A DNA stretch of 64,000 nucleotides from a virus. Under the pieces are notes generated by a model. It was not told the origin of the DNA, made no database searches, and was given only the letters and a program-made list of their open reading frames with translations. How positions within the stretch are numbered: position 1 is the stretch's first letter; each line of letters opens with the position of its first letter. Shown here piece after piece: positions 1-64,000 of this stretch. Location: positions 1 to 64,000 of IMG/VR virus record IMGVR_UViG_3300037459_000157; one strand, 5' to 3'. A program made the translations under genes and the position numbers.

Positions 1-118
1 CCGCAATAATTACCCCCATGAAGTATAGTACTAATGGTGATACATTACGCGCAATCATCAACACGATTGATGCGAAGATTAGGGCAGTGCCTACCAATAG
101 AATTGCTATGCTAATCAT
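1..118 (-). CDS. small membrane protein, 3' end cut by window edge
   Basis: The frame starts at ATG 118 and runs off the left edge after 39 codons, so the C-terminus is missing. The visible part begins MISIAILLVG and is almost wholly hydrophobic, enough for one or two membrane helices. AAGGAC lies just before the start as a ribosome-binding site. The preceding gene ends 7 bases upstream, so this is the last visible member of the left minus-strand operon. Function unknown. Confidence 0.6.
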   Translation of the reverse strand, partial: MISIAILLVGTALIFASIVLMIARNVSPLVLYFMGVIIA

Positions 119-125
119 GTCCTTA

Positions 126-491
126 TCAATCTAAAGTGCACCCAAACAAATCACAGCAGTATCGTGTAGTCCTGTACGTGCCTTTTCGTTTGTACTCGAT
201 CTCAAACCCACGCTTACCTGTTGAATCGCCTCCGCGGGTGCGACACGAATACCGCTGGAGCATCTTGTGCTCATCCGACTCGGGTATAGACTCCGCCCTG
301 CGCATCGCCTTCTCGGCGAACCCAGACTCTCCGCCTTGGTCGGCGTACAAGAGGCCGCACCCGACGCAAACCGCTACGGCGAGCACTATGCCGACAGCTA
401 CCACTGCGATTGACTCGCTTCCTCCTCCTCCTCCAGGATTCCATTCGCCCATTTCTAGTTCCTCTGGTGTACATTTGTCGTTGTATGTCAT
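126..491 (-). CDS. single-pass membrane protein, unknown function
   Basis: A 121-residue protein. A glycine run (residues 19-24) precedes a strongly hydrophobic helix at about 27-48 (SIAVVAVGIVLAVAVCVG), followed by a charged C-terminal half with four cysteines (SCRTR, YCCDLFGC). The paired cysteines suggest disulphides in an exported domain. It lies one base after the stop of the previous gene, so the two are probably translated together. I do not recognise the family. Confidence 0.65.
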   Translation of the reverse strand: MTYNDKCTPEELEMGEWNPGGGGGSESIAVVAVGIVLAVAVCVGCGLLYADQGGESGFAEKAMRRAESIPESDEHKMLQRYSCRTRGGDSTGKRGFEIEYKRKGTYRTTRYCCDLFGCTLD

Positions 492-492
492 T

Positions 493-735
493 TTATTTTC
501 CTTGTCCTTCTGATTTGCGGCCGGACCCGTAAGCCGGGCGTGGGTTCCATGTTCGACTACCTTTGCCTGGGAGCTTCTCGATGCATAGACAGCCTTCGCT
601 CCATGTGTACATAGATTTGTCCCCGTTGAGCGCGCAGATGTCTGTGCAGTTGCTGTGCCTGGACTCGCACATGGCGACCATGCTGACGATAATCACTGCG
701 AAAATTACAAATACTCCAAAGTATGAATCAAACAT
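493..735 (-). CDS. small exported or membrane-anchored Cys-rich protein
   Basis: Eighty residues. Residues 5-23 form a hydrophobic helix (signal anchor or signal peptide). They are followed by a cysteine-containing segment (MCESRHSNCTDIC, GCLC) and a basic glycine-rich tail. The arrangement resembles a small exported disulphide protein, but no family is recognised. It sits between two other small genes of the left operon. Confidence 0.6.
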   Translation of the reverse strand: MFDSYFGVFVIFAVIIVSMVAMCESRHSNCTDICALNGDKSMYTWSEGCLCIEKLPGKGSRTWNPRPAYGSGRKSEGQGK

Positions 736-744
736 GTCTCTATC

Positions 745-1086
745 CTACTGTCTGTGACCGCTTCTTCTGCGCAGATGCTGTGTCCAAAAACTCAACTCGT
801 ATTCAACCTCTTCTAGGGTCAGTCTGTCGGCATCTCTAACCTTTTCTGCATGACGGGATTCTGAAACCTTTTTTACGACCTGGTCTTTCGTCGTTCCAAA
901 ATGCAGCCAGGGTCTAGACTCAGACACCATCGTGTCTAGGGTGATATAGTTTTCCTCTAGTCCCATCTCGGCAATCAAGTTGTCATGTTGGATTTTACGT
1001 ATTACATGACCGCTATGGATTAGACCGCCAGGGTAAAGATCGTTTCCGCACCATAGAATCTGCCCTTCTTTGAAATCATGTCCCAT
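745..1086 (-). CDS. hypothetical protein
   Basis: A 113-residue soluble protein without transmembrane segments. The C-terminal third (residues 80-113) is charged and probably helical. ATG 1086 is preceded by GGGAGGG within the end of the preceding small frame, with which it overlaps by 11 bases, which suggests translational coupling. No motif recognised. Confidence 0.6.
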   Translation of the reverse strand: MGHDFKEGQILWCGNDLYPGGLIHSGHVIRKIQHDNLIAEMGLEENYITLDTMVSESRPWLHFGTTKDQVVKKVSESRHAEKVRDADRLTLEEVEYELSFWTQHLRRRSGHRQ

Positions 1087-1192
1087 GACAGGCGGCCCTC
1101 CCGGGTGCCAGCTTGCTCAGTCGGTCCATCTCATTCAGCCAGGCCACGAACGCAGGGTTGGCCCATTCTGCACCGCCTGCTGCCTGTACCAC
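1076..1192 (-). CDS. 38-residue protein, GTG start
   Basis: This frame starts at GTG immediately after the TAA of the upstream gene and ends inside the next gene. It encodes VVQAAGGAEWANPAFVAWLNE followed by a short charged tail. It fills an otherwise empty gap in a gapless operon, and its overlaps match the local style. The segment WANPAFVAWL resembles WAADDVFVAWLAG in the 424-residue protein at 9799-11073, which supports coding. Function unknown. Confidence 0.45.
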   Translation of the reverse strand: MVQAAGGAEWANPAFVAWLNEMDRLSKLAPGRAACHGT

Positions 1193-1501
1193 TTACCCTA
1201 GCTCGGTGTATGCGTCGCCCCATTCGGCAAGAAGGCAACGCAACCGCCCCACCTCCTCCAACAACTTCGGCACGTCGGTGCGGGCGTGGGCGATGAAGGT
1301 GGCGTCGGCCACTGAGTACATCTGATACTCCTCGCCAGTGTTTAGCCCGACGCCATGAGGCCCATCGACGCCGCGAGATATGACATTGAGCGCGTCGCCA
1401 TAGTCATCGATGTCTCCGGATATTTCATCGACCGACCACGGCCCCTCAGTCGCCGCCTCAGCCCGACCGCGGATTGCCTCAAGGTCTTCGGGGCTAAGCA
1501 T
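1193..1501 (-). CDS. ead/Ea22-like phage protein
   Basis: A 102-residue protein with two conserved stretches: an N-terminal RAEAATEGPWSVDE and a C-terminal DATFIAHARTDVPKLLEEV. This pairing (AAT-x-GPW followed by FIAxARTDVPxLL) is frequent in phage proteins loosely annotated as ead/Ea22-like, whose role is unknown. The C-terminus probably forms a short coiled coil. Its start overlaps the preceding gene by 8 bases. Confidence 0.65.
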   Translation of the reverse strand: MLSPEDLEAIRGRAEAATEGPWSVDEISGDIDDYGDALNVISRGVDGPHGVGLNTGEEYQMYSVADATFIAHARTDVPKLLEEVGRLRCLLAEWGDAYTELG

Positions 1502-2246
1502 TGGTGAGAGCCTCCAGAGCCGCGGCGATGCGCTCTAGTGGTGGCTGGGTGGGGGTATCAGCCATGGGCACACCACCACCGTCGACCCAGACCTGCCACT
1601 TCACGAGGTCGCTATCCAGTTTCTTCTGAAGCAAGGCTCCGGCCTCGTCTTCGAGCGCCTTGATGCGGGCCTCCGCCACCTCATATCGATTGCGGTACTT
1701 GTTGACGCGTTCGTTGTACTCCTCGCACACTGCGTGCAATCCGGCGAGGCCTGACTCGGCCGCCTCGCATCGCTCGCGGAGCTTGCGGGTCAATGGCACC
1801 AGGTGCTTCTCATCCCTGTAAGTGCCTGTCGGCCCGACAACCTCTAAGCCGATGTCGTGCACGAGCTGGCGCATCTCCTTGCGCTGGGCCTCCGCTGAGT
1901 CGGCTCTGGTGCGCTCTACGTGGGCAAGGCTCAGCGCCGCCCTGTGCCGCTTGTAGATCCCGTCAATGTGCTCCAACAACCCCGCCCAGTCCGAGCCCTC
2001 AGGCGCGCCGGAGAGTTCGATGGCGCGGGTGAGCCAGCGCTCCATGGTATCCACGGCTTCAACGTTGCGGGCCCTAAGCTTCTCAGCCTCCGCCTCCAGG
2101 CGCTTGTGCTCGTGGGCGAGGGCATTGGGACCCGAGTACGGCATCGGATCTTTGAGGTAAACCTCGGCCGCACGCTTGGCCTCAGCTGCAATCCACTTGT
2201 CAGTCCTGTTGTGTAGGGGGTGGTCTTCGGGGTAGGTTGTGTTCAT
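1494..2246 (-). CDS. coiled-coil protein, unknown function
   Basis: A 250-residue protein that is helical and highly charged for most of its length, with long Ala/Glu/Arg runs at about 45-75, 105-130 and 155-210 typical of coiled coils. A short region near 215-235 contains tryptophans and glycines (VKWQVWVDGGG). The start overlaps the stop of the upstream gene (ATGA). No enzymatic motif seen. Confidence 0.65.
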   Translation of the reverse strand: MNTTYPEDHPLHNRTDKWIAAEAKRAAEVYLKDPMPYSGPNALAHEHKRLEAEAEKLRARNVEAVDTMERWLTRAIELSGAPEGSDWAGLLEHIDGIYKRHRAALSLAHVERTRADSAEAQRKEMRQLVHDIGLEVVGPTGTYRDEKHLVPLTRKLRERCEAAESGLAGLHAVCEEYNERVNKYRNRYEVAEARIKALEDEAGALLQKKLDSDLVKWQVWVDGGGVPMADTPTQPPLERIAAALEALTNA

Positions 2247-2878
2247 CGCTGATTCCTATCTGGTGCCTGGTCGAGGAGCTTGGCCAGTGCTTCTCGAAGT
2301 TCGGGGTTTGACATGCTGTGAATGTTTCGAAACGGATCTTTGTAGTAGTCGCTGGTGGCCGACCCCTTGATGTCCACGACAACATTGTACAATGTTGTAT
2401 CCCTGAGCCGATCTAGGAGACTGTCAGGCACAAGGCGGCCTAGCTTCGCAGCGTCCTGTTCGAGCTTCTCTATGTGTCCAACAGCCTTCTCAGTACTCAG
2501 CTTCGCCGGCTCGGTGGGAGTGGGGAACTCAGTCAGGAACTGCACCGCTCGGTCGAACACGTCGCAGGTCTTGGAGCTCGACGCATAGGGGTCCATATGG
2601 AATGCGAGGTCGGTGATGTGAGCGTTGGCTTTGACTAGGAGGGCCTCAGCTAGGTCGGCCCTGGCGCGCTGGGCTTTGAGTTCGGATAGAACTAGAGCTG
2701 CGGTGTTGTGCCTGGCGGCGATGGCTTGGGCGTTCTTGGGGAACACCTTCATGGCGATGATGCTGCCGCCGCCGCAGATGTTGAACATGCCGTTATCGCC
2801 GGGTTGGCTGAAGTATTCACCCTTCGTCGCCAACCCGTTGGCCTTTTCGAGTTCGCTGATTAGTTTTTCTAGGTTCAT
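2243..2878 (-). CDS. hypothetical protein, ead-like
   Basis: A 211-residue protein. The N-terminal part (about 1-75: FSQPGDNGMFNICGGG, AIAARHNTAALVLSEL) resembles phage proteins in which a short beta region is followed by a helix ending in AARHN. The C-terminal part is helical and charged. It starts four bases inside the preceding gene. Function unknown; the family resemblance is from memory and moderate. Confidence 0.6.
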   Translation of the reverse strand: MNLEKLISELEKANGLATKGEYFSQPGDNGMFNICGGGSIIAMKVFPKNAQAIAARHNTAALVLSELKAQRARADLAEALLVKANAHITDLAFHMDPYASSSKTCDVFDRAVQFLTEFPTPTEPAKLSTEKAVGHIEKLEQDAAKLGRLVPDSLLDRLRDTTLYNVVVDIKGSATSDYYKDPFRNIHSMSNPELREALAKLLDQAPDRNQR

Positions 2879-3240
2879 GGGGTGTCCTTGCAGTTCAGCT
2901 TCGATGATTCAGCGTGGGCGCGGGTTTTCAGCCCGATGGCACGGCACAGCGAACAGTTGGGGCAGTGCGGCGCTACGTGCCGAGGGCAGACGCCTCGGCG
3001 CTTGTCGAATGCTTGACCATTCAGCATCTCAGCCTCAAGACGCTGGCGCCAGCTGTCGAACCGGTCGCGGTCTGCCTGGCACTGCTTGAGCTCGTCGTCC
3101 TTCTCACCGATGATCGCCAGCAGAATCCTCTCGCCCGGTCCGATATCCCTTCGCAGAGCCGACCATATCGAGTCGGCCATCCACCACAGGGGCTTGGAGT
3201 ACCAGTCTTGCCAGTCTTCTGTGTACTGTTTGAGGGTCAT
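2875..3240 (-). CDS. hypothetical protein with C-terminal zinc-knuckle-like cysteines
   Basis: A 121-residue protein. An aromatic N-terminus (DWQDWYSKPLWWM) is followed by a helical middle. A cysteine/histidine cluster CPRHVAPHCPNCSLC lies near residues 88-102 and could bind one zinc ion. It overlaps both neighbours by four bases. No family recognised. Confidence 0.6.
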   Translation of the reverse strand: MTLKQYTEDWQDWYSKPLWWMADSIWSALRRDIGPGERILLAIIGEKDDELKQCQADRDRFDSWRQRLEAEMLNGQAFDKRRGVCPRHVAPHCPNCSLCRAIGLKTRAHAESSKLNCKDTP

Positions 3241-3590
3241 GCCGCCTCCTCAACTGACTCCGCATACACAGCCTCAAGCGCCTCGCGGAACTCTGCCGTC
3301 TCACCGTCCTGGGCAATGGTGAATCGGACCTTCTTGTCCAGATAGAACCGAAACTCGTTGGTCCGGCTGAGCCATCGAATGGTGATGAAGTCGCCGAGCT
3401 TCGTGGTGTGCCCCTCGGACGCCCTCTTGTAGAGCGAGGCCTCAAGTTCGATGACCTTCTGCAGTGCGCCTTGATTGGATGAATCAGCCCTCACCAATCG
3501 ACGGGGCTCGCCCTTGCCGGCGAAGAACCGGATCGAGCTGCCGTCAATCCAGCGGTACCGGATTGTGCCGGCGAGGTTGGGGGTGGTCAT
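3237..3590 (-). CDS. hypothetical protein
   Basis: The open frame extends further upstream, but ATG 3590 is chosen because GAGGAGAA lies eight bases before it and it overlaps the preceding stop. The 117-residue product ends in a beta-rich domain followed by a helix (TAEFREALEAVYAESVEEA). A similar beta region plus FAAIKAAYADAV helix ends the gene at 4009-4206, so the two may be distant paralogues. Function unknown. Confidence 0.65.
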   Translation of the reverse strand: MTTPNLAGTIRYRWIDGSSIRFFAGKGEPRRLVRADSSNQGALQKVIELEASLYKRASEGHTTKLGDFITIRWLSRTNEFRFYLDKKVRFTIAQDGETAEFREALEAVYAESVEEAA

Positions 3591-4009
3591 AGCAGCTTCT
3601 CCTCTGGCTCTTGATTGTGCTCGTCGCACGTGTCGCACTCACCAAACAAGGCCACGGGGTGGTCGACGCATTCATATGCGGATAGGCGTTGCTCCGCATC
3701 GGTAAGCCTTCCAGCGAACACCTTGACAGCCCTGCCCAGCTCAAACACGTCCACTTCAGGGCCCCAGTTGTCGACCGATAGACTCGCCGCGATCTCGTGG
3801 GCCATGGCCTCAAGCGCGTCAACTCGGGCACCAGATTTGTTCCACATCGTTACAGCCTCATGCATTTTATTCACCATGGGGCCCTGGGCGTCGCACTTAG
3901 GGCAAAAGGCGGCGTGCTTGGTCATGTCTTCTGATGATGTGACTCTAATCCCACCATCATCGGGTGCACCGCAGAATGGGCATGGCTTTAGTTTTCGTAG
4001 ATTCCCCAT
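3587..4009 (-). CDS. Lar-like restriction alleviation zinc-ribbon protein
   Basis: A 140-residue protein. The N-terminal 57 residues carry LKPCPFCGA, CPKCDAQGP and EAVTMWNK, the hallmark order of the Lar restriction-alleviation family (two CxxC pairs forming a zinc ribbon, then a helix ending in WN). Lar-type proteins in other phages reduce attack by type I restriction enzymes; that role here is inferred from the fold. The C-terminal 80 residues are helical, with another possible metal site (CVDHPVALFGECDTC). Confidence 0.65.
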   Translation of the reverse strand: MGNLRKLKPCPFCGAPDDGGIRVTSSEDMTKHAAFCPKCDAQGPMVNKMHEAVTMWNKSGARVDALEAMAHEIAASLSVDNWGPEVDVFELGRAVKVFAGRLTDAEQRLSAYECVDHPVALFGECDTCDEHNQEPEEKLL

Positions 4010-4206
4010 CAGATATTCACATCCATCGCTACTGCATCGGCGTAGGCAGCCTTGATGGCAGCGAACATGGCATCGGTCTTCGGGTTCTCGCGGACGCCCA
4101 TGCGCGGTTCGCCGGGGCCCGTATAGAAAATCACCACACCATCTGCACGGGGGTTTATCTTTACAACCTTGGGAAGTTTCGGTTTCTCGTTTTTCGTTTC
4201 CGGCAT
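4009..4206 (-). CDS. first gene of the left minus-strand operon, unknown function
   Basis: The open frame runs much further upstream, but that extension crosses two terminators and is not coding. ATG 4206 gives a 65-residue protein beginning MPETKNEKPK and lies ten bases after the -10 box of the promoter at 4217-4245, so the leader is only a few bases. A basic N-terminus precedes a small beta region and a helix (FAAIKAAYADAV). It shares one base with the next gene (TGATG). Confidence 0.6.
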   Translation of the reverse strand: MPETKNEKPKLPKVVKINPRADGVVIFYTGPGEPRMGVRENPKTDAMFAAIKAAYADAVAMDVNI

Positions 4207-4216
4207 CTCGACTAGA

Positions 4217-4245
4217 AACATGCAGTCGAGCAGGTTTAAAGTCAA
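4217..4245 (-). promoter_or_regulatory. promoter for the left minus-strand operon
   Basis: TTGACT (4245-4240) and CATGTT (4222-4217) are separated by 17 bases on the minus strand. The predicted start of transcription lies two to four bases before ATG 4206. The -10 sequence is close to CATGCT of the tandem-HTH gene promoter at 58318. Assigned by pattern only. Confidence 0.5.
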
Positions 4246-4373
4246 GCGGTTAAACTCAAACGGAACACGACTCCAGCGCCGACCGTCAAGAACCCGACCC
4301 ACCATTGGCTGTGGCATACTGGTGGCGAGGGTCGAGCCACGACCTTCCTTCACGGGTGATCGCCCATCCCTAG

Positions 4374-4407
4374 CCGCCCTCACGGTCTGGGGTGGGCGGT
4401 TTTTTTT
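4374..4407 (+). terminator. intrinsic terminator
   Basis: CCGCCC (4374-4379) pairs with GGGCGG (4394-4399), and eight T residues follow directly. It would end a plus-strand transcript starting in 4250-4370, where no convincing gene is seen, or stop read-through from outside. Confidence 0.7.
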
Positions 4408-4409
4408 CG

Positions 4410-4418
4410 TGCTAGAGT
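4410..4418 (+). promoter_or_regulatory. extended -10 element for a leaderless unit
   Basis: TGCTAGAGT has the TGn extension plus a TAGAGT hexamer and ends six bases before ATG 4425. No -35 box is visible in the terminator stem just upstream, as is common for extended -10 promoters. The same TGCTAG element stands six bases before ATG 11502. Confidence 0.4.
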
Positions 4419-4424
4419 CAATCG

Positions 4425-4538
4425 ATGGTGCGGAACAACTGCCAGCTGCCCAACATCCATCGTAAGCGGCATGACGCGCAGCCACCCGCAAACATGGGAG
4501 AGGCGTCACCAGTCGGCGAGGGTAGGGCCCTGGATTAG
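4425..4538 (+). CDS. possible 37-residue leaderless small protein or sRNA gene
   Basis: A short frame starts exactly where a leaderless transcript from the 4410-4418 element would begin, and it ends 22 bases before a strong terminator. The product is basic and polar (it starts MVRNNCQLPNIHRKRH). Promoter, frame and terminator together form an isolated unit of about 170 bases. It could equally be a small regulatory RNA; no family is recognised. Confidence 0.35.
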   Translation: MVRNNCQLPNIHRKRHDAQPPANMGEASPVGEGRALD

Positions 4539-4560
4539 CGCCTGCTCCGATGCGACTCGA

Positions 4561-4587
4561 CCTCAGCTTTAGGGCTGAGGTTTTTTT
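4561..4587 (+). terminator. strong intrinsic terminator
   Basis: CCTCAGC (4561-4567) and GCTGAGG (4574-4580) form a perfect 7-bp stem with a six-base loop, followed by seven T residues. It ends the small unit that begins near 4420. Confidence 0.85.
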
Positions 4588-4601
4588 GTGGGCGGAGAAC
4601 G

Positions 4602-4630
4602 AAAAAACCCCCGGCTGGGAGGCCGAGGGT
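4602..4630 (-). terminator. intrinsic terminator on the minus strand
   Basis: On the minus strand ACCCTCGGC and GCCGGGGGT pair over 9 bp (one G-U) around a six-base loop and are followed by six T residues (plus-strand 4602-4607). It faces the plus-strand terminator at 4561-4587 and would stop transcripts coming from the 5187-5435 gene. Confidence 0.8.
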
Positions 4631-5186
4631 CGCCCCAATACCAGCACCAACTGAATGGTGCCGTGTAGGGGTGGGTAATCGTCTGCGGGCGGAACCCAGC
4701 TTAGCGCTTCGCCACGACGACGGTGCACCAATACCAGGGGCTGGTGCTCGAGCGGACTTATGGACTCGACATCAGTCCTCTAGCGGTAGAGCGATCATGG
4801 GTCGCTGACTTGGTGGCGGCAACCGCTGAATCGTTCCGGGGGTGCGCGGAGTTCGAACCCTGCGAACTCCACCATCTCCGCGGTCGCGTTCACCTGGGTG
4901 ACTCGCCGCGGATGTAGATGATTGTAGATCTTTGTACTTGACCTGGCTGGTCGAGCTGAGGCCGCGCGCAAGAACTCCATCTCACCATTGGCAGACAGCC
5001 CATGCCAAGGCGTCTGTGCGCCCGACGCCGCTTGCAGTCACAAATCTACGAGCCCACCAACAGGTAGCTATGTGGTGTTAAATGCAAGTCGCTGAAATGA
5101 CTTGCATAAAAACCTCGAAGAGCGCACCCTATTTCCCACGTAGTACTTCAGCGTAATTGACAGTCACAAACCGCGCTTCCGTTGTA
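4631..5186. other. non-coding spacer with hairpins, no supported gene
   Basis: No convincing frame is present. Around 4855-4877 a perfect 8-bp hairpin (GGAGTTCG/CGAACTCC) occurs, and the stretch 4780-4884 has several tRNA-like pieces but does not fold into a normal tRNA. An inverted repeat lies at 5082-5107. TTGACA occurs at 5157-5162 on the plus strand, but no well-spaced -10 box follows. Base composition becomes AT-richer towards 5186. Confidence 0.5.
5082..5107. repeat. perfect 9-bp inverted repeat
   Basis: ATGCAAGTC and GACTTGCAT are separated by eight bases. It could be a protein-binding operator for the divergent region. It could also be a weak terminator of the minus-strand gene at 5187-5435, because a short T run follows on that strand. 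Confidence 0.6.
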
Positions 5187-5435
5187 CTATGCAATGTGAT
5201 CATGTATGTGTCGTTCTGGAGTGTCTGCCCCAGGGCGATGTAACCCAGAACGTAACGCAATAGCTTGTAAGATTGTGGACAGGTCGCGGGGGCCTGAGAG
5301 GTTAGCGCATGTCACTATAGCGACGTAGTGCTGCGGGGGAAATAGATACGTGCGAGCGGCTCTGCCACCAAAATCGCACCATTCAGCACATGTGGCAGCA
5401 AGTTTAAGCAGGTATTCATCACACAGTGTAGGCAC
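5187..5435 (-). CDS. possible small gene in AT-richer island
   Basis: An 82-codon frame with a GTG start, lying opposite to the plus-strand operon. Its product (ending ERHIHDHIA) has a balanced, natural residue composition with four cysteines, and its codons are less GC-biased than the neighbours. A terminator at 4602-4630 lies downstream. No ribosome-binding site is clear and no family is recognised, so it may be a late-acquired gene or a chance frame. Confidence 0.35.
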   Translation of the reverse strand: MPTLCDEYLLKLAATCAEWCDFGGRAARTYLFPPQHYVAIVTCANLSGPRDLSTILQAIALRSGLHRPGADTPERHIHDHIA

Positions 5436-5473
5436 ACCGTCTGACTGGTGATTCAGGGGTTGAGGGACCCGAC

Positions 5474-6178
5474 ATGGCTAAAAAGAAATCAACTAAGAAG
5501 GTGGCCGTACGGCCGATGTCTTTCGATGGACCGGTGACTCCGATTGGTGTCGATCCGAGCTGGCTGCACTGTGCGGTGTTGGCGTTGGAGGGAAAACGCA
5601 GGAGCCCGTCATCCATGCTTCCAGCTGGTGACGGGCGATTCACCTATGGACAGGTGGAGTGGTCAGTCCGCATGTCCGAGGTGCTCAGCACCAAGCCTGG
5701 TGACTTCCCGTCGCAGAGCGCGCGGCTGCTGGAGCTGGGGCGACAGTTCAGGTTCACGGTCGACAAGGCGAGGTGGGGCGATGTCCCTGGAGGTGGGGCG
5801 ATGACTGTGTCGGACGCTCGGCCGAGTTCAGTGCTCGTCGCCATCGAAGGCTACGCCATGGGCAGCCGCACCCGACCGCAGATGGCTGGTGAACTGGGCG
5901 GACACCTGCGACTGCTGCTGTGGCAGGCGGGGATTCCGTACATTATCGTACCTCCGACCAGTCTGAAGAAGTACGTGCTCGGCAAGGGCAACGCGGCCAA
6001 GGAGCTGATGCTGAAGGAGGTGTTCCGCAAATGGGGGTACGACACGACGAGCAATGACCGAGCCGATGCGTATGCGCTGGCGCGGATTGCCGCCGAGTTC
6101 GCGGCTGGGGGGTGGACTAAGAAGTTCGAGGGGATTGCTCAGGGCTTTGAGTGCGTTCCTGCGAAGGGGTCGAACTGA
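5474..6178 (+). CDS. RuvC-like Holliday junction resolvase
   Basis: A 234-residue RNase H-fold nuclease. Acidic residues stand in the expected order: Asp27 in PIGVDPS, Glu125 in VAIEGYAMG, and Asp195/Asp198 in NDRADAYALARIA. The segment VPPTSLKKYVLGKGNAAKELM is typical of phage RuvC-like resolvases, which cut branched DNA before packaging. Residues 35-115 carry a longer insert than bacterial RuvC. GAGGGA stands ahead of ATG 5474. It is the first gene of the right-going small-gene operon. Confidence 0.85.
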   Translation: MAKKKSTKKVAVRPMSFDGPVTPIGVDPSWLHCAVLALEGKRRSPSSMLPAGDGRFTYGQVEWSVRMSEVLSTKPGDFPSQSARLLELGRQFRFTVDKARWGDVPGGGAMTVSDARPSSVLVAIEGYAMGSRTRPQMAGELGGHLRLLLWQAGIPYIIVPPTSLKKYVLGKGNAAKELMLKEVFRKWGYDTTSNDRADAYALARIAAEFAAGGWTKKFEGIAQGFECVPAKGSN

Positions 6179-6360
6179 TGGCGCCAAAGACCAAAATTAA
6201 AATCATTCAGCGTCTTCTCGGCTGCAGTCTCCACAAGGCTAAGCAGTTGTATCGCTCGGGCAACCGAGCCGTGCTCAAGCTCTCCATTGAGCGCGGGAGC
6301 ACTTGGGAGATTGAGGCTGAGGACTACTTCACTGCGGCCGCCGAGGATGGTGGCTCATGA
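6178..6360 (+). CDS. small basic protein
   Basis: Sixty residues starting at ATG 6178, which shares one base with the resolvase stop (TGATG). A basic helix (IKIIQRLLGCSLHKAKQLYRSGNRAVLKL) resembles a small DNA-binding helix pair, followed by an acidic tail ending EDGGS. The last 16 bases are one copy of a junction repeat also found at 6686-6701. Function unknown. Confidence 0.6.
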   Translation: MAPKTKIKIIQRLLGCSLHKAKQLYRSGNRAVLKLSIERGSTWEIEAEDYFTAAAEDGGS

Positions 6361-6701
6361 GCTCGTACGACTGGATGCAGTCTGACGCCCGACGTCGTGA
6401 GCTCGACCGCGTCAATGCGGAGGGCAGAGCTGACAGGACGCGGATTGGTGAACTCGAATCCCAACTCCTCGACGCCAAGCGCAACGAGGAGAGGGCGGTT
6501 GACGAGCTGCAGTCCGCACTGGCGATGTCGGTCGTGTTCCACGAGGAGCGTGAAGCAGCCCTCGCCAAACTCAACACCCTCGAAGCCGCTGTGCGGGCTG
6601 TGCGGGAAGCTGTGTGCAGCGAGGTGGTCGTCGAGGCAGACGTGATGGATGAGATGTTCGCACTGGTGCCGGAGGTGGGCAGTAAGGATGGTGGCTCATG
6701 A
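6345..6701 (+). repeat. gene-junction repeat family 2 (two copies)
   Basis: GGATGGTGGCTCATGA occurs at 6345-6360 and 6686-6701. Each copy encodes the last residues (DGGS) of one gene and, through ATGA, the start of the next. The copies flank the 6357-6701 gene like cassette ends. Confidence 0.85.
6357..6701 (+). CDS. coiled-coil protein
   Basis: A 114-residue protein, mainly a single charged helix (residues 10-90: RELDRVNAEGRADRTRIGEL and onward) of coiled-coil character. The C-terminal module NTLEAAVRAVREA...MFALVPEV recurs in the 9141-9509 protein (HTLETAVRSVRAY...LYMLVPEV), so the two share an exchangeable C-terminus. Function unknown. Confidence 0.6.
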   Translation: MSSYDWMQSDARRRELDRVNAEGRADRTRIGELESQLLDAKRNEERAVDELQSALAMSVVFHEEREAALAKLNTLEAAVRAVREAVCSEVVVEADVMDEMFALVPEVGSKDGGS

Positions 6702-6979
6702 AGTGCCCCAAGTGTGGCGCCCCGCCCACGAACATGGTGCTGACGAGTAACCCAGTTCAGTACCGATGCTCGCAGTGCGACTACGTCGGGACAAGAGGGC
6801 CGTGGATGGCACACGCCAAGCAGGCCCACGCCGAGCGACTGCAGGCGGCGAGGGATGAGGTGGAGGTAGCAGGGTCGAGCGTTCGGAATCTCGAATTAGG
6901 CTGGCGAGGTACTGAGAGGATTACTCAGCTCATAAAAGCGCACATCGAACTCGCGTTGCTGGAGCGGGGTGGTGGGTGA
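6698..6979 (+). CDS. zinc-ribbon protein
   Basis: Ninety-three residues. An N-terminal zinc ribbon (CPKCG at 3-7 and CSQCDYVG at 24-31) is followed by WMAHAKQAHAER, which supplies histidines, and a long C-terminal helix. It probably binds one zinc ion and perhaps nucleic acid or protein. It overlaps both neighbours by four bases. Confidence 0.6.
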   Translation: MKCPKCGAPPTNMVLTSNPVQYRCSQCDYVGTRGPWMAHAKQAHAERLQAARDEVEVAGSSVRNLELGWRGTERITQLIKAHIELALLERGGG

Positions 6980-7254
6980 GTTTTGGATACGAGTACGGCG
7001 AGGATAAGCTCGGCTATGTCGTGCGCTTGGCAGTCTTGGAGGAAGGCGGCTGGCGCGTTGAGATGGATGAGTCGCGCATGCACATGAAGCTGGTGCCGAC
7101 AGTCGAGCTTGACGACGCTCAGAAGGATGTTGCGTTCCGGGCGATTGAGAGGCTCGTCATGGATGGGTCAGTCAAGGTGCCGTATCTCGGCGAGCGCTCG
7201 CTGCGTGATGTGCTCAAGGTCGTGCAATGGGCTGTCAAATACGATACCCCTTGA
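6976..7254 (+). CDS. hypothetical protein, GTG start
   Basis: Ninety-two residues, start GTG 6976 overlapping the preceding stop (GTGA). It is an alpha/beta protein without recognised motifs. Its last bases run into the -35 box of the promoter at 7251. Confidence 0.6.
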   Translation: MSFGYEYGEDKLGYVVRLAVLEEGGWRVEMDESRMHMKLVPTVELDDAQKDVAFRAIERLVMDGSVKVPYLGERSLRDVLKVVQWAVKYDTP

Positions 7255-7279
7255 CACCCGCAGTGTCCGGTGGTAGGAG
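7251..7279 (+). promoter_or_regulatory. promoter giving a leaderless transcript
   Basis: TTGACA (7251-7256), a 17-base spacer and TAGGAG (7274-7279). The GTG start at 7286 follows after exactly six bases, so transcription would begin at the start codon itself. Confidence 0.65.
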
Positions 7280-7285
7280 TAGGGG

Positions 7286-7570
7286 GTGCTAATCAAACAG
7301 ACTCGTGAGAGTGCTACATCTTTCTTAGCTAAGGATGTAGTATACCGGCTTAGGCATAAGCCTGGTTACAATCCGACTACTATAGATAACCTGATACGCC
7401 GTGAGATTGATCGTGTGGGGAATGATATTATTGAGAAGGTCTCGGAAGCTATGCATTCGATGATTGAAAGCATCTGCGATGGTGAGGGTAGCTCCGAGGT
7501 GGATATGCTCAGGCGCCGAGTGTCTGAGCTTGAGGACCTGGCCTCGTTCGCCGAGGGGGAGGTGAAGTGA
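7286..7570 (+). CDS. hypothetical protein, leaderless GTG start
   Basis: Ninety-four residues. The frame begins with GTG at the predicted transcription start and has no Shine-Dalgarno sequence. An N-terminal basic region is followed by an amphipathic helix and a C-terminal coiled coil (MLRRRVSELEDLASFAEGE). Codon choice in 7286-7480 is visibly more AT-rich than in the neighbours, suggesting separate acquisition. Confidence 0.6.
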   Translation: MLIKQTRESATSFLAKDVVYRLRHKPGYNPTTIDNLIRREIDRVGNDIIEKVSEAMHSMIESICDGEGSSEVDMLRRRVSELEDLASFAEGEVK

Positions 7571-8103
7571 TGGAGAGGGGTCTAGATACTTCAGGGGAAG
7601 GCATCGCACGGGTCGATCGACGGATAACGCTAATCCATAAAAAGTTCCGGAGCGGCGATTTTGCAGCCGCTGACCGGCTCGAAATGCTAGATATCGAGCA
7701 GGCTCACGCGGGCATGGCGGCCTCGGACGAGCCCCATTCGGAGCTCGACACGCTGATGATACGCATCTGGATGCGCCTGTATGCATTGAGAATGGAGCGG
7801 GCGATCATGGCTGCCCAGCCCACAGAGCGGACCTATAAGGGCATCTGCCTGTGGTATCGAAGGGGGGTCCAGAACAGGAGGCGCAAGGCTGAGGCGCGGG
7901 CCCTAAGGGATGTTTTGACATCTATATCTATGCCCCTTGGCGACGGGATATTGCGGACCATCACCGCACAGAGGCACGCCGAATCGGCGTGCCATACACC
8001 TAGCGGCCATGATTGGAAGTCGACGAGCATCCCGCTCGTCAGTATGAGCGAGGTTCCAGACGCGTATTTCAAGGCCGGGCGTAATCCGTTGGAGGCGAAG
8101 TGA
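7570..8103 (+). CDS. hypothetical protein
   Basis: ATG 7570 (177 residues) overlaps the previous stop and has GAGGTGAAG upstream; GTG 7567 is an alternative. The protein is mainly helical with a basic cluster RRGVQNRRRKAEARALRD at about 120-140 that might bind nucleic acid. No family recognised. Confidence 0.6.
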   Translation: MERGLDTSGEGIARVDRRITLIHKKFRSGDFAAADRLEMLDIEQAHAGMAASDEPHSELDTLMIRIWMRLYALRMERAIMAAQPTERTYKGICLWYRRGVQNRRRKAEARALRDVLTSISMPLGDGILRTITAQRHAESACHTPSGHDWKSTSIPLVSMSEVPDAYFKAGRNPLEAK

Positions 8104-8384
8104 TGGCAAGCGAATGGACTAAACGAGGGTGGAGACGTCGGTCGGAACTAGAGCCGGGTCAGAGTCTCATGAGGCCAGAGGTGGAAATCGAACGGCTTGA
8201 GAAAGAACTCGCCGCTGCACTGGGGCGGGTGGGTGATTTAAATGGCCAGCTCGACCAAATTCACGACGAGGCCGCCGAGCTCATGGACATGCTTTGTCAG
8301 CACATGCGCGTGTCTCCGGAGTCGATTCAGGCGACGGTGCGAAGCCGGCTCAAGCCCATTGAGAGCAAGGAGGGCGGGGCGTGA
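8103..8384 (+). CDS. small coiled-coil protein with junction-repeat tail
   Basis: Ninety-three residues from ATG 8103 (GGAGGCG upstream); GTG 8100 is possible. The central part is a coiled coil (EIERLEKELAAALGRVGDLNG). It ends IESKEGGA, encoded by the first copy of the family 1 junction repeat, which also supplies the ribosome-binding site and GTG start of the next gene. Confidence 0.6.
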   Translation: MASEWTKRGWRRRSELEPGQSLMRPEVEIERLEKELAAALGRVGDLNGQLDQIHDEAAELMDMLCQHMRVSPESIQATVRSRLKPIESKEGGA

Positions 8385-8680
8385 GTAAGGACTATTACAT
8401 TCTCGATGCGCGTAGCTGCGTGGGAAACTGCGCCCTGTGGTGGGGCCCCGACGGTAAAGGTTATGTTTGCGAATTGGACAAAGCCGGGCTTTACACGCTG
8501 GAGGATGCGAATTCGCACCGAGCAACAGACATCCCGGTTCACCGCACCATCGCGGAAAAACGAGCAGTTCGACACGTTCGTTGGGAGCCGCTCCATTCGG
8601 CCGGTGTTGGAATCTATGACGCGCAATCCGGGAAGCGTCCAGTCGTGCTTCCGGCTGAGAGCAAGGAGGGCGGGGCGTGA
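8381..8680 (+). CDS. hypothetical protein
   Basis: Ninety-nine residues, GTG start inside the family 1 repeat. The N-terminal part (CVGNCALWWGPDGKGYVCELDKAGLY) recurs in spirit in small phage proteins that begin YYILxxRxCVGNxxLWW; I know of no function for them. It ends AESKEGGA. Confidence 0.65.
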   Translation: MSKDYYILDARSCVGNCALWWGPDGKGYVCELDKAGLYTLEDANSHRATDIPVHRTIAEKRAVRHVRWEPLHSAGVGIYDAQSGKRPVVLPAESKEGGA

Positions 8681-9144
8681 TGCGAACTGCAAAATCCATT
8701 TGGGCAGAACTGCACCAACTTGAACGACGTGTGACCGGGCTCTCCGAGGCTTTCCCGCCACGGAAGAACCGTTCCGGGTGGCCATCCTTGAACGCGATGT
8801 TTTTCGAGATTCGTCGACTCGCCAGCCGAGAGGATACGCTTAATCGAATCGCGGAGCTTGCAGGCGTGGAGTATGCTTCAGACAACTCAATCACGGACAA
8901 CAGCGACCTAATTGTTGAGCGTGGGGTTGCGGCCATGCGCGAACGGGTCGCGGAGCTGGAGGGGGAGCGGGACAAGGCACTGGCTGAGGTAAAGAAGCTC
9001 AGAGCGGATGTTGAGCGTGGACGCGATATAATCCAAGAGGTTCGACGGAGCGGCGGTGAGCTCACGGTTGTCATGGCGTCGTATAGCTGGGCGCGTGGTC
9101 ATGACGATCTCAGTGTGGATTTGAGCAAGGAGGGCGGGGCGTGA
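8677..9144 (+). CDS. coiled-coil protein
   Basis: A 155-residue protein with GTG start in the repeat (ATG three bases later is possible). The N-terminal half is helical; residues 90-120 form a coiled coil (RERVAELEGERDKALAEVKK). It ends LSKEGGA from the third repeat copy. Function unknown. Confidence 0.6.
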   Translation: MMRTAKSIWAELHQLERRVTGLSEAFPPRKNRSGWPSLNAMFFEIRRLASREDTLNRIAELAGVEYASDNSITDNSDLIVERGVAAMRERVAELEGERDKALAEVKKLRADVERGRDIIQEVRRSGGELTVVMASYSWARGHDDLSVDLSKEGGA

Positions 9145-9509
9145 GTAGCGATGAGCTGGACACCCTGCATGCGTTTTTCCTGACTATTCGGGAGAACAAG
9201 CACACTCTCAGTCGCAAGTGCCTTGTGCAGACCCTGGCTGCGCTTACGGAGCTCGCCGGGCTGCGGGCCCGCGTGTCGGAGCTGGCGGGGGAACGCGACG
9301 CCGCACTGGGGCGTGTGGAGGAGTTGGAGGCTCGGCTTTCTGACCGAGATGCTGAGATTAGGATTGCGTGGTCTGGCGAGGGGGCTGAGCTCAAGGCCAG
9401 GCTCCACACGCTAGAGACCGCCGTCCGGTCTGTGCGGGCCTACGGTGGGTTGAACTGGGACGATGGTATTCCAGAGCTGTACATGCTGGTGCCAGAGGTG
9501 AAACCATGA
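9141..9509 (+). CDS. coiled-coil protein with shared C-terminal module
   Basis: A 122-residue protein, GTG start in the repeat. Residues 40-75 are a coiled coil (RARVSELAGERDAALGRVEE), followed by the module HTLETAVRSVRAY...LYMLVPEV also seen at the end of the 6357-6701 protein. No function known. Confidence 0.6.
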   Translation: MSSDELDTLHAFFLTIRENKHTLSRKCLVQTLAALTELAGLRARVSELAGERDAALGRVEELEARLSDRDAEIRIAWSGEGAELKARLHTLETAVRSVRAYGGLNWDDGIPELYMLVPEVKP

Positions 9510-9802
9510 ATGAAATGAACCCAAGATATCAGCCTAAGACAATTACGCAGAAGCTAGGGTATCTCGCGGAGGAGAGCGGGGAAGTCTTGGCCGCGGTTGG
9601 CAAGACGCTTCGATGGGGGCTTGATTCGTGGAATCCTGACGTACCTGAAAGCGAGCGAGAGACGAATCGGGACTGGTTGATACGTGAGCTACAGGACCTC
9701 AAGCGGGCCATATCGATTATCGAGGATGAGCTCCTGCCCGTATCGCCACGCGATACGCCTAAGAATCTATTGGCCGACGAGAGCAAGGAGGGCGGGGCGT
9801 GA
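9506..9802 (+). CDS. MazG-like nucleotide pyrophosphohydrolase
   Basis: Ninety-eight residues. GYLAEESGEVLAAVGKTLRWG at 18-38 supplies the EExxE metal motif (Glu22, Glu23, Glu26), and RELQDLKRAI supplies the ExxD pair of the all-alpha NTP-PPase fold. Phage MazG-like enzymes hydrolyse NTPs and may alter alarmone or nucleotide pools; the substrate here is unknown. The tail ESKEGGA comes from the fourth repeat copy. Confidence 0.7.
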   Translation: MNEMNPRYQPKTITQKLGYLAEESGEVLAAVGKTLRWGLDSWNPDVPESERETNRDWLIRELQDLKRAISIIEDELLPVSPRDTPKNLLADESKEGGA

Positions 9803-11073
9803 GTGACCACAAGTGGGAGAAATTCAATCCTCATGGACCGTTGTGCGAGTCGTGTGGAGTTGCCAAGGGCACCATGTATGCGGAGATGCCATGCCGACTA
9901 GGGGTCGATGATGCGCTTGAGTGCGCGCTGGCCAAGGTCGCGGAGCTGGAGGGGGATGCTGTGACGAACTGGGGCTTGTCACTTGAGCTGCAGCGACAGG
10001 CCGCCGAGCTCAAGGCCCAGCTCGACCGGGTACGGCTGGCACTGTTCAGCGCAGCGCAAGGTGCAATCATGGACGAGTCCTGCGACCAGCGTGAACTCGT
10101 AGTGCTGGCAGAGGAGGTCCGCGACACGATGATTTCTGTCTGCGGCACGATGGGCGAGTACTTTGACGAGCGATGGGAGGTCATGGCGGGGCCATATGGA
10201 GACAACAACGACGCGCTCCCGTACGGCGCCACGGAACTCGTGGAAAAAATTGCAGAGCTCCAGGCCCAGCTCGGCCGGGCGAATGAATTCACGAAGAATC
10301 AGACAGCGGAGATTGATTCTCTCCTGACCCAGCTCGACCGGGCGATCAGTGAGTCAGCTCGATGCGAGGAGCACACGGAGCGCTGCGAAGACGAGCTCGA
10401 TTGGTGGCGCAAGAGTCATTGCGATGACAGGCCCCCGGCGGATATCTGGGAAGGGGCGAGCCGGGTTCGCGCGACCAAGCCCCGGCCGGACGAGTGCTAC
10501 AAGTGCAAGGTTACGCTTATCGACTCAAGGACTCCGGAAGCACGCGTCCCACGATGCTGGGAGTGCCCAGAGCCTGAGTCGATGGAGGAGGTTGACGCTG
10601 CGGGTCCGACCAAGCCCCGGCCATCCCTTGTGCCGCAGAATGGGGACTGGGCGGCCGATGATGTGTTCGTCGCGTGGCTGGCTGGAGCCCGAGGCATGAC
10701 TGTCGACACTGTTCGTCAGGGGACTGACATCCTCGGCGCGCGGGACCTATTGTGGGAGGGATGGCAGGCTGGCAGGACGGCTCAAGCCAAGCCCCGGCCG
10801 ATGCCCGAGGCGCCGTCGAATACATGGCTGCTGCTGAGAGTCTCCTATGAAGAGTCCAGCCAGCCATTGGATGTACGCAAGGGCGTCCCCGGCCGAGAGG
10901 GCAAGCGGGTGTGGATTGATGAGTCAGGCATACCAGGGGCGCCAGACTCCGCATGGGCCGAGTGGTGGCCATTGCCGACCACCGCACCCGGCGGGAGTGA
11001 GTGGCCAGAGCACGGCGAAGGATGGTCCGACGAGGCCATGCTTGCCGGCGGGAGTGGGGAGCCAGATGCCTAG
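9799..11073 (+). CDS. modular protein with KPRP linkers
   Basis: A 424-residue protein that looks assembled from pieces. The N-terminus has a small Cys motif (CESCGVAKGTMYAEMPC), then coiled coils with repeated AELQAQL/AELKAQL units (about 55-200), a Cys4 segment (CYKCKV...CWEC, near 235-260), a WAADDVFVAWLAGARG segment and a C-terminal Trp-rich part. Three KPRP linkers, encoded by an identical 13-base repeat, separate the C-terminal pieces. Function unknown. Confidence 0.65.
   Translation: MSDHKWEKFNPHGPLCESCGVAKGTMYAEMPCRLGVDDALECALAKVAELEGDAVTNWGLSLELQRQAAELKAQLDRVRLALFSAAQGAIMDESCDQRELVVLAEEVRDTMISVCGTMGEYFDERWEVMAGPYGDNNDALPYGATELVEKIAELQAQLGRANEFTKNQTAEIDSLLTQLDRAISESARCEEHTERCEDELDWWRKSHCDDRPPADIWEGASRVRATKPRPDECYKCKVTLIDSRTPEARVPRCWECPEPESMEEVDAAGPTKPRPSLVPQNGDWAADDVFVAWLAGARGMTVDTVRQGTDILGARDLLWEGWQAGRTAQAKPRPMPEAPSNTWLLLRVSYEESSQPLDVRKGVPGREGKRVWIDESGIPGAPDSAWAEWWPLPTTAPGGSEWPEHGEGWSDEAMLAGGSGEPDA
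10475..10799 (+). repeat. 13-bp repeat encoding KPRP linkers (three copies)
   Basis: CCAAGCCCCGGCC occurs at 10475-10487, 10610-10622 and 10787-10799, always in the same reading frame inside the 424-residue gene. It encodes the KPRP linker between modules. Confidence 0.85.
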
Positions 11074-11440
11074 GCGCATGAGCTTCGCACTCACAATCCC
11101 GCAGTTTTTAGACGGCTCCAAGACCGTGACGCGGCGCATGGGGTGGCAGGGCCTCAAGGTCGGCGACGAGATGATTGCAGTCGAGAAATGCATGGGGCTC
11201 AAGAAAGGCGAACGCCAAGTCGAGCTCGGGCGCTTCGTGGTGACGGGTTGCAGGCGGGAGGCTCTCGACGCGATGGACCAGGACGAGGTGAATAGGGAGG
11301 GTTTCCCGGATATGTGCTGCTCTGAGTTCTTCGACATGTTCTGCCGTGCGAACCGATGCACCCAATGGGACGTCGTGACTCGGATCGAATTTCGGAAGCT
11401 GCCCACCCCCGGGCTGAGGGGTGGCGTGTCGAAATCTTGA
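11066..11440 (+). CDS. ASCH-domain protein
   Basis: ATG 11066 gives 124 residues, overlaps the preceding gene by 8 bases and has GGAGTGGGGAG upstream. The sequence MSFALTIPQFLDGSKTVTRR...GLKVGDEMIAVEKCMGLKKGE...EGFP...FFDMFCRANRC...VTRIEF matches the ASCH-domain proteins common in actinobacteriophages. ASCH domains have a PUA-like fold and probably bind RNA or modified nucleotides; the exact role is unknown. Confidence 0.75.
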   Translation: MPRRMSFALTIPQFLDGSKTVTRRMGWQGLKVGDEMIAVEKCMGLKKGERQVELGRFVVTGCRREALDAMDQDEVNREGFPDMCCSEFFDMFCRANRCTQWDVVTRIEFRKLPTPGLRGGVSKS

Positions 11441-11495
11441 CAATAGACCCGGTACCGGTTTACATGTAGACACCCCATCGATGGAGTGCTAGGCT
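11437..11495 (+). promoter_or_regulatory. tandem promoters, second one leaderless
   Basis: P1 is TTGACA (11437-11442), 17 bases, TTACAT (11460-11465). P2 is TAGACA (11467-11472), 17 bases, TAGGCT (11490-11495) with an upstream TGC extension. ATG 11502 follows P2 after six bases, as for the leaderless unit at 4425. Confidence 0.6.
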
Positions 11496-11501
11496 CCGAG
11501 C

Positions 11502-11828
11502 ATGGTCAATCACTGGGCAATGGAAACCCCGAGGCCGCAGCAGTTCAGCCACCATCGCATATTCGACTCGGACGCACCCCAGTCAGCCAAGGTGCGATTT
11601 GAAGCGATTTGCGATGCCCTGGACTTCGACATGGACCGGGCCATGTGTAAGGAGGATGTGCGCCACATGATTCAGGCGCGAGGCTCTGAGGAGGACCAGG
11701 CGCTGATACGTGAGTTGCGGCAGAAGCTTGGGCTCACCAAGAACTCGACAGTGCTCACGGCTCTGCGGATAGGACTAGGCACAATGAAGAATGAGATTGC
11801 ACCGACCGGGCTGAGGGGTGGGGGATGA
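11502..11828 (+). CDS. hypothetical protein, leaderless
   Basis: A 108-residue protein with no Shine-Dalgarno sequence; ATG coincides with the P2 transcription start. The helical C-terminal half (EEDQALIRELRQKLGLTKNSTVLTALRIGL) resembles a ribbon-helix-helix-like pattern in which a short helix with STVLTAL is followed by a second helix, so DNA binding is possible. No family is recognised with confidence. Confidence 0.6.
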   Translation: MVNHWAMETPRPQQFSHHRIFDSDAPQSAKVRFEAICDALDFDMDRAMCKEDVRHMIQARGSEEDQALIRELRQKLGLTKNSTVLTALRIGLGTMKNEIAPTGLRGGG

Positions 11829-12055
11829 TGGATATGAATGCCGAAATGTGGGAGCTCCGCGAACAGTTACTGAAAGTTGAGGCTGAGCTAAGTCGAGTAC
11901 AGTCAGCCCTCGACAGTCAGGGCAAGCACCCGGCTGCACCACATGAAGGCGTGTGGGTGTGGATAGGCCGGGCGGTGCGGGCTGAGGAGAGGCTCGATGA
12001 GCTGGGCGAGCTAGACAAACTGCGGGCTGAGGGGTGGGGAAATAACGATGGATGA
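11825..12055 (+). CDS. small coiled-coil protein
   Basis: Seventy-six residues; start ATG 11825 (or 11828), overlapping the preceding stop. Residues 8-30 are a coiled coil (ELREQLLKVEAELSRVQSAL). The gene carries the third family 3 repeat near its end. Function unknown. Confidence 0.55.
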   Translation: MMDMNAEMWELREQLLKVEAELSRVQSALDSQGKHPAAPHEGVWVWIGRAVRAEERLDELGELDKLRAEGWGNNDG

Positions 12056-12233
12056 ACCGGCTACAATAAACGAAGTTATCGGAGATTGTGTCGCACTTGT
12101 GATGGTAGGGTGCGCAATGGGATACTTTGTGTTCCAGCGATTGGCCCTCAGCAACATTTCGACAGTCGATGAAATAACGAAGTGGATGGGCGATCTAGAC
12201 GGGCGCCTGAAGCGGGTTGAGGATGAGGGATGA
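12048..12233 (+). CDS. single-pass membrane protein
   Basis: Sixty-one residues. A hydrophobic helix spans about 10-33 (VIGDCVALVMVGCAMGYFVFQRLAL) and a charged C-terminal helix follows. It overlaps both neighbours. The size and topology are compatible with many small phage membrane proteins, including holin-like ones, but nothing specific supports that. Confidence 0.6.
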   Translation: MDEPATINEVIGDCVALVMVGCAMGYFVFQRLALSNISTVDEITKWMGDLDGRLKRVEDEG

Positions 12234-12697
12234 GCTGCAGGTGGATCACCTGTCCCCGGTGTGGCAAATGCAGCTGGGTACAGCCTCACTCAAGCCCGTT
12301 TCTGTTCATCGAAAGAGAGTACTGCTCTTTCGAATGTCTGTTCGCAGACGAAGCGGACCCACGATCTGCGTACGTACGGCCATCGGGCAAGCATGTTGAC
12401 GACATACGGAGCTGGTACATAGAGATGGAGACGACGGAGGGCCTCGAAGTATGCAAGTCTGAAGGCATACGGGCGTTCGACGAGTCGTCCGCGAGGAGTC
12501 GGGCCCACACTCAAGCCCTTAGGGCATGGTGGTGCGACGAAGGTGGACCCAAGTTCCAGGGCTATGTCGAATTCACCGTATGCATCGGGTTCCCGTCGAA
12601 GAACATGATGCGAGAGCAGGCGGAGACGAGGTGCGGTCGGTTCCGCCAGTGGTGGAACGGCAACCGTACGCATTGGTGGGCCGTGGATGAAACTTGA
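12230..12697 (+). CDS. zinc-binding protein, unknown function
   Basis: A 155-residue protein starting with a Cys4 site (CPRCGKCSW and CSFECLF within residues 8-40), followed by a Trp-rich beta region (RSWYIEM, RAWWCDEGG, RQWWNGNRTHWW). It is followed by a 15-base gap containing GGGAAG for the next gene. No family recognised. Confidence 0.6.
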   Translation: MSCRWITCPRCGKCSWVQPHSSPFLFIEREYCSFECLFADEADPRSAYVRPSGKHVDDIRSWYIEMETTEGLEVCKSEGIRAFDESSARSRAHTQALRAWWCDEGGPKFQGYVEFTVCIGFPSKNMMREQAETRCGRFRQWWNGNRTHWWAVDET

Positions 12698-12712
12698 AGA
12701 GAATGGGAAGAA

Positions 12713-12913
12713 ATGACGATACTTGAACTAGATCTCAACAAACATGAGCTGCATATCATAGTTCCGACCTGGAACAAGCGTGATGTCGCAGATGATTTGT
12801 GCCTAAAAGCCCTGGTGGCAGAGGTTGCCCACCTTCCTGGTGGACCGAGGCTTGATGAGAATGGCGGCTTGTATTGGCTCAGCGATTGGACTCCACCGCG
12901 AGGAACACCATGA
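12713..12913 (+). CDS. hypothetical protein
   Basis: Sixty-six residues, with GGGAAG upstream of ATG 12713. It has a beta-rich N-terminus and a Pro/Gly-rich C-terminus with two tryptophans. Its codons are more AT-rich than those of the neighbours. Unknown function. Confidence 0.55.
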   Translation: MTILELDLNKHELHIIVPTWNKRDVADDLCLKALVAEVAHLPGGPRLDENGGLYWLSDWTPPRGTP

Positions 12914-13254
12914 CCGACAGACCAAAGACCATAGGCGACTACGTCGAAGAGCAGGACCCGCGACCCGAGGGCATAAGCGCCCGGATTCAGTGGAAGGGCA
13001 CGGACATCTGCATGGACTTCGAATGCAAGTGTGGGCACGGGTTCCACGTCGATGGTGAGTTCGTTTTCTATATAAAATGCCCTGGCTGCGACGCCCTCTA
13101 TGCGATGAGTCCACAGATTCGAGTCGTCGAGGTGCCGGCTGAGTTCACTGAGGAGGTGACGAACGGCGGCCTGCTGTGGGTCGAGGATGAACCGGACGAG
13201 GAGCCTGCGCCCGACCAAGGCTGGTCGATGAAGAACGGGGTGTGGACATCATGA
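12910..13254 (+). CDS. QWKGTD-family zinc protein, copy 1
   Basis: ATG 12910 overlaps the preceding stop (ATGA) and gives 114 residues. The core IQWKGTDICMDFECKCGHGFHVDGEF followed by IKCPGC defines a small phage family with two CxC/CxxC pairs and conserved histidine, probably binding zinc. It is closely similar to the gene at 13614-13931, so this is a local duplication. Function unknown. Confidence 0.7.
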   Translation: MTDRPKTIGDYVEEQDPRPEGISARIQWKGTDICMDFECKCGHGFHVDGEFVFYIKCPGCDALYAMSPQIRVVEVPAEFTEEVTNGGLLWVEDEPDEEPAPDQGWSMKNGVWTS

Positions 13255-13550
13255 CCGACTGGGCCGCCGAGGCGGTGACGCGTGGGGAGTTCTATACGGC
13301 ACTGATACTCATGGGGCTTCAGATCGGGCTGTGCTTCAACCGTCAGAGGATTGACATCGAACACAGCCCTGGCAAGTACGTGGCTCAGCTTGCCGTGAAG
13401 CGACTGGGCGAGACGGACACGATGCTCAGGCAGATTCGGGACCGCCTACCGAAGGACAAACCCGTACGCATCGCATGCTCGAAGTGCGGCACGGTCGACA
13501 GCGACATGATGCATGCCGAGTGCTCGACGTGTTGGCACGACAGGGCATAG
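13251..13550 (+). CDS. membrane/zinc-ribbon protein
   Basis: Ninety-nine residues from ATG 13251 (ATGA overlap). A weakly hydrophobic helix lies at 12-30 (FYTALILMGLQIGLCF) and a zinc ribbon at the C-terminus (CSKCGTVDSDMMHAECSTC). It separates the two QWKGTD paralogues. Function unknown. Confidence 0.55.
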   Translation: MTDWAAEAVTRGEFYTALILMGLQIGLCFNRQRIDIEHSPGKYVAQLAVKRLGETDTMLRQIRDRLPKDKPVRIACSKCGTVDSDMMHAECSTCWHDRA

Positions 13551-13576
13551 GCGCCCGACCCACATAACAATAGGCC

Positions 13577-13604
13577 TTGACACCGGGAGTGGCGGGTGTA
13601 TAGA
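13577..13604 (+). promoter_or_regulatory. near-consensus promoter
   Basis: TTGACA (13577-13582), 16-base spacer, TATAGA (13599-13604). Transcription would start around 13611-13613, one to three bases before ATG 13614. Confidence 0.75.
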
Positions 13605-13613
13605 GGGAGGGAG

Positions 13614-13931
13614 ATGGCAAGTGAGAAGGCGACAATCTACGAGTACATCCAAGAGCAGGACCCTCACCACGAGGGCACCAAGACATTTATTCAGTGGAAG
13701 GGCACTGACGTCTGCATGGACTTTCACTGCAAGTGTGGACTGCACATGCACTTCGATTGCGAATTCCTCTACTTCGTCCGATGCTCAGGCTGCGGCACTG
13801 ACTACATGATGAGCTCTCAAGTCATGGCAATCGAGACCCCGCCTCACCTCGCCGAAGAGGTTGCGGCCATGGGGTGTCTATGGACGGACGCTGGCGAGGA
13901 TGACAGTCAGGCCGAGCGTGTGAACGATTGA
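13614..13931 (+). CDS. QWKGTD-family zinc protein, copy 2
   Basis: The frame is open from GTG 13596, but that codon lies inside the promoter, so ATG 13614 (GGGAGGGAG just upstream) is chosen; 105 residues. IQWKGTDVCMDFHCKCGLHMHFDCEF and VRCSGCG match copy 1 at 12910 closely. Unlike copy 1 it has its own strong promoter and a following terminator, so it can be expressed as a single gene. Confidence 0.7.
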   Translation: MASEKATIYEYIQEQDPHHEGTKTFIQWKGTDVCMDFHCKCGLHMHFDCEFLYFVRCSGCGTDYMMSSQVMAIETPPHLAEEVAAMGCLWTDAGEDDSQAERVND

Positions 13932-13955
13932 CCCCACCCACACACGCCCACCACC

Positions 13956-13987
13956 AGCCCAGTCGCCTAGCTGCGGTCTGGGCTTTT
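13956..13987 (+). terminator. probable intrinsic terminator
   Basis: AGCCCAG (13956-13962) pairs with CTGGGCT (13978-13984) around a 15-base loop and is followed by four T residues. The T run is short, so termination may be partial. Confidence 0.5.
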
Positions 13988-13994
13988 GGGGTGT

Positions 13995-14315
13995 ATGGAC
14001 CACGACAAGATTGAACAAGAGGTGAAGCGAGAGAACGACCGCAAGCACGAGCGCGAGGAGTCTGCGGCGAAGCGCGATCATGAGCTGAAGATGAAGAGGC
14101 TAGGCCGCAGTGGGGTCGGAGTCACTGAGTTCGTCTGGTCGCTGATAGGCGTGGGCGTCTTTAGCTGGATTGCTGTCGGGTCAACTTGTCATCACATCGG
14201 CAAGAGCGGCGCCAGGAAGACTGATATCGATGCCATGGATATGAGGCGCGAGCGCAACAAGTGCCGAGAGAGGCTCGACAACATGGCCGCCCGCGCGGAG
14301 AAGGGGGAGGGGTGA
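13995..14315 (+). CDS. single-pass membrane protein with charged flanks
   Basis: ATG 13995 is chosen (GGGGTG upstream; the open frame extends to a TTG); 106 residues. A very charged N-terminal helix (residues 5-42) precedes a transmembrane segment at about 47-66 (VTEFVWSLIGVGVFSWIAVG) and a charged C-terminal helix. Function unknown. Confidence 0.6.
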   Translation: MDHDKIEQEVKRENDRKHEREESAAKRDHELKMKRLGRSGVGVTEFVWSLIGVGVFSWIAVGSTCHHIGKSGARKTDIDAMDMRRERNKCRERLDNMAARAEKGEG

Positions 14316-14551
14316 TGGCCATCAAGCATGTCAGCCAGACACACCCTGACGACTCTGTTGAGGTCAATCAGAGCCTGAGCAGTGTCGTGATTTCTATGAC
14401 TGAATCAGACATGCTCGCGTGTGTATGGCTTAGCGCTGAGGATGCCTTGGTATTCGGCATGGCCATAGTTGCGGCAGCAGAGAAGGCAGCTGAGGAGCTG
14501 AGCAAGGTGCATGGCCGGATGGCAGAACAGGTCAGGAAGGACCCCACCTAA
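14315..14551 (+). CDS. hypothetical protein
   Basis: ATG 14315 overlaps the preceding stop (TGATG) and follows GGGGGAGGGG; 78 residues. The pattern of a short beta region (VVISMTESDMLACVWLSAEDAL) then a helix is seen in small phage proteins of unknown role. Confidence 0.6.
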   Translation: MAIKHVSQTHPDDSVEVNQSLSSVVISMTESDMLACVWLSAEDALVFGMAIVAAAEKAAEELSKVHGRMAEQVRKDPT

Positions 14552-14748
14552 TGGCCAACGACCGAGTCATGCTCCGCTGCAAAGTCTGCGGCGACCGCTT
14601 CCCCCTGCTGAGCTACCTGCCGCTGCGCCTGAGCTTCGTGTTCGACGAGCTCGGGGCGTGGCTGACCAAGCACTGCGAGGAGTGCCACGGGGATGTGCTG
14701 ACGCTTGACCTGGATTGTGACCCTAGATTTGTGACGGAGACTGAATGA
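14551..14748 (+). CDS. small zinc-finger protein
   Basis: Sixty-five residues. CKVCG (10-14) and CEEC (43-46) form two CxxC knuckles separated by a hydrophobic stretch, so one zinc ion is likely. It overlaps both neighbours by 1-4 bases. Role unknown. Confidence 0.6.
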   Translation: MANDRVMLRCKVCGDRFPLLSYLPLRLSFVFDELGAWLTKHCEECHGDVLTLDLDCDPRFVTETE

Positions 14749-14957
14749 TGACTAGACTGATTCCAATACTTCTACTTGTGCTCACTGGCTGCGACCGTCC
14801 ATCGAGTCCAGCAGCTAAGCCGTGCACGGAGCTAGCGGGCGACGCCGAACGGACATGGGTGCTTGAGTGCATCAAGGCTGACGCTGCGCCTGCTGGGTTC
14901 AGCGACGGGGTAATGTGCAGCAGCGCCGGGTTCCGACTGTTCGGGAGGTGTCGATGA
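14745..14957 (+). CDS. small lipoprotein
   Basis: Seventy residues. MMTRLIPILLLVLTGC is a complete lipoprotein signal with lipobox LTGC, lipidated at Cys16; Asp follows. The mature part is about 55 residues with four more cysteines. Phage lipoproteins of this size can block superinfection or act as outer spanins; neither is shown here, and no inner spanin-like gene is adjacent. Confidence 0.7.
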   Translation: MMTRLIPILLLVLTGCDRPSSPAAKPCTELAGDAERTWVLECIKADAAPAGFSDGVMCSSAGFRLFGRCR

Positions 14958-15280
14958 AACACGACGAACTGAGGCGGCTTGCGATTCGGTTGGCGCGGCG
15001 ACCATTCGAAACCGGTGGAATCAATCACGAGCGTTGCAGCAGCTGCAATGAGTTTGGCGAGGTCAATCCGCATGACCCCATCTACGCGCTGGAGCACAAA
15101 CCCAACTGCCCCATCGCCGCGCTTGAGGCGGAGGAGGCTGCAGGCGCAAGCGTCATCACACTGACGGGCGAGGGTTGGACCAAGGTCGACATGCAGTGGG
15201 ATGGCGTGCAGCGCGAGTGCTGGGTTCAGTTGGGCAGCATTGAGGTGAAGCCCGCGGGCAAGTTCGAGGGGGAGTATTGA
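14954..15280 (+). CDS. hypothetical protein with zinc motif
   Basis: ATG 14954 (ATGA overlap) gives 108 residues. HERCSSCNEFGEVNP...HKPNCPIAAL provides Cys/His ligands for a metal. The second half is an unrelated beta segment (ASVITLTGEGWTKVDMQWDG). A similar ligand layout recurs in the 15306-15560 protein. Function unknown. Confidence 0.6.
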   Translation: MKHDELRRLAIRLARRPFETGGINHERCSSCNEFGEVNPHDPIYALEHKPNCPIAALEAEEAAGASVITLTGEGWTKVDMQWDGVQRECWVQLGSIEVKPAGKFEGEY

Positions 15281-15306
15281 TGGCCGAGGGCGTGGGGCGC
15301 TTATAG
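15280..15306 (+). CDS. eight-residue coupling minigene
   Basis: ATG GCC ... TTA TAG: the ATG overlaps the upstream TGA and the TAG overlaps the downstream GTG (TAGTG). This tiny frame would hand ribosomes from the upstream gene to GTG 15306 in a region with no ribosome-binding site for the latter. Inferred from the overlaps only. Confidence 0.35.
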   Translation: MAEGVGRL

Positions 15307-15560
15307 TGAGGCTGGCGAAGTTAGTCCATGATGCGAGTACGTATTCACGTGACCAGCCTTTCTGGCCGACCGGCTCCGTCTGGGTGGTGATGTGCCGGGA
15401 GTGCGGGGCCGAGTATAAATACAAGAGTGTGAGTGACGCGGGCAGTGGACCAATGGCCCATTACGAAGGCTGCCTAGTCGATGCCATCGAGGCAGAGGAG
15501 ATGGACAAGAAGCCAAAGGCTGAACGGGATGCGATAGCCCGTATTAAGGGAGAGTTTTGA
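15306..15560 (+). CDS. hypothetical protein
   Basis: Eighty-four residues, GTG start coupled to the minigene at 15280. CRECGAEYKYKS...HYEGC places Cys/His ligands for one metal, as in the neighbouring protein. The C-terminal helix is charged. Function unknown. Confidence 0.55.
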   Translation: MRLAKLVHDASTYSRDQPFWPTGSVWVVMCRECGAEYKYKSVSDAGSGPMAHYEGCLVDAIEAEEMDKKPKAERDAIARIKGEF

Positions 15561-15561
15561 G

Positions 15562-15744
15562 ATGAAGTTTGGATATACAATACTGACGATATTGTTGTTA
15601 GTCGTCGTGTCTGCACTTCCCTTTAGGCGTGGACACGGCGAGGGGTTCGTCGAGGGTGTCAATCTACCGGGTTCATGCGTCGTTGTTGCGGCTCGGGAGT
15701 ACGCTCGTGGATTTAGAGACGGTGTTAATGAGATCAAGCGATGA
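15562..15744 (+). CDS. small exported or membrane protein
   Basis: Sixty residues. An N-terminal hydrophobic helix (YTILTILLLVVVSALPF, 5-21) acts as signal anchor; the rest ends in a charged helix (REYARGFRDGVNEIKR). Start ATG 15562 lies one base after the preceding stop. Confidence 0.6.
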   Translation: MKFGYTILTILLLVVVSALPFRRGHGEGFVEGVNLPGSCVVVAAREYARGFRDGVNEIKR

Positions 15745-15818
15745 CCGACGACCTAGAAGCCCAACGCACCACCGCGCTGCATGTGCCGTGGACTAGGGTG
15801 GTGGAGGAAGCGGCGTGA
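15741..15818 (+). CDS. 25-residue protein
   Basis: A short frame with perfect overlaps at both ends (ATGA upstream, TGATG downstream). It encodes MTDDLEAQRTTALHVPW and a short acidic tail. Its only support is that it fills a 75-base gap in frame-overlap style; the last bases (GTGGTGGAGGAAG) serve as ribosome-binding site for the next gene. Confidence 0.4.
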   Translation: MTDDLEAQRTTALHVPWTRVVEEAA

Positions 15819-16117
15819 TGTCCAGCTTCGCGTACGCAGTGGCAATCGCAATCGCCGTCGCGCTGTCATGGGACAAGGTCATGCGACCGGTCCAGAGAAG
15901 ATGTGTCGATTCGGACGTGGCCGAGCATCTCATGATTAACGGATGGAGCAGACCCGATGATATATGTGAGGCACTTGCTGAGCATGCTGAGCACGAGGTG
16001 CGCGAGTCCATCGACCGCATGTGCGAGTGCGGCTGGGTCATGTTCAACGGCACGAGGCTGGAGACTCAAACGATTGGCATCACGCGCGAGGGCGAGAAGG
16101 CGCTGGCGGAGGACTGA
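15818..16117 (+). CDS. membrane-anchored protein with winged-helix-like tail
   Basis: ATG 15818 (GTG 15815 possible) gives 99 residues. A hydrophobic N-terminus (FAYAVAIAIAVALSW) precedes a soluble domain with MCECGWVMFNGTRLETQTIGITREGEKALAED, whose ending resembles the winged-helix pattern 'TxxGxxAL' of small transcription regulators. Regulatory function is only a possibility. Confidence 0.55.
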   Translation: MSSFAYAVAIAIAVALSWDKVMRPVQRRCVDSDVAEHLMINGWSRPDDICEALAEHAEHEVRESIDRMCECGWVMFNGTRLETQTIGITREGEKALAED

Positions 16118-16329
16118 TGCCGTCGATAAAAGCTCAGCTTGAACTCATGAGGTCCATCGGGCTGTCCACGGATGAGGCCAGGGCGGGGATTGCCAAGCTG
16201 GCATGGCCGCAGAATCTCAGGCGAAGACAGGGTCTCGCCATCGGCGAGTTGCAGAAGGACAATCCCGTGCACCCGAAGCGGCTGCTCGCGGAGCTGGCCG
16301 ATGAGTTTGATAGAGGGATTGAGATATGA
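16117..16329 (+). CDS. small helical protein
   Basis: Seventy residues from ATG 16117 (TGATG overlap). It begins MPSIKAQLELMRSIGLSTDE and is helical throughout, with basic residues around RRRQ. No family recognised. Confidence 0.55.
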   Translation: MPSIKAQLELMRSIGLSTDEARAGIAKLAWPQNLRRRQGLAIGELQKDNPVHPKRLLAELADEFDRGIEI

Positions 16330-16820
16330 GCAAGACAACAAACATATATTTCGACTTTGAGTTCATCGACGACGGGCGCGACATTGTGCCGATATCGCTT
16401 GGCATGTGCACGAGCTACGGCAAGGAGCTCTACATAGAATATGAGTTTGACCCTGCACGAGCTAGCGATTGGGTGCGTGAGAATGTTTTGCCGCATCTGG
16501 CTGGCGGAAACGATGATAGGCGCATGGCCGCACCAAGAATCAGGGACTGGGTCAAGAACGCGTGTGGAGAAAATAAGCCCAAGTTCTGGGGCTACTACCC
16601 TAGCTACGACTGGGTGCTGCTCTGCCAGCACTTCGGCACGATGATGCAGGGTCCGACAGGTTGGCCCATTCGGCCCGAGTGCTTGATGCAGCTGGCGGGC
16701 CACCTCGGAGTTGAGCGCTCGGCATTCCCTGAGCAGCCGAATGATTCGCACAACGCCCTTGCAGATGCGAAGTGGAACCGAGAGCTGCATGGCTTCCTGA
16801 AGAGCCGAGGTGTAGACTAA
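16326..16820 (+). CDS. RNase AS-like DEDDh 3'-5' exoribonuclease
   Basis: A 164-residue protein with the exonuclease motifs YFDFEFI (Asp10, Glu12), WGYYPSYDWVLL (second Asp) and HNALADAKW (His and last Asp). Size and motif spacing fit the Rv2179c/RNase AS group, which trims the adenylated ends of RNA, and phage homologues of it. It probably degrades or processes RNA in the cytoplasm; substrate inferred from the family. Confidence 0.75.
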   Translation: MSKTTNIYFDFEFIDDGRDIVPISLGMCTSYGKELYIEYEFDPARASDWVRENVLPHLAGGNDDRRMAAPRIRDWVKNACGENKPKFWGYYPSYDWVLLCQHFGTMMQGPTGWPIRPECLMQLAGHLGVERSAFPEQPNDSHNALADAKWNRELHGFLKSRGVD

Positions 16821-16824
16821 CCTC

Positions 16825-17052
16825 ATGGGAATATGCTTCGGAACCGGGCCCGACGGCCACTTCTACGAGTGCGAGGATAGGCCGTGTCCATGGCCAAGGC
16901 AAGGCGGGGCACTTCGCAGACTCCGACGCATGCGAGACTGGTCGTTGCGGCAGCTGGCCATGCAGCTCGACGTGGGCATTGTCCGGGCCTCCGACATTGA
17001 GCGAGGGCTCGCGGAGATATCGAAGGCGGAGCGTGCTAGGCTGCAGACATGA
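16825..17052 (+). CDS. Xre-type helix-turn-helix protein
   Basis: Seventy-five residues. The C-terminal part (RRLRRMRDWSLRQLAMQLDVGIVRASDIERGLAEIS) is a classical HTH of the Xre/Cro type. The N-terminal 27 residues contain two cysteines (FYECEDRPCPWP) and may bind metal. It ends overlapping the next gene (ATGA). A local regulator is likely; target unknown. Confidence 0.65.
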   Translation: MGICFGTGPDGHFYECEDRPCPWPRQGGALRRLRRMRDWSLRQLAMQLDVGIVRASDIERGLAEISKAERARLQT

Positions 17053-17362
17053 CAGACAAGACCCTACACAATTCCACCGTCTCCCATGCCAAGAAAAACG
17101 TCTCGGACCTAATCGTGTTCGGTGACGGCGATGCGTGGCAACTCATCTGCAAGGCGTCGTCTAAGGCTGAAGACTGGATGAAGAGCACCAAGGCGATGGC
17201 TGCCTGGTACAGGTGACGACGCAGCAGGGCGACCATGTGGCCGAGTCAGTGACGTGGGTCCCGGGTGTTCGCATCATATCGATTGACGGCGACCGGAAGA
17301 ACGGGCGACGGCTAGTCGACCTCATGCATGGGCAGAAAATGGCCGACCCGATGCCCGCTTGA
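17049..17362 (+). pseudogene. VFGDGDAWQL-family gene broken by a frameshift
   Basis: ATG 17049 opens a 55-codon frame (DLIVFGDGDAWQLICKASSK...DWMKSTKAM) that stops at 17216. In the -1 frame the sequence continues GCLVQVTTQQGDHVAESVTWVPGV and ends at 17362. From memory, actinobacteriophage homologues have both parts in one frame with a few residues (such as EIPGV) between them, so about 16 bases seem to be deleted around 17190-17198. Programmed frameshifting or a sequencing error are alternatives. Confidence 0.55.
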
Positions 17363-17387
17363 CAACAGCCGCATTTCACGCTCTGCT
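17359..17387 (+). promoter_or_regulatory. promoter for the terminase/late genes
   Basis: TTGACA (17359-17364), 17 bases, TCTGCT (17382-17387). The GTG start at 17393 follows after five bases, giving a leaderless transcript. The -10 box is weak (three of six positions), so an activator may be needed. Confidence 0.5.
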
Positions 17388-17392
17388 AATGC

Positions 17393-17716
17393 GTGTCCCT
17401 GTCGATCGTCCCTGACCCCGCTGAGCGGAGCGCTGCTGATGCCTTGAGCTCGCAGATAAAGAAGCTCTCGCGGCTGGTGGATAGGGCCATAGACGACAAG
17501 TACGAGGGCGACGCGGACATCCTGGCCAAGCTCGTGACCGCAATGGCGCGGCTCATCGAGGCCCGCACCAAGGCCGAGCAGAGCATCAAGCCGGCCGCTC
17601 TGGCGGCTCTCATGGCTGGGATGGCCAGCGTTGTAAACGCGCACGTGACGGCCCCGGACATAAGGTCGAGCATACGGCGCGAGTGGCACCGGCTCTCTAA
17701 GGAGCTCGCTGGATGA
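17393..17716 (+). CDS. terminase small subunit candidate
   Basis: A 107-residue helical protein with GTG start, directly upstream of and overlapping the large terminase gene. It has no recognisable HTH, but its size, helical content and position are those of small terminase subunits, which recognise the packaging site and form rings. It is called from context; sequence support is weak. Confidence 0.5.
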   Translation: MSLSIVPDPAERSAADALSSQIKKLSRLVDRAIDDKYEGDADILAKLVTAMARLIEARTKAEQSIKPAALAALMAGMASVVNAHVTAPDIRSSIRREWHRLSKELAG

Positions 17717-20166
17717 GCTCGGCTCTCGCCGAAGCGCTGTCGATTGGGGCGGACGCGCTCGACATCGGCTCGGACATATTGACGCCTGAGCAGATTGAGG
17801 CTGGGCGCACCGACTTGATGATGGCGATTCAAAACGTCAAGTCGAACTACATCATCAACTGGCACCATAGTCAGCTCGCAGATACATTGGACAAGGTCCA
17901 GCGTGGGGAGATAACCCGGCTCATTGTTATGATGCCGCCTCAGCATGGGAAGGCGCTCGAAGACTCGACGCCCATACCTACGCCTGACGGATGGAAAGCC
18001 ATGGGTGACTTGCGTGTCGGCGACATGGTGTACAGTGACTCAGGCAAGCAGGTCCCTGTGCAAGCTGTCCACCACTGGAAGGGCCGAGAGTTGTACCGAG
18101 TCACCACCGACGACGGGCACTCTGTCATGGCCGACTCGGAGCACTTGTGGTCGGTCAGGCTGTGTCGTAAGCGGCCAGTATGGAAGGACCACCGGACGGC
18201 CTACCTCGCCAACAGAGCAAGTGCCAGGCGCCCTATGATTCCAACTCATGGGGCCATCGAGTGCGACGAGGTCGAGCTTCCGATTGCGCCGTACACCTTA
18301 GGTATCTGGCTGGGCGATGGCAACCGTAGGCACGCATTCGTCACAAGTGGCGACCAAGATATTGATTTTATCCGCGAGCAAATCGAGCTCGACGGGTTCG
18401 AGACTCGGTTGCATACGGCAAGGGGGAACTTCGGGATTCTCGGCCTGCTGAGGAAGCTGCGGCTTGCCAACTTGTTGGACAACAAGCACATCCCATCTGA
18501 ATACTTCAGGGCATCCAAGGCCCAGCGACTGGCACTGTTACAGGGGCTCATCGACACCGACGGATACGTTTCGCCAGAGGGCCAGATTGAATTCTGCTCA
18601 ACTACTAGGGCGATCGCCGATGGTGTGCTCGAACTCATTCATTCGCTCGGTGTGAAGGCGTCCCTGATTGAGGGCCGGGCAACTCTGGACGGGGTGGACT
18701 ACGGGTCCAAGTACCGAGTCATGTTTTACATGGGTAGCGCTGCCAGGCTGCCACGACGGAAGCAGCTTGCACGAGATGCTCAGCGGGCTAGCCGCTATCT
18801 ATCGTTTGAGCGAGCCGGAACGGGTGATACGACGTGTATCACGGTTGGCGGCAATGGTCGATTCCTCTGCGGCAAGGCCATGATCGTGACGCACAACTCC
18901 GAGGAGGTATCTCGGCACTTCCCTGCCACCTGCTTGGGACGGAACCCCAACGAGAAGATTATCGCATGCTCGTACTCGGCAACGCTGGCTGCGAAGATGG
19001 GCCGCGATGTTCAAAACATCATGGGAACTGAGGAGTACCAGGCGATGTTTAGCACCCGGCTCAAGTCGGGTGTCGACGCGCGCAAGGGTTCGGCTAAAAA
19101 GAAAGAGACCAACCTAGAGTTCGACGTCGTCAATGGCGAAGGCTACTACATCGGCGCCGGTGTTGGTGGCCCTATTACTGGGATGGGCTTTTCCCTCGGA
19201 ATCATCGACGACTACTGCAAGAACCGCAAGGAAGCCGAATCGAAAACGTGGAGAGACGCGACGTGGGACTGGTATACGTCCACGTTCAGGTCGCGCAGGG
19301 CGGGCGGTATGTCCGACTGCGGCGTCGACCGAATCATCATCTGCGCGACGCCGTGGCATGAGGACGACTTGATTGGCCGAGTGCTGAGGAATGCCAAACG
19401 TGTTGGCGAGACATGGCACATCCTAAGGTTCCCGGCTGTCTACGATGGTGAGGGTGCGGGCGACTTCAGTTCGACCATAGGCAAGGACGAGCGCAGATTT
19501 GGTCAGCCACTATGGCCAAAGAAGATGAACCTCAAGGACCTGGAGGTCGAACGCAAGACGAGCCCCTCAGACTGGACGTCGCTCTGGCAGTGCAGGCCAT
19601 CCGCAGCCAAGGGAAACATATTCAACCGCGACCATTGGGGCATGTACACGGTGTTGCCCAAGGGCCAGTTGACCTACACGTTCAGCCTTGACTGCGCGTT
19701 CAAGGATGGCGACTCGTCGTCGTTTGTGGTGCTCCAGCTATGGGCGAATCAAGGCCCGAATCATTATCTCGTCGAACAGTGGCGCGACCGCCTCGACTAC
19801 AAGAAGACGAAGAAGCTGTGTCGGGATAAGTTCCGCGAGTACCCGGAGGCGATGACCAAGCTGATTGAGGCCAAGGCGAATGGGCCGGCCATCATCAATG
19901 AGCTCAGCGAGGAGTTCTCTGGGCTCGTACCAATCGAGCCCAAGGGTGGCAAGGCGGCGCGCGCGATGGCTATCCAGGGCATCGTCGAGGCTGGTAACGT
20001 GTATCTGCCAGAACACGCGAATTGGCTGGGTGAGTTCATGAACGAAACTGCATCATTCCCGCATTCCCCGAACGACGATCAAGTCGACGCGATGACGCAG
20101 TACCTTGAGCGGCAGGGGGTCGACGGACTCAACTTCCTGAATGAATTGCTAGGGGCGGCGCAATAA
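17713..20166 (+). CDS. terL: terminase large subunit interrupted by an intein
   Basis: An 817-residue precursor; without the 315-residue intein the mature packaging motor has 502 residues, normal for TerL. The Walker A motif PPQHGKS is split: residues 75-80 lie before the intein and Ser396 directly after it. Walker B is LGIIDD (Asp499/Asp500). The nuclease domain shows FSLDCAFKDGD (Asp660) and HSPNDDQVDAM (Asp788-Asp792). It powers DNA translocation into the prohead and cuts concatemers. The protein is inactive until the intein is spliced out. Portal gene follows after one base. Confidence 0.95.
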   Translation: MSSALAEALSIGADALDIGSDILTPEQIEAGRTDLMMAIQNVKSNYIINWHHSQLADTLDKVQRGEITRLIVMMPPQHGKALEDSTPIPTPDGWKAMGDLRVGDMVYSDSGKQVPVQAVHHWKGRELYRVTTDDGHSVMADSEHLWSVRLCRKRPVWKDHRTAYLANRASARRPMIPTHGAIECDEVELPIAPYTLGIWLGDGNRRHAFVTSGDQDIDFIREQIELDGFETRLHTARGNFGILGLLRKLRLANLLDNKHIPSEYFRASKAQRLALLQGLIDTDGYVSPEGQIEFCSTTRAIADGVLELIHSLGVKASLIEGRATLDGVDYGSKYRVMFYMGSAARLPRRKQLARDAQRASRYLSFERAGTGDTTCITVGGNGRFLCGKAMIVTHNSEEVSRHFPATCLGRNPNEKIIACSYSATLAAKMGRDVQNIMGTEEYQAMFSTRLKSGVDARKGSAKKKETNLEFDVVNGEGYYIGAGVGGPITGMGFSLGIIDDYCKNRKEAESKTWRDATWDWYTSTFRSRRAGGMSDCGVDRIIICATPWHEDDLIGRVLRNAKRVGETWHILRFPAVYDGEGAGDFSSTIGKDERRFGQPLWPKKMNLKDLEVERKTSPSDWTSLWQCRPSAAKGNIFNRDHWGMYTVLPKGQLTYTFSLDCAFKDGDSSSFVVLQLWANQGPNHYLVEQWRDRLDYKKTKKLCRDKFREYPEAMTKLIEAKANGPAIINELSEEFSGLVPIEPKGGKAARAMAIQGIVEAGNVYLPEHANWLGEFMNETASFPHSPNDDQVDAMTQYLERQGVDGLNFLNELLGAAQ
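17953..18897 (+). other. class 3 intein with LAGLIDADG endonuclease, inside terL
   Basis: Residues 81-395 of the terminase precursor. It starts with Ala (ALEDSTPIPTPDGW) rather than Cys or Ser and ends VTHN before Ser396. The class 3 WCT triplet is visible: Trp146 (HLW), Cys375 (TTCITV) and Thr393 (VTHN), so splicing should start with attack by Cys375. Two dodecapeptides, TLGIWLGDG (195-203) and LQGLIDTDGY (276-285), identify a LAGLIDADG homing endonuclease. Insertion in Walker A ties phage viability to splicing. Confidence 0.9.
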
Positions 20167-20167
20167 C

Positions 20168-21931
20168 ATGGCGAAGAAATCTAAGCTGAAGGTAGTGAGC
20201 AGCGATGGCGCGGAGTTTCTCGACTCGATGATCCCGAAGACGGTGACCGAGGACGGGTGGAGCAACCCAGTCACGGGCATGGGTTTTCTTGGCCGTGACA
20301 AAGGCGAGTCGAATACGTATCGGCCCGACATCCTGCTCACCAGCCAGGAGCTCGACAATCTGGGGCGCGACGGGTTCGCGCGCATCATCGTTGACACCAT
20401 CGTTGAGGACGCGATGCGCTCGGGCTGGGTCGTCAACTTTACCGGCGGCAAGGATTCCGAGGTTACACCTGAGCAGGCACAGGAGTTCAACGAGCGGCTG
20501 CGGACCTGGTACAGGGAGACCAAGCTTAAGGCCAGAGTCAGTCAGCACCTGAAGCAGGCTCGACAGTATGGCGGCAGCTTGCTGGTGCTTGGGGTCAAGG
20601 ATGGGCAGGACCCGTCTGAGGAGCTCAATCTAGACCGGGTGACCGAGTTTAGCTGGATGCGGGCGCACGACCGCGTACAGGTGTCTGAGTCGGCTGAGAT
20701 TAACAGCGACCCGAGCAGCGTGGGGTTCGGGTTCGCCGAGGCCTACACGTTGCACACGGCCACTCAGATGCAGACGAGTGGCGACCGTCAGGAAACCCTG
20801 ATCGACACGTGGGTCCACAACTCTCGCGTGTGGCGAACCGACGGCGTGCTTCTGACCGAACGCGTACGGCAGCAGAACTTCGGATGGGGTGACTCGGTGC
20901 TGGAGGCCTGCAAGGAGCAGCTCGGCAATCGCGGCTCAGTGATGAAAGCGGCGCGGACCGTGGTCCAGGAGTGGGTGCTTGGCGTTTACAAGCTCAAAGG
21001 TCTTGTCGGCGTCATCCAAGCCAATGGTGAGGACAAGGTTCGCGGACGCTTCTCGGTCATAGACCGGCTGAAGTCGATGTGGCAGAGCATCGCCGTCGAC
21101 GCTGACAACGAGAGCTTCGAGCGTATATCGGCCACAGCTGCCGGCCTGCCTGACCTGCTCGACCGCTTCGGCATCGACCTTTCGGCCGTGGCTCGCATGC
21201 CGATGACCAAGCTGTTCGGTCTGAGCCCTGGCGGCTTTGGTACGGGCGAGGCTGAGGGTGACAACTGGGACGACAAGACCCAGTCCTATCAGACAGACGA
21301 CGTTGAGCCGCTGCTGGGGTACATCCACAAGATTCTGTTCGCGACGCCTGAGTTCGCAGACTTCCCCGAGAATTGGAGTATCAAGTTCAATTCGCTGCAG
21401 CTGACCGACCCGATCGAAGACGCGGACGTCAGGCTGAAGACATCTCAGGCCGACGCGCTCGACATCACCTCTGGTGTGCTGGGTGCGGATGAGGTGGCGG
21501 TCTCACGATATGGTGGGTCGAACTACTCAACTGAGACTGTGCTCGACACCGAGGCTCGTGAGATGGACGCGGCGCTTGAGTCCGAGGGCCTAGGCGCGAG
21601 TGTGTCTGAGCCGATGACGGGCGTTCAGATCACCTCGATGCTTGACATTTTGGAGCGCGTCAAGCTTGGCGCATTGCCCAAGGAGTCCGCAATGGTTCTC
21701 CTTGGTGCGGCATTCCCCGACATGACTCAAGAGACGGCGGCCGGCATGGTGGAGCCCATTGAGGTCACCGGACCGCCTGAAGAAAGCGTCACAAATGTGG
21801 CACCATCCACGCCCGCTGCGCCCCCGGCAACACCCCCAGTTGCGGAGGGCAACCCGAGCGACGAGAGCGCTGGGTCCACCGAACCGGACGACGAGGAAGA
21901 CCCTGCTAATTCCGAAGGGAACAGGTCATAG
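20168..21931 (+). CDS. portal protein (DUF1073 family)
   Basis: A 587-residue protein. ILLTSQELDNLGRDGFARIIVDTIVEDAMRSGW at the N-terminus, a central RFSVIDRLKSMWQSI helix and the MTKLFGLSPGGFGTGEAEGDNW motif identify the DUF1073-type portal, the dodecameric DNA gate at the capsid vertex. The C-terminal 70 residues are Pro/Ala/acidic and probably disordered. RBS AGGGGCGG lies before ATG 20168. It follows terL, as usual. Confidence 0.85.
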   Translation: MAKKSKLKVVSSDGAEFLDSMIPKTVTEDGWSNPVTGMGFLGRDKGESNTYRPDILLTSQELDNLGRDGFARIIVDTIVEDAMRSGWVVNFTGGKDSEVTPEQAQEFNERLRTWYRETKLKARVSQHLKQARQYGGSLLVLGVKDGQDPSEELNLDRVTEFSWMRAHDRVQVSESAEINSDPSSVGFGFAEAYTLHTATQMQTSGDRQETLIDTWVHNSRVWRTDGVLLTERVRQQNFGWGDSVLEACKEQLGNRGSVMKAARTVVQEWVLGVYKLKGLVGVIQANGEDKVRGRFSVIDRLKSMWQSIAVDADNESFERISATAAGLPDLLDRFGIDLSAVARMPMTKLFGLSPGGFGTGEAEGDNWDDKTQSYQTDDVEPLLGYIHKILFATPEFADFPENWSIKFNSLQLTDPIEDADVRLKTSQADALDITSGVLGADEVAVSRYGGSNYSTETVLDTEAREMDAALESEGLGASVSEPMTGVQITSMLDILERVKLGALPKESAMVLLGAAFPDMTQETAAGMVEPIEVTGPPEESVTNVAPSTPAAPPATPPVAEGNPSDESAGSTEPDDEEDPANSEGNRS

Positions 21932-22122
21932 TGACAACTACAGTGACACTGTATTTTTACAGTATCGCATATCCGCGTATGTTGCCACGTGACATGTTTA
22001 TGTGGGCCAGACGGGTGATAGAAGTGGCCGTACGTTGTACGTGTCATGCGGGTCACAGCTCAGACAAATGTAGTAGACTTGCCGCGGAAGGTCCGCATCA
22101 GGCGTCGGAGGCGGGGGCCTGA
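21931..22122 (+). CDS. possible small protein coupled to the portal gene
   Basis: A 63-codon frame whose GTG overlaps the portal stop (TAGTG). The N-terminal part is aromatic and hydrophobic (TLYFYSIAYPRMLPRDMFMWARRVIEVAV). It overlaps the 22046-22195 frame by 77 bases, so at most part of this region is used in this frame. The AT-richer composition differs from the neighbours. Low confidence. Confidence 0.3.
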   Translation: MTTTVTLYFYSIAYPRMLPRDMFMWARRVIEVAVRCTCHAGHSSDKCSRLAAEGPHQASEAGA

Positions 22123-22195
22123 CCCATGGATCGTCCCGGTCTTGATCGTTGTCGCGTCGCTGGCCTACATGGTGGGACGCCTGTCGTCCTACTGA
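22046..22195 (+). CDS. 49-residue membrane protein
   Basis: ATG 22046 to TGA 22195. An arginine-rich segment (PRKVRIRRRRRGPDP) is followed by a clean transmembrane helix (WIVPVLIVVASLAYMVG), giving a typical positive-inside single-pass protein. No ribosome-binding site is obvious, so translation may depend on the overlapping upstream frame. Function unknown. Confidence 0.5.
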   Translation: MRVTAQTNVVDLPRKVRIRRRRRGPDPWIVPVLIVVASLAYMVGRLSSY

Positions 22196-22206
22196 GCACG
22201 GTAGAC

Positions 22207-23004
22207 GTGAGGCATCCGGGTCGGCGTAGACAGTCGGGGAACCGCGATGCCGCGCGGATGAAGCCGGTCAGCCGGGCTTACTTCAAGGACCTGGCCAAGC
22301 TGACTCGCGCGCTGTTCCGCGACATCAATCAGCAGATTGTCAGTCAGATTCCTCGGTGGACGAGGGAAGAGACCGAGCTCAACGCGTCCGATGCGATCGA
22401 CGAGGAGCTACCGTTCCTCATTGAGCAGCTCAAGCAGCAATACAGCGCGCCTCAGATTCTGTTCGAGTACCAGGACATCGCTCGGAGGGCAGAGGCCCGG
22501 ACGGACACGCAGAGCGAGGCCCAGACGCGCAGGCAGCTCAGGAATCTAGGCATCGACATCTTTCGCGAATCACCACAGCTTGACCGGCTGTCGCAACGTT
22601 TCGTTGGCAGGAACGTCGCGCTCATCACCAGCATTCCTCAGCAGGCACTGACCAACGTCGAGCAGGTGATTGGGGACGGGGTTCAGTCGGGCACGCGCGC
22701 GCGCGACCTGGCCAGGCAGATTACGGGCTTGGTCGAAGGCAGCGAGCTCAGCAAGACTCGCAACCGGGCAGCTCTCATCGCCCGCAACGAGACGCTGACG
22801 CACTCAGCACAGCTCTCGCGCGCAAGGCAGCGGTCGAACGGCATCACCAGATTCATTTGGCGCACAGTTGGCGACGGTCGGGTGCGCGACTTGCATGAGG
22901 ACCGCGACGGGGTTGAGTACTCGTGGGCCGACGGCGCGGGGGCTGAGGACACATACCCGGGCGACGGTGTGCAATGCCGCTGCTCATCGGAGCCAGTGCT
23001 ATGA
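22207..23004 (+). CDS. phage head morphogenesis protein (MuF/SPP1 gp7-like)
   Basis: The C-terminal half carries the family signature: ALIARNETLTHSAQLSRARQ, then FIWRTVGDGRVRDLHEDRDGVEYSW, then YPGDGVQCRCSSEPV. Such proteins enter the prohead with the portal and influence head assembly or DNA ejection. GTG 22207 (265 residues, basic N-terminus VRHPGRRRQ) is preferred because the membrane-protein frame ends at 22195; ATG 22258 is the alternative. The upstream frame open from 22126 overlaps another gene. Confidence 0.8.
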   Translation: MRHPGRRRQSGNRDAARMKPVSRAYFKDLAKLTRALFRDINQQIVSQIPRWTREETELNASDAIDEELPFLIEQLKQQYSAPQILFEYQDIARRAEARTDTQSEAQTRRQLRNLGIDIFRESPQLDRLSQRFVGRNVALITSIPQQALTNVEQVIGDGVQSGTRARDLARQITGLVEGSELSKTRNRAALIARNETLTHSAQLSRARQRSNGITRFIWRTVGDGRVRDLHEDRDGVEYSWADGAGAEDTYPGDGVQCRCSSEPVL

Positions 23005-23420
23005 AACAAGTACCAGAAGGTTTTGAACTTGCGGACGAGCCGAAACACTGGGCGTTTCGCTACCCGGGTGTGGCAATGACCCTAGTTTCGGCTGCGTTTT
23101 CAGTGACAGTAATTGCTGTTGGCGTCTGGATTGACGATAGGCAGCGACCGCAGTGGGAGAAGATCGACGCGGCGATTGCCAAGCTGTCAGAGGATAGCAG
23201 GCAGGATATGGCCAAACTGTCGGAGGACAGCAGTAAAGCGATTGCCAAGCTGTCGCAGGAGAACCAGTGGCTAGCTTGGCATCAACTTGAGTGGGGGCGA
23301 TACATTGGGCTCGCACTGGAAGGGATAGCCGAGAGCGCGAATGTTCGGATGCCGACAAGGCCAAAGGAGCTGGACAGGGCCGAGTCTCATGTGCGAAATA
23401 TTCAAGAGAGGTCGAACTAA
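23001..23420 (+). CDS. membrane protein with heptad-repeat stalk
   Basis: ATG 23001 (ATGA overlap), 139 residues. A transmembrane helix (about 30-48: MTLVSAAFSVTVIAVGVWI) is followed by three tandem AKLSEDS-like repeats (residues 61-90), forming a coiled coil, and an amphipathic C-terminus. The repeats are also visible in the DNA. One helix plus coiled coil could be a spanin or holin-like protein, or an inner-membrane anchor; none is proven. Confidence 0.6.
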   Translation: MKQVPEGFELADEPKHWAFRYPGVAMTLVSAAFSVTVIAVGVWIDDRQRPQWEKIDAAIAKLSEDSRQDMAKLSEDSSKAIAKLSQENQWLAWHQLEWGRYIGLALEGIAESANVRMPTRPKELDRAESHVRNIQERSN

Positions 23421-23797
23421 TGGCGCTTCCTGACTTCTTCCCCAAGACTGACGAGGAGCTCGACATCGGGGGGCCGAACGGGCCACTGCTTGTCGGCCAG
23501 TCCTTCGACCGGACCTACAACTTCACAGCGTTCGATGGCCTCACGTGTTCCGATGTGCCTGTCGACTTCACAGGGTTCACACTGATTGCCGAGATCCTCG
23601 ACTCGACTGATGCGGTGCTCGACTCGTTCACAGTCGACCCATCTGTGGGCGATACTACGGGTTCGTTTGACCTGCACCTCGACCCAGCTCAGGTCACGGC
23701 ATCGCTGAGGACAAGCTCGGTCAAGTGGAAGTTCCGTATGGTCGACGGCGGTCCGACCAACGAGGCCCTCATCTTCGCCAACTTCAAGGTCACCTAG
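23420..23797 (+). CDS. virion-associated beta-protein, probably fibre/adhesin related
   Basis: ATG 23420 overlaps the previous stop; 125 residues. The sequence is a beta-sandwich type (GQSFDRTYNFTAFDG, FTLIAEILDSTDAVLDSF, DLHLDPAQVTASL, VKWKFRMVDGG), similar in style to the N-terminal domain of phage BppU-like baseplate upper proteins. It stands at the start of the fibre block. Confidence 0.55.
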   Translation: MALPDFFPKTDEELDIGGPNGPLLVGQSFDRTYNFTAFDGLTCSDVPVDFTGFTLIAEILDSTDAVLDSFTVDPSVGDTTGSFDLHLDPAQVTASLRTSSVKWKFRMVDGGPTNEALIFANFKVT

Positions 23798-23798
23798 C

Positions 23799-26700
23799 AT
23801 GGTCGCAATCACAGTCGCAACGAACGTCACGATTCGCACGGGAGCTCAGGGCGTCAAGGGTTCGCCGGGCGGGTCCGTGCCCCATGCACCAGATCACGAG
23901 GTTGGTGGGAGCGACGTTATCACGGTCGAGGACCTGGCCACGGCTGGCACCATTGGCCAGGTTCCGACCTCGGATGGCGCGGGCGCTCTGACCATGCAGG
24001 CCAACGCTTCCGGCAACGTGAGCTCGCCTGGTGGTGAATCTGCTGGGTTCCTCGCCGAGTTCACGGGCAGCAGTGCGATCGGTACGACCACTATCACATC
24101 CGCGTCGGTGGTCACCCACCTGGCGAGCACGGCGAATCCTCACTCAGTCACGGCTGGCCAGGCTGGTGCAGACCCGGCAGGCACGGCTACGGCCGCGGTT
24201 AGTGCTCACGACATCGATACGGGTGCGCACGCGAACCTTCCGGTCGAGAACCTGGCAACGGCCGGTACGAGCGGGCAGGTGCCCACTTCAGACGGCGCCG
24301 GCAATCTGGTGATGACGACTCCGGTCACAGGCGTCACGGCTCACTCGGCTTTGACTGGGTTGACGGTGGGCGACGACCATACGCAGTACCAGCTGCGCAC
24401 GGAGAAGAACGCAGCGAATGGGTACCCGGGGCTCAGCGCAGGCACCAAGCTCGACGGCGCGCAGCAGACCTATGGTGCCCTCGCGAACACGGCGACCGAG
24501 GGCAATGACTCGCGAGTGCCGACCCAGGGCGAGAACGATGCTCTGGTCGGAACGAATGGCGTGCCGGCGACCGGCAATCCCTACGTCACCGACTCCGACC
24601 CGAGAAATACGAATGCTCGGACGCCGACGGTTCACGCAAATACGCATGAGGACGGGCAGTCTGATGCGATCACTGGCGCCGCATTGGAGACGACGATCAC
24701 TCCGGCGCCGACGAATTACACACCTACAGCGAACACAATCAAGGGCCAATTTGGTGGCGTAGACAACGATCTAGGTACGTTGCTAAAGCTCGATGGTACG
24801 CGCAAGATGACGGGCGATTTCGATGTCGACGGCAATGACATCCAGGGCGGAATCACACTCGGCGGCACGCTGGCAGGTGTTGGCCTATTCGACTACGTCG
24901 ACGAGGTCGGTTCGGTCGGGTTCTTCGGCGACCCGGCCGGTCTCATCACGGCAAGCGGCATCAACTTCGATGTGGCTGCAGGCATCGGGTCGTTTCACAC
25001 GCTGGCAACTGTGAATAGCCCACTAGGCCTTGGTGACTGGCCGGCTGCGTTGGCTAATTTAATACCGCTGGACAGCATCCGATACGTTGGTGTCGAATGG
25101 AATGCGGGCACGCCTCAGGTCGTCATCAAGACAACGAATGTTTGGACGCTGATTCAGGAATGGCCGCTCGGCACAGTCACCCGCGATGCCGATGGTGTGC
25201 ACCCGACACCGGTTCCGATTCGTCTGAGCAACTTCGCGTCGCTCATCGACCAACGCATCTCGGAGACCGATCCGTTCGCCCGGGCCAATGGACTGAACCT
25301 CGGCAATACATTGCTCACTGTGCAGCGTACAGCCGGCCGTGGGTGGCTAGTGACAACGCCGCAAGACTTCGCGTTGTTCAACTCAGGTGCATCGGATACG
25401 TTCGACCGATACTTTCAGGACAGCCCCAGCGGATTCAATGTTCAGCTAAATCAAACATCGTTCGAGGACCAGAGCTTCGAGAACGGCAGCGGCACGCTTG
25501 GAGTTCTGACCAATAACCGATTTGGCGTCCGATGGTTCTACATGGACATCCAGACCGGCGGGTTGTCGATGATGTATGGCACGTCAAACACCAACGACAT
25601 AGCTATCGCTTTGAACGAAGAGCCGCCGGCAGACTTGCCTCCGAGACTTCAGGTCGGAAACATTCTCCTGGGGCGATATGTGTTCGTCAAGAGCGGTGGC
25701 GTTGCGATTGACGTCGCTGACATTTGGGGTACAACCTTCTCGTCAGGCGGTGGCGGCGATGGTGACGTCACCGGACCAGCTGGTGGCACGGTTGCCGATG
25801 AGGTGACTGTGTTCGCGGACACGGGTGGCAAGGCTATCGCGGGCAGCGGGGGCTTGCTCTCGGCGAACCTCGCCGTGCTCGATGCGACGCGCACCTTCTC
25901 GAAGGTCGTACAATCCCAGGCGACGGATGACACGACGGTTGTCCACACGCTGACGAACACGGGCACGAACCCTGGCCAGAGCGACGAGCTTGTCGGAGAC
26001 CGCAACCCTGAGGGGCTGGTCACAGCTGAGCCCGGAACTCGATACCATCGTCAGGACGGTGTCGACTCGACCGACTACATTCTCAAGTCGGCCGCCACAG
26101 CGAACACTCCATGGATCGAGGTGGGTTCAGACATGTCAGCTGGCGTTGCGGAGATCCAAGTCGGGCTCGACGGTGCCTCGGCTGCCGTCGCTATTGGTGG
26201 AACGCCGACGTCGGTGGCGATGGACTTCTCTGCGGTGACCTTCGATGCGACGGTGTATACATTTGCGACCAATGATACAGATGTGACAGTCGACGTGTCG
26301 GGCCGATACGAGATAATTCTGGACGGGTCGGTGACGTCGACCTCGGCGGGCACGTCGATTATCCTGGCGGAGATCTTCAACAACGGATCGCCCCTCACCA
26401 ACGCCAGGTCGCAGACGGCGGTCGAGAACTCGACGATATCGGCCAACGGTTTTACGGTGACGCGTATCGCCGACCTGACTGCGGGCAACGTGGTTGGGCC
26501 TAGGTTCACGCAGACCGCAGGCGCAGGCGCTGCGTCGATCGACCCGGGCAGTCTGAGATTCTCGCTGAAGTTTTTCAGTGGGTCGATCGCCGGAGCCGTG
26601 AGTCGCAAAACAGATTTCGGGCTTGGAATCCCAGCACCTCACGCAATCGACACGAACAGCGCGACGCCGTGGAAGGTCGATGGTGCAGGTCAGGTCACGG

Positions 26701-26975
26701 AGATCGAGCTCGTTGCTCTGCTCGACACCGAGGGCGCGAGCGGTTCGTTCACGGTCGAGTTCTTCTTCGGCCCGGACGGAGGCCCATTTACCTCCATCGG
26801 CAGCGCGACCATCCTTCAGGGCACGCTCTCGGGCAGCTTCACACCGGGCTCGCCTGTCGCTTACCCGGCGGGCAGCACATTCAAATGCGACCGCACGGCC
26901 ATTGGCGCGTTTCCTGGTGGGACCTCCGAGGACAAGCAGCGCATGACCGCCATCTTCCGGACGGAGATCAGCTAG
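23799..26975 (+). CDS. large tail fibre protein
   Basis: A 1058-residue protein built from short repeats typical of trimeric fibres: ENLATAGTSGQVPTSDGAG-type units near 45 and 150, HTQYQLRTEKNAANGYPGL near 195, and DLDGTRKMTGDFDVDGNDIQ near 335. A short collagen-like GVKGSPGG occurs at 18-25. Later parts are beta-rich, and residues 795-1058 look like two receptor-binding domains. It shares modules with the fibre at 30113-31900. It probably trimerises and contacts the host surface. Confidence 0.75.
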   Translation: MVAITVATNVTIRTGAQGVKGSPGGSVPHAPDHEVGGSDVITVEDLATAGTIGQVPTSDGAGALTMQANASGNVSSPGGESAGFLAEFTGSSAIGTTTITSASVVTHLASTANPHSVTAGQAGADPAGTATAAVSAHDIDTGAHANLPVENLATAGTSGQVPTSDGAGNLVMTTPVTGVTAHSALTGLTVGDDHTQYQLRTEKNAANGYPGLSAGTKLDGAQQTYGALANTATEGNDSRVPTQGENDALVGTNGVPATGNPYVTDSDPRNTNARTPTVHANTHEDGQSDAITGAALETTITPAPTNYTPTANTIKGQFGGVDNDLGTLLKLDGTRKMTGDFDVDGNDIQGGITLGGTLAGVGLFDYVDEVGSVGFFGDPAGLITASGINFDVAAGIGSFHTLATVNSPLGLGDWPAALANLIPLDSIRYVGVEWNAGTPQVVIKTTNVWTLIQEWPLGTVTRDADGVHPTPVPIRLSNFASLIDQRISETDPFARANGLNLGNTLLTVQRTAGRGWLVTTPQDFALFNSGASDTFDRYFQDSPSGFNVQLNQTSFEDQSFENGSGTLGVLTNNRFGVRWFYMDIQTGGLSMMYGTSNTNDIAIALNEEPPADLPPRLQVGNILLGRYVFVKSGGVAIDVADIWGTTFSSGGGGDGDVTGPAGGTVADEVTVFADTGGKAIAGSGGLLSANLAVLDATRTFSKVVQSQATDDTTVVHTLTNTGTNPGQSDELVGDRNPEGLVTAEPGTRYHRQDGVDSTDYILKSAATANTPWIEVGSDMSAGVAEIQVGLDGASAAVAIGGTPTSVAMDFSAVTFDATVYTFATNDTDVTVDVSGRYEIILDGSVTSTSAGTSIILAEIFNNGSPLTNARSQTAVENSTISANGFTVTRIADLTAGNVVGPRFTQTAGAGAASIDPGSLRFSLKFFSGSIAGAVSRKTDFGLGIPAPHAIDTNSATPWKVDGAGQVTEIELVALLDTEGASGSFTVEFFFGPDGGPFTSIGSATILQGTLSGSFTPGSPVAYPAGSTFKCDRTAIGAFPGGTSEDKQRMTAIFRTEIS

Positions 26976-26978
26976 GCT

Positions 26979-29192
26979 ATGACGTCGATCATCGCAAGCG
27001 CCACATCGGCTTCAACGGGGACTGGCACGACCGCAACGGTCACGCTGAACAGCATCACCGGGACCGATGTGGCGATCGTCACGGTCTCGTCGGCTCGGAC
27101 GGCGAACACCGCATTCACGCTCAATAGTGTGACGTGGGACGCGACGACGATGACGACGGCCATCGAGCGGATTGCCGATCTCAACGGGTTTCCTCGCGGC
27201 CTTGTGCGCATCTCGGTGCTGCCTATCGGTAACCCTTCTGGCCTGAACGCCAATGCGGTGATGACATTGTCGACATCGCTCGCATCGCGCGAGATCACGG
27301 TGTATGCGGTCGAGGGCGTCGACCAGACAACGCCCATCATCGACACCGACTCAAGCGCTGTCATCTCGGCTGCATCGAGCACGTCGGACGTCGTCACAAG
27401 CTCCGACGATGACATCGTTTTCGGGGGCCTGACCTTGGCCGCGCAGCAGACGGTCACCTCGACGAGCGGCCTCGTCAAAGACGCGAACGTCACCAAGTCT
27501 AGCCCGGCTGCATTCACGCACGTCGCGGGCCACAAGAGCCCATCTGATGCAACCTCTACGACGGTGTCGTGGTCGTGGAGCTCGTCGTCATTTGTCCACG
27601 TGGCTGCGTCGTTCCTGAACTCTGGGTTCGTCCCTGGCGCTACGCCGGTCATCTCGAACACCGTCAGCAGCAAGGGCACGGATGGGATCATCCCTGTCAC
27701 GGATACCAACATCACGATCAACGGTACGGGCTTTCAGGGCACGGTCAGCACCAAGGTTTTCTACTCAAGCAGCTCGACATTCGGTGTGGGCATCCAGGTT
27801 GAGCAGCCGATTGATACCATCACATCGACGTCGATTAACTGGTTGGAGCCTCAGCTTGGTGACATTGGCCGCGGCAATCAGTTCATCTTCGTGCGGACCA
27901 ACGAGGGCGAGATCGATGAAGAGACGTCAGTTGCATTCGCTGTCCAGGTGGAGGCCTTCGTCAGCACGGGTATCCCCACGCTCACGCATTTCATCCATGT
28001 TTGCAACGGCGTCTCGAGCACTCAGACGATCATCGACAACCTGGGCTACACGCCCAAGGCATGCGTCATCAGTGCGATCGCTACGACGAATCTAGACTCG
28101 GTCGATGCCGATGCTCCATCGAGCATTTGCTTCGTGGCCACCAATGGCACGATGGGCGACGGCATTGCGTCGAAGTCAGCTGGTGGTGAGGTGCTGCGGC
28201 GCATCGCTATCTCTGGCACAGGATCGTTGATCGTGATGAGCTCGGCGTCCACGAGCGCAGCAGACCTCGTGAGGGGCACACCTTCGTTCCTCGCTGAAGG
28301 CCTTCAGATCATATTCACGGCCAACACCAACGGGGTTCGGCTGCAGATCACGATCATCGGCGGCGACAGTATCGAGTCCTCGATTGACGAGATTCTCATC
28401 AGCGACGGCGCTCTGACTGGGTTGCCATTCGCACCTGAGCTGCTCATCGGGACGACTGTTGGGCTCACACAGGGTTCTGATTCCGACAACATCTTCGCAC
28501 TGCGCAGTTGGGGACTAGCCAACGCAACCGACCAATGCCTGCTTGGGTTCAACAATGGTGTGACTCGGAACTGCGTGGCTAAGAGTGCATCGTTTCTCGG
28601 GCAGGTGGTGGACACATCTTTCACCTGGGAGATGGCAATCACCGCTCTCACCAGCGACGGGTTCACATGGTCGGGGAGCAATGCGGACAAGGCGTATGTG
28701 ATGTCGCTCAACCTAAGTGGCCGCGCCACGTTCATCGGCCAGTTCACGACGAGCGCCAGTGGCACGCCTGGCATGTCGGAGCAGTTGCCCGATGTGGGGT
28801 TCGACCCTGCGATCATTCTGATGACATCTGCGGTCCGTACTGCGGACACTCTGACGGTAGCCCTGGGCGGTCGCTACTCGTGGGGCACGTGCACGCCTGT
28901 TCTTGCCAACCGAGTCGTCAGCACGAAGTTTGTGCCGGCCACAGGCGCAGGTACGGCGGAGCAGTTCCAGTCTGAGGACTTGATACTCGCGGGCAGTGCG
29001 AACGCGGGCGCCAACGAACTTGAGGGACGGATCACTGTGTTCGGCCAGGTCTCCACCATACTCTATCCAGTGAAGCCCGCGGCCGCGATCATCACTCACA
29101 TCATAGCCATCGAGGCGGGCGCGGATGAGACTATCGCCGTCGATGCAGACGGTGGCCACATAGCCACTCTGACTCAGGGACAGGAGCCGTAA
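26979..29192 (+). CDS. large adhesin-like structural protein
   Basis: A 737-residue, Ser/Thr/Ala-rich all-beta protein. Residues 1-220 resemble a carbohydrate-surface protein repeat; residues 225-310 (PVISNTVSSKGTDGIIPVTDTNITINGTGF) look like an Ig-like IPT/TIG domain; the remainder is a large beta domain. No enzymatic motif seen. It lies between two fibre genes, so a side fibre or capsid decoration is likely. Confidence 0.6.
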   Translation: MTSIIASATSASTGTGTTATVTLNSITGTDVAIVTVSSARTANTAFTLNSVTWDATTMTTAIERIADLNGFPRGLVRISVLPIGNPSGLNANAVMTLSTSLASREITVYAVEGVDQTTPIIDTDSSAVISAASSTSDVVTSSDDDIVFGGLTLAAQQTVTSTSGLVKDANVTKSSPAAFTHVAGHKSPSDATSTTVSWSWSSSSFVHVAASFLNSGFVPGATPVISNTVSSKGTDGIIPVTDTNITINGTGFQGTVSTKVFYSSSSTFGVGIQVEQPIDTITSTSINWLEPQLGDIGRGNQFIFVRTNEGEIDEETSVAFAVQVEAFVSTGIPTLTHFIHVCNGVSSTQTIIDNLGYTPKACVISAIATTNLDSVDADAPSSICFVATNGTMGDGIASKSAGGEVLRRIAISGTGSLIVMSSASTSAADLVRGTPSFLAEGLQIIFTANTNGVRLQITIIGGDSIESSIDEILISDGALTGLPFAPELLIGTTVGLTQGSDSDNIFALRSWGLANATDQCLLGFNNGVTRNCVAKSASFLGQVVDTSFTWEMAITALTSDGFTWSGSNADKAYVMSLNLSGRATFIGQFTTSASGTPGMSEQLPDVGFDPAIILMTSAVRTADTLTVALGGRYSWGTCTPVLANRVVSTKFVPATGAGTAEQFQSEDLILAGSANAGANELEGRITVFGQVSTILYPVKPAAAIITHIIAIEAGADETIAVDADGGHIATLTQGQEP

Positions 29193-30094
29193 TGGCGGAA
29201 ACGTATCTCAAAAGTGAATTCACCAGCCTAGGTGGTGCCAACGTCGACGCGGGGGTTCTGCGTGCGACGATTGAAAAGAACGGGATCATCGTCGTGGCTC
29301 TCGCCGATGGGCCGACTGCGTTGCGGTGGATCGACGAGGTGGCCGACCCTACCTACGAGATCACCTTCGTCTCGACGTTGCCCGCTCCGCAGGTGACCGA
29401 GCTGGATATCCTCATCGCCGCACACGCTGGCCCGTCTGATGTGTCGCAGGCAGTGCGCGTATTTTTCGAGTCAACGCCCCCGCTGGTGACTGATGACTCG
29501 GACAGACTGTTCGAGATCGGCGATCTGTGGCACGATAGCAGCACGGACCACGCCTACATCCTGACCGACGCCACGGTTGGTGCAGCCGCATGGCTGTGGA
29601 CATCGGGCTGGGGCCTGTCCAGGCCTGACGACTCGCCGAAGCTTCGCTCTAGCCTGCAGACGGCCGGTGAGACTGCGCCGACCATCAATCAGGTCATCAT
29701 CACTGATGGTGTTGGCGACTGGGACCTGGCCGACTACGGCGGCACTCAGGACCGCGGATACTTCGAGGAGTTCGGCGCGGTCACCTCGGCCACTATACCT
29801 ACGCTGAGAATGGACGAGAATCCGACATTGCTCGCAGGTCGATATCTGTTGGAGTGGATGTGCACGGTCGACGGGAGTTCTACGGCGACGGTAAGCAAAG
29901 CGACCTTCAAGTTCGCCGGCAGTGACATCGACTCGATCACCACTGACGCTGCCATGAAGTTCAGCGGGTTCGTCGAAAGGGTAGTGACGGCGGGTGCGAA
30001 GAGCATGCAGCTTGAAATCGACAAGGACTCAGGCGGAGGTTCGGCAGAGATGTCTCAGTCCGCAATGCGGTATACCTGGATCGCGGCCACATAG
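29192..30094 (+). CDS. fibre-associated structural protein
   Basis: Three hundred residues; ATG overlaps the previous stop codon. The N-terminal 150 residues are alpha/beta; 150-300 form a beta domain (YLLEWMCTVDGSSTATVSKATFKFAG...SMQLEID) like the tip domains of phage fibres. A probable minor fibre or attachment protein of the same cluster. Confidence 0.55.
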   Translation: MAETYLKSEFTSLGGANVDAGVLRATIEKNGIIVVALADGPTALRWIDEVADPTYEITFVSTLPAPQVTELDILIAAHAGPSDVSQAVRVFFESTPPLVTDDSDRLFEIGDLWHDSSTDHAYILTDATVGAAAWLWTSGWGLSRPDDSPKLRSSLQTAGETAPTINQVIITDGVGDWDLADYGGTQDRGYFEEFGAVTSATIPTLRMDENPTLLAGRYLLEWMCTVDGSSTATVSKATFKFAGSDIDSITTDAAMKFSGFVERVVTAGAKSMQLEIDKDSGGGSAEMSQSAMRYTWIAAT

Positions 30095-30112
30095 CGGCTA
30101 GAAGGACGCAGC

Positions 30113-31900
30113 ATGGCTACAGAAATTTACGCAATCACAGACTTCAGCGGGGAGACCATCTACCCCGCCTATCTTGAGCAGCTCGCTCTCGACGACAGCT
30201 TGCCCTGCACTGGTGTGAGCTTGAGACCCCATGGGAACTCAGACAAAGTGGTCTTCACCTTCTCGTCCGCGCTGTCGGCCCCGGAGAAGACGACGCTCGA
30301 CGCCATCGTCACCTCCTACACTGGGGCGGGCGGCGACACCAATGGGGACTTCTACTTCAACACCCACCTGCTGATAGATACGAGCGGCCTGCAGCTCTGC
30401 AAGGGGGTCACCGGGCCCTACATGCTGCTGAAGGACGACACGCAGCCTGCGAATGAGCAGGTATGGATGGTGGATAGCAACTCCACGTCCATGCGCATAG
30501 GCACGGGCACTGATGCCCTAGTATTTTCCACCTCGGCGATTGAGATTCTCAGGACCGGGACCACGGTAGATTCGGTCGACATCAAGGTTCCGCTCGTCGT
30601 GACTGGCGAGGTGACCGCAGGCGAGCCCACTTCGCCATCGGCTCTCGCAACGAAGGGGTACGTCGATGCCCGGGACCAAGGTGTCGAGTGGCAGCCTTCG
30701 GTCATATCGGTTCTGAACACTCCGCCCGGTTCTCCAACGACCGACGACCGGCATCTAGTTGGTACGTCGCCGACCGGTGACTATGCGACCCACGCCAACG
30801 AGTTCGCCACCTACAACGGATCGACATGGGACTTTCAAGTCCCGACCCAGGGCACATCGGTCGTCGTCGATACGCCGAACGGTCAGCTGAATTACAATGG
30901 CACGGCTTGGATCAACCTGGGCTCCATCGTCAATCATGCCAACTTGATCAACCTGACCACTGGCGACCCGCACACCCAGTACCAGCTCGGCTCAGGCAGG
31001 AACGCAGCGAGCGGATACGCCGGGCTCGACGGGTCCTCGAAGCTGACGGGGACCCAGCAGGTCTACGGCACTGCGGCGAACACCGCATGCCAGGGCAACG
31101 ATGCCCGGCTGTCGGACTCGCGCACGCCGACATCGCACACGATAGTAAGCCATGACACGACGGCGACCGGGGCGAATCTCAACACGTTGACCGGTGGCGG
31201 CAACGCTGACTCCCAGCACACTCACGCTGCGCTGCAGCTGACCAGCGCGAAGAACTCCGTGAGTGGATATGCTGGCCTCGATGGCTCGTCGAAGCTGACC
31301 GGGTCTCAACAGACGTACGGCACCGCGGCGGACACTGCATGCGTAGGCAACGATGCTCGACTCTCGGACTCGCGCACACCATCGACACACGCGACCAGCC
31401 ACAGCGACGGCGGGTCTGATGAGATTACGATTGAGAACCTCGCCACGTCGGGGGCATCGGGCAAGGTGCCGACGTCTGATGGATCGGGCGGTCTCACCAT
31501 GGAGACGCCAGCGGGCGGGGTGTTCGGGAGTGAGCTGAATCTGGCGAAGAATACCTCTGAAACTACTGTCAACGATGCAGTTTTTTTGTCTCAAGTCAGG
31601 CTGCCTGCAACTGGCAATATCACTTTTCCTGCAGGAACATATCTGCTCAGCGTTAGTTATCGCTGGACGCTTTCAAGCACATCATCAAATTTTGTTTGTC
31701 AGGTACTAGAGAAGGGGTCTCAACTAGGCGAACTGCATTCGCAAGAACCGCAAGACGGCCTCAGTAAGGCCTTCGTGACTAGATTGTTTCACATAACCTT
31801 GGCCGCAGGCGACTTTAACTGGGATGTGCAGTATAAAGATGGTGGTGCAGGAACTGCTCGAATGTCGGACGCATACATCTCGATCTGGAGACTGCTGTGA
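30113..31900 (+). CDS. tail fibre with DUF2793-like module and AT-rich tip
   Basis: A 595-residue protein. Residues 188-270 (GVEWQPSVISV...DDRHLVGTSPTGDY...NYNGTAWINLG) match DUF2793-type fibre modules. Two diverged copies of SGYAGLDGSSKLTG...GNDARLSDSRTP follow (about 298-340 and 382-425), then ENLATSGASGKVPTSDGSG. From residue 475 (base 31535) the codons turn abruptly AT-rich, so the tip domain was probably acquired by recombination. It likely determines host range. Confidence 0.75.
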   Translation: MATEIYAITDFSGETIYPAYLEQLALDDSLPCTGVSLRPHGNSDKVVFTFSSALSAPEKTTLDAIVTSYTGAGGDTNGDFYFNTHLLIDTSGLQLCKGVTGPYMLLKDDTQPANEQVWMVDSNSTSMRIGTGTDALVFSTSAIEILRTGTTVDSVDIKVPLVVTGEVTAGEPTSPSALATKGYVDARDQGVEWQPSVISVLNTPPGSPTTDDRHLVGTSPTGDYATHANEFATYNGSTWDFQVPTQGTSVVVDTPNGQLNYNGTAWINLGSIVNHANLINLTTGDPHTQYQLGSGRNAASGYAGLDGSSKLTGTQQVYGTAANTACQGNDARLSDSRTPTSHTIVSHDTTATGANLNTLTGGGNADSQHTHAALQLTSAKNSVSGYAGLDGSSKLTGSQQTYGTAADTACVGNDARLSDSRTPSTHATSHSDGGSDEITIENLATSGASGKVPTSDGSGGLTMETPAGGVFGSELNLAKNTSETTVNDAVFLSQVRLPATGNITFPAGTYLLSVSYRWTLSSTSSNFVCQVLEKGSQLGELHSQEPQDGLSKAFVTRLFHITLAAGDFNWDVQYKDGGAGTARMSDAYISIWRLL

Positions 31901-31935
31901 TTCACCTAGCGCCAGCCGCGCCCACCCCTAACACC

Positions 31936-31964
31936 TTGACAATGCATCCTTATAGCGCTCGAAT
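31936..31964 (+). promoter_or_regulatory. promoter for the head/tail genes
   Basis: TTGACA (31936-31941), 17 bases, TCGAAT (31959-31964; four of six). The leader would be about eight bases, containing AAGGG before ATG 31979. It separates the fibre block from the capsid genes. Confidence 0.6.
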
Positions 31965-31978
31965 GTACAAGGGCGCCT

Positions 31979-33331
31979 ATGCCTGAGCATCTCAAACGCA
32001 CAAAGGACACCATCGAGAGACGCGGGGACAAGTATGTGCTGCTTTCTGCGGCAGGCGATGTCCTGGGCGAGCACGATTCTGAGGAAGCTGCGCGGGCGCA
32101 GGAGCGGGCAATCAAGGCTGCCAAGGCCTTGAGGGATACCGCAGACTCTGAGGACTGGGTCGACACCGTAGACTTCGCGCCCTTCAGCAAGGTCGATAGC
32201 CGCGACGCAAACGGGTTCCTTCGGGTGTCCGCCACCGTTACGAAGCCGGGCGTATACGCCTACGTTCGCGACGGCAAGATTCGCCACGAGCTCAAGCCGG
32301 AGAGTGAAATCTTCGCACCGGTGCACATGGAGAGCGTGCACGGTGCAGTGGTCACCAGTGAGCACCCACCTGGTGCGGTTGCAGTGACCCCGGAGAACTC
32401 CAAGAAGTTCCAGCGCGGTCATTCGATGTCAGCCCCCACGCGTACCGCTGACGGGCTCGACGTTGACCTGGTGGTGACAGACCAGACGCTCATCGATGAC
32501 GCTGAGAGCGGGCGCAGAACCGGCGTGTCGGAAGGCATGCGCAACACCTTCGACCACACGCCAGGAGTCTGGACAGCACCCGATGGATCGAAGCATCCAT
32601 ACGACGTCATTCAGACCAACATGGTCGCCAATCATCTCGCAATCGTGTCGACTCCAAGGGTCACGAGCGCGCAGCTGCATCTTGACTCCTTGGAACAGGA
32701 CGGACCACAGGACAATCACACTATGGAAAATCAAGGAACCCTCACCATTGACGGTGCTGACTTCCAGATCGACGCGAACATTGCGAAAGTCGCAATGGCA
32801 TCTATTGCTCGCAAGGACGGCGAGCTCAAAGCACTGCAGGCGAAGCTCGACGAGGCCACTACCTCCAACGACTCGTTGACCGAGGAGAAGGACAAGCTCA
32901 CCGAGGATAAGGACAAGGCTCTGGCCGAGCGCGACGCGGTCTCTGCTGAGCGCGACACTCTCAAGACCAAGGTCGAGACGGCGGACGCTGTCGACATCAA
33001 CGAGCTGGTCACCAAGCGCCAGGAGTTTCTCGTGCGAGCTCAGAGCGTCATGAGTGCCGACAGCTTCGAAGAAGTCAAGGGCGGCACCGACAAGGAGATC
33101 ATGAAGGCTGCTTGCGAGAAGAGCGGAACGAAGATGACTCAGGATTCAGACGTCTATGTCCATGTCCTGTTTGACACACTCGTGAGCCAGGCGGCAACGA
33201 CAAACGACAGCAAGCTGATGAACGCGTCACTGACCATGCCTGCGGTTACGCCGACTCAAGCCTCTGAGCGCACCAGCCTCAACGATAGGCTGAGTAAACA
33301 TCGAGCGGGTTCCGGACAGGTTGCGCACTAG
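31979..33331 (+). CDS. DUF2213 prohead protease fused to scaffold-like coiled coil
   Basis: A 450-residue protein. Residues 70-235 follow the DUF2213 pattern: SRDANGFLRVSATVTKPGVYAYV, EIFAPVHMESVHGAVVTSEHP, GRRTGVSEGMR, NMVANHLAIVSTPR; the family is regarded as a capsid maturation protease. Residues 265-335 are a long coiled coil (ELKALQAKLDEATTSNDSLTEEKDKL and on), suited to internal scaffolding. Protease and scaffold in one chain is common in related myoviruses. Directly precedes the capsid genes. Confidence 0.8.
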   Translation: MPEHLKRTKDTIERRGDKYVLLSAAGDVLGEHDSEEAARAQERAIKAAKALRDTADSEDWVDTVDFAPFSKVDSRDANGFLRVSATVTKPGVYAYVRDGKIRHELKPESEIFAPVHMESVHGAVVTSEHPPGAVAVTPENSKKFQRGHSMSAPTRTADGLDVDLVVTDQTLIDDAESGRRTGVSEGMRNTFDHTPGVWTAPDGSKHPYDVIQTNMVANHLAIVSTPRVTSAQLHLDSLEQDGPQDNHTMENQGTLTIDGADFQIDANIAKVAMASIARKDGELKALQAKLDEATTSNDSLTEEKDKLTEDKDKALAERDAVSAERDTLKTKVETADAVDINELVTKRQEFLVRAQSVMSADSFEEVKGGTDKEIMKAACEKSGTKMTQDSDVYVHVLFDTLVSQAATTNDSKLMNASLTMPAVTPTQASERTSLNDRLSKHRAGSGQVAH

Positions 33332-33340
33332 GAGATTGCC

Positions 33341-33847
33341 ATGGCACTTCCACAACTTACCTATCCCAATCAGTTCAGTCTGCCATTCGAGGGTGCTGCT
33401 GCGGATGGATCGACAGATTCGTTCAAGATCAGCGCTTCGAACGTGGCGGCCCCTTCGTTCTTCGGTCGAGCCTGCCTGGCAGTGACCACCGATGGTGAGC
33501 AGTTCGTTCAGCCCACCGGTTCGGCTGGTGTGTTCCTCGGCATTCTCATGGCGACGCACGCGATCGAGCAGAGCCAGGTCGTTGCTGCGACGGGCGAGCT
33601 TCCGGTCAATCACCCCGGCGCTGTGCTTCGGCGCGGTCGCATCTGGGTCGTGGCTGAGGATGTCGTATCGGACATCACGGCCGGCGTGTTCTACCGACAC
33701 GCCACGCCAGGTGGTGACCCTGAGTTCTTCGGCCGGTTCCGTACCAACGCCGACACGGCGGCCGCAACACTCATCCCTGAAGCCCGCTGGGTTCGAGTCA
33801 CATCGGCCGTTGGCGCGCTCACCATTGTGGAACTCAGTCTTCCCTAG
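33341..33847 (+). CDS. capsid cement/decoration protein
   Basis: A 168-residue beta-rich protein located between protease and major capsid genes, the usual position of structural cement proteins. SFFGRACLAVTTDGEQFVQPTG and AVLRRGRIWVVAEDVVSDI fit the general pattern of this group. It probably binds the mature capsid surface. Function from context and fold-like pattern. Confidence 0.65.
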   Translation: MALPQLTYPNQFSLPFEGAAADGSTDSFKISASNVAAPSFFGRACLAVTTDGEQFVQPTGSAGVFLGILMATHAIEQSQVVAATGELPVNHPGAVLRRGRIWVVAEDVVSDITAGVFYRHATPGGDPEFFGRFRTNADTAAATLIPEARWVRVTSAVGALTIVELSLP

Positions 33848-33863
33848 GGAGTAGGAGAATAAC

Positions 33864-34859
33864 ATGGCTAAAAATTTCAATCATGTGCCGCTCGCGTCCC
33901 TGGACCAGAGCGACATTACACAACTCAGCAACTATGAGCCACTGGCCTCGCTGGATGCTAACACCAACTACTTCTTCGCGCGCCAGCTTGAATACATCAT
34001 CCCTGAGATGTTGGAGTTCGAGCATGGTCGCATCAGTGCGCGGACGGTGTTCCCCATCGACCGCCGTGCTGGTCCTGGTGCCGAGGTTATCGTCCTCCGG
34101 CAGATGACCAAGGTCGGTTCAGCTCGCATCGTTGCTGACTACGCGAACGACATTCCGCTGGCCGACGTCTTCACCGAGGAGACTACGAGCAACGTCCGGT
34201 CGATTGTCGAGGCTGCGCAGTGGAGCATTCAGGAGATTCGCGCGTCGAAGCTTGCGAACATGAACCTCGACCGCGACAAGACTGATGCGGCTCGTGAGGA
34301 TATTCTACGTGTGGAGAACAGGATCGCTTGGGAAGGCGACGCAACGCACGGGCTGGCTGGGTTCTTCACCGACACCAACATTCCGCGGTTCACCGTGCCG
34401 ACTGGCGTTGGTGGTGTGCCTTGGGTAGACAAGACTGGCGCCGAGATGGTGCTAGACATGAACCTGACGGTGAATCCGATTTCGGAAAACACCAACGGGG
34501 TCGAGGCTCCGGATACGCTGCTCATCCCAAGAGTGCAGTACAACCGGGCCATCAGCACTCGGATGGAGACAGGTACCGATACCACGGCGCTGAGGTTCTT
34601 CGCGGAGAATAGCCCGTACATCGCGGGTATGGACAACATCATCCCGATCGATGACATCGCTGGCCTTGGAACCGGCGGGGTCGATACGCTCATTGCGTAC
34701 GAAAAGAACCAGAGAAAGCTGGTCATGAATATCCCTCTCGACCTGGAGCAGTTCCCGCCTCAAGTCCGGGACATGGTGACTAAGGTCATCTACCACGAGC
34801 GATTCGGCGGCGTGTTGATCAAAAAGCCTATATCGATTCGCATCGGTCAGGGCATCTAA
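33864..34859 (+). CDS. major capsid protein (DUF2184-like)
   Basis: A 331-residue protein. The N-terminal FFARQLEYIIPEMLEFEHGRISARTVFPIDRRAGPGAE, central KTDAAREDILRVENRIAWEGD and C-terminal LEQFPPQVRDMVTKVIYHERFGGVLIKKP fit the DUF2184 major capsid family with HK97-like fold. Position after protease and cement genes agrees. A Shine-Dalgarno GGAG lies before ATG 33864. Confidence 0.8.
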   Translation: MAKNFNHVPLASLDQSDITQLSNYEPLASLDANTNYFFARQLEYIIPEMLEFEHGRISARTVFPIDRRAGPGAEVIVLRQMTKVGSARIVADYANDIPLADVFTEETTSNVRSIVEAAQWSIQEIRASKLANMNLDRDKTDAAREDILRVENRIAWEGDATHGLAGFFTDTNIPRFTVPTGVGGVPWVDKTGAEMVLDMNLTVNPISENTNGVEAPDTLLIPRVQYNRAISTRMETGTDTTALRFFAENSPYIAGMDNIIPIDDIAGLGTGGVDTLIAYEKNQRKLVMNIPLDLEQFPPQVRDMVTKVIYHERFGGVLIKKPISIRIGQGI

Positions 34860-34877
34860 CAGGAAGAACACACTCCC

Positions 34878-35276
34878 ATGGCTAAATCTCCAAGCAACAC
34901 ATCAAGCAACACATCAAGCACATCGCAACCGGCGGAGCCCAAATCTCCAACGCTCATTCCGGTATTCAATCACACCAATCACATGATTGATGTTGGCCTT
35001 GTCCTCCGCAAGGCGGGCACAGTAGGGACAGGTCCTGAGGCTAAACTTATTACGTTCCTGCCGGGGAACAACAGCATCGACAGCCGCGATCTGGAGAAAT
35101 GCGAGGCGCATCCGCTCTGGCATATCCACGTCGAGCGACATGAGCATCGCGGTTTGACCGGAAAGAAGTACAAGGGTGTCGAGCTAGAGGTTGGCCTGCA
35201 CGATAAAGAGTTCGAGGTCGAGGCGACGGAGCTCGGAGAGCGCATGTTCCAGCTCAAGCAAAAGAAGGCAAGCTAG
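34878..35276 (+). CDS. hypothetical head protein
   Basis: A 132-residue protein. The first 25 residues are a low-complexity Ser/Asn/Thr repeat encoded by an imperfect 11-12 base tandem repeat (34893-34925). The remainder (GPEAKLITFLPGNNSIDSRDLEKC...WHIHVE) is a small alpha/beta domain. Located between the capsid and connector genes; possibly a minor capsid protein. Confidence 0.6.
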   Translation: MAKSPSNTSSNTSSTSQPAEPKSPTLIPVFNHTNHMIDVGLVLRKAGTVGTGPEAKLITFLPGNNSIDSRDLEKCEAHPLWHIHVERHEHRGLTGKKYKGVELEVGLHDKEFEVEATELGERMFQLKQKKAS

Positions 35277-35282
35277 TAGACC

Positions 35283-35678
35283 ATGGCTGCCACGGCACAG
35301 GATGTTCGCAACATTGACCTGACGGATGCGTTTGGGTTGATTAGCGACGATCAGATCGATTGCATCATTCGAAACGAAGTGCCCTGCTACGTCAATGAGG
35401 CGCAGTTTGGTGACTGTGCAACGCAGGCGCAAGCACTGGTGGCGGCCCACCTACTGACCCTAGGCCTGGGCGGGAGCACTTCGCCGACTGGCGCGGTCAC
35501 GTCTGAGTCTGCTGGCGGGCTGTCGCGGTCCTACGCATCTGCGCCGACCACTGCAGCTGGCGGGTTCTGGGCGTCCACGAGTTTCGGCCAACGATACTGG
35601 GCCATCGCCTCGACGCGTATCACCACTCCCATGGTGCTGCATGTGGCCGGGGTCACGCCTGAGGTGCCCATCATATGA
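35283..35678 (+). CDS. head-tail adaptor (DUF4054-like)
   Basis: A 131-residue protein. VNEAQFGDCATQAQALVAAHLLTLG followed by TSESAGGLSRSYASAP and FGQRYWAI is the DUF4054 pattern (connector protein that attaches below the portal). It is followed by a four-base overlap with the next neck gene. Confidence 0.75.
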   Translation: MAATAQDVRNIDLTDAFGLISDDQIDCIIRNEVPCYVNEAQFGDCATQAQALVAAHLLTLGLGGSTSPTGAVTSESAGGLSRSYASAPTTAAGGFWASTSFGQRYWAIASTRITTPMVLHVAGVTPEVPII

Positions 35679-36190
35679 GTGTTCGCGACATCGATCGCGG
35701 GTGGAAGAAGATCCGGGCAGAGATGTCTGAGTTCGCTAAGCACGATGTCATCGTTGGGTGGATCGAGGGCAAGAAATCAGAGAGGGACGAGGAGGGCGAC
35801 CAAGCTGCTGGCATCAACAACGCAACACTCGCGGCTATCCACGAGTTCGGTACCAACGACGGCTCTATCCCAGAGGGTCGTCTCGGCTTCCGCGAATGGC
35901 AGGACCGGAGTCAGACGCAGATCGGCGACCGCATCCAGGAGGCTTACACCAACTCAATCAAGCGAGGCGGCGACGCAATGCGCGAGCTGAACAGGCTCGG
36001 GCTATGGGCCGCGTCCGCCTGGCGCAAGTATCAGCGCGACGTTCAGCCTGGGCCGGAGATCGGCGAAGCTCGCGAGAAGCAGATTATCAGAGAACACGGT
36101 CGCAAGGCATTCTTCAAATCGAAGAAGCTCATCGACACGGGCCAGCTCGTTCAGGGCGCAACGCACCAGGTACGTAGGAGGGTCGGCTGA
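35675..36190 (+). CDS. HK97 gp10-like neck/tail-completion protein
   Basis: A 171-residue protein. VGWIEGKK...NNATLAAIHEFGTNDGSIPEGRLGFREW resembles the conserved 'LAxxhEFGt...IPxRpFlr' motif of gp10/gpG-like neck proteins, and KKLIDTGQLVQGATHQV matches their 'DTGxLxxsit' ending. It probably completes the tail at the head junction. Confidence 0.75.
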   Translation: MSVRDIDRGWKKIRAEMSEFAKHDVIVGWIEGKKSERDEEGDQAAGINNATLAAIHEFGTNDGSIPEGRLGFREWQDRSQTQIGDRIQEAYTNSIKRGGDAMRELNRLGLWAASAWRKYQRDVQPGPEIGEAREKQIIREHGRKAFFKSKKLIDTGQLVQGATHQVRRRVG

Positions 36191-36585
36191 TGGTAGTGTT
36201 CAGCCGACTCAACGGTGTGGTCCGGTCCCTCGGAACACCTGGCAGCGTCACTCTGGAGCGGTCGAATGGTGTGACGACGAACGACGAGGGCGGCGCGGTT
36301 CGCCTGCCCCCGACGCTGCGCGTATTGGAGCCGACCGTGGTGCACCCGATCTCCGGGCGCGACCGCAACCTGATGCCTGAGGGCGTTCGGACCCGAGAGA
36401 TCATCGTGGTCCACGTCAATGAGATTTTGCGGACCAGCGTAGAGTTTGGCGAGCTCGCAGACGTGCTCATCCACAAGCCGAGCAGCGAGGTTGAGCCCAG
36501 CCGATACATCGTCAACACGGTGGAGAACTGGGGCCATGTCAGCAACAGCTGGCGCGCGTTCGCGTCGCGGGAGCCGAAGTCATGA
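36190..36585 (+). CDS. minor head-tail joining protein
   Basis: A 131-residue protein overlapping both neighbours, mainly beta (LRVLEPTVVHPISGRDRNLMPEG, YIVNTVENWGHVSNSWRAFA). The position between the gp10-like and terminator genes, and the sequence ending with the 'YxVxxvexwg....wra' pattern, fit phage stopper-type proteins. Function by context. Confidence 0.6.
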   Translation: MVVFSRLNGVVRSLGTPGSVTLERSNGVTTNDEGGAVRLPPTLRVLEPTVVHPISGRDRNLMPEGVRTREIIVVHVNEILRTSVEFGELADVLIHKPSSEVEPSRYIVNTVENWGHVSNSWRAFASREPKS

Positions 36586-37421
36586 CCCGGCGCGCAGACA
36601 TCATGCGGCGAGAGCTCCGGAGTATCGTCCTGGAGGCGGCGCCCGGTCTTACCGACTGCATATGGGAGCCGTACAATGCACCTCGCCCAGCTCGGCCGTA
36701 CGCATCCTGGCGGCCGATCACCCAGCCCTCGTCTGGCGCACGGCTTCTCGACGACACGCAGACTCTGGAGATCACCCGTCAGGCGCACGTCCAGGTGCTG
36801 AATGTTACGGTGGGCCAGCCGTATCGACTCGAATTCAACAATGCGTCCGTGACCTCGACTCCGACTGGGGTCTCGACGCTGGCGAGCATTCGCGATGACC
36901 TCATCGCCAAGATCATCGCGGACCGCGACCCGGTGACGGCGTCGATCTTCGACGCGGACACGCTGCTGGTCGAGGGCACGACCGGGGCAGACATGTGGCG
37001 GGTGTTCGCGACCGGCGAGTTCCTCGAGGCGACTGAGGCCCCGGGCTCGCCGATCGACATCATAGATCTGATGCGCGCGCCGCTGGTGATGACGGCATCG
37101 CTCAACGTATTTTCGAAGGGCGTCGCGGCCGAGGGCGGCACTGAGCTGCCCGACTCGTCGAGCTTCGCCCATGACATCGACGTGGCGTTTCGCAAGACTC
37201 GCATCGTCGAGCGGATGAATCGCGACCACTTGGCCGTGACGAGGATCGCTGAGCCGGTGAACCTTGACGGCATCACGCCGAGCCAGGACGCGTTCGAGTC
37301 TCGGACAATGGTCGATTACAGCATTGGCCTGCCCTACTGGGAGGCGGATTTCATTGAGGAGATCGGCTCGGTAGAGGTTACAATCTCAACAGACAAGGGC
37401 ACTCAAGTTTTCACGGTGTAG
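36582..37421 (+). CDS. phage neck terminator protein
   Basis: A 279-residue protein. YNAPRPARPYASWRPITQPSSG near the N-terminus is the signature of the LIC_12616-type neck terminator family found just upstream of the sheath in this myovirus group. A large insert at 60-150 is glycine-poor and beta-rich. It caps the assembled tail tube. Confidence 0.7.
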   Translation: MTRRADIMRRELRSIVLEAAPGLTDCIWEPYNAPRPARPYASWRPITQPSSGARLLDDTQTLEITRQAHVQVLNVTVGQPYRLEFNNASVTSTPTGVSTLASIRDDLIAKIIADRDPVTASIFDADTLLVEGTTGADMWRVFATGEFLEATEAPGSPIDIIDLMRAPLVMTASLNVFSKGVAAEGGTELPDSSSFAHDIDVAFRKTRIVERMNRDHLAVTRIAEPVNLDGITPSQDAFESRTMVDYSIGLPYWEADFIEEIGSVEVTISTDKGTQVFTV

Positions 37422-37427
37422 GATCTC

Positions 37428-38804
37428 ATGGCAAACATAGACCATTTCGTACAGGTGACCGTTACCAAGACCTCGGCATCCGTGACTCAGCAGGGTTTCG
37501 GACGTCCGCTGGGATTGTTTCAGGTTTCGACTTCAATTGTTCCTACTCGGTATGCGACATTCTCCTCGCCCGCCGAACTTATCACCGCCGGCGCGCTGAC
37601 GACCGACCCGGTATTCATCTGGGCGCAGACGCTGCAGGGGCAGGAGTTTTCGCCGGTCGACTTTGCCGTTGGTCGTCGAGGTGCTGGCGTGGCGCAGGTG
37701 GATACGGTCACCATCACCACGGCAGACGACGGGCTGTGGTCACTGACGATCGACGGCACCGCGTACGAGTTTACAGCCTCAGAGTCAGACACCGAGCTCA
37801 TCATTGCCCAGGGGCTGATGGATGCGATCCTGGCAGCCGATGCGAGCCTGACTGAGGATGGGACGGCAGTCGTGGTCCCCGGCGGAACTCTGGTCTCGGC
37901 AGACTTCACAGTCACGGCGTTCATCGCTGGCGAGACGTTCGTCAATGGTGGCATTGCGACTGGCGTTGCAGGTGTAGGGACGTTCCTCAACACCACGGCG
38001 AACACCACAGCTGAGGATATCACGACCGCGCTGAATGCAGTCGTCGCAGAGAATGATGACTGGTACGGGCTCAACATTGAGGCTCGACAGGACGCTGACA
38101 TTCTGCTTGCGAACACATTTATCGCCAGCCAGCTCAAAGTGCTGGTGGTCCAGTCCAGCGACGCCGATATCGTGACTACGGCGGGGGGAGACATCGGTTC
38201 GCAGCTTGGCGCCACAAGCAACAAGCGCACTCAGCTAATGCGGCACTTCAAGCCCAAGCAGTTCGCCGATGGCGCGATGACTGGGCGAGCACTCGCGGCC
38301 CAGCTCGATGAGCCGGATGGGCAGATCACCTGGTTTGCGAAGCAGCTGCAGATCATCTTCCCGAATCCGCTCAACACTTCGGAGCTCGTCAACCTAGAGG
38401 CCAACAACGCCGACACCTTCGTCACCACCAAAGGCCGCGGTGTGGTGTGGCTTGGTCAGTCGGTCGAGGGTGAGTTCATGGACGTGCAGACGACCACCGA
38501 CTGGACCCAGTCCAGGGTTGGTGAGGCCGTATTTGCGATCATCGCAACGACGCCCACCAAGCTCCCGTTCACCGACGCCGGCATTGCATCGGTCAAGTCT
38601 GAGACGCTTGGCGTGCTGCTGCTAGGCGTGACCAACGGCCACTTCACCGCAGACAACCCGCTGTTCCCACGCGTGACGGTGCCGAGGAGCGTGGACGTTT
38701 CGACAGCCGACAAGAACGCGCGCATCCTACGTGGCGTTTTGGGCGAGGCGATCTTGCAGGGCGCCATCCACCAAGTCATCATCCGGGTGAACATTGAGGC
38801 ATAG
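37428..38804 (+). CDS. tail sheath protein (DUF3383)
   Basis: A 458-residue protein. VTKTSASVTQQGFGRPLGLFQ at the N-terminus, a middle part with QHxxFKPKQF-like and WFAKQLQIIFPNPLNTSE, and the C-terminal FPRVTVPRSVDVSTADKNARILRGV are features of DUF3383, the contractile sheath of this phage group. It shows that the tail is contractile. Two tube-like genes follow. Confidence 0.8.
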   Translation: MANIDHFVQVTVTKTSASVTQQGFGRPLGLFQVSTSIVPTRYATFSSPAELITAGALTTDPVFIWAQTLQGQEFSPVDFAVGRRGAGVAQVDTVTITTADDGLWSLTIDGTAYEFTASESDTELIIAQGLMDAILAADASLTEDGTAVVVPGGTLVSADFTVTAFIAGETFVNGGIATGVAGVGTFLNTTANTTAEDITTALNAVVAENDDWYGLNIEARQDADILLANTFIASQLKVLVVQSSDADIVTTAGGDIGSQLGATSNKRTQLMRHFKPKQFADGAMTGRALAAQLDEPDGQITWFAKQLQIIFPNPLNTSELVNLEANNADTFVTTKGRGVVWLGQSVEGEFMDVQTTTDWTQSRVGEAVFAIIATTPTKLPFTDAGIASVKSETLGVLLLGVTNGHFTADNPLFPRVTVPRSVDVSTADKNARILRGVLGEAILQGAIHQVIIRVNIEA

Positions 38805-38807
38805 ATC

Positions 38808-39260
38808 ATGGCCGACACATACGATCCGAAAAGCGTACTCATCAACTTCGGCGGAACGTCGATCAAGGACGGCATCGCTGACGGCACCTTCGTGTCCGTT
38901 GTCCGCAATGCGCGAACTCGAACGGTTCGCGTGGGCTCGGACAGCGGGGCCACCATCATGGTGGACCCAAACCGCAGCGCGGTTGTCCAGCTGACCTACC
39001 TGGCTGGTTCGGCAACGAACACCGTGCTCGACAAGATTCGGGAGAGCGAGGACGCGACCCCGGCGATCTACAAGGTCGGCACATTGTCGATTGAGTACCT
39101 CAATGGCGACACGGCTGTCGTCGACAACAATGCGTTCATCGACGGACCGCCCGACATCACTTATGAAACTGGTGAGTCGACGCGGACTTGGACAATCATC
39201 TGTCCGAACGTTACGATGAACGCCAGAGGCACGGACTCGCCGATTCGCATCGGGGCGTAG
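38808..39260 (+). CDS. tail tube protein, copy 1 (DUF3277-like)
   Basis: A 150-residue protein. YDPKSVLINFGGTSIKDGIADGTFVSVVRN...DSGATIMVDPNRSAVVQLTYLAGSATN...INRSA-like endings match DUF3277 tube proteins, which polymerise inside the sheath. The beginning aligns with the next protein. Confidence 0.7.
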   Translation: MADTYDPKSVLINFGGTSIKDGIADGTFVSVVRNARTRTVRVGSDSGATIMVDPNRSAVVQLTYLAGSATNTVLDKIRESEDATPAIYKVGTLSIEYLNGDTAVVDNNAFIDGPPDITYETGESTRTWTIICPNVTMNARGTDSPIRIGA

Positions 39261-39263
39261 TCT

Positions 39264-39737
39264 ATGGTGGCGATTAAGACGCCTGCCACCGTCTACGATC
39301 CTAGGCGCGTGGTTGTCACCTTCGGACTCTTGCCGATACGCGGCTATGCGCCTGGACGATTCATCACTGCGCGCCGGGACGTCTCGACGTGGAGCACGGT
39401 CGATGGCACCAATGGTGAGTTCAAGCGGAGGCGCAGCCGCAAGAAGAGCGGCACGGTCGAGTTGGTGCTGCGCGGGACAGCGCCAATCAACCGGGCGCTT
39501 GGCATCATCGCCAAGTTCGACGAGCGGTCGGGCAACGTGTTCGCCAAGCTGGCGATCACGGACACCCTGAATGGCGGGCTGCTCTTCAGCGGTGAGGCGT
39601 ACATTGAAACCTTCCCCGACATGGTCTATGGTCAGCAAGAGGGTGACGTCACCTGGCGGTTTAGATGCGATGAATTGAACCTGACATACCCGGGTCTGTC
39701 AGCCGAGACGCTCGCCCTAAGAATTGGGTCTTCCTAA
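39264..39737 (+). CDS. tail tube-like protein, copy 2
   Basis: A 157-residue paralogue of the preceding gene: YDPRRVVVTFGLLPIRGYAPGRFITARRD...SGTVELVLRGTAPINRALGII has the same order of conserved blocks. One copy may form the tube and the other a baseplate or neck adaptor (as gp54/gp48-like caps do), or both may co-polymerise. Which one is the main tube cannot be told from sequence alone. Confidence 0.6.
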   Translation: MVAIKTPATVYDPRRVVVTFGLLPIRGYAPGRFITARRDVSTWSTVDGTNGEFKRRRSRKKSGTVELVLRGTAPINRALGIIAKFDERSGNVFAKLAITDTLNGGLLFSGEAYIETFPDMVYGQQEGDVTWRFRCDELNLTYPGLSAETLALRIGSS

Positions 39738-39774
39738 TTCGACTAGCAAAATCACACTCCCAAAGTGAAGCAAG

Positions 39775-40290
39775 ATGAGAGAAGCAGAATCAAAAACAAT
39801 CGACGGCCACAAGTACCGATGTCAAATGATGTCGGTACGCAGTGCGCACCAAACTTTCCTGAACCTGTGCAATACCATTGGTGAGCCAGTTGTAAAAGCA
39901 ATTGCCGATGGTGCAGCCGACATGGAAGGCGATGCGATTCGTCTCATAGTCATGGCCATCACTGCCGCAGCGCAGAACCTTGAGGGCGGGCCTGGTGATC
40001 GGCTCATCGAGTCCGTGTTCAATGGTGTGTCCTACCTCGACGAAGAGACCGACGCGAAGCCAGGATTTGCGCTTAAGGCGTGGGATGAAGACTTCGAACG
40101 GCACTTTAAAGGGCATCTGTTCAGCATGTACAAGGTATGGGCCTGGTCGGTGGAGGTGAACTACCGAGATTTTTTAGAAGGAGCCCAAGGCCTTGGGGGC
40201 GACAAGACGGTGGGCCTGGTAAAGCAAGGACTGAACTTCCTCCAAACGCCGACCTCGGCATCTGGTCCATCGTCTTCAACGAGCAGCTGA
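39775..40290 (+). CDS. tail assembly chaperone, unshifted product
   Basis: A 171-residue protein between tube and tape-measure genes. RCQMMSVRSAHQTFLNLCNTIGEP with LEGGPGDRLIESVFNGVSYLDE is typical of tail assembly chaperones in this phage group. The last 37 codons lie after a slippery heptamer (40170-40176), where some ribosomes should change frame. It guides assembly of the tape measure and tube. Confidence 0.75.
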   Translation: MREAESKTIDGHKYRCQMMSVRSAHQTFLNLCNTIGEPVVKAIADGAADMEGDAIRLIVMAITAAAQNLEGGPGDRLIESVFNGVSYLDEETDAKPGFALKAWDEDFERHFKGHLFSMYKVWAWSVEVNYRDFLEGAQGLGGDKTVGLVKQGLNFLQTPTSASGPSSSTSS

Positions 40291-40439
40291 GCGTGGGCTT
40301 GGTGGAGATTGAAACTCAATGGAGCATCAACGACCTGGCGAACGCGCACGAGATGATCAGCTGGAAAAACGCTCGTATACTCGACGAGCAGAAGGCCCAA
40401 GCGCTGGTGAGGAAGGCCAACGAGGCGGGTCGTCGATGA
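40170..40439 (+). other. -1 programmed frameshift giving the longer tail chaperone
   Basis: The heptamer T TTT TTA (40170-40176) is in the correct phase for -1 slippage. The -1 frame from 40176 is open to 40439 and encodes 87 residues ending WSINDLANAHEMISWKN...RR, so the fusion product would have 221 residues. This is the lambda G/GT arrangement found before most tape-measure genes. The -1 part is rich in Arg/Pro at the junction and helical at the end. Confidence 0.75.
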
Positions 40440-40669
40440 GCGAGATCTTCCGAGGGGCTCGCTATACCTTCGGCGGGCTCATCGTGGCGACGCTGTGGAG
40501 CCTTGGCATGGTGGAGTTCGTCGAGTGGAAGCTGGGCTACAATGCAGATCAAATGGCGATCGAGCTAGCCGCGGACGACAAGAGCTTGATGCGATTTGGG
40601 CCTGACCCTGATGCGAGCGACGCTGAGGTCCAGCGATACAACGAGCAGAAGGCCCAGGCAGGAGAGTAG
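40436..40669 (+). CDS. small membrane-associated protein
   Basis: ATG 40436 (ATGA overlap with the chaperone -1 frame), 77 residues. A hydrophobic stretch at 8-30 (RYTFGGLIVATLWSLGMVEFVEW) could insert into a membrane or pack in the tail; the rest is acidic. The place directly before the tape measure suggests a role in tail assembly, but nothing more specific. Confidence 0.55.
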   Translation: MSEIFRGARYTFGGLIVATLWSLGMVEFVEWKLGYNADQMAIELAADDKSLMRFGPDPDASDAEVQRYNEQKAQAGE

Positions 40670-40672
40670 ATC

Positions 40673-42526
40673 ATGGCAGCCAAGGTCACAGTCCGAGAAC
40701 TCGTCACCAAGCTTACTATTGGTGGAAACGCCACCGATAGGCTGGCTAAGTTCGGTCTGGCCATGAATGGTGTCAAGGCTGGGCTCGGCATCCTGGTCGG
40801 CGTGGTCAAGGCTGCCAGCAGGGCAACGCTCGGGCTAGTGGACGACGTGACCTCGCTCGGTGATTCGATCGCCAAGACCTCACGGCAGATCGGTATATCT
40901 GCGAGGTCATTCCAGCGCCTTAGCTTCGCGGCTGACCGCTCTGGTGCGTCCGCGAGGTCTCTTCGCAAGGGACTGCTGAATATTTCGAAGAATCTCAGGG
41001 ATGCAGAGATCGCGGCAGGCAAAGGCAAGGGCACGGGGTTCACTGGAGCCCTGGCTGAGCTTGGATTGCGATTCAAGGATTTGCAGGGTCTGAGTCCAGA
41101 GAAGCAGCTCGGACTGCTTGGCGATGCACTCAACGGGATCACCGACAAGAGCCGGCGAGCGGCGCTTGCTCAGCAGCTGCTTGGCGTAAGGTCGGGTCCG
41201 GAGCTCGCCTCCCTTTTGGCTGAGGGCACGGGCGGTCTCAAGGCGCTAGGCGACGAAGCAGAGCGCCTCGGACTGGTGCTGGACGACAAGGCTCTCGCCG
41301 CGTCCGAAGCATTCCAAGACAGCATGACGGACCTCAAGGCGGTGCTGACAGGCGTCAAGAACACCATTGGTGTTGCCTTGATTCCCATCGTTGAGAAGGC
41401 CGTAAAGAACTTCAAGGACTGGATTCTTGCAAACAAAGACTTTATAAAAATAAACTTCGAGAAAGTTGTCAAGGCCCTTACAGGCGCGTTTGATGAACTG
41501 ATCAAGAACTCGGATAAAATAGTTTCCGGATTCGAAGATCTCGTGAACCTTGGACGTGGCGTATTCGACTTCTTCTCGGGCCTGATAGAACTTGTCGGCG
41601 GGCTCAGCAACGCGATCAAGATTGCGGCTGCCGGGTGGGTTGCCTACAAAGCGGCCATGATAGCAGCTACGGCTGGTCTGTTGCTGAATCCCTTTGTGGC
41701 GCTGGGGGTTGCACTGGCTGGGATTGCGGCGGCGCTTGTACTGATTGAAATTGAATCTGAGAATGCGAGAAAGGCCTTACTCAATTTCCAGTCAGTCTCA
41801 TCAAAGGCCGACAAGCCAGTAGATGAAAAGCAGGCACGGTCTGATGCAAGTGCGATAGCGAGGGGCATAAGATCAGGCCAGGGCGTTGACAGGTCAGTTC
41901 GTAAAAGACTTGCAGGCACATCAAGAGCTCAGCTGAACAGAACGTTTGGCAGGGCAGAAGCTCTGATAGCAAGAGGGACCGAAAGAGTCGCAGGACCATT
42001 CGGCTCAACTGTTGTTAGGCGCGTCAGTAGGGGAAATCTACCAGGCGAGGTAGATGCCTTGAGGGCACTCGAGGCAAGAACGCGAGCAGACAGGGACGCG
42101 GCAAGGGAGGCGATCGCCAGGGAGTCGGAGATCGATGCCATGTTCGCTGAGAATATTGGCGATATCTCGACACCTGTACCTGTCGGTGCTACTGGCGGAG
42201 GTCGAAGGTTCCGGCCAATTAGCGAAGGCCTCGGCAAGGGCAAGAAGGGCACAGACGAAAGCCTCAACGACATCCTCATCGAAGCCATCAAAAGCGGGCA
42301 GTTGCCTGAGTCCGCGGCGCTGCTCACAAGCACTCAGCCGCCCATCATCATCCCAATCACCAACATCACTGTCCAGATGGAGGTCGATGCATCGACGGAG
42401 ATCAACGGCATCGCCGGCGAAGACGTCGAGTCATTTGGTGAGCGCGTGCGCGATGTCGTAGTCGAGGCGCTCGGCACTGAGATGCGCGACGCCATGGACC
42501 AGCTGAGGCCGCAACTAGCGAGGTAA
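40673..42526 (+). CDS. tail tape measure protein
   Basis: A 617-residue protein. The N-terminal part (SLGDSIAKTSRQIGISARSFQRLSFAADRSG) and the 'GNVGLALQ'-type helical repeats are typical of tape measure proteins. Hydrophobic helices cover about 300-360 (AIKIAAAGWVAYKAAMIAATAGLLLNP). At roughly 0.15 nm per residue the tail would be about 90 nm long. Bases 41400-42100 are AT-richer than the flanks, suggesting recombination within the gene. Confidence 0.8.
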   Translation: MAAKVTVRELVTKLTIGGNATDRLAKFGLAMNGVKAGLGILVGVVKAASRATLGLVDDVTSLGDSIAKTSRQIGISARSFQRLSFAADRSGASARSLRKGLLNISKNLRDAEIAAGKGKGTGFTGALAELGLRFKDLQGLSPEKQLGLLGDALNGITDKSRRAALAQQLLGVRSGPELASLLAEGTGGLKALGDEAERLGLVLDDKALAASEAFQDSMTDLKAVLTGVKNTIGVALIPIVEKAVKNFKDWILANKDFIKINFEKVVKALTGAFDELIKNSDKIVSGFEDLVNLGRGVFDFFSGLIELVGGLSNAIKIAAAGWVAYKAAMIAATAGLLLNPFVALGVALAGIAAALVLIEIESENARKALLNFQSVSSKADKPVDEKQARSDASAIARGIRSGQGVDRSVRKRLAGTSRAQLNRTFGRAEALIARGTERVAGPFGSTVVRRVSRGNLPGEVDALRALEARTRADRDAAREAIARESEIDAMFAENIGDISTPVPVGATGGGRRFRPISEGLGKGKKGTDESLNDILIEAIKSGQLPESAALLTSTQPPIIIPITNITVQMEVDASTEINGIAGEDVESFGERVRDVVVEALGTEMRDAMDQLRPQLAR

Positions 42527-42530
42527 CACC

Positions 42531-43133
42531 ATGGCTGAAAGCGATATCATCATCGTCCCTCAGGACCAGACGGTCAACGATCGCCTCGTGGTGCTCTCTG
42601 ACTTCCAGACGCGTCGGGGCTATCGGTTCGACGCGGTTACTCAATACGGTACCCAGCGATCGTACAGGCCTACCAAGCACTCAGTGCCGAGTGGTGCGGC
42701 GATCACCGACCATGTGTCGAGGGACCCACTCGTGTTCCGGCTGGTGGGCGTGCTCACGCCGTACAACGTCGTGTCCCTGGCTGGTGTAGGAGGCGCATTT
42801 GCCAGCGCTGTGGAGGGCTCGGACGCTCTAGAGGCCGCATTGCTGCAAGGTTCAGATTCAGCGCTAGATCTCATCCGGAAGAACCGCGACCAGCTGGTCC
42901 AGTTCGCCGACGAGTTTACGCTGCTGACGGTCCTGGGCAACGAGTTCCAGTATGCGAACATGATCATCACCAGGATCAACGACCCGAAGACGCCAGCTCT
43001 CGGCGACTCCTACCAGCTCACGGTGTCGTTCCGAGAGATTCGAATCGCGTTGGAGTCGTCTCGCATCGCTCCGCTCATCGACGCGGACGCGGACTCGCTC
43101 GGCGGCGGCGAAGTAAAGGATGTGGGCCAATGA
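42531..43133 (+). CDS. Dit-like baseplate protein
   Basis: A 200-residue protein directly after the tape measure. VLSDFQTRRGYRF...PSGAAITDHVSRDPLVFRLVGVLTP and YANMIITRINDPKTPALGDSYQLTVSFREIRI fit the Dit-like tail protein family, which forms the hub ring attaching tube to baseplate. Overlaps the next gene. Confidence 0.75.
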   Translation: MAESDIIIVPQDQTVNDRLVVLSDFQTRRGYRFDAVTQYGTQRSYRPTKHSVPSGAAITDHVSRDPLVFRLVGVLTPYNVVSLAGVGGAFASAVEGSDALEAALLQGSDSALDLIRKNRDQLVQFADEFTLLTVLGNEFQYANMIITRINDPKTPALGDSYQLTVSFREIRIALESSRIAPLIDADADSLGGGEVKDVGQ

Positions 43134-43510
43134 CCACGCAGACTCTCACGACCCCGCCCGTGCCATGGCCCTCGAAGTGGCGCAACTCTTACGAGCTGGA
43201 CGGCCGGGTGTACTGGTTCTTGGTGACGTGGAACGACCGCGACGGCTATTGGTACTTGGCCGTGGGGTCGAGCGATCTCGTGTCTCAGGCGCAGGGCGTG
43301 ACGCTGCACCTCGGCACGGACAAGCTGAGGCCGTTCAAGTATGGCGAGATTCCGCCGGGGCGACTCGATGTCGTCGACACCAGTGGCAAGTTCATCGAGC
43401 CAACACGTGCGGACATGGGCGCCCGCGTGTTGCTGCAATACACAGACTTTGAGGAGATCGTTCCCGGCAGTCGTGAGCTGTTCCCCATGGAGAGCACGCC
43501 ACCGTCATAA
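43130..43510 (+). CDS. baseplate plug protein (Pam3 gp18-like)
   Basis: A 126-residue protein. WRNSYELDGRVYWFLVTWNDRDGYWYLAVGSSDL is the hallmark of the small baseplate plug domain described for cyanophage Pam3. It probably closes the inner baseplate channel. Order Dit-like, plug, hub, spike is conserved in such simple myoviruses. Confidence 0.7.
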   Translation: MTTQTLTTPPVPWPSKWRNSYELDGRVYWFLVTWNDRDGYWYLAVGSSDLVSQAQGVTLHLGTDKLRPFKYGEIPPGRLDVVDTSGKFIEPTRADMGARVLLQYTDFEEIVPGSRELFPMESTPPS

Positions 43511-44562
43511 TGCAGTGGCTACGGAAAATCACGGTCGAGTATGGCCAGAACATCCCAGGGTCCGCCCTCGGGCCGTTGAACCCGTGGTCACTTACGTCTG
43601 AGGTCGACAGCGACTTCAGGATTCAGTTCCGGTTCACGCGGTCGAACACGAACCGCGCGGACACGGGCCGGCTCATCATTTACAATCTCCCGCCTGAGTT
43701 CCTGTCTGACATCCGCTCGGGCGTGCAGGAAGCGAACGACGACCGGCTGCGAATCCTTGAGGGACCCAAGTTCAAGGGCGACCTCGACGGGCGCAACAAC
43801 GAGCTGAGGATTCTTGCCCAGGCGAACTTGGTCAAGGTCTATGCCGGGTACAAGGACGGCACCAAGCTCATCTTTACGGGCGACATCACGAGCATCAACA
43901 TGAGCTCAATGATGTCGGACAACGATATCATCACGACGATCGACCTGGGCGACACCATCATTCCGCTCAAGTACGGCTGGCTGAACAAGACTTTCGCGGG
44001 CGGGTCGAGGCTGGACGATGTGCTGAACTCGATCCTTAAGTCTGCAGGCGTATCGGCGTCAGAGCAGGCGAAGAAGTTCCAGCTTGAGACCATCGCTGGA
44101 GTTGAGGTGGCAGAGTTTAAAAACGGGATGGCCGTCATCGGCGGCATCAAGCGCAACCTCGACTCGATCGTCGCGCGCTACGGTGTGCAGTGGTTCATCA
44201 AGGATGGCGAGTTCTTCTTCATGGCGCGCGGAGCTTTGATCGATGACTTCGCGATTCGCCTGGACCTGGGCGACAACGTGCTGCGGCCGGTCAGCGACCT
44301 CGATGGCGACAGCGTCAAGTTCACCATGTTGCTGGATGGTGACATGTTGCCCGGTCGGGGGTTCCGAATCTTCGACGAGAACGGACAGCCGACATCGAAG
44401 TCAGGCTACCGAGCGGACACGGTGACGTACATCGGGGACACCCACGGAAATCCATGGTATTGCATGGTGGAGGGCATCAGCATCGACGACAAGGGATTCC
44501 CCCCGGCGCTCGCTCTCACACCTGACCAAGCTTTCACCACTGAGAGTGTGGCCGTACCATGA
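43510..44562 (+). CDS. baseplate hub protein (gp27-like)
   Basis: A 350-residue protein. RFTRSNTNRADTGRLIIYNLP...VKVYAGYKDGTKLIFTGDITSI...LDDVLNSILKSAGV is the typical pattern of gp27/gpD-like hub proteins, which form the trimeric support of the spike. It overlaps both neighbours by 1-4 bases. Confidence 0.8.
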   Translation: MQWLRKITVEYGQNIPGSALGPLNPWSLTSEVDSDFRIQFRFTRSNTNRADTGRLIIYNLPPEFLSDIRSGVQEANDDRLRILEGPKFKGDLDGRNNELRILAQANLVKVYAGYKDGTKLIFTGDITSINMSSMMSDNDIITTIDLGDTIIPLKYGWLNKTFAGGSRLDDVLNSILKSAGVSASEQAKKFQLETIAGVEVAEFKNGMAVIGGIKRNLDSIVARYGVQWFIKDGEFFFMARGALIDDFAIRLDLGDNVLRPVSDLDGDSVKFTMLLDGDMLPGRGFRIFDENGQPTSKSGYRADTVTYIGDTHGNPWYCMVEGISIDDKGFPPALALTPDQAFTTESVAVP

Positions 44563-45230
44563 CACAGGGACCAGAGACACCCTACTCGTACAGCATGCGT
44601 CGGCCGACGCTGGTCGACGTGATCTCTGCGGCGAATCGCAGCAATAGTCTGGATCTGCGTGTCGCCTTCCCTGCGACCGTGACTGAGGTTCAGGACGGCG
44701 GTGCTCGTGTCAAGCTGCTGCCGGACATCAAGAATGTCATCAACACCGAGACGGGCGAGGAGATTATCGAACAGGCCGAGCTCTCCGAGATGCCGGTCTG
44801 GACCTACGGCCAAGGGTCTGACGATGGTGGGTACATGCAATTCCCCGTGCGCGTGGGGGACAAGGGCATGGTCATCGTCAACGACCGCAGCATAGGCGGA
44901 TGGTACGAGACGGGGATACCCGACCAGCCTGCGGGCTACCACACGCACAACGTCATCGATGGGATATTCATTCCCGGTCTTCGCGATAGCACGCGAGCTC
45001 TGGCTCAGGACTCGACGGCGGCTGTTCTCGAGCATGATTCGATTAAGCTTGGTGCGACTGCTTCACTTGGTGCAGCTCGGACTACGGACGTAGTCGATGC
45101 CACACCGGACATGATTCTCTGGATGGAGGCGGTTGCCACTGCCATCCTTGCCATCCCAGGGCCGAAGATTCCATTCCCGGCGAGCTTCGCTACCATCACC
45201 GGCGGGTCAGAGAAGACGAAGATCGAATGA
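44559..45230 (+). CDS. baseplate spike protein (Gp138-type)
   Basis: A 223-residue protein. VAFPATVTEVQDGGARVKLLPDIK, MPVWTYGQGSDDGGYMQFPVRVGDKGMVIVNDRSIGGW and HTHNVIDGIFIPGL match the Gp138 N-terminal OB-fold plus short beta-helix spikes. A conserved HTH near the tip region suggests an iron-binding apex is not certain. It pierces the outer envelope when the sheath contracts. Confidence 0.8.
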   Translation: MTQGPETPYSYSMRRPTLVDVISAANRSNSLDLRVAFPATVTEVQDGGARVKLLPDIKNVINTETGEEIIEQAELSEMPVWTYGQGSDDGGYMQFPVRVGDKGMVIVNDRSIGGWYETGIPDQPAGYHTHNVIDGIFIPGLRDSTRALAQDSTAAVLEHDSIKLGATASLGAARTTDVVDATPDMILWMEAVATAILAIPGPKIPFPASFATITGGSEKTKIE

Positions 45231-46522
45231 GCGATTTCAAAATAGCCGACGGTCTTGTGCCCGTGCTCAGCCCAGACACAGCGATCGTGATCACCGCAAC
45301 GGGCACGACTGCCCATGTCGTCCCGGCCGGTCAGACGTTTGTCGAGATCAAGGCCTGGGGCTCAGCCGGAGCCGGTGGTGGTGGGACAACCTCAGGTGGG
45401 ACCGGTGGGTCTGGAGGCGGAGGCGGCTTTGCCCACGCAACCCAGATCTCAGTCACACCAGGCGAGACACTCGACGTCATCGTCGGCATAGGTGGCAGCC
45501 CAGGATTCGGCGACGGCTCCGAGTCTGCTGCGGCCGGAGGCGGTGGCGGTCGGACCTGGGTTCGGCGACCCGGCGGATCGATCAACCTCCTTGAGGCCGG
45601 TGCGGGCGGAGGCGGAGGCGGCTCTGACAGCTCGCCAGGGACGGGAGTGACCGGCGGAGGCGGAGCAGGTGGTGGTGTGACTGGCCAAGCTGGTGAGGCC
45701 TCAGGCTCGTCGACAGGCGGCGGTGGAGGAACTCAGGTCGCTGGCGGTGCCGGTGGCGTAGGGTTCGACCAGGTGGGCATAGCCGGCAGCGCTGGGACTG
45801 GCGGAGACGGTGCTCACGACACGGGCACAGGCGGCGGAGGAGCAGGTGGGGTTACAGGCGGTGGCGATGGCGGCAACGTAGCAGCGACAACGTCTGCAGG
45901 CGGTGGCGGTGGTGCTGGGTTCTTCGGTGGCGGTGGCGGTGGAGAGTCTTTCAGTTTCAACGGCTCGGGCACAGGCGGCGGTGGTGGGTCGGGCATGACG
46001 ACGGGCACCGAGCAGGCCAATGATCAGGGGCTAGACGCAGTCGGAGCTGGCGGCAGCGACCCGGACCGACCGTCCGGCGTAGGCACTGGTGGCCTGGGCG
46101 GGTTTGTCGGCACGGGGTTTACGGGCCAGGCCGGCACCAATGGTGCGGTCGCTCTCATCTACACGGTGACGACGTTCGAGCCTACGACGAACGACCTAGT
46201 CATCGAGAACGACGCGCCCACGCTCGTCGAGGGCATCGACCTGATCGCTCAGCACGTCCGGTCAATCCTGCTCATCTGCCAGGGCGAGTGGTTCCTCGAT
46301 CTCGCCGCGGGCACGCCATGGTTCCAACGGGTCCTCGGTCACCGGTTCAACGCCGGACAAATCAACATCACGGTACGCGATGCGATCCTATCGGTCGACG
46401 GCGTCGCGTCCATCCAAGACATCGTATCAACCCGAGGCGCAGGGCGCAGGGTGGCGGACGTCAAGGTTACTGTCCTGACCGACCAAGGCGCTGAAGTCAT
46501 AGTCGATGCAGAGGTCCCCTAA
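45227..46522 (+). CDS. glycine-rich domain fused to gp25-like baseplate wedge
   Basis: A 431-residue fusion. Residues 18-315 are a glycine-rich domain beginning with HVVPAGQTFVEIKAWGSAGAGGGG and containing many GGGGG runs, like glycine-rich phage and surface adhesins. Residues 322-431 (NDLVIENDAP...DLIAQHVRSILLICQGEWFLDLAAGTPWFQRVLG) are a complete gp25/GPW wedge domain. Normal gp25 proteins are about 110-140 residues, so the Gly-rich part is an extra N-terminal adhesin. No deletion of wedge motifs is seen. Confidence 0.8.
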   Translation: MSDFKIADGLVPVLSPDTAIVITATGTTAHVVPAGQTFVEIKAWGSAGAGGGGTTSGGTGGSGGGGGFAHATQISVTPGETLDVIVGIGGSPGFGDGSESAAAGGGGGRTWVRRPGGSINLLEAGAGGGGGGSDSSPGTGVTGGGGAGGGVTGQAGEASGSSTGGGGGTQVAGGAGGVGFDQVGIAGSAGTGGDGAHDTGTGGGGAGGVTGGGDGGNVAATTSAGGGGGAGFFGGGGGGESFSFNGSGTGGGGGSGMTTGTEQANDQGLDAVGAGGSDPDRPSGVGTGGLGGFVGTGFTGQAGTNGAVALIYTVTTFEPTTNDLVIENDAPTLVEGIDLIAQHVRSILLICQGEWFLDLAAGTPWFQRVLGHRFNAGQINITVRDAILSVDGVASIQDIVSTRGAGRRVADVKVTVLTDQGAEVIVDAEVP

Positions 46523-46524
46523 TC

Positions 46525-47760
46525 ATGCCACTCGAACAAACAACTACAGGCCTGGTGATTCAGGACATCGCTGAGATCAAGAGCGAGTACGAGGAGTCAT
46601 TTCGACTGCTGTTCGGGGCTGACGTTTCGCTTGGGGTCGACTCGATATTCGGCAAGCAGATCGGCATCCAGGCCGAGCGCGAGGCGCTGATTCAGGCGCA
46701 GATGCAATTCATCCAGGCGAGCTTATCGCGCGACAAAGCCCAGAATGCGAACCTCGATGCGGTCTCTGCCCTGACCGGCTCTGACCGACGGGGTGCACAG
46801 CCGTCGACGAGCTCGGCGGGTCGAGCCACAGGCACGGACACCACGATCGTGCTCAACGGCAGCACGGTCATCCAGCAGAACGACGCACTCGACGTGTGGA
46901 CGGTCATCGACGGGACGGATGGCGTGTCGCCGTTCGGCTACGAGATCGGCACCGTTGTCTCGGGCGAGGTGACTGGCGTCATCATCGAGTCGGTCGCTAC
47001 GGGCGAGAAGGCCTTCTCGTCGGGGACTGATTTCGTGATCGGGTCGCCCATCGCGGGATGGGTTGGGTTCAACATCACCCGCGACATCGAGACCTTCGAG
47101 ACCGGCCAGGACGTCGAGCAGGATGGTGAGTTCAGGGACCGCGGTCGCGACGAGCTGTTCGCGGGCGGCAACGACATCAGCGGAATCAAGGCCGTCATCA
47201 CCAAGGTGGTCGGCGTGACCGAGGTCCAGATCTTCGAGAATCGCGACTGTACGACGATCGACGGCGACGGAATCGAGCCTGGCCACGTCGAGTCGATCGT
47301 GACGGGCGGGAGCGACCTCGACGTAGCGACGGCCATCCTGCTGCGGGTTCCACCAGGGACGAGCTTGCAGGGCACGACGTTGTTGGTGCTGGCGGACAGC
47401 GAGGGCAATCAGATCGACATCCGATTCACGAGGCCGGCGGCTGTAGAGATCACAGTCGAGGTCACCATCAGCAACTTCTCGGCAGAAGGTACGCTGCCCG
47501 AGAACTTCGAGGCATTGGCCGAGGCTGCAATACTTGAGTTCGGAAACACCAACGCTCGGGTCAGCCAGGACGTTCTGTTCCAGCAGTTCATTGGGCCTGT
47601 AGCAACTGCGATACAGGACACATTCACTGGCAAGTTTAACTACGACTTTATCGACTCAGAGATAAGCACGGGCGGCCCGACGGCCAACGCGAACATTCCA
47701 ATCGGCATCCGTGAGCGCGCCGACTTTGACAGCTCGCGCATCACCGTAATACTGGCGTAA
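46525..47760 (+). CDS. baseplate J-like wedge protein
   Basis: A 411-residue protein. IQAEREALIQAQMQFIQASLSRDKAQNANLDAVSALTGSDRRGAQPS and the following NGSTVIQQNDALDVW, plus ITKVVGVTEVQIFENRDCTTIDGDGIEPGHVESIV, are classical baseplate J (gp6/gpJ) features. It builds the wedge ring around the hub together with the gp25-like and DUF2612 proteins. Confidence 0.85.
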   Translation: MPLEQTTTGLVIQDIAEIKSEYEESFRLLFGADVSLGVDSIFGKQIGIQAEREALIQAQMQFIQASLSRDKAQNANLDAVSALTGSDRRGAQPSTSSAGRATGTDTTIVLNGSTVIQQNDALDVWTVIDGTDGVSPFGYEIGTVVSGEVTGVIIESVATGEKAFSSGTDFVIGSPIAGWVGFNITRDIETFETGQDVEQDGEFRDRGRDELFAGGNDISGIKAVITKVVGVTEVQIFENRDCTTIDGDGIEPGHVESIVTGGSDLDVATAILLRVPPGTSLQGTTLLVLADSEGNQIDIRFTRPAAVEITVEVTISNFSAEGTLPENFEALAEAAILEFGNTNARVSQDVLFQQFIGPVATAIQDTFTGKFNYDFIDSEISTGGPTANANIPIGIRERADFDSSRITVILA

Positions 47761-47762
47761 TC

Positions 47763-48392
47763 ATGGCCAACGAAGACGCGAAGTTCACGATCAACGACCA
47801 CGTCGAGAAGGCGCTGGCCCGACTGCCGACGATGCACGACGAGTCGACGCTGCTTCGTGGCATACTTTCGATCTACTCGGCTCGAATCCAGATCTTGGAC
47901 AACGTCCTTCGCGGCATCACGGCGGACGCGCTGTTCACCATCAGCACTGCCGTTGGTGTGCAGCTCGACCAGATCGGCACCATCGTGGGCATCGCTAGGG
48001 AAGACAGGAGCGACGCCGAGTACCGCATCATACTTCGCACTCAGGCCTTGCTCGTACTGCCTGAGCGGCGGACGCAGGCTCGTCTGATGGAGATCGTCCG
48101 GTCGCTGATGGACACGGACCCGGGGGCGATTGTCTACCAACAGCTGCCGCCGAAGAGCTACAAACTTACCATCGCCACGGCGACTCTAGAAACTCTGCTC
48201 TCGTGGGTGCCCATCCTACGAAGGACTAGGCCGGCGAGCTACGTCGCACTACTTGGATGGACTGCCGCCAATCACATTACTTACGGCGACGCAGCCGCGT
48301 TGGCCATTCCGAAGACGTGGCACGGCTACGGAGACGCGAGTGGCACAGTCGTTGAAGTATATCACGGCCTAGGTGCTGCGATCGATTTTTAG
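47763..48392 (+). CDS. DUF2612 baseplate wedge protein
   Basis: A 209-residue protein. LLRGILSIYSARIQILDNVLRGITADALFTISTAVGVQLDQIGTIVGIAREDRSDAEYRIILRTQ is the diagnostic N-terminal block of DUF2612, the gpI/gp53-type wedge partner of baseplate J. Followed by the last structural gene. Confidence 0.8.
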   Translation: MANEDAKFTINDHVEKALARLPTMHDESTLLRGILSIYSARIQILDNVLRGITADALFTISTAVGVQLDQIGTIVGIAREDRSDAEYRIILRTQALLVLPERRTQARLMEIVRSLMDTDPGAIVYQQLPPKSYKLTIATATLETLLSWVPILRRTRPASYVALLGWTAANHITYGDAAALAIPKTWHGYGDASGTVVEVYHGLGAAIDF

Positions 48393-48404
48393 AGATACAC
48401 TCCC

Positions 48405-49511
48405 ATGGCCACACGACCATCAATCACAGTCAATGTCCGAGCCTCTGACGCGACCTACACGACCGGAGACCCTGCGCTCATCACCACTGCGACCAAGATC
48501 GCTAGGGCTGGGGCAGACATTGCGGAGGGCTACAAGGTCGACACGCTCGTCAGCCCACAGGCAGTGTTCGCGCAGAACAAAAACTTCGAGGACAACCGAA
48601 ACGACCAGTGGGTCGAGTGGGTGAGCTTCGGTTCGAACGCAGCTGGGGGCGATGCTCACATCGTCGAGACTGATTCGGGCGGCGACATCAATGTCGTTGG
48701 GGTGAACTGTAGCGACGTACGTGTGACGCCGAACACTGGCACTGACGGGATTGAAGTAACAACGTCAGGCGGTTCGAAGGGTCTTGAGGTCCTTCAGGAT
48801 GCGACGAGCGCAGATCATGGTGTCAATGTGACATCTACACTCGGCGCGGCTGCGCCAGCGTTCTTCGCTGGCACCGTGAGCAATGTCGGATTTCTTGTCA
48901 GCCACGGCAGTCTAGCTGGAGTCAGCATCGGGTCGGTTGCTAATGGTGGAGTCATCGGCCCCAACCTCAAGCTGAACTCGAACACACTCGACCCGACCGA
49001 CGACAATGTCGGGACGTTCTGGACTCGGGAACAGAACAGCATCGACAATGTGAAGATGGGCATGGGTAGCTCGGCAGGCTACCCTATCATTGCGAAGAAC
49101 GCACCATGCTATGCGAGGAGTGGCGAGGGCAGCTTCAACCTATCAGGGTCGCAGACCGACCAGACTATCCGGTCAACCTTCTCATTCAAGACTGACCAGA
49201 TTCCCCAGGATTCAGACCAGGTTCGTGTGACTATCTGGGGCAGCATCTCACTGTCTCCATCTCAGAATAATACGGTAACGCTCAAGGTCCGAGACACGAC
49301 CGCGGCGAACGTGACCATATGCAACCTCATCATTGAGTCCCCTCCGCATACGACCGGCACTGTGTCCGTAAGCCAGTCTGCTACATTCTCGCAGACGTAT
49401 ACACTGCCATCATTTGGGGCAAGAAGCTTCGATCTTGTCTGGACCGGAGACGTGACCGGATCCGATGGCACGTTCCGTGGCTTCGTCGAGATCGAACAGC
49501 TCCGCGGATAG
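48405..49511 (+). CDS. baseplate-proximal fibre protein
   Basis: A 368-residue beta-rich protein. The N-terminal 90 residues probably attach to the baseplate; 90-200 contain short Gly/Thr repeats of beta-helix style; residues 235-368 are a beta-sandwich tip (RSTFSFKTDQIPQDSDQVRVTIWGSISL). It is the last gene of the late operon, just before a strong terminator, a common place for a fibre gene. Confidence 0.65.
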   Translation: MATRPSITVNVRASDATYTTGDPALITTATKIARAGADIAEGYKVDTLVSPQAVFAQNKNFEDNRNDQWVEWVSFGSNAAGGDAHIVETDSGGDINVVGVNCSDVRVTPNTGTDGIEVTTSGGSKGLEVLQDATSADHGVNVTSTLGAAAPAFFAGTVSNVGFLVSHGSLAGVSIGSVANGGVIGPNLKLNSNTLDPTDDNVGTFWTREQNSIDNVKMGMGSSAGYPIIAKNAPCYARSGEGSFNLSGSQTDQTIRSTFSFKTDQIPQDSDQVRVTIWGSISLSPSQNNTVTLKVRDTTAANVTICNLIIESPPHTTGTVSVSQSATFSQTYTLPSFGARSFDLVWTGDVTGSDGTFRGFVEIEQLRG

Positions 49512-49548
49512 AGTTCCCTGTTGCTCACTTGGGAGTGTGTGTCAGGCG

Positions 49549-49586
49549 CCCTCGGCCAGGCGTTGTCTGGTCGGGGGTTTTTATTT
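49549..49586 (+). terminator. strong terminator of the late operon
   Basis: An 11-bp stem (from CCCTCGGCCAG at 49549, to CTGGTCGGGGG ending 49577, two G-U pairs) with a seven-base loop, followed by TTTTTATTT. It lies 38 bases after the last structural gene. Confidence 0.85.
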
Positions 49587-49598
49587 GAGGATCACCCC

Positions 49599-49781
49599 GA
49601 CCACGACCGCGACCCCGACCGCGACCCCGACCGCGACCACGACCCCGACCGCGACCGCGACCACGACCCCGACCGCGACCACGACCACGACCGCGACCAC
49701 GACCGCGACCCCGACCACGACCACGACCGCGACCCCGACCGCGACCACGACCCCGACCGCGACCACGACCACGACCACGAC
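49599..49781. repeat. hexanucleotide tandem repeat, about 30 copies
   Basis: 183 bases of GACCNC, where N is A, C or G but never T. The variable base is in an otherwise invariant unit. Frames through it read Asp-(His/Arg/Pro), Thr-(Thr/Pro/Ala) or a constant Pro-Arg; none has a credible start. It sits between the late terminator and the convergent minus-strand gene, so it is probably a non-coding repeat. Confidence 0.9.
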
Positions 49782-49794
49782 ATCATCGCAGGCT

Positions 49795-50130
49795 TCACTT
49801 GGTCTCCGGGACGCTATGGTTCCATGGCCACGCGTCGATGATCGAGTCCAGATTAATGCAGCAGTTCACAGGCGAGCTCTCAAACTCAGAGACCGTGCCA
49901 GTGTTCAGGCACTCAGAGAACCTGCCAGAGTCTGCAAGCCAGCCACAATCTTTGAGCGTGACGAACTTGCCATCATTTTCCGAGACGGTCCCGATGTGAT
50001 GATAGGTGACCGTGCGAATTAGGACCTTCGATCCGGCGCTCAGGATTGGATTGGCCGAGCTGGGCGATGCAGGCGTATCACCGTCTAGTAGCAGGCCGAT
50101 TAGCTTGATGATTGTGTTTTTGTTTTCCAT
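49795..50130 (-). CDS. conserved phage protein of unknown function
   Basis: ATG 50130 (AAGGAC upstream) gives 111 residues; the frame is open further upstream but without support. SKVLIRTVTYHHIGTVSENDGKFVTLKDCGWLADSGRFSECL...NCCINLDSIIDAWPWNHSVP matches a widespread small phage protein family in which the order 'TVTxxxxGxv...LxDaxWiADtGRF...v..D..ewxhxlP' is conserved. No function is known to me. It ends against the hexanucleotide repeat. Confidence 0.75.
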   Translation of the reverse strand: MENKNTIIKLIGLLLDGDTPASPSSANPILSAGSKVLIRTVTYHHIGTVSENDGKFVTLKDCGWLADSGRFSECLNTGTVSEFESSPVNCCINLDSIIDAWPWNHSVPETK

Positions 50131-50211
50131 GATTGTCCTTGAATAGGTGGAGGCATCGCACCCCCATGGACCTTTGGTCTCGTCAAACCCTCTACGCTGG
50201 GGTCGCTGCGT

Positions 50212-50406
50212 CCCGTCTTTCCGGGCTGTCCGCGGGCCTCTCACCCGCACGAACGCTGCCTAGTTTGAAAGTGACATCAGCGTTTCAGTCCTCACTTGTG
50301 CTCCGGGCAGGTATCGAACCTGCGTAGTCAGCTGACGGGCGTGCAGTACTGCAGTCCCTGGGGTGCCTCCCCCACCGAAGCTAGGTGCCCGTCTTTCCGG
50401 GCTGTC
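50212..50406 (-). repeat. 19-bp repeat, two copies
   Basis: CCCGTCTTTCCGGGCTGTC is identical at 50212-50230 and 50388-50406, 176 bases apart. On the minus strand each copy folds as CCCG-GAAAGA-CGGG. The copies separate the tRNA-like units and may be RNA-processing sites or recombination remnants. Confidence 0.8.
50300..50381 (-). tRNA. tRNA-like element, anticodon not assignable
   Basis: On the minus strand an acceptor stem GCTTCGG/CCGGAGC (one G-U), a short D-arm with GGGG/CCCC and a perfect T-arm GCAGG-TTCGATA-CCTGC are present in tRNA order over 82 bases. The middle part has a 12-base palindrome (TGCAGTACTGCA) and no normal 5+7+5 anticodon arm. It is either a degenerate tRNA or a tRNA-like RNA. 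Confidence 0.35.
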
Positions 50407-50470
50407 AAATGTTCGCCTGTTGTGCGGCCGCACACGCTAGCTAAGCCATGGAACATCAAACGTAGGCTTG

Positions 50471-50550
50471 TGCTCATCGAAGGACTCGAACCTCCGACCC
50501 ACCCCCGGTTGTTACCCGGTGATTGCTCTTTCCGACTGAGCTAGATGAGC
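50471..50550 (-). tRNA. tRNA, possibly tRNA-Val(AAC), atypical anticodon arm
   Basis: Acceptor GCTCATC/GATGAGC (7 bp) with A as discriminator and no encoded CCA, D-arm GCTC/GAGC, T-arm GGAGG-TTCGAGT-CCTTC. The anticodon loop reads GTAACAA (anticodon AAC after U33) on a four-pair stem; three extra G residues follow the stem and three extra bases precede it, so the total is 80 bases. AAC is unusual in bacteria. Identity and function are uncertain; the cloverleaf itself is clear. Confidence 0.6.
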
Positions 50551-50613
50551 AGGTTCCCGCGCGAGCCCATCGCATTTCTTTCTTGTTGCGAACGCGCGAG
50601 ATACCGGTCTCTG

Positions 50614-50642
50614 AATCGGGCCTGACAAGTCCCCCCTGTCAA
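50614..50642 (-). promoter_or_regulatory. possible promoter for the tRNA-like cluster
   Basis: TTGACA (50642-50637) and CCGATT (50619-50614) with a 17-base spacer on the minus strand. The -10 is weak (two matches), but the transcript would run directly into the tRNA at 50550. Confidence 0.3.
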
Positions 50643-50726
50643 ACCTGTAAGTGTTCCTCCATCAGTCCGGCTGCGGGTGATAGGGTACCATACCCGGCTC
50701 TGCCCGCTGACCTGTGAGAGTGTAGC

Positions 50727-51275
50727 TCAGAATGGGATGTCGTCGTCTTCTGGGCCAGGGGGCATGGGCTGCCCACCGAACCCGGATTTCGTGTCGACCG
50801 AAAACACTGGACCGGCGGTCGTGATCTCCCGGGAAGACTCCTCAGTCATTTCGTCGCAGCTGTCGATGTCGCTGGTAGGCTTGCCATCGTAGTCGTCGCC
50901 GTCGATGATATTAACCATGCACTCTAGGCCAATTACCTTGTCGACGGAGATGGACCCGGGCTCAATACCAAGTGCCCCGCATGTCCGGGCGAGCTTCCAA
51001 AGCGAGTTCGAAGTTAGCGGATGGTAGAACTTGCGCTTGAGCACCTTGCCTCCACCCACGTCGACCTCGAACTCGAACACCAGCATCGGGTTGCCAGACG
51101 ACTGACTCACAGCCTGAGCGAACCCGATGACCTTCCCAGGGTACGCGCCGGGTGGAGCGTGGAAGACCTTGACCTCGACACCGCTGAAGTCTGGGATGGT
51201 GATGGAGCTTCCGCCTGGGGATGCGCCGCTGCCGTTGAATGCGTTGAGCTCTTTGCGTACTGAATCGTTTGACAT
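50727..51275 (-). CDS. ssb: single-stranded DNA-binding protein
   Basis: A 182-residue protein ending DDDIPF, the exact acidic tip by which bacterial SSBs recruit partner enzymes. Residues 28-130 form a beta-rich region (VEVKVFHAPPGAYPGKVIGFAQAVSQSSGNPMLVFEFEVD) resembling DUF669/phage SSB OB folds; the remainder is a flexible acidic tail. Immediately downstream of the Sak4-like gene, with which it probably cooperates in recombination. Confidence 0.8.
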   Translation of the reverse strand: MSNDSVRKELNAFNGSGASPGGSSITIPDFSGVEVKVFHAPPGAYPGKVIGFAQAVSQSSGNPMLVFEFEVDVGGGKVLKRKFYHPLTSNSLWKLARTCGALGIEPGSISVDKVIGLECMVNIIDGDDYDGKPTSDIDSCDEMTEESSREITTAGPVFSVDTKSGFGGQPMPPGPEDDDIPF

Positions 51276-51278
51276 ATC

Positions 51279-52049
51279 TTATTCCTCAATCTTGGCGCGC
51301 CCTGATTCGAGTGCGCGGTTGTAGATGTCCCGGATGGCGGGCAGTGTTGGGTTGGTGACTATGGCTCCGAGCTCCTTGCGAAACTCGTCGTTGCGTACGC
51401 GGGCGAAGTTCACCCCGCTCTGTTGCGTGAGCATGACGACACGGCATTCGTTATCGCCGTCGGCCGGCATCTTCCTGAGTGCGAACACGTTGTCACACCC
51501 CGCGATAATCTTGACAGGCAATCCACCAGGTAGGTTGAGCGTCACCGCTGTGACCACGTCGTCGACCTTGACCTCCTTCTCCAGCGCGATGAAGATGACA
51601 TGCATCTCCAAGCTGTCGAGCAAGTCGAAGTATCGCTCCACTGACTTGCCGAGGTCGCCGTAGTCGCTCAGCTCAATCTGGTCGACGCCTCCGCGCCGTG
51701 GCTTCTTGGCATGCTTCTTTGCGACGATGCCGTGGAGAAGTATCTTGCCCATCTTCGTGAGCGAGTCGATGACCAAGCACTTGCAGCTGGCGAACGACCC
51801 GGCACCGCTGGCCGCGGCTAGTATGACCTTCTCAATTTGCTCAGGCGTCTCAACCTTGGGCGTCATCAGCAGATCCTTGCCACCCCAGCGGACCGACTGT
51901 AGCCCGCCCTCGATGTTCATCACCACCGTTGGCGAGAACCCAGGGTCACCAGCGCCGGAGCATGCAAGAGTAGTCTTGCCCGAATCCGGTGGTCCGTAGA
52001 TGAGTATGCGAAGGTAGTCGGATTGCTGGCTAATTGGGAGTAGGTTCAT
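51279..52049 (-). CDS. Sak4-like RecA-fold ATPase
   Basis: ATG 52049 (AGGAG upstream) gives 256 residues; the longer open frame is not supported. Walker A GPPDSGKTT (19-27) and Walker B KCLVIDSL (about 100) with ALEKEVKVDDVVTAVTLNLPG are as in the AAA_24/Sak4 single-strand annealing recombinases. Sak4 proteins usually need a phage SSB, which is encoded just downstream. Probably promotes recombination-dependent replication. Confidence 0.8.
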   Translation of the reverse strand: MNLLPISQQSDYLRILIYGPPDSGKTTLACSGAGDPGFSPTVVMNIEGGLQSVRWGGKDLLMTPKVETPEQIEKVILAAASGAGSFASCKCLVIDSLTKMGKILLHGIVAKKHAKKPRRGGVDQIELSDYGDLGKSVERYFDLLDSLEMHVIFIALEKEVKVDDVVTAVTLNLPGGLPVKIIAGCDNVFALRKMPADGDNECRVVMLTQQSGVNFARVRNDEFRKELGAIVTNPTLPAIRDIYNRALESGRAKIEE

Positions 52050-53076
52050 AGTCGCTCCTGATTTGGTAAAGGGTTCCTCTAATGTGTGCCACGTCGTGCC
52101 CCTTGAGCTCGGCCATGCAGAGATGTCGCATGTCGCACGTCCGGCAGATGGTGGGGTTGAGCACCCTGGGCTGGGGCCTCGGGTCATGGTGGGCTTCGAC
52201 GACGCGCTCAGCTAGCAGCTCGATGCCCTCCCACGTGTTGGCGAGCTCAGTCCTCGATCGCCGAGTCCAGGTCCAGCGCTCGAACTTGGGTAGCTTGTCC
52301 TCCATCTCCGCGTAGTCCGCGGGGTTGAGCCCGAGCCGCTGGATGGTGTCGAGGTACGTTGGCCAGTCGCACGATTGCGACTTCATTCGGGACAGCGCTC
52401 CCTTTTTTGTGAGCTTCGGCGGGGTCGTGGGCTTCGACTTGGTCTGGTAGTGGGCGACCCCGGCAATGCGGCCGAACGCGTCGCCTGCCGCGTACTGGTA
52501 GCTCGACAGCTGGTAATCGTAGCCCAAGGCCTCGTCGTCGTCGAACGCCTTGCGAACCTTCAGGTCGACCATCCACACACCACTATTCTTCGCGCGTGGC
52601 ACCCAGTCGAGGAACCCGATGAACCCGTGCTCATGGGCTCGGAGTGTGTGGCGAATCTCGTATTGCACGCCGAGCTTGCCGTCCTTGTCGCGCATCGTCT
52701 CCCACTTGCTGGTGTCGAGTTCGAGGTCGGTGACCACCCGCTTGGCCACGTCGACCGCAGTGAGTAGGGTCAACTCGGACTCAGCCTGGAACTCCGAGCT
52801 CATGGCCAGTGCCTGCGAGACGCCGGGCCCCTCCGCCCAAGCCTGGTACGCCTCGTCGATGGCCATGGTGGAGAGTTGGGCACAGGTTGCGATCGTGTCC
52901 TCCTCACGTCCAATCAGAGCGCCCTCTAGGCCCGCGTCGACCAGAGACCCCGTGTACAGGGCTACGCTCGGCCTGATGCTCATGAGGCCCAGGACGTAGC
53001 GGTACCACCACAGCTTCGGACAGCGCAGGAAGCAGCTGAACTGGCTGTAGCTGAAGGGACGGTCGAGGGCTGGCAT
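52030..53076 (-). CDS. PD-(D/E)XK exonuclease, RecB/Cas4-like, with Fe-S cysteines
   Basis: A 348-residue protein. FSYSQFSCFLRCPKLWWYRYVLG at the start, Glu140, GFLDWV (Asp157) and WMVDLKVRK (Asp171-Leu-Lys173) form the nuclease motif. CRTCDMRHLC near the C-terminus together with Cys19 could bind an iron-sulphur cluster, as in AddB/Cas4. It overlaps the Sak4 gene by 20 bases; the pair probably processes and anneals DNA ends. Confidence 0.8.
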   Translation of the reverse strand: MPALDRPFSYSQFSCFLRCPKLWWYRYVLGLMSIRPSVALYTGSLVDAGLEGALIGREEDTIATCAQLSTMAIDEAYQAWAEGPGVSQALAMSSEFQAESELTLLTAVDVAKRVVTDLELDTSKWETMRDKDGKLGVQYEIRHTLRAHEHGFIGFLDWVPRAKNSGVWMVDLKVRKAFDDDEALGYDYQLSSYQYAAGDAFGRIAGVAHYQTKSKPTTPPKLTKKGALSRMKSQSCDWPTYLDTIQRLGLNPADYAEMEDKLPKFERWTWTRRSRTELANTWEGIELLAERVVEAHHDPRPQPRVLNPTICRTCDMRHLCMAELKGHDVAHIRGTLYQIRSDYEPTPN

Positions 53077-53522
53077 TAGTCGTTCTCCTCGCTAATTATC
53101 CACCAGCCCTGAGTGTTCGCATAGTCGCCGCCAGCAGTTGACATCTTGTCGGCGGGCAGCTTCCCAGCAGCAACCGCCAGTGCAATCGACCGCAGACGGT
53201 TCTGATGGCCCTTGACGAAGTTCGTGCCCTCGTCGACATCCTTACCGCATCCGCACAGGCATCCGGTCGAGCGTGGCTCGAAGCCGGCGTAGCGCTTCGC
53301 GGTCGCGTCATGGTCCGGCTCCTTTGACTTCGGCCTGGTGCGCTTCTTGGGGGCGGATTTACTGCACCTCTCCTCCTCAACGCAGACTGCGATCCGCTCA
53401 AGTACACCTCGCATCTGCTCGTCAATGTCTGAGCGCTGTAGATTGTATTCGCCTTCCACCTCGTCAGACCGAGCCATCAACTTGGCCCTCTCCTCAAACA
53501 ATGCTTTCAATTCATTCGCCAT
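53076..53522 (-). CDS. small zinc-binding protein with basic linker
   Basis: ATG 53522 (AAGGAG upstream) gives 148 residues. A coiled coil (1-45) is followed by a very basic linker (KSAPKKRTRPKSKEPDH) and CLCGCGKDVDEGTNFVKGHQNRL, a motif seen in small phage and actinobacterial proteins (CxCGCG...F..GHD.rL). Probably DNA-associated; function unknown. Confidence 0.65.
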   Translation of the reverse strand: MANELKALFEERAKLMARSDEVEGEYNLQRSDIDEQMRGVLERIAVCVEEERCSKSAPKKRTRPKSKEPDHDATAKRYAGFEPRSTGCLCGCGKDVDEGTNFVKGHQNRLRSIALAVAAGKLPADKMSTAGGDYANTQGWWIISEEND

Positions 53523-53523
53523 G

Positions 53524-54021
53524 CTATTGCCACTCCTTGATTGCCGATTCAATATCAGCGCCGCCGGTGCTGCTGGGCTCATCGTCGCAAGTCCAAGAGC
53601 GCCCGCCGCCCAGGGTGGATGGAGCGACAACATATGCCCCATCCGAGTGGACGCCAATTCCATTTACAGAGCCAGTGGTCAGGCCCTCTGCATATTTGTA
53701 GTATAAATGGCATCCGTTGTTTGGGGTTGTGGCCATCAGCGTCTTCGGGAAAAGATCGCGCACAAGCTCGTCATCTACTTTAATTCCGTCAATATCCAGG
53801 ACCACAAGACCTGAAATCTTTCCGGTGACAATGGCCACTCCAGCATCAGGCCACTGATTCCACCACTCTCGAATCTGAGCCTCATCGGCCGCCTTGGTTT
53901 GAAATCCGGACCAGACCACGAGCGGCTTCTTGCCGCAGCCGTCTGGGCTAATGGGGATGACTGACCAGCCGCGAGCTGCGTAGCTGAGCGCTGCCTCAAG
54001 TGTTTCGTTTGCTGCTTCCAT
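53524..54021 (-). CDS. stand-alone prim-pol domain, probably degenerate
   Basis: A 165-residue protein comparable to the N-terminal 160 residues of the next gene's product: the DxD motif is kept (LVVLDID, Asp76, Asp78) and so is the His motif (GCHLYY, His105). The third motif GVDVRAEGGYVVAP of the neighbour reads GIGVHSDGAYVVAP here, so the Asp is Gly and the Arg is His. It is therefore probably inactive in synthesis or altered in function. It has its own promoter. Confidence 0.75.
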   Translation of the reverse strand: MEAANETLEAALSYAARGWSVIPISPDGCGKKPLVVWSGFQTKAADEAQIREWWNQWPDAGVAIVTGKISGLVVLDIDGIKVDDELVRDLFPKTLMATTPNNGCHLYYKYAEGLTTGSVNGIGVHSDGAYVVAPSTLGGGRSWTCDDEPSSTGGADIESAIKEWQ

Positions 54022-54029
54022 CGGGATAC

Positions 54030-56000
54030 CTATATTGCACCAGCCACCCGCAGTGTCAAGACCTTTTCGTATCTTTGTTTGTCATCGGTCAGCCGAACGC
54101 GGTCGGATTCATGCAGTCGGTCGAACGCCGCGCGGAGCGGGCTCGGCAAGCCGTGCACTTCATCAGGGCCGATAGTCGCCTTCTCAAGCATGGCAAACAC
54201 CACATCCTCGCGCTTCTGCTCGTCCGGCGTCAGCTGGGTCTGGATGTCTATCTGCGGCATGATGTTCGGGGGAATCATCAGGTGCTCGTCGTCCTCGATC
54301 TTGCGGTCGGGGTCGATGAGTGCCTTCATACCCTTGTGGTCGAGCTCAGATACGCGCGTGTCGAACCGCCACTCGCCAGGGTCTTCGCTACTGCCGTCGA
54401 AGATGTCGAAGTCGACGCGGATGGGGTCCTTCGCTTCACCATCCTTACTTCGTCGCTGAATCACCACAGATCGAGGCATGCCCTCGATATTGCTGAACGC
54501 CATGCTCGTCTCGTTGGCCGCGTTGAGAAACTGACTGCCGTGCAGGCCGTCGCGTGAGCCGGAGCCGCGGCTGGCCTTGCTCGTGTGGTGGACGATCATG
54601 AATGTGCACCTGTAAATATCCCTGAGCTTCTTGAGCTCAATCAAGTACTGGGATGCTGCCTCCATGTTATTTTCTGTAGACACCATTGAGTAGAACGGGT
54701 CCAAGAAAAACGCGACCGGCTTGTGCTTGATGAGCAGGCGTTCAATCTTGGCCATCGCTCCGGGTTTGTCGAATCGAAAGTCGCGCTTTTCGTATAGCTT
54801 GATTTTAGATCTCTCCTTGTGACAGTCCCACGTGAATATACCGTTTTCGATCCTCGGTTTCTTCAGCCCAGTCCTGCCCGCCCAGATGGTGGCGATGCGC
54901 TCTGACGTGGTGATGTGGCTGTCCTCCTGCTGGAAGATGATGACCGTGCCCGTACGCTGGGGCCTGGCGACACCAAGAAACGGTGTGCCCTGAGCGATGC
55001 TCACGGCCAGGTCGAGCTCGCCCCATGACTTGTACGAGCCAGGCGGGCCGAACAGAAAGCCGATGGTGCAGTCGGTGAGGAAGCCGGGTATCAGCCACTG
55101 GACCTCCTTGCCGCCGTGCTTGAGGGCGTAGTCGTCGAAGTCGATGAGTTCGAGTTCGTCGTCTCCTTCGGTCGGGGCCTCGATCTCGCCGGACTTGATG
55201 GCCTGTTTCGTGGCGTCGTCTCGCTTGCGGGCTTCTCTGCCGCAGATGCTGCGGACTGTGCGTTCGACTTCGGCGTAGTCGAGGGGGTTGGCTAGCTTCG
55301 CGTTGGCGTCAATGCAGACCTGAAGGACGCCCTCGTGAATGACGCCCTTGCCTGCGTAGTACCCCGCCAGCTTGGTGAGGTCGTTGTTGCGAGTCCCCTC
55401 GGATGAGCCACCGAGCTGCGTGTCCATGAGCCAGGTCTCGCGCTGGGGCTGAGCGAACAGCGGCGAGTTGTCCACCCCGTTCGCATGCCCATTCAACTTC
55501 TCTCGATCCGACTTGGATGGCGACAGCTCAATTGTCTTGGCGACGGTGATGGTCCCCGGCTTGTCGTCGAGGTCCCACTCGTAGGCGTTGCCCGACTCGT
55601 GCTTGCTCGGCGGGGCCACGACGTAACCGCCCTCGGCTCGGACGTCCACACCATTGTCGCCGGTCCGGTTGCGCGCACCTTCGACGTAGGTGTAGTAGTG
55701 GTGCTGCCCTCCGCCGCCGGTGTTGACGACCATGTCGGTCGGCGGGAAGCCGACGTCGGTGCCGCCGTGCTTTGGGTCGACATCCATCACCACCAGCTTG
55801 GATAGCTTGCCTGTGACGATGCCGACTCCGGCGTCGGGGAATGATTTCCACCAAGCTCGTATCTGTGTCTCGTCTGCTTTTCTGGTCTGCCACTCTTCCC
55901 ACCGCACCAGCGGCTTCTTCATATTGCCCCTGCCCGATATCGGTATGACGGAATAGCCGTCCTTCGCATACTCGATTGCCGCCTCAAGACAATAGGTCAT
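54030..56000 (-). CDS. primase-polymerase fused to RepA-like helicase
   Basis: A 656-residue protein. Residues 1-150 are a prim-pol domain (Asp73 and Asp75 in VVMDVDP, His100/His101, and GVDVRAEGGYVVAPPS with Asp119). Residues 180-265 form a PriCT-like helical region. From about 300, GFLFGPPGSYKSWGELDLAV (Walker A 318-325) and FFLDPFYSM/FMIVHHTSK are a RepA/DnaB-like hexameric helicase fold. It can synthesise primers and unwind the fork; it is the main replication enzyme here, as no DNA polymerase is present. Confidence 0.85.
   Translation of the reverse strand: MTYCLEAAIEYAKDGYSVIPISGRGNMKKPLVRWEEWQTRKADETQIRAWWKSFPDAGVGIVTGKLSKLVVMDVDPKHGGTDVGFPPTDMVVNTGGGGQHHYYTYVEGARNRTGDNGVDVRAEGGYVVAPPSKHESGNAYEWDLDDKPGTITVAKTIELSPSKSDREKLNGHANGVDNSPLFAQPQRETWLMDTQLGGSSEGTRNNDLTKLAGYYAGKGVIHEGVLQVCIDANAKLANPLDYAEVERTVRSICGREARKRDDATKQAIKSGEIEAPTEGDDELELIDFDDYALKHGGKEVQWLIPGFLTDCTIGFLFGPPGSYKSWGELDLAVSIAQGTPFLGVARPQRTGTVIIFQQEDSHITTSERIATIWAGRTGLKKPRIENGIFTWDCHKERSKIKLYEKRDFRFDKPGAMAKIERLLIKHKPVAFFLDPFYSMVSTENNMEAASQYLIELKKLRDIYRCTFMIVHHTSKASRGSGSRDGLHGSQFLNAANETSMAFSNIEGMPRSVVIQRRSKDGEAKDPIRVDFDIFDGSSEDPGEWRFDTRVSELDHKGMKALIDPDRKIEDDEHLMIPPNIMPQIDIQTQLTPDEQKREDVVFAMLEKATIGPDEVHGLPSPLRAAFDRLHESDRVRLTDDKQRYEKVLTLRVAGAI
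54031..54059 (-). promoter_or_regulatory. promoter for the stand-alone prim-pol gene
   Basis: TTGACA (54059-54054), 17 bases, AATATA (54036-54031); shifted readings give TATAGG seven bases before ATG 54021. It overlaps the last bases of the helicase gene, so the gene and the recombination genes downstream can be transcribed separately. Confidence 0.55.
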
Positions 56001-56005
56001 GGTGG

Positions 56006-57547
56006 CTAGACTTCGGCGGGGATGGCACTAGTGGTGGCGAGCATGAGACGAGCCTTCGAAGCTAGCACTCGCTTGATGATTTGGTCCAGCGGGTGGTCCG
56101 ACAGGATGTCGTAGATCACGCAGGTGCTTTTCTGCCCCAGCCGGCAGATGCGGTCCTCCGCCTGGTCGCTGTTCGCCGGCGAGAAGTCGCGCTGCACAAA
56201 CAGCAGGTGATGCGCTGCAGTCAGCGTGATGCCGACGCCGCCGGCCTGTATCTGCAGGCCGATGAGCTTTGTCTGACCGCTCTGGAAGTTGTCGACGATC
56301 TTCGCCCTATCCTCTATGGATGTGGCACCGATGATGAGCCCGCACCCGTACTTCTCGGCCAATGCTTCGAGCGGGCCGACGTTCGCCGAGAACACCACGA
56401 GCGCGTCGCCGCTCTCCACGAACCTGTCGACCGTCGAGAACATGACGGGGATCTTCGACTCGGCGAGCTTGCGCTGCACCGATGCGACGACCTCGTCGAA
56501 CTTGTCGTTGAGGCTGCCCTCCTCGAACCGGCCCGATTTGGCCCGGTCCTCGTCCGTGCAAACAGGGGGGTGCTCGTGGTGTATGGTGGAGTAGGTCTTT
56601 TCGGGAATCTCCGGGGCGACAACTCTCCGGAGTCGCCGGAGACTTCGGCCGCGGAAGGCATCGCGCAACCCGTCCGGGTCGACGACTTGCTTGGCCCAGT
56701 AGTACGCGCCGTGCTCGTCCTTGACGCCCCCGAAGATGCGGTCGAAGTTCTGACGGTCGCCGAACATCCGCATCGCGAGCCCGACGCTCGACAGCGTACC
56801 CCACAGGTCCACGGGCTTGTTGGCCAGCGGAGTCCCGGTCAGGGCCCACCGGATGTCGAAGTGCGTCGAGAGCCGCTGGATGGACTCGGTACGGGCCGCG
56901 TCCGGGTTCTTGTAGAGGTGGGCCTCGTCGAGGATGATGACTGAGCCGGGCTGTGGGTTGGCGCTGGCGTAGTTGAGCCCCACGTTCTTGTGGTGCAGGC
57001 GGACCGCGTCGGGCGTCGCCACGAGAAACTCCCCAGGGATGACCCCGCGCAGGTGCTCGCGGTCAACAGATTCGAACTTCAAGTCAGGGCGCCAGAGCGC
57101 CGCCTCACGGCACCAGCCCAGCAGCAGGGAGCGAGGGGCCACGACGATGCCGAACGCCTGCTCAGGCAGAGCCATGAGCGCCTGAATGGTCTTGCCGAGG
57201 CCCATCTCGTCGGCGAGCAGGAAGTCACGGCTCATGGTGAGGACGGCCGAGCCCACATCCTGGAACGGATACATGTGCATTCCCTCGGGCTCCCGGACTA
57301 GCATGTGCTCCCGGGCCGACACCCTCATCACCCTGACCTCATCGAGCACATCGCTCGGCACCCGGTCGCCACACGCCCCCGCAGCCTCGGCAATCTTGTA
57401 CATGTCCATCGCCGACACGATGAACCCATCACCATCAGCCTGCATGCGGACTGCCCTAGCTGCAGCCCTCGCGGCCTCGGGATTGCCGAACTCGATGCGG
57501 TAGCGGGCCCGGTGGAGCGTCGCTTCGTTGTGTCGTGTGGCTTTCAT
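56006..57547 (-). CDS. SNF2-family DNA helicase/translocase
   Basis: ATG 57547 (ATGA overlap) gives 513 residues; GTG 57559 is possible. LLADEMGLGKTIQ (Walker A 112-120), VIILDEAHLYKN (DEAH 207-210), ALTGTPLANK, and the second-half motifs LQIQAGGVGITLTAAHHLLFVQRDFSPANSDQAEDRICRLGQ match SNF2 translocases. Phage members may remodel protein-DNA complexes or help recombination. It lies between the regulator and primase genes. Confidence 0.85.
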   Translation of the reverse strand: MKATRHNEATLHRARYRIEFGNPEAARAAARAVRMQADGDGFIVSAMDMYKIAEAAGACGDRVPSDVLDEVRVMRVSAREHMLVREPEGMHMYPFQDVGSAVLTMSRDFLLADEMGLGKTIQALMALPEQAFGIVVAPRSLLLGWCREAALWRPDLKFESVDREHLRGVIPGEFLVATPDAVRLHHKNVGLNYASANPQPGSVIILDEAHLYKNPDAARTESIQRLSTHFDIRWALTGTPLANKPVDLWGTLSSVGLAMRMFGDRQNFDRIFGGVKDEHGAYYWAKQVVDPDGLRDAFRGRSLRRLRRVVAPEIPEKTYSTIHHEHPPVCTDEDRAKSGRFEEGSLNDKFDEVVASVQRKLAESKIPVMFSTVDRFVESGDALVVFSANVGPLEALAEKYGCGLIIGATSIEDRAKIVDNFQSGQTKLIGLQIQAGGVGITLTAAHHLLFVQRDFSPANSDQAEDRICRLGQKSTCVIYDILSDHPLDQIIKRVLASKARLMLATTSAIPAEV

Positions 57548-57828
57548 AGCGGCAGCCACCCGAACATGCGGTCGACGACAGCCTCAAGCGATGTCCCGTA
57601 GGCAACATGAGAGCCGATCGGAGTCTGCGGGTAGGCTTGGATCGAGTAGATGATGCCCGTGTCCATGCACTCCTTGATCACTCGCCCATCATCGTCGCTC
57701 GGGTTGGGGCAGACCGTCTCGAAGAAGTCCTCAATCGACTGGTAGCAAGTTGTATTCTCCCGCGCTGAGACAATGACCTCGCACTCGCAATGGTCGATGA
57801 TGGCTTGCAGTTTTTCTAAGGTGTTCAT
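57544..57828 (-). CDS. hypothetical protein of the replication operon
   Basis: ATG 57828 (GGAG upstream) gives 94 residues: MNTLEKLQAIIDHCECEVIVSARENTTCYQSIEDFF and an alpha/beta rest. The frame is open upstream and protein-like for another 30 codons (about HCVWDEWPWHAEEYCLEFP), so a GTG start further up is possible. Function unknown. Confidence 0.6.
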   Translation of the reverse strand: MNTLEKLQAIIDHCECEVIVSARENTTCYQSIEDFFETVCPNPSDDDGRVIKECMDTGIIYSIQAYPQTPIGSHVAYGTSLEAVVDRMFGWLPL

Positions 57829-57913
57829 GGGGAACTCCAGACAATACTCTTCCGCGTGCCAGGGCCACTCGTCCCACACGCAATGCCAGGGTGCGGCTAC
57901 GCGGCCGGTACAT

Positions 57914-58309
57914 CTACAAACCGCGCTCAGACATGACCGCATGCAAGATCTCTCGCGGCGCAACACCCATTGCCGCGGCCATCTCCTTCATCATCTCCGG
58001 GGATGGGTCTCGCTCGCCGAGCTCAATCGCGCTCAACATAGAGCGGCTAATGCTGTCACATAGGTCGCTCATTCCTTGCTGCGTTAGACCAGACTCCGCC
58101 CTCATGATTCGTATCTTAGATCCGGTCGCATAGACAATATCGATCTCCGGTACGCCCAGTGCAGATGATAGCTGTCCCAGCATATTGAACGTAACGTTGC
58201 GCTTGCCTGCCTCTATGCCTTTCACCGTTTCGACAGGGATGCCACTCCGCTTGCCAAGCATGGCCAGCGAAAGGCCCGCGGCCTGTCTCATCTTCTTCAT
58301 CTCAGACAT
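57914..58309 (-). CDS. tandem helix-turn-helix transcriptional regulator
   Basis: ATG 58309 (131 residues) lies at the transcription start of the promoter at 58318-58346; GTG 58327 would extend it by six residues into the promoter. Two Xre-type HTH domains are present: AAGLSLAMLGKRSGIPVETVKGIEAGKRN and ESGLTQQGMSDLCDSISRSMLSAIELGERDPS. Two HTH units in one chain could bind a long operator as a monomer. Leading the replication operon, it is the best candidate for the phage early repressor. Confidence 0.75.
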   Translation of the reverse strand: MSEMKKMRQAAGLSLAMLGKRSGIPVETVKGIEAGKRNVTFNMLGQLSSALGVPEIDIVYATGSKIRIMRAESGLTQQGMSDLCDSISRSMLSAIELGERDPSPEMMKEMAAAMGVAPREILHAVMSERGL

Positions 58310-58317
58310 GTTTTCGT

Positions 58318-58346
58318 AGCATGGCACCGGGCGTGTCAGGTGTCAA
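58318..58346 (-). promoter_or_regulatory. promoter of the replication operon
   Basis: TTGACA (58346-58341), 17-base spacer, CATGCT (58323-58318). ATG 58309 follows after eight bases, so the mRNA has almost no leader. It is divergent from the promoter at 58395; autoregulation by the HTH protein is likely but inferred. Confidence 0.6.
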
Positions 58347-58394
58347 GTCAACAGGTGGACACGTGCGCGAATGGCACCTGCTCGATCTTACTGC

Positions 58395-58423
58395 TTGCCA
58401 CCGCTCGTGTCAGGGACAACGAT
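58395..58423 (+). promoter_or_regulatory. divergent leaderless promoter
   Basis: TTGCCA (58395-58400), 17 bases, AACGAT (58418-58423), then six bases to GTG 58430. The -10 box matches three of six positions. It is 49 bases from the opposite -35 box. Confidence 0.45.
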
Positions 58424-58429
58424 GGATGC

Positions 58430-58669
58430 GTGGCTAACACACTCCCAACCGAAATCGCCTATCACCTTATCGACTCCACCGCGACCATGCTCGGCCGCAC
58501 GCCTGAGTCAATCCAGGACACGCTCGATAGCTTCCCCGACCGTGACATCGCCGAAGTGCTTGAGGCCATGCAGAGCCTCGACACGCTCGACGCCGACACG
58601 CTCTCGGCCTACCTCACCAGTGAGCTCGTGCTCAATGACAGGCTGGACGAGTGGCTGGAGGCTGTCTAG
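58430..58669 (+). CDS. small acidic protein, divergent from the HTH regulator
   Basis: GTG 58430 is preferred over the longer frame from 58340 because it fits a leaderless start; 79 residues (VANTLPTEIAYHLIDSTATM...). It is acidic, helical and has about 20 Asp/Glu. It could be an anti-repressor or partner of the HTH protein; that rests on the divergent arrangement only. Its stop overlaps the convergent gene's stop by four bases. Confidence 0.6.
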   Translation: MANTLPTEIAYHLIDSTATMLGRTPESIQDTLDSFPDRDIAEVLEAMQSLDTLDADTLSAYLTSELVLNDRLDEWLEAV

Positions 58670-58947
58670 GCCAGCGGCCCGCGCTCCACCAGCTGCCCGA
58701 GCTTGAGCTGTAGGTTCTGGATTCGGGCGTCGCGGGCCTTGATGGCTGCAATGAGCACGTCGGCCATGGCCTTGATATTGTGGGCGACTGTGTCCCCACC
58801 TGCATGATGCCAACCGTCAATCAGTTTTGATGTCAGCTCAAGCGTGACGCCTGCATCGCGATGGTGCTCCTTCAGCTCGTTGTATCTGGATTGCAGCTCT
58901 TCGAGTCGAGACTGTGGGTCCGGGGTGTCACTGCTTTCGCTACTCAT
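58666..58947 (-). CDS. coiled-coil protein
   Basis: ATG 58947 gives 93 residues; the open frame extends upstream without support. An N-terminal acidic stretch precedes a coiled coil (SRLEELQSRYNELKEH and DARIQNLQLKLGQLVE). Function unknown. Confidence 0.6.
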   Translation of the reverse strand: MSSESSDTPDPQSRLEELQSRYNELKEHHRDAGVTLELTSKLIDGWHHAGGDTVAHNIKAMADVLIAAIKARDARIQNLQLKLGQLVERGPLA

Positions 58948-59363
58948 CGTTTCTTCCTTTTCTTCCCTAGATTCTCGTACACCTTGAAATGCCCCGCGTC
59001 GCGCAAGGCCTCGCTCAGGCATCGACCTCTGCCCGCTGGGCATACTGTCGATATGCGCCGTTCAAATGTCATCTTTCCAGTGTCTTGGATGACGACGTTC
59101 GGGTGTTCTATGGCCCACGTCTTTGTGAACTTTCTGGCTCGCCTACCAGCCAGCGCTGCCAGGCCCTTGGTCTCCGGGCAGTCGATGCCCTTAAGCCGAA
59201 TCGGCATAGTGATGTGCACGCCGAATGGCAGGTGGGCCGTCATCACGAACGTGTCCCCGTCCTTGATGCGGATGAACGTCGCCGGGATTCCGGGCCGGAG
59301 ATCTGGCTCGGGAGCCGATGCGAGGAGCAGCATGATGGTCGCTGAAAGAATCATGGGCCACAT
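58944..59363 (-). CDS. secreted staphylococcal nuclease-like protein
   Basis: A 139-residue protein. MWPMILSATIMLLLASAPEP is a signal peptide. IKDGDTFVMTAHLPFGVHITMPIRLKGIDCPETKG and FERRIS then GRGRCLSEALRDAGHFKVYE give the SNase (thermonuclease) layout with the Arg-(x)-Asp-(x)-Glu triad elements R-L-K-G-I-D, P-E-T. Exported nuclease could degrade DNA of competing phage or host in the envelope. Overlaps the downstream gene by four bases. Confidence 0.7.
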   Translation of the reverse strand: MWPMILSATIMLLLASAPEPDLRPGIPATFIRIKDGDTFVMTAHLPFGVHITMPIRLKGIDCPETKGLAALAGRRARKFTKTWAIEHPNVVIQDTGKMTFERRISTVCPAGRGRCLSEALRDAGHFKVYENLGKKRKKR

Positions 59364-59400
59364 CCTAGCAGCTCGGTCTGGGTTGATGGTGAAACGGCGT

Positions 59401-59802
59401 TCATATCAATTCCATCTGACCGCTGCCCGGCCTGCTCGCTCGGCACGTCGGGCCGGATTCGGTGCCCCGAAGCTGCATGGGAATCACCTGCAGTCCTGCC
59501 TGTATCGCCAGACTTCGCATGGACCGAGTGCCTGCTCCGCCGGGGAAGAGCACGACCGCCGTCGCATACTCGGCCATCTGGGCGTTGCGCAGCGGACCTG
59601 CCTTGCGGCCCAGTGACCAGTCGGCAGGGAACGTCTGAACCGGTATGCCGCGCGCCTTGGCCCAGCCCTCTCCGCCTGAGTCAGCTCCTCTACAGCAGCC
59701 GCTCACGACCTCGCCGACTGGCCCGAGACTGTCGAGGAACTCCCAGTCCTGATCGTTGAGTTGATAGCCCCTGCCGCCTGCGATGATGAGTCGTTCGATC
59801 AT
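59401..59802 (-). CDS. SLOG-superfamily DUF2493 protein
   Basis: A 133-residue protein. RLIIAGGRGYQLNDQDWEFLDSLG, VVSGCCRGADSGGEGWAKARGIPVQTFPADW, GRKAGPLRNAQMAEYATAVVLFPGGAGT are the hallmarks of DUF2493/YspA (SLOG) proteins, which bind or sense nucleotide-derived ligands. Phage members are common; function unknown, possibly linked to nucleotide-signal defence. Confidence 0.8.
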   Translation of the reverse strand: MIERLIIAGGRGYQLNDQDWEFLDSLGPVGEVVSGCCRGADSGGEGWAKARGIPVQTFPADWSLGRKAGPLRNAQMAEYATAVVLFPGGAGTRSMRSLAIQAGLQVIPMQLRGTESGPTCRASRPGSGQMELI

Positions 59803-60233
59803 GTTTCCCTCGTAAAGAGATCGGTGGCCTTCTCATAGTTCTCGACCTGAAGCTTGAGCGATGCAGCCTCCGCCCGCGCCTCGTCGCGCTCTCGGGTGCG
59901 AGCTTCGTTTTCAGCCTTCAACGTTTCAGCACGCATCTCCAATGTGGCGTAATCCTGCGCAAATACCGAAATCCAGTCATCACTGACTAGTGCTTCCGCT
60001 ATGCGTGTCTTCAAAGCCTCCGCCAGCTGCTCCACCAAGGTCCGAGAGACATTGATGAAGTCAATATCCTTCTGCGAGCATATGGGGACATTACTTACGG
60101 CCAACTGCGGTTCTTGTATTGAGTCGTCGTCAATGCCGTTCCACACCAGGTGAGCACGGACGTCCCACGGACCCGGCGTCGCAGCCTCGCAGATGGTGGT
60201 GGCTTGTTTGATTAGGCCTTGTGGTGTGGTCAT
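59799..60233 (-). CDS. ead/Ea22-like protein with coiled coil
   Basis: ATG 60233 (ATGA overlap) gives 144 residues. The N-terminal AATPGPWDVRAHLV and IDFINVSRTLVEQLAEAL correspond to the two blocks of the gene at 1193-1501; the C-terminal 60 residues are a coiled coil (AETLKAENEARTRERDEARAE). Function unknown. Confidence 0.65.
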   Translation of the reverse strand: MTTPQGLIKQATTICEAATPGPWDVRAHLVWNGIDDDSIQEPQLAVSNVPICSQKDIDFINVSRTLVEQLAEALKTRIAEALVSDDWISVFAQDYATLEMRAETLKAENEARTRERDEARAEAASLKLQVENYEKATDLFTRET

Positions 60234-60601
60234 GTGATTGACTCCTTCGGGTATCTCCGTCGTATGTCGTCCAGGTCCGACCAAGATCGATTGGGGTCGC
60301 CCTGAAATCGTGCAAGGGCCACTTTGTAATCGGGCGGAGTCGGTAGCCCGTCGAGCCCGCTGTTCTTCGCCGTGTGCCGTGGGCATCGCGGAGGCCCCCA
60401 CCCTTTGCGAAAGCACCTGCACGCTTTGGCTGGTAGCCATACGCTGCCTACAATCATCTCCATGTAATGCTCCAGGCGCCACACGCCATCGCGCCACACA
60501 CGGAGCATGCCTTTCGAGTCAGCGTTGAGATTTCTTACGGATGAATATGTCCATGTCTGCCAGTCGTATTCGCCAGGTGGCATCTCTTCGCCGGTCATCA
60601 T
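60230..60601 (-). CDS. hypothetical Trp-rich protein
   Basis: ATG 60601 (or 60598) with AGTAGG upstream gives 123 residues. It has a Trp-rich N-terminal half (EYDWQTWTYSSVRN, WRDGVWRLEHYMEM) and a basic middle with Cys residues (CRCFRKGWGPPRC). Function unknown. Confidence 0.6.
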   Translation of the reverse strand: MMTGEEMPPGEYDWQTWTYSSVRNLNADSKGMLRVWRDGVWRLEHYMEMIVGSVWLPAKACRCFRKGWGPPRCPRHTAKNSGLDGLPTPPDYKVALARFQGDPNRSWSDLDDIRRRYPKESIT

Positions 60602-60605
60602 TTGC

Positions 60606-61628
60606 CTACTGCCCGAAGATCTTTCTGATAGTCCGAATGACAGCGCCCACATCGTCTTTATTTGTATTCTTGTCGTTCATGAAGTCCATGAGTTCGTCCC
60701 AGCACTTGGCTTTGACATGGGTGACAGCGCTGACTGGCATGTCTGCGGCGGCTTTGACCAGGTCTCCCATGGCCTCAAACGCGGCGGTCGCTGCCTTCAT
60801 CTCATCGACGTCAGCCTCGGGCTCGGGTTTGGATTCGGCCTCGACCTTGGGCTCTGGCTCTGGGGAGCTGTAATTCCCCTCGACTCTAATCGTCAAGTGT
60901 CCGACGACTAGGACGTCGCCGTCTTTTATGACGGCGTTTCTCTCGATTTGCTTGCCGTTGACTTGAGTCCCGTACAATGACCCCCGGTCTATCACTCGTA
61001 TGGTGCCAAGCACATCCTTCTCGACAACAGCGTGCCTCCGCTCGATGTCAAGACTGTCGTCATTGATGGTATTGCTCTTGAGTCGACCTATGCTGATTGG
61101 GTCGCTCTCCACTTGCACGACGTCGATCATGGTCTCACCTCTGAACACTCTGAGCCTCATACCCCTAGGAGCCACGCTCTCTGGCTCGGGCTCGGGCTCC
61201 TTGACCTTGGTCGGCTCGGGCTCCCTGGCTTTAGCCGGCTCGGGCTCCTTGACCTTGGTCGGTTCAGGTGCAGCCACAGGTGCAGCCACCGGTGGAGCGA
61301 CCGGCCCCGAGGATTTAGGTGCGTACTTGCTTGTGCAGTCATCTCCTACAACTTTGATCTGGAACGAGCCAACACCTATGACGTCGCCCGGTTCGATTCT
61401 TGTGCCGGAGTCAATCTTTTTTCCGTTGAGGAAGGTTCCGTGCCACGAGCTCATGTCCCTAATCACAACCTCATCCTTGGATGGCTTAAAATAGGCATGT
61501 AACTCGTCAACCTCGGGGTCATCCAGGCAAATCGGGTACCTTTTACGCGTGCCGATGTTGATATCGTCCCTGCCGACAGCCACGGTCTTGAGGAGATCGC
61601 CCGACTCGTTGTACACTTGAAGTTTCAT
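60606..61628 (-). CDS. twin FHA-domain protein
   Basis: A 340-residue protein. FHA1 (about 18-95) shows IGTRKRYPICLDDPEVDELHAYF and SSWHGTFLNGKKI (Asn68-Gly69, His44). FHA2 (about 175-250) shows SIGRLKSNTINDDSLDIERRHAVVE and SLYGTQVNGKQI (Gly181-Arg182, His199, Asn224-Gly225). They are joined by Glu/Pro/Lys repeats (122-152), and a C-terminal helical region follows. FHA domains bind phosphothreonine peptides. No kinase or enzyme domain is attached. Confidence 0.85.
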   Translation of the reverse strand: MKLQVYNESGDLLKTVAVGRDDINIGTRKRYPICLDDPEVDELHAYFKPSKDEVVIRDMSSWHGTFLNGKKIDSGTRIEPGDVIGVGSFQIKVVGDDCTSKYAPKSSGPVAPPVAAPVAAPEPTKVKEPEPAKAREPEPTKVKEPEPEPESVAPRGMRLRVFRGETMIDVVQVESDPISIGRLKSNTINDDSLDIERRHAVVEKDVLGTIRVIDRGSLYGTQVNGKQIERNAVIKDGDVLVVGHLTIRVEGNYSSPEPEPKVEAESKPEPEADVDEMKAATAAFEAMGDLVKAAADMPVSAVTHVKAKCWDELMDFMNDKNTNKDDVGAVIRTIRKIFGQ

Positions 61629-61696
61629 ACACCCAGAAACCCCGCCCGCTCACCAAGTTGGCGCGGTCACGGGGCGGTAGGCGAGCAGTTTGATGC

Positions 61697-62005
61697 TCAC
61701 TTTAGATCTGCGTACGAATCGTCGGCGGGGATTGGGGGGAGCTCGCACCAGGTGAGGATGGGGACCTCAGAGCAGTCGCTTCCGACCCAGTCACCACGGC
61801 TATTGAGGCACCGCCCAATCACCCTGTCGAGTGAGCCCTGTCGGACGATCAGGGCGATCTGTCCCTCCTTCGCAGCCCCCGGCGCACGCCACTGACACTC
61901 AAGCCTGCCGATGGTGGCGCTGGCGTGGGCGAGCATGGCTTCGAGGGTGTCGACTTGTTGGCGGAGGTCGGTGAGCTCTTTGTCTTTGATTGTGCTCCAG
62001 GTCAT
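61697..62005 (-). CDS. hypothetical protein
   Basis: ATG 62005 is chosen because it overlaps the TGA of the upstream small gene (ATGA); the open frame starts at 62017. 102 residues: an N-terminal coiled coil (DKELTDLRQQVDTLEAMLAHA) and a C-terminal beta region with EGQIALIVRQGSL. Unknown function. Confidence 0.6.
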   Translation of the reverse strand: MTWSTIKDKELTDLRQQVDTLEAMLAHASATIGRLECQWRAPGAAKEGQIALIVRQGSLDRVIGRCLNSRGDWVGSDCSEVPILTWCELPPIPADDSYADLK

Positions 62006-62142
62006 CGTGCTTCCCATTCTAGTTCGGCGATTCTCTCGCGGGCTTGGTCGAGCATGCGCTTTTGCGTGACGATGATGGCAAGCAGTTCGCTGCGTGGCTT
62101 TTCCGTGACCTCAACTGTGACCGTGACTTCGTGTTTGCTCAT
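62002..62142 (-). CDS. 46-residue protein
   Basis: ATG 62142 to TGA 62002 with ATGA overlaps at both ends, which is strong local support. A beta strand of alternating residues (EVTVTVEVTEKP) precedes a helix (SELLAIIVTQKRMLDQARERI). Function unknown. Confidence 0.6.
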   Translation of the reverse strand: MSKHEVTVTVEVTEKPRSELLAIIVTQKRMLDQARERIAELEWEAR

Positions 62143-62795
62143 GACTTGGCCTTCTCCTCATCTTCGTCCCTTGACTTCCTAACCGCGAGGATAATCGACA
62201 CAATCTTCTGTCGAAAGAAGCTAGCCGGCTTTCCTTCGGCCTCAAGTAGCGACCATGAGCATGCGTATGTGAACTTACTTCCGCCGATTAACTGGGCGGA
62301 GATGCAGGCCTCAACGCACGTTTCTATGTTATTACATTTCAGAACAGTGTCGCATGCGCCTATCGACGCGAAGGACTGCTTGATTCTATTGGTGATACCT
62401 TCGGCAATCTTCTTGTGATCAAGAATAATTCTCGCCTCATTTCGGGAGGCTCGCCAGCTTTCGGACCAGCCCCACACGGTCAGGCATCGGTCCCTGAGCC
62501 ACGCCCACAGGTATATGGGCGGAGCGACAGCCGCGATGGCAGCAACTGCCAGCAGGACTGCCCCAACGAACATCCCGATGAAGGCCGCGACTACACCGAC
62601 CACCGCCGCAGGCACGCCCCACAGCGGCATGGTGACGTCCCACCATGTCAGGTCTGGCGCTATGGTGTACCTGCATACGGCCATGGTGCAGGGCGCAACG
62701 ACGGCCCACAGGAACATGGTGGGGAACAGGTATCCGGGGGCGCTGATGTTGATGGTGGGCCTGTCCGGCTTTGGGTCTTCGGTGGGTTCGGTCAT
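62139..62795 (-). CDS. membrane protein with two transmembrane segments
   Basis: ATG 62795 (ATGA overlap) gives 218 residues. Hydrophobic helices lie at about 20-42 (YLFPTMFLWAVVAPCTMAVC) and 55-95 (LWGVPAAVVGVVAAFIGMFVGAVLLAVAAIAAVAPPIYLW, long enough for two). The C-terminal 120 residues are cytoplasmic-like with several cysteines. Function unknown. Confidence 0.65.
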   Translation of the reverse strand: MTEPTEDPKPDRPTINISAPGYLFPTMFLWAVVAPCTMAVCRYTIAPDLTWWDVTMPLWGVPAAVVGVVAAFIGMFVGAVLLAVAAIAAVAPPIYLWAWLRDRCLTVWGWSESWRASRNEARIILDHKKIAEGITNRIKQSFASIGACDTVLKCNNIETCVEACISAQLIGGSKFTYACSWSLLEAEGKPASFFRQKIVSIILAVRKSRDEDEEKAKS

Positions 62796-62965
62796 AGCCT
62801 CGCGCCCTTCAGGCTCTTGAGATGAGTGTCGACGGCCGTGCATGTCAGCTGCCCTGCGTTCGCGATGGTCTGCAGCTTGCCTGACCAATCCTCATGCATG
62901 GTGTGGAGTTTGAAAAGTATCGCGATGGTGCATACGACCACTGTTGCTAGGGTAAGCCCGATCAT
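62792..62965 (-). CDS. 57-residue membrane protein
   Basis: ATG 62965 to TGA 62792, overlapping both neighbours (TGATG and ATGA). One N-terminal helix (MIGLTLATVVVCTIAILFKL) is followed by a hydrophilic tail. With the lipoprotein-like gene just upstream it could be a membrane-protein pair such as spanins; this is speculation. Confidence 0.6.
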   Translation of the reverse strand: MIGLTLATVVVCTIAILFKLHTMHEDWSGKLQTIANAGQLTCTAVDTHLKSLKGARL

Positions 62966-63246
62966 CAGACCCCACCCCCATTCGCCATCGCCCTGCGCAG
63001 GACATCACGACACTCGCTGCCGGCGCCCTCATACAGCTCGCGGAGCTCTGCGATGAAGACCCCGCAGGCGTTCATGTTGGGCATGGCTTCGAGCTGCTCC
63101 ATGATCTTCTCAGCCTGCTCGGGCGCCTTGGTGGGGTTGGATTTCGAACAGCCTGTCGGTGCTGCGGAGATGGTGAGCGCTGCGATGGCTGCTTGGACTA
63201 GGGCGATTGCCGCAAGGTCTGTGAGTGATTTTGTTGTAGAGTTCAT
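62965..63246 (-). CDS. exported, lipoprotein-like protein
   Basis: ATG 63246 (ATGA overlap) gives 93 residues; the open frame extends upstream without support. The N-terminal hydrophobic region (LAAIALVQAAIAALTISAAPTGC) ends at Cys33, but Pro at -3 makes the lipobox non-canonical. The mature part has two further cysteines and a helical end (FIAELRELYEGAGSECRDVLRRAM). Function unknown. Confidence 0.6.
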   Translation of the reverse strand: MNSTTKSLTDLAAIALVQAAIAALTISAAPTGCSKSNPTKAPEQAEKIMEQLEAMPNMNACGVFIAELRELYEGAGSECRDVLRRAMANGGGV

Positions 63247-63479
63247 GATGGCTTCCTCTGCAGCGCGGCCCTGTAGGTCAGTGGCTGCTTGAGCATCGGA
63301 CACTTGTGCGGCATCACCTCGGGGCCGCCGAGGGTGAGGTCGGCGGGCACTGCCTTCGCGTCGGGGTGGGTGCACTCTTGGGGGATGGCTGGCACGGGCT
63401 TGCCGTTGGTGTGGCCAGCGGGACAGTGCGGCAGGTAAAGCGGGCAGTCGCCGCACTTGAGGACGTAGATGGGTCTCAC
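63243..63479 (-). CDS. Cys-rich small protein, GTG start
   Basis: Seventy-eight residues. CGDCPLYLPHCPAGHTNGKP...CTHPDAKAV...HKCPML contains seven potential Cys/His ligands, likely for one or two metal ions. GTG start 63479 lies just after a hairpin. Overlaps the next gene (ATGA). Function unknown. Confidence 0.6.
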   Translation of the reverse strand: MRPIYVLKCGDCPLYLPHCPAGHTNGKPVPAIPQECTHPDAKAVPADLTLGGPEVMPHKCPMLKQPLTYRAALQRKPS

Positions 63480-63480
63480 A

Positions 63481-63513
63481 CCCCAAAGGCCCGCCGGGAT
63501 CGATCCGGCGGGC
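63481..63513 (-). terminator. hairpin, partial terminator after the 63530-63979 gene
   Basis: GCCCGCCGG (63489-63497) and CCGGCGGGC (63505-63513) pair perfectly over 9 bp. On the minus strand it is followed only by CTTTGGGG, so the U tract is poor; it may attenuate rather than stop. Confidence 0.45.
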
Positions 63514-63529
63514 TGGGTGTATCGGGTGG

Positions 63530-63979
63530 CTACTTCGATGCGTTCGCAGGTGCGAAGTTGACCACGAGCGGCTCGATGCGGAGTCGCTGAGGCTGGTCAG
63601 TGTAGAGGTACTGGCCGCTCCACTGGTGGTACTTGCCTCGGGTGTCCCAGAAGTAGATGTAGGGCGAGCTTGAACCGTAGGTGCCCTCGTCACCTGGTGC
63701 TGCAACTAAGCACTCTCCGTATGACGACCCCTTATCACACCTGACCTTCCGCCATGTCTTGGTGAGGCGCTTTCCTCCGGACGAGACTTTGCCCTTCACG
63801 TCAGTGTACATGATGGGCTGACCCGCCGCATTGAGCAGGGTGATGAATCCGACTTTTCCCGGCTCACCGGTGAGCTTGAGCCGACGCTTGAGGTTTTCGA
63901 TCTCAGTGTTTCGAGTGAACTTGACCGACTTCGCAGCCTGAGCTGCTTTCTGCGACTGGGTGGACTTGGTCGTATTCAT
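63530..63979 (-). CDS. hypothetical protein, possibly virion or host-takeover
   Basis: A 149-residue protein. The basic N-terminus (MNTTKSTQSQKAAQAAKSVKF) is followed by a beta-rich domain (VGFITLLNAAGQPIMYTDVKGKV, YIYFWDTRGKYHQWSGQYLYTDQ). No family recognised. It is the first minus-strand gene in the window; its promoter lies outside. Confidence 0.6.
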   Translation of the reverse strand: MNTTKSTQSQKAAQAAKSVKFTRNTEIENLKRRLKLTGEPGKVGFITLLNAAGQPIMYTDVKGKVSSGGKRLTKTWRKVRCDKGSSYGECLVAAPGDEGTYGSSSPYIYFWDTRGKYHQWSGQYLYTDQPQRLRIEPLVVNFAPANASK

Positions 63980-64000
63980 GCCTGACCGCTGTTCACAGGC

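Follow-up and report, generated by a model that had tools for sequence, protein, structure and literature searches.

Of the five residues conserved in FHA domains, Arg, Ser and Asn are in contact with the phosphopeptide, and Gly and His have a structural role (PMC4037201). The fold can outlast the pocket, as illustrated by the cytoplasmic FHA domain of the T3SS SctD proteins (PrgH/YscD/MxiG), in which the phosphopeptide residues are poorly conserved and the domain still acts as a protein interface; mutating the corresponding positions of PrgH left secretion unaffected (PMC3635987). GltG, a member of the M. xanthus gliding complex (PMC3169522; PMC5349195), carries a cytosolic FHA domain (residues 26-90), ends in a TonB-like periplasmic part and has AglR as an interaction partner (PMC3169522); a review places it within the scaffold through which the motors are coupled to MreB (PMC13104615). 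The contact with AglR may be made through the transmembrane helix of GltG, and gliding itself is found far less widely than GltG-like proteins. To our knowledge, no binding partner of the GltG FHA domain has been demonstrated.

Other FHA proteins provide further points of comparison. GarA, OdhI and FhaB are small bacterial proteins with a single FHA domain and a canonical R-S-N pocket, to which GarA and OdhI add an N-terminal phospho-switch. In the KKP prophage module, a prophage-encoded FHA domain with a role in regulation or defence is fused to a PfkB kinase and lies beside kinase and phosphatase genes (PMC11341870). Here we describe a phage protein that carries two FHA domains and resembles each of these in part: it has the degenerate pocket of the SctD proteins, which have one FHA domain in a membrane ring protein and are not its closest relatives by sequence, and it is most akin to GltG. 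Its identity as a twin GltG-type FHA protein is well supported, and a twin FHA protein of the GltG type that comes from a virus and has lost phosphopeptide residues is new.

Gene and domain structure

The window, by which we mean the whole stretch of 64,000 nucleotides analysed, is most of a 70,639-bp IMG/VR record. An open reading frame with a strong coding score encodes the protein (P0001), whose parts are as follows.

60606-61628, minus strand: twin-FHA protein P0001, 340 aa (Pfam FHA twice; top NCBIfam match GltG, 131.5 bits)
61344-61628, minus strand: FHA1, residues 1-95 (AF2 pLDDT about 97; Foldseek FHA; alignment)
61161-61343, minus strand: linker of Pro, Glu, Lys and Ala, residues 96-156 (contains a 24-bp tandem repeat)
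60879-61160, minus strand: FHA2, residues 157-250 (AF2; Foldseek; GltG-type profile difference +14.4 bits)
60609-60809, minus strand: C-terminal three-helix domain, residues 274-340 (AF2 pLDDT about 72)

The whole protein matched Pfam FHA with E = 8e-26, and the two domains scored 49.3 and 49.7 bits against PF00498, each above the curated cut-off of 20.7. AlphaFold models, built for each domain together with eight further FHA sequences (viral or its own), were confident within both domains, and the closest solved structures found by Foldseek were the FHA domains of Ki67, FhaA, FhaB, GarA and OdhI; both domains belong to PF00498 by profile score and by their FHA beta-sandwich fold alike. A first-pass annotation, made from the sequence alone, had described two FHA domains joined by Glu/Pro/Lys repeats with no kinase domain, and this observation is confirmed in each of its parts. 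The linker holds a degenerate 24-bp (8-aa) repeat at 61189-61262, and no kinase domain was found by Pfam or by a Pkinase search, whether in the protein itself or in the rest of the 70.6-kb phage, in contrast to the fused and adjacent kinases of the KKP module. Overlooked in that annotation was the C-terminal domain of about 65 residues, which a short acidic linker separates from FHA2 and for which three helices are predicted; in the 185-residue model of FHA2 plus this domain they lie at positions 119-140, 144-162 and 169-183. It matched no Pfam family and no known relative, and PADLOC gave no defence-family match for the protein.

The phosphopeptide pocket

By alignment, the Arg, Ser and Asn positions of the pocket are occupied in FHA1 by Thr27, Asp41 and His63, all three contact residues being gone, and in FHA2 by Arg182, Glu196 and Tyr219, two of the three being gone. 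The structural Gly and His are retained in both domains (His44 in FHA1, His199 in FHA2). Among 143 reference FHA domains, taken from Myxococcota, Streptomyces and other Actinomycetota, Pseudomonadota and viruses, the first position was Arg in 124 and Lys in 15, the second was Ser in 129 and acidic in none, and the third was Asn in 105 and another residue in 38; both phage domains are acidic at the second. Canonical phosphothreonine binding, which calls for Arg, Ser and Asn together, was rejected for this protein on its pocket residues.

The first-pass annotation had read conserved G-R, His and N-G positions as the mark of two phosphothreonine-binding domains. Gly and His do stand in both, and Arg in FHA2, but Arg is missing from FHA1, and the "N-G" that was noticed belongs to a V/L-N-G turn further along and is distinct from the Asn that, within the N-G-T motif, contacts the phosphopeptide. 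A positive profile search for FHA similarity and the survival of the pocket residues in at least one domain were what that reading was staked upon; the former was obtained, while for the latter FHA1 has nothing to offer and FHA2 is saved by Arg182 only. As phosphothreonine binding is not supported, the proposals built upon it, namely the capture of two phosphoproteins and the rewiring of a host kinase pathway, are not supported either. Overall, the earlier interpretation is partly supported.

Relationship to GltG-type FHA domains

In NCBIfam, a curated library independent of our own homology searches, the top family for the protein was GltG (E 3.8e-38, 131.5 bits, in two stretches), followed by FhaB, OdhI and TagH at 68.6, 51.4 and 48.4 bits. 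The score falls short of the 650-bit cut-off of the GltG equivalog NF033760 since the protein has the FHA part alone; Pfam and NCBIfam found no TonB-like or AgmX tail, and the phage protein is not GltG itself. The two domains were also assigned by subtracting the bits obtained with a general FHA profile from those obtained with a GltG profile, leaving out each GltG-type domain in turn. FHA2, at +14.4 bits, lies within the GltG-type range (+13.3 to +55.7), and FHA1, at -5.5 bits, lies between the two classes, above all of 83 other FHA domains (-51.9 to -12.3) and above every tandem-FHA domain that was tested. The outcome was the same once the pocket residues had been masked. In a tree of both, the phage domains adjoin the GltG-type domains with an SH-aLRT of 94, and in single-domain trees the corresponding values are 94 for FHA2 and 85 for FHA1, both domains forming long branches. 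Judged from these profiles and trees, the kinship to GltG-type FHA domains is firm for FHA2 and moderate, with a borderline profile score, for FHA1. The nearest host FHA domains are only about 37% identical, and the function may therefore have drifted.

The best match to P0001 scored 79.8 bits in Myxococcota, 49.5 in Actinomycetota and 48.7 in Pseudomonadota, a gap that is biased when taken alone because Myxococcota have many more FHA domains per genome. The Myxococcota matches were of two main kinds. One comprises tandem-FHA membrane proteins (L111-L128), which have the FHA-linker-FHA order in common with the phage protein but keep the pocket Arg and Ser and possess a membrane segment and C-terminal repeats; proteins of this type are widespread in Myxococcota, and in many of them the first FHA domain has Tyr where the pocket Asn would be. 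The other comprises FHA domains at the N-terminus of GltG/PglI-like proteins whose C-terminal tail is of the AgmX/PglI kind, and matches to the GltG model were present in 171 of the 178 Myxococcota genomes sampled, none above the equivalog cut-off. The pocket Asn is absent from all 17 FHA domains drawn from the best GltG-model matches; pocket degeneracy is therefore a feature of the type as a whole that has gone further in the phage. GltG/PglI and its Myxococcota relatives share the FHA type of the phage protein and the loss of Asn. They differ from it in that the phage protein doubles the FHA domain, is acidic where the pocket Ser would be and ends in a helical C-terminus of its own, with neither a TonB-like C-terminus nor a periplasmic part. 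Its nearest relatives are FHA domains of GltG-like envelope and motility proteins and not of kinase-pathway proteins. Taken together, it is very probably a GltG-type FHA protein in which phosphothreonine recognition has been lost or altered.

Rarity among viruses

FHA domains are very rare in viruses, as the first-pass annotation had held for phages. Relatives of P0001 numbered zero among 50,697 phage records (tblastn), 2.9 million viral contigs and 84,980 species genomes (peptide-pattern scans for the latter two), and PHROGs held no match to it. A GarA query found FHA in only 10 phage records, mostly unannotated faecal contigs. Two DNA-signature scans of the 2.9 million viral contigs found an FHA reading frame in 13, each with one FHA domain, a count that is a lower bound since the scans require a canonical-looking motif. 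All 13 score higher with the general than with the GltG profile, the opposite of the GltG-type signal in the phage protein, and a single GltG-type query found nothing in the viral contigs and only one weak match among the phage records.

The phage and its probable host

An exact 126-bp direct repeat (window 1-126, record 70513-70638) flanks the record, which is classed as linear, and from this repeat the genome is probably complete at about 70.5 kb. Matches to PHROGs identify a contractile-tailed phage, with a terminase, portal, major head protein, tail sheath, tape measure and baseplate wedge.

17713-47760, plus strand: head-tail module, comprising terminase, portal, minor head, major head, sheath, tape measure and baseplate (PHROGs; gene order)

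The minus strand encodes a Prim-Pol, an SNF2-type helicase and a PD-(D/E)XK nuclease, and the FHA gene sits on this replication-gene strand amid small open reading frames with no assigned function. At 53524-56000 (minus) lie two neighbouring genes, each with a Prim-Pol domain at its start (Pfam, about 1e-28 in either case); in the shorter one this is the sole domain, as a partial duplication would leave it. The terminase large subunit (17713-20166, plus) is split in its Walker A loop by an intein-like insert (residues 81-395, approximately) with Ala at its start, HN/S at its end and a LAGLIDADG domain inside; the initial Ala resembles that of class 3 inteins. A GC-rich tandem array of 12/18 bp closes the tail gene cluster (49594-49781), beside tRNA-Ala and tRNA-Val genes (50298-50550), and near the FHA gene is one for a small YspA/SLOG-like protein of a nucleotide-binding family (59401-59802, minus; Pfam YAcAr 8.5e-9).

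Relatives of the portal were found in 6 of 189 Myxococcota genomes (best 168 bits), in none of 150 Actinomycetota and, weakly, in 2 of 150 Pseudomonadota (best 27 bits), these being the three phyla compared; the same portal type is present in cyanophage and Vibrio phages. Seven Myxococcota contigs match the head and/or tail genes, several over the entire module and with its order conserved. The phage is, by these gene comparisons, akin to Myxococcota-associated myoviruses and its host is probably myxobacterial, an assignment made from MAG contigs that are possibly misbinned. No FHA gene was found in the matching stretches of the seven contigs, nor in the viral records behind the terminase relatives, many of which are short fragments. 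As such, the FHA gene looks like a lineage-specific accessory, and there is no conservation among phage relatives by which to show selection.

Discussion

With its phosphothreonine pocket destroyed, the protein more likely imitates a host docking domain than reads phosphorylation. The best explanation as a whole, to which we would give slightly less than an even chance, is that of a soluble protein made of two GltG-type FHA copies, kin to the N-terminal cytoplasmic domain of the GltG/PglI-like inner-membrane proteins of the TonB/TolA type in Myxococcota, which acts as a largely phospho-independent adaptor or decoy. We infer that its site of action would be the cytoplasm of the myxobacterial host, where, as a bivalent and largely phospho-independent binder, it would occupy or bridge the partner or partners to which host GltG-like FHA domains dock. 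Candidates for this putative target are an ExbB/TolQ-type motor such as AglRQS or the cytoplasmic scaffold of the motor, and the envelope machine would be uncoupled or retuned during infection. Given two FHA domains and no membrane anchor, competition for the host FHA partner, or the cross-linking of partners, would be expected. The decoy mechanism in itself is tentative, and we hold it with less assurance than the explanation as a whole; that a bivalent decoy of a Glt/TonB-type cytoplasmic domain jams or hijacks gliding motility or envelope energy transduction in infection seems unlikely at present.

It is somewhat less probable than the decoy mechanism that the FHA domains form a phospho-independent scaffold in a process unrelated to Glt-type machines, for example by assembling a complex, of phage or host, in which the helical domain at the C-terminus is the effector. 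The low identity to host FHA domains, the unique C-terminal domain and the setting of the gene would suit such a role, as would the solved structures of GarA and OdhI FHA domains bound to 2-oxoglutarate dehydrogenase, a non-kinase enzyme partner, but the specific kinship to GltG-type FHA domains would then be history only. That FHA2 still binds phosphothreonine peptides through Arg182, the protein bridging or shielding phosphorylated host proteins, we regard as quite improbable. Arg182 and His199 do stand in an intact fold, the frequent replacement of Asn among the reference domains means that Asn alone is not absolute, and about 30 FHA matches in one Myxococcota genome suggest active Ser/Thr phosphorylation in the likely host, in support of the signalling-rich host that had been foreseen. 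The substituted positions are nonetheless those that contact the phosphopeptide (PMC4037201), FHA1 retains none of them, and an acidic side chain where the references have none would be expected to repel the phosphate.

Least probable of all is an origin from the myxobacterial tandem-FHA membrane proteins by loss of their membrane and repeat parts. These proteins gave the best full-length tblastn matches (E 3.6e-22, 29% across both FHA domains) and offer the same domain order. Against them stand profile scores below those of the GltG type (50.8 vs 62.1 bits for FHA1, 58.6 vs 79.7 for FHA2) and a tree that places the phage domains apart from theirs, and on these comparisons we would rank such an origin below a GltG-type one.

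Stand-alone viral FHA proteins are almost unheard of, and the twin-FHA protein indicates a specific type of host protein rather than kinase signalling in general. If it binds the partners of GltG, it would be a ready reagent for finding the docking partner of the GltG FHA domain, and would point to interference by phages with the surface motility or envelope energy transduction of myxobacteria. Should it indeed jam or hijack these machines, it would be a phage-encoded antagonist of focal-adhesion-type bacterial motility.
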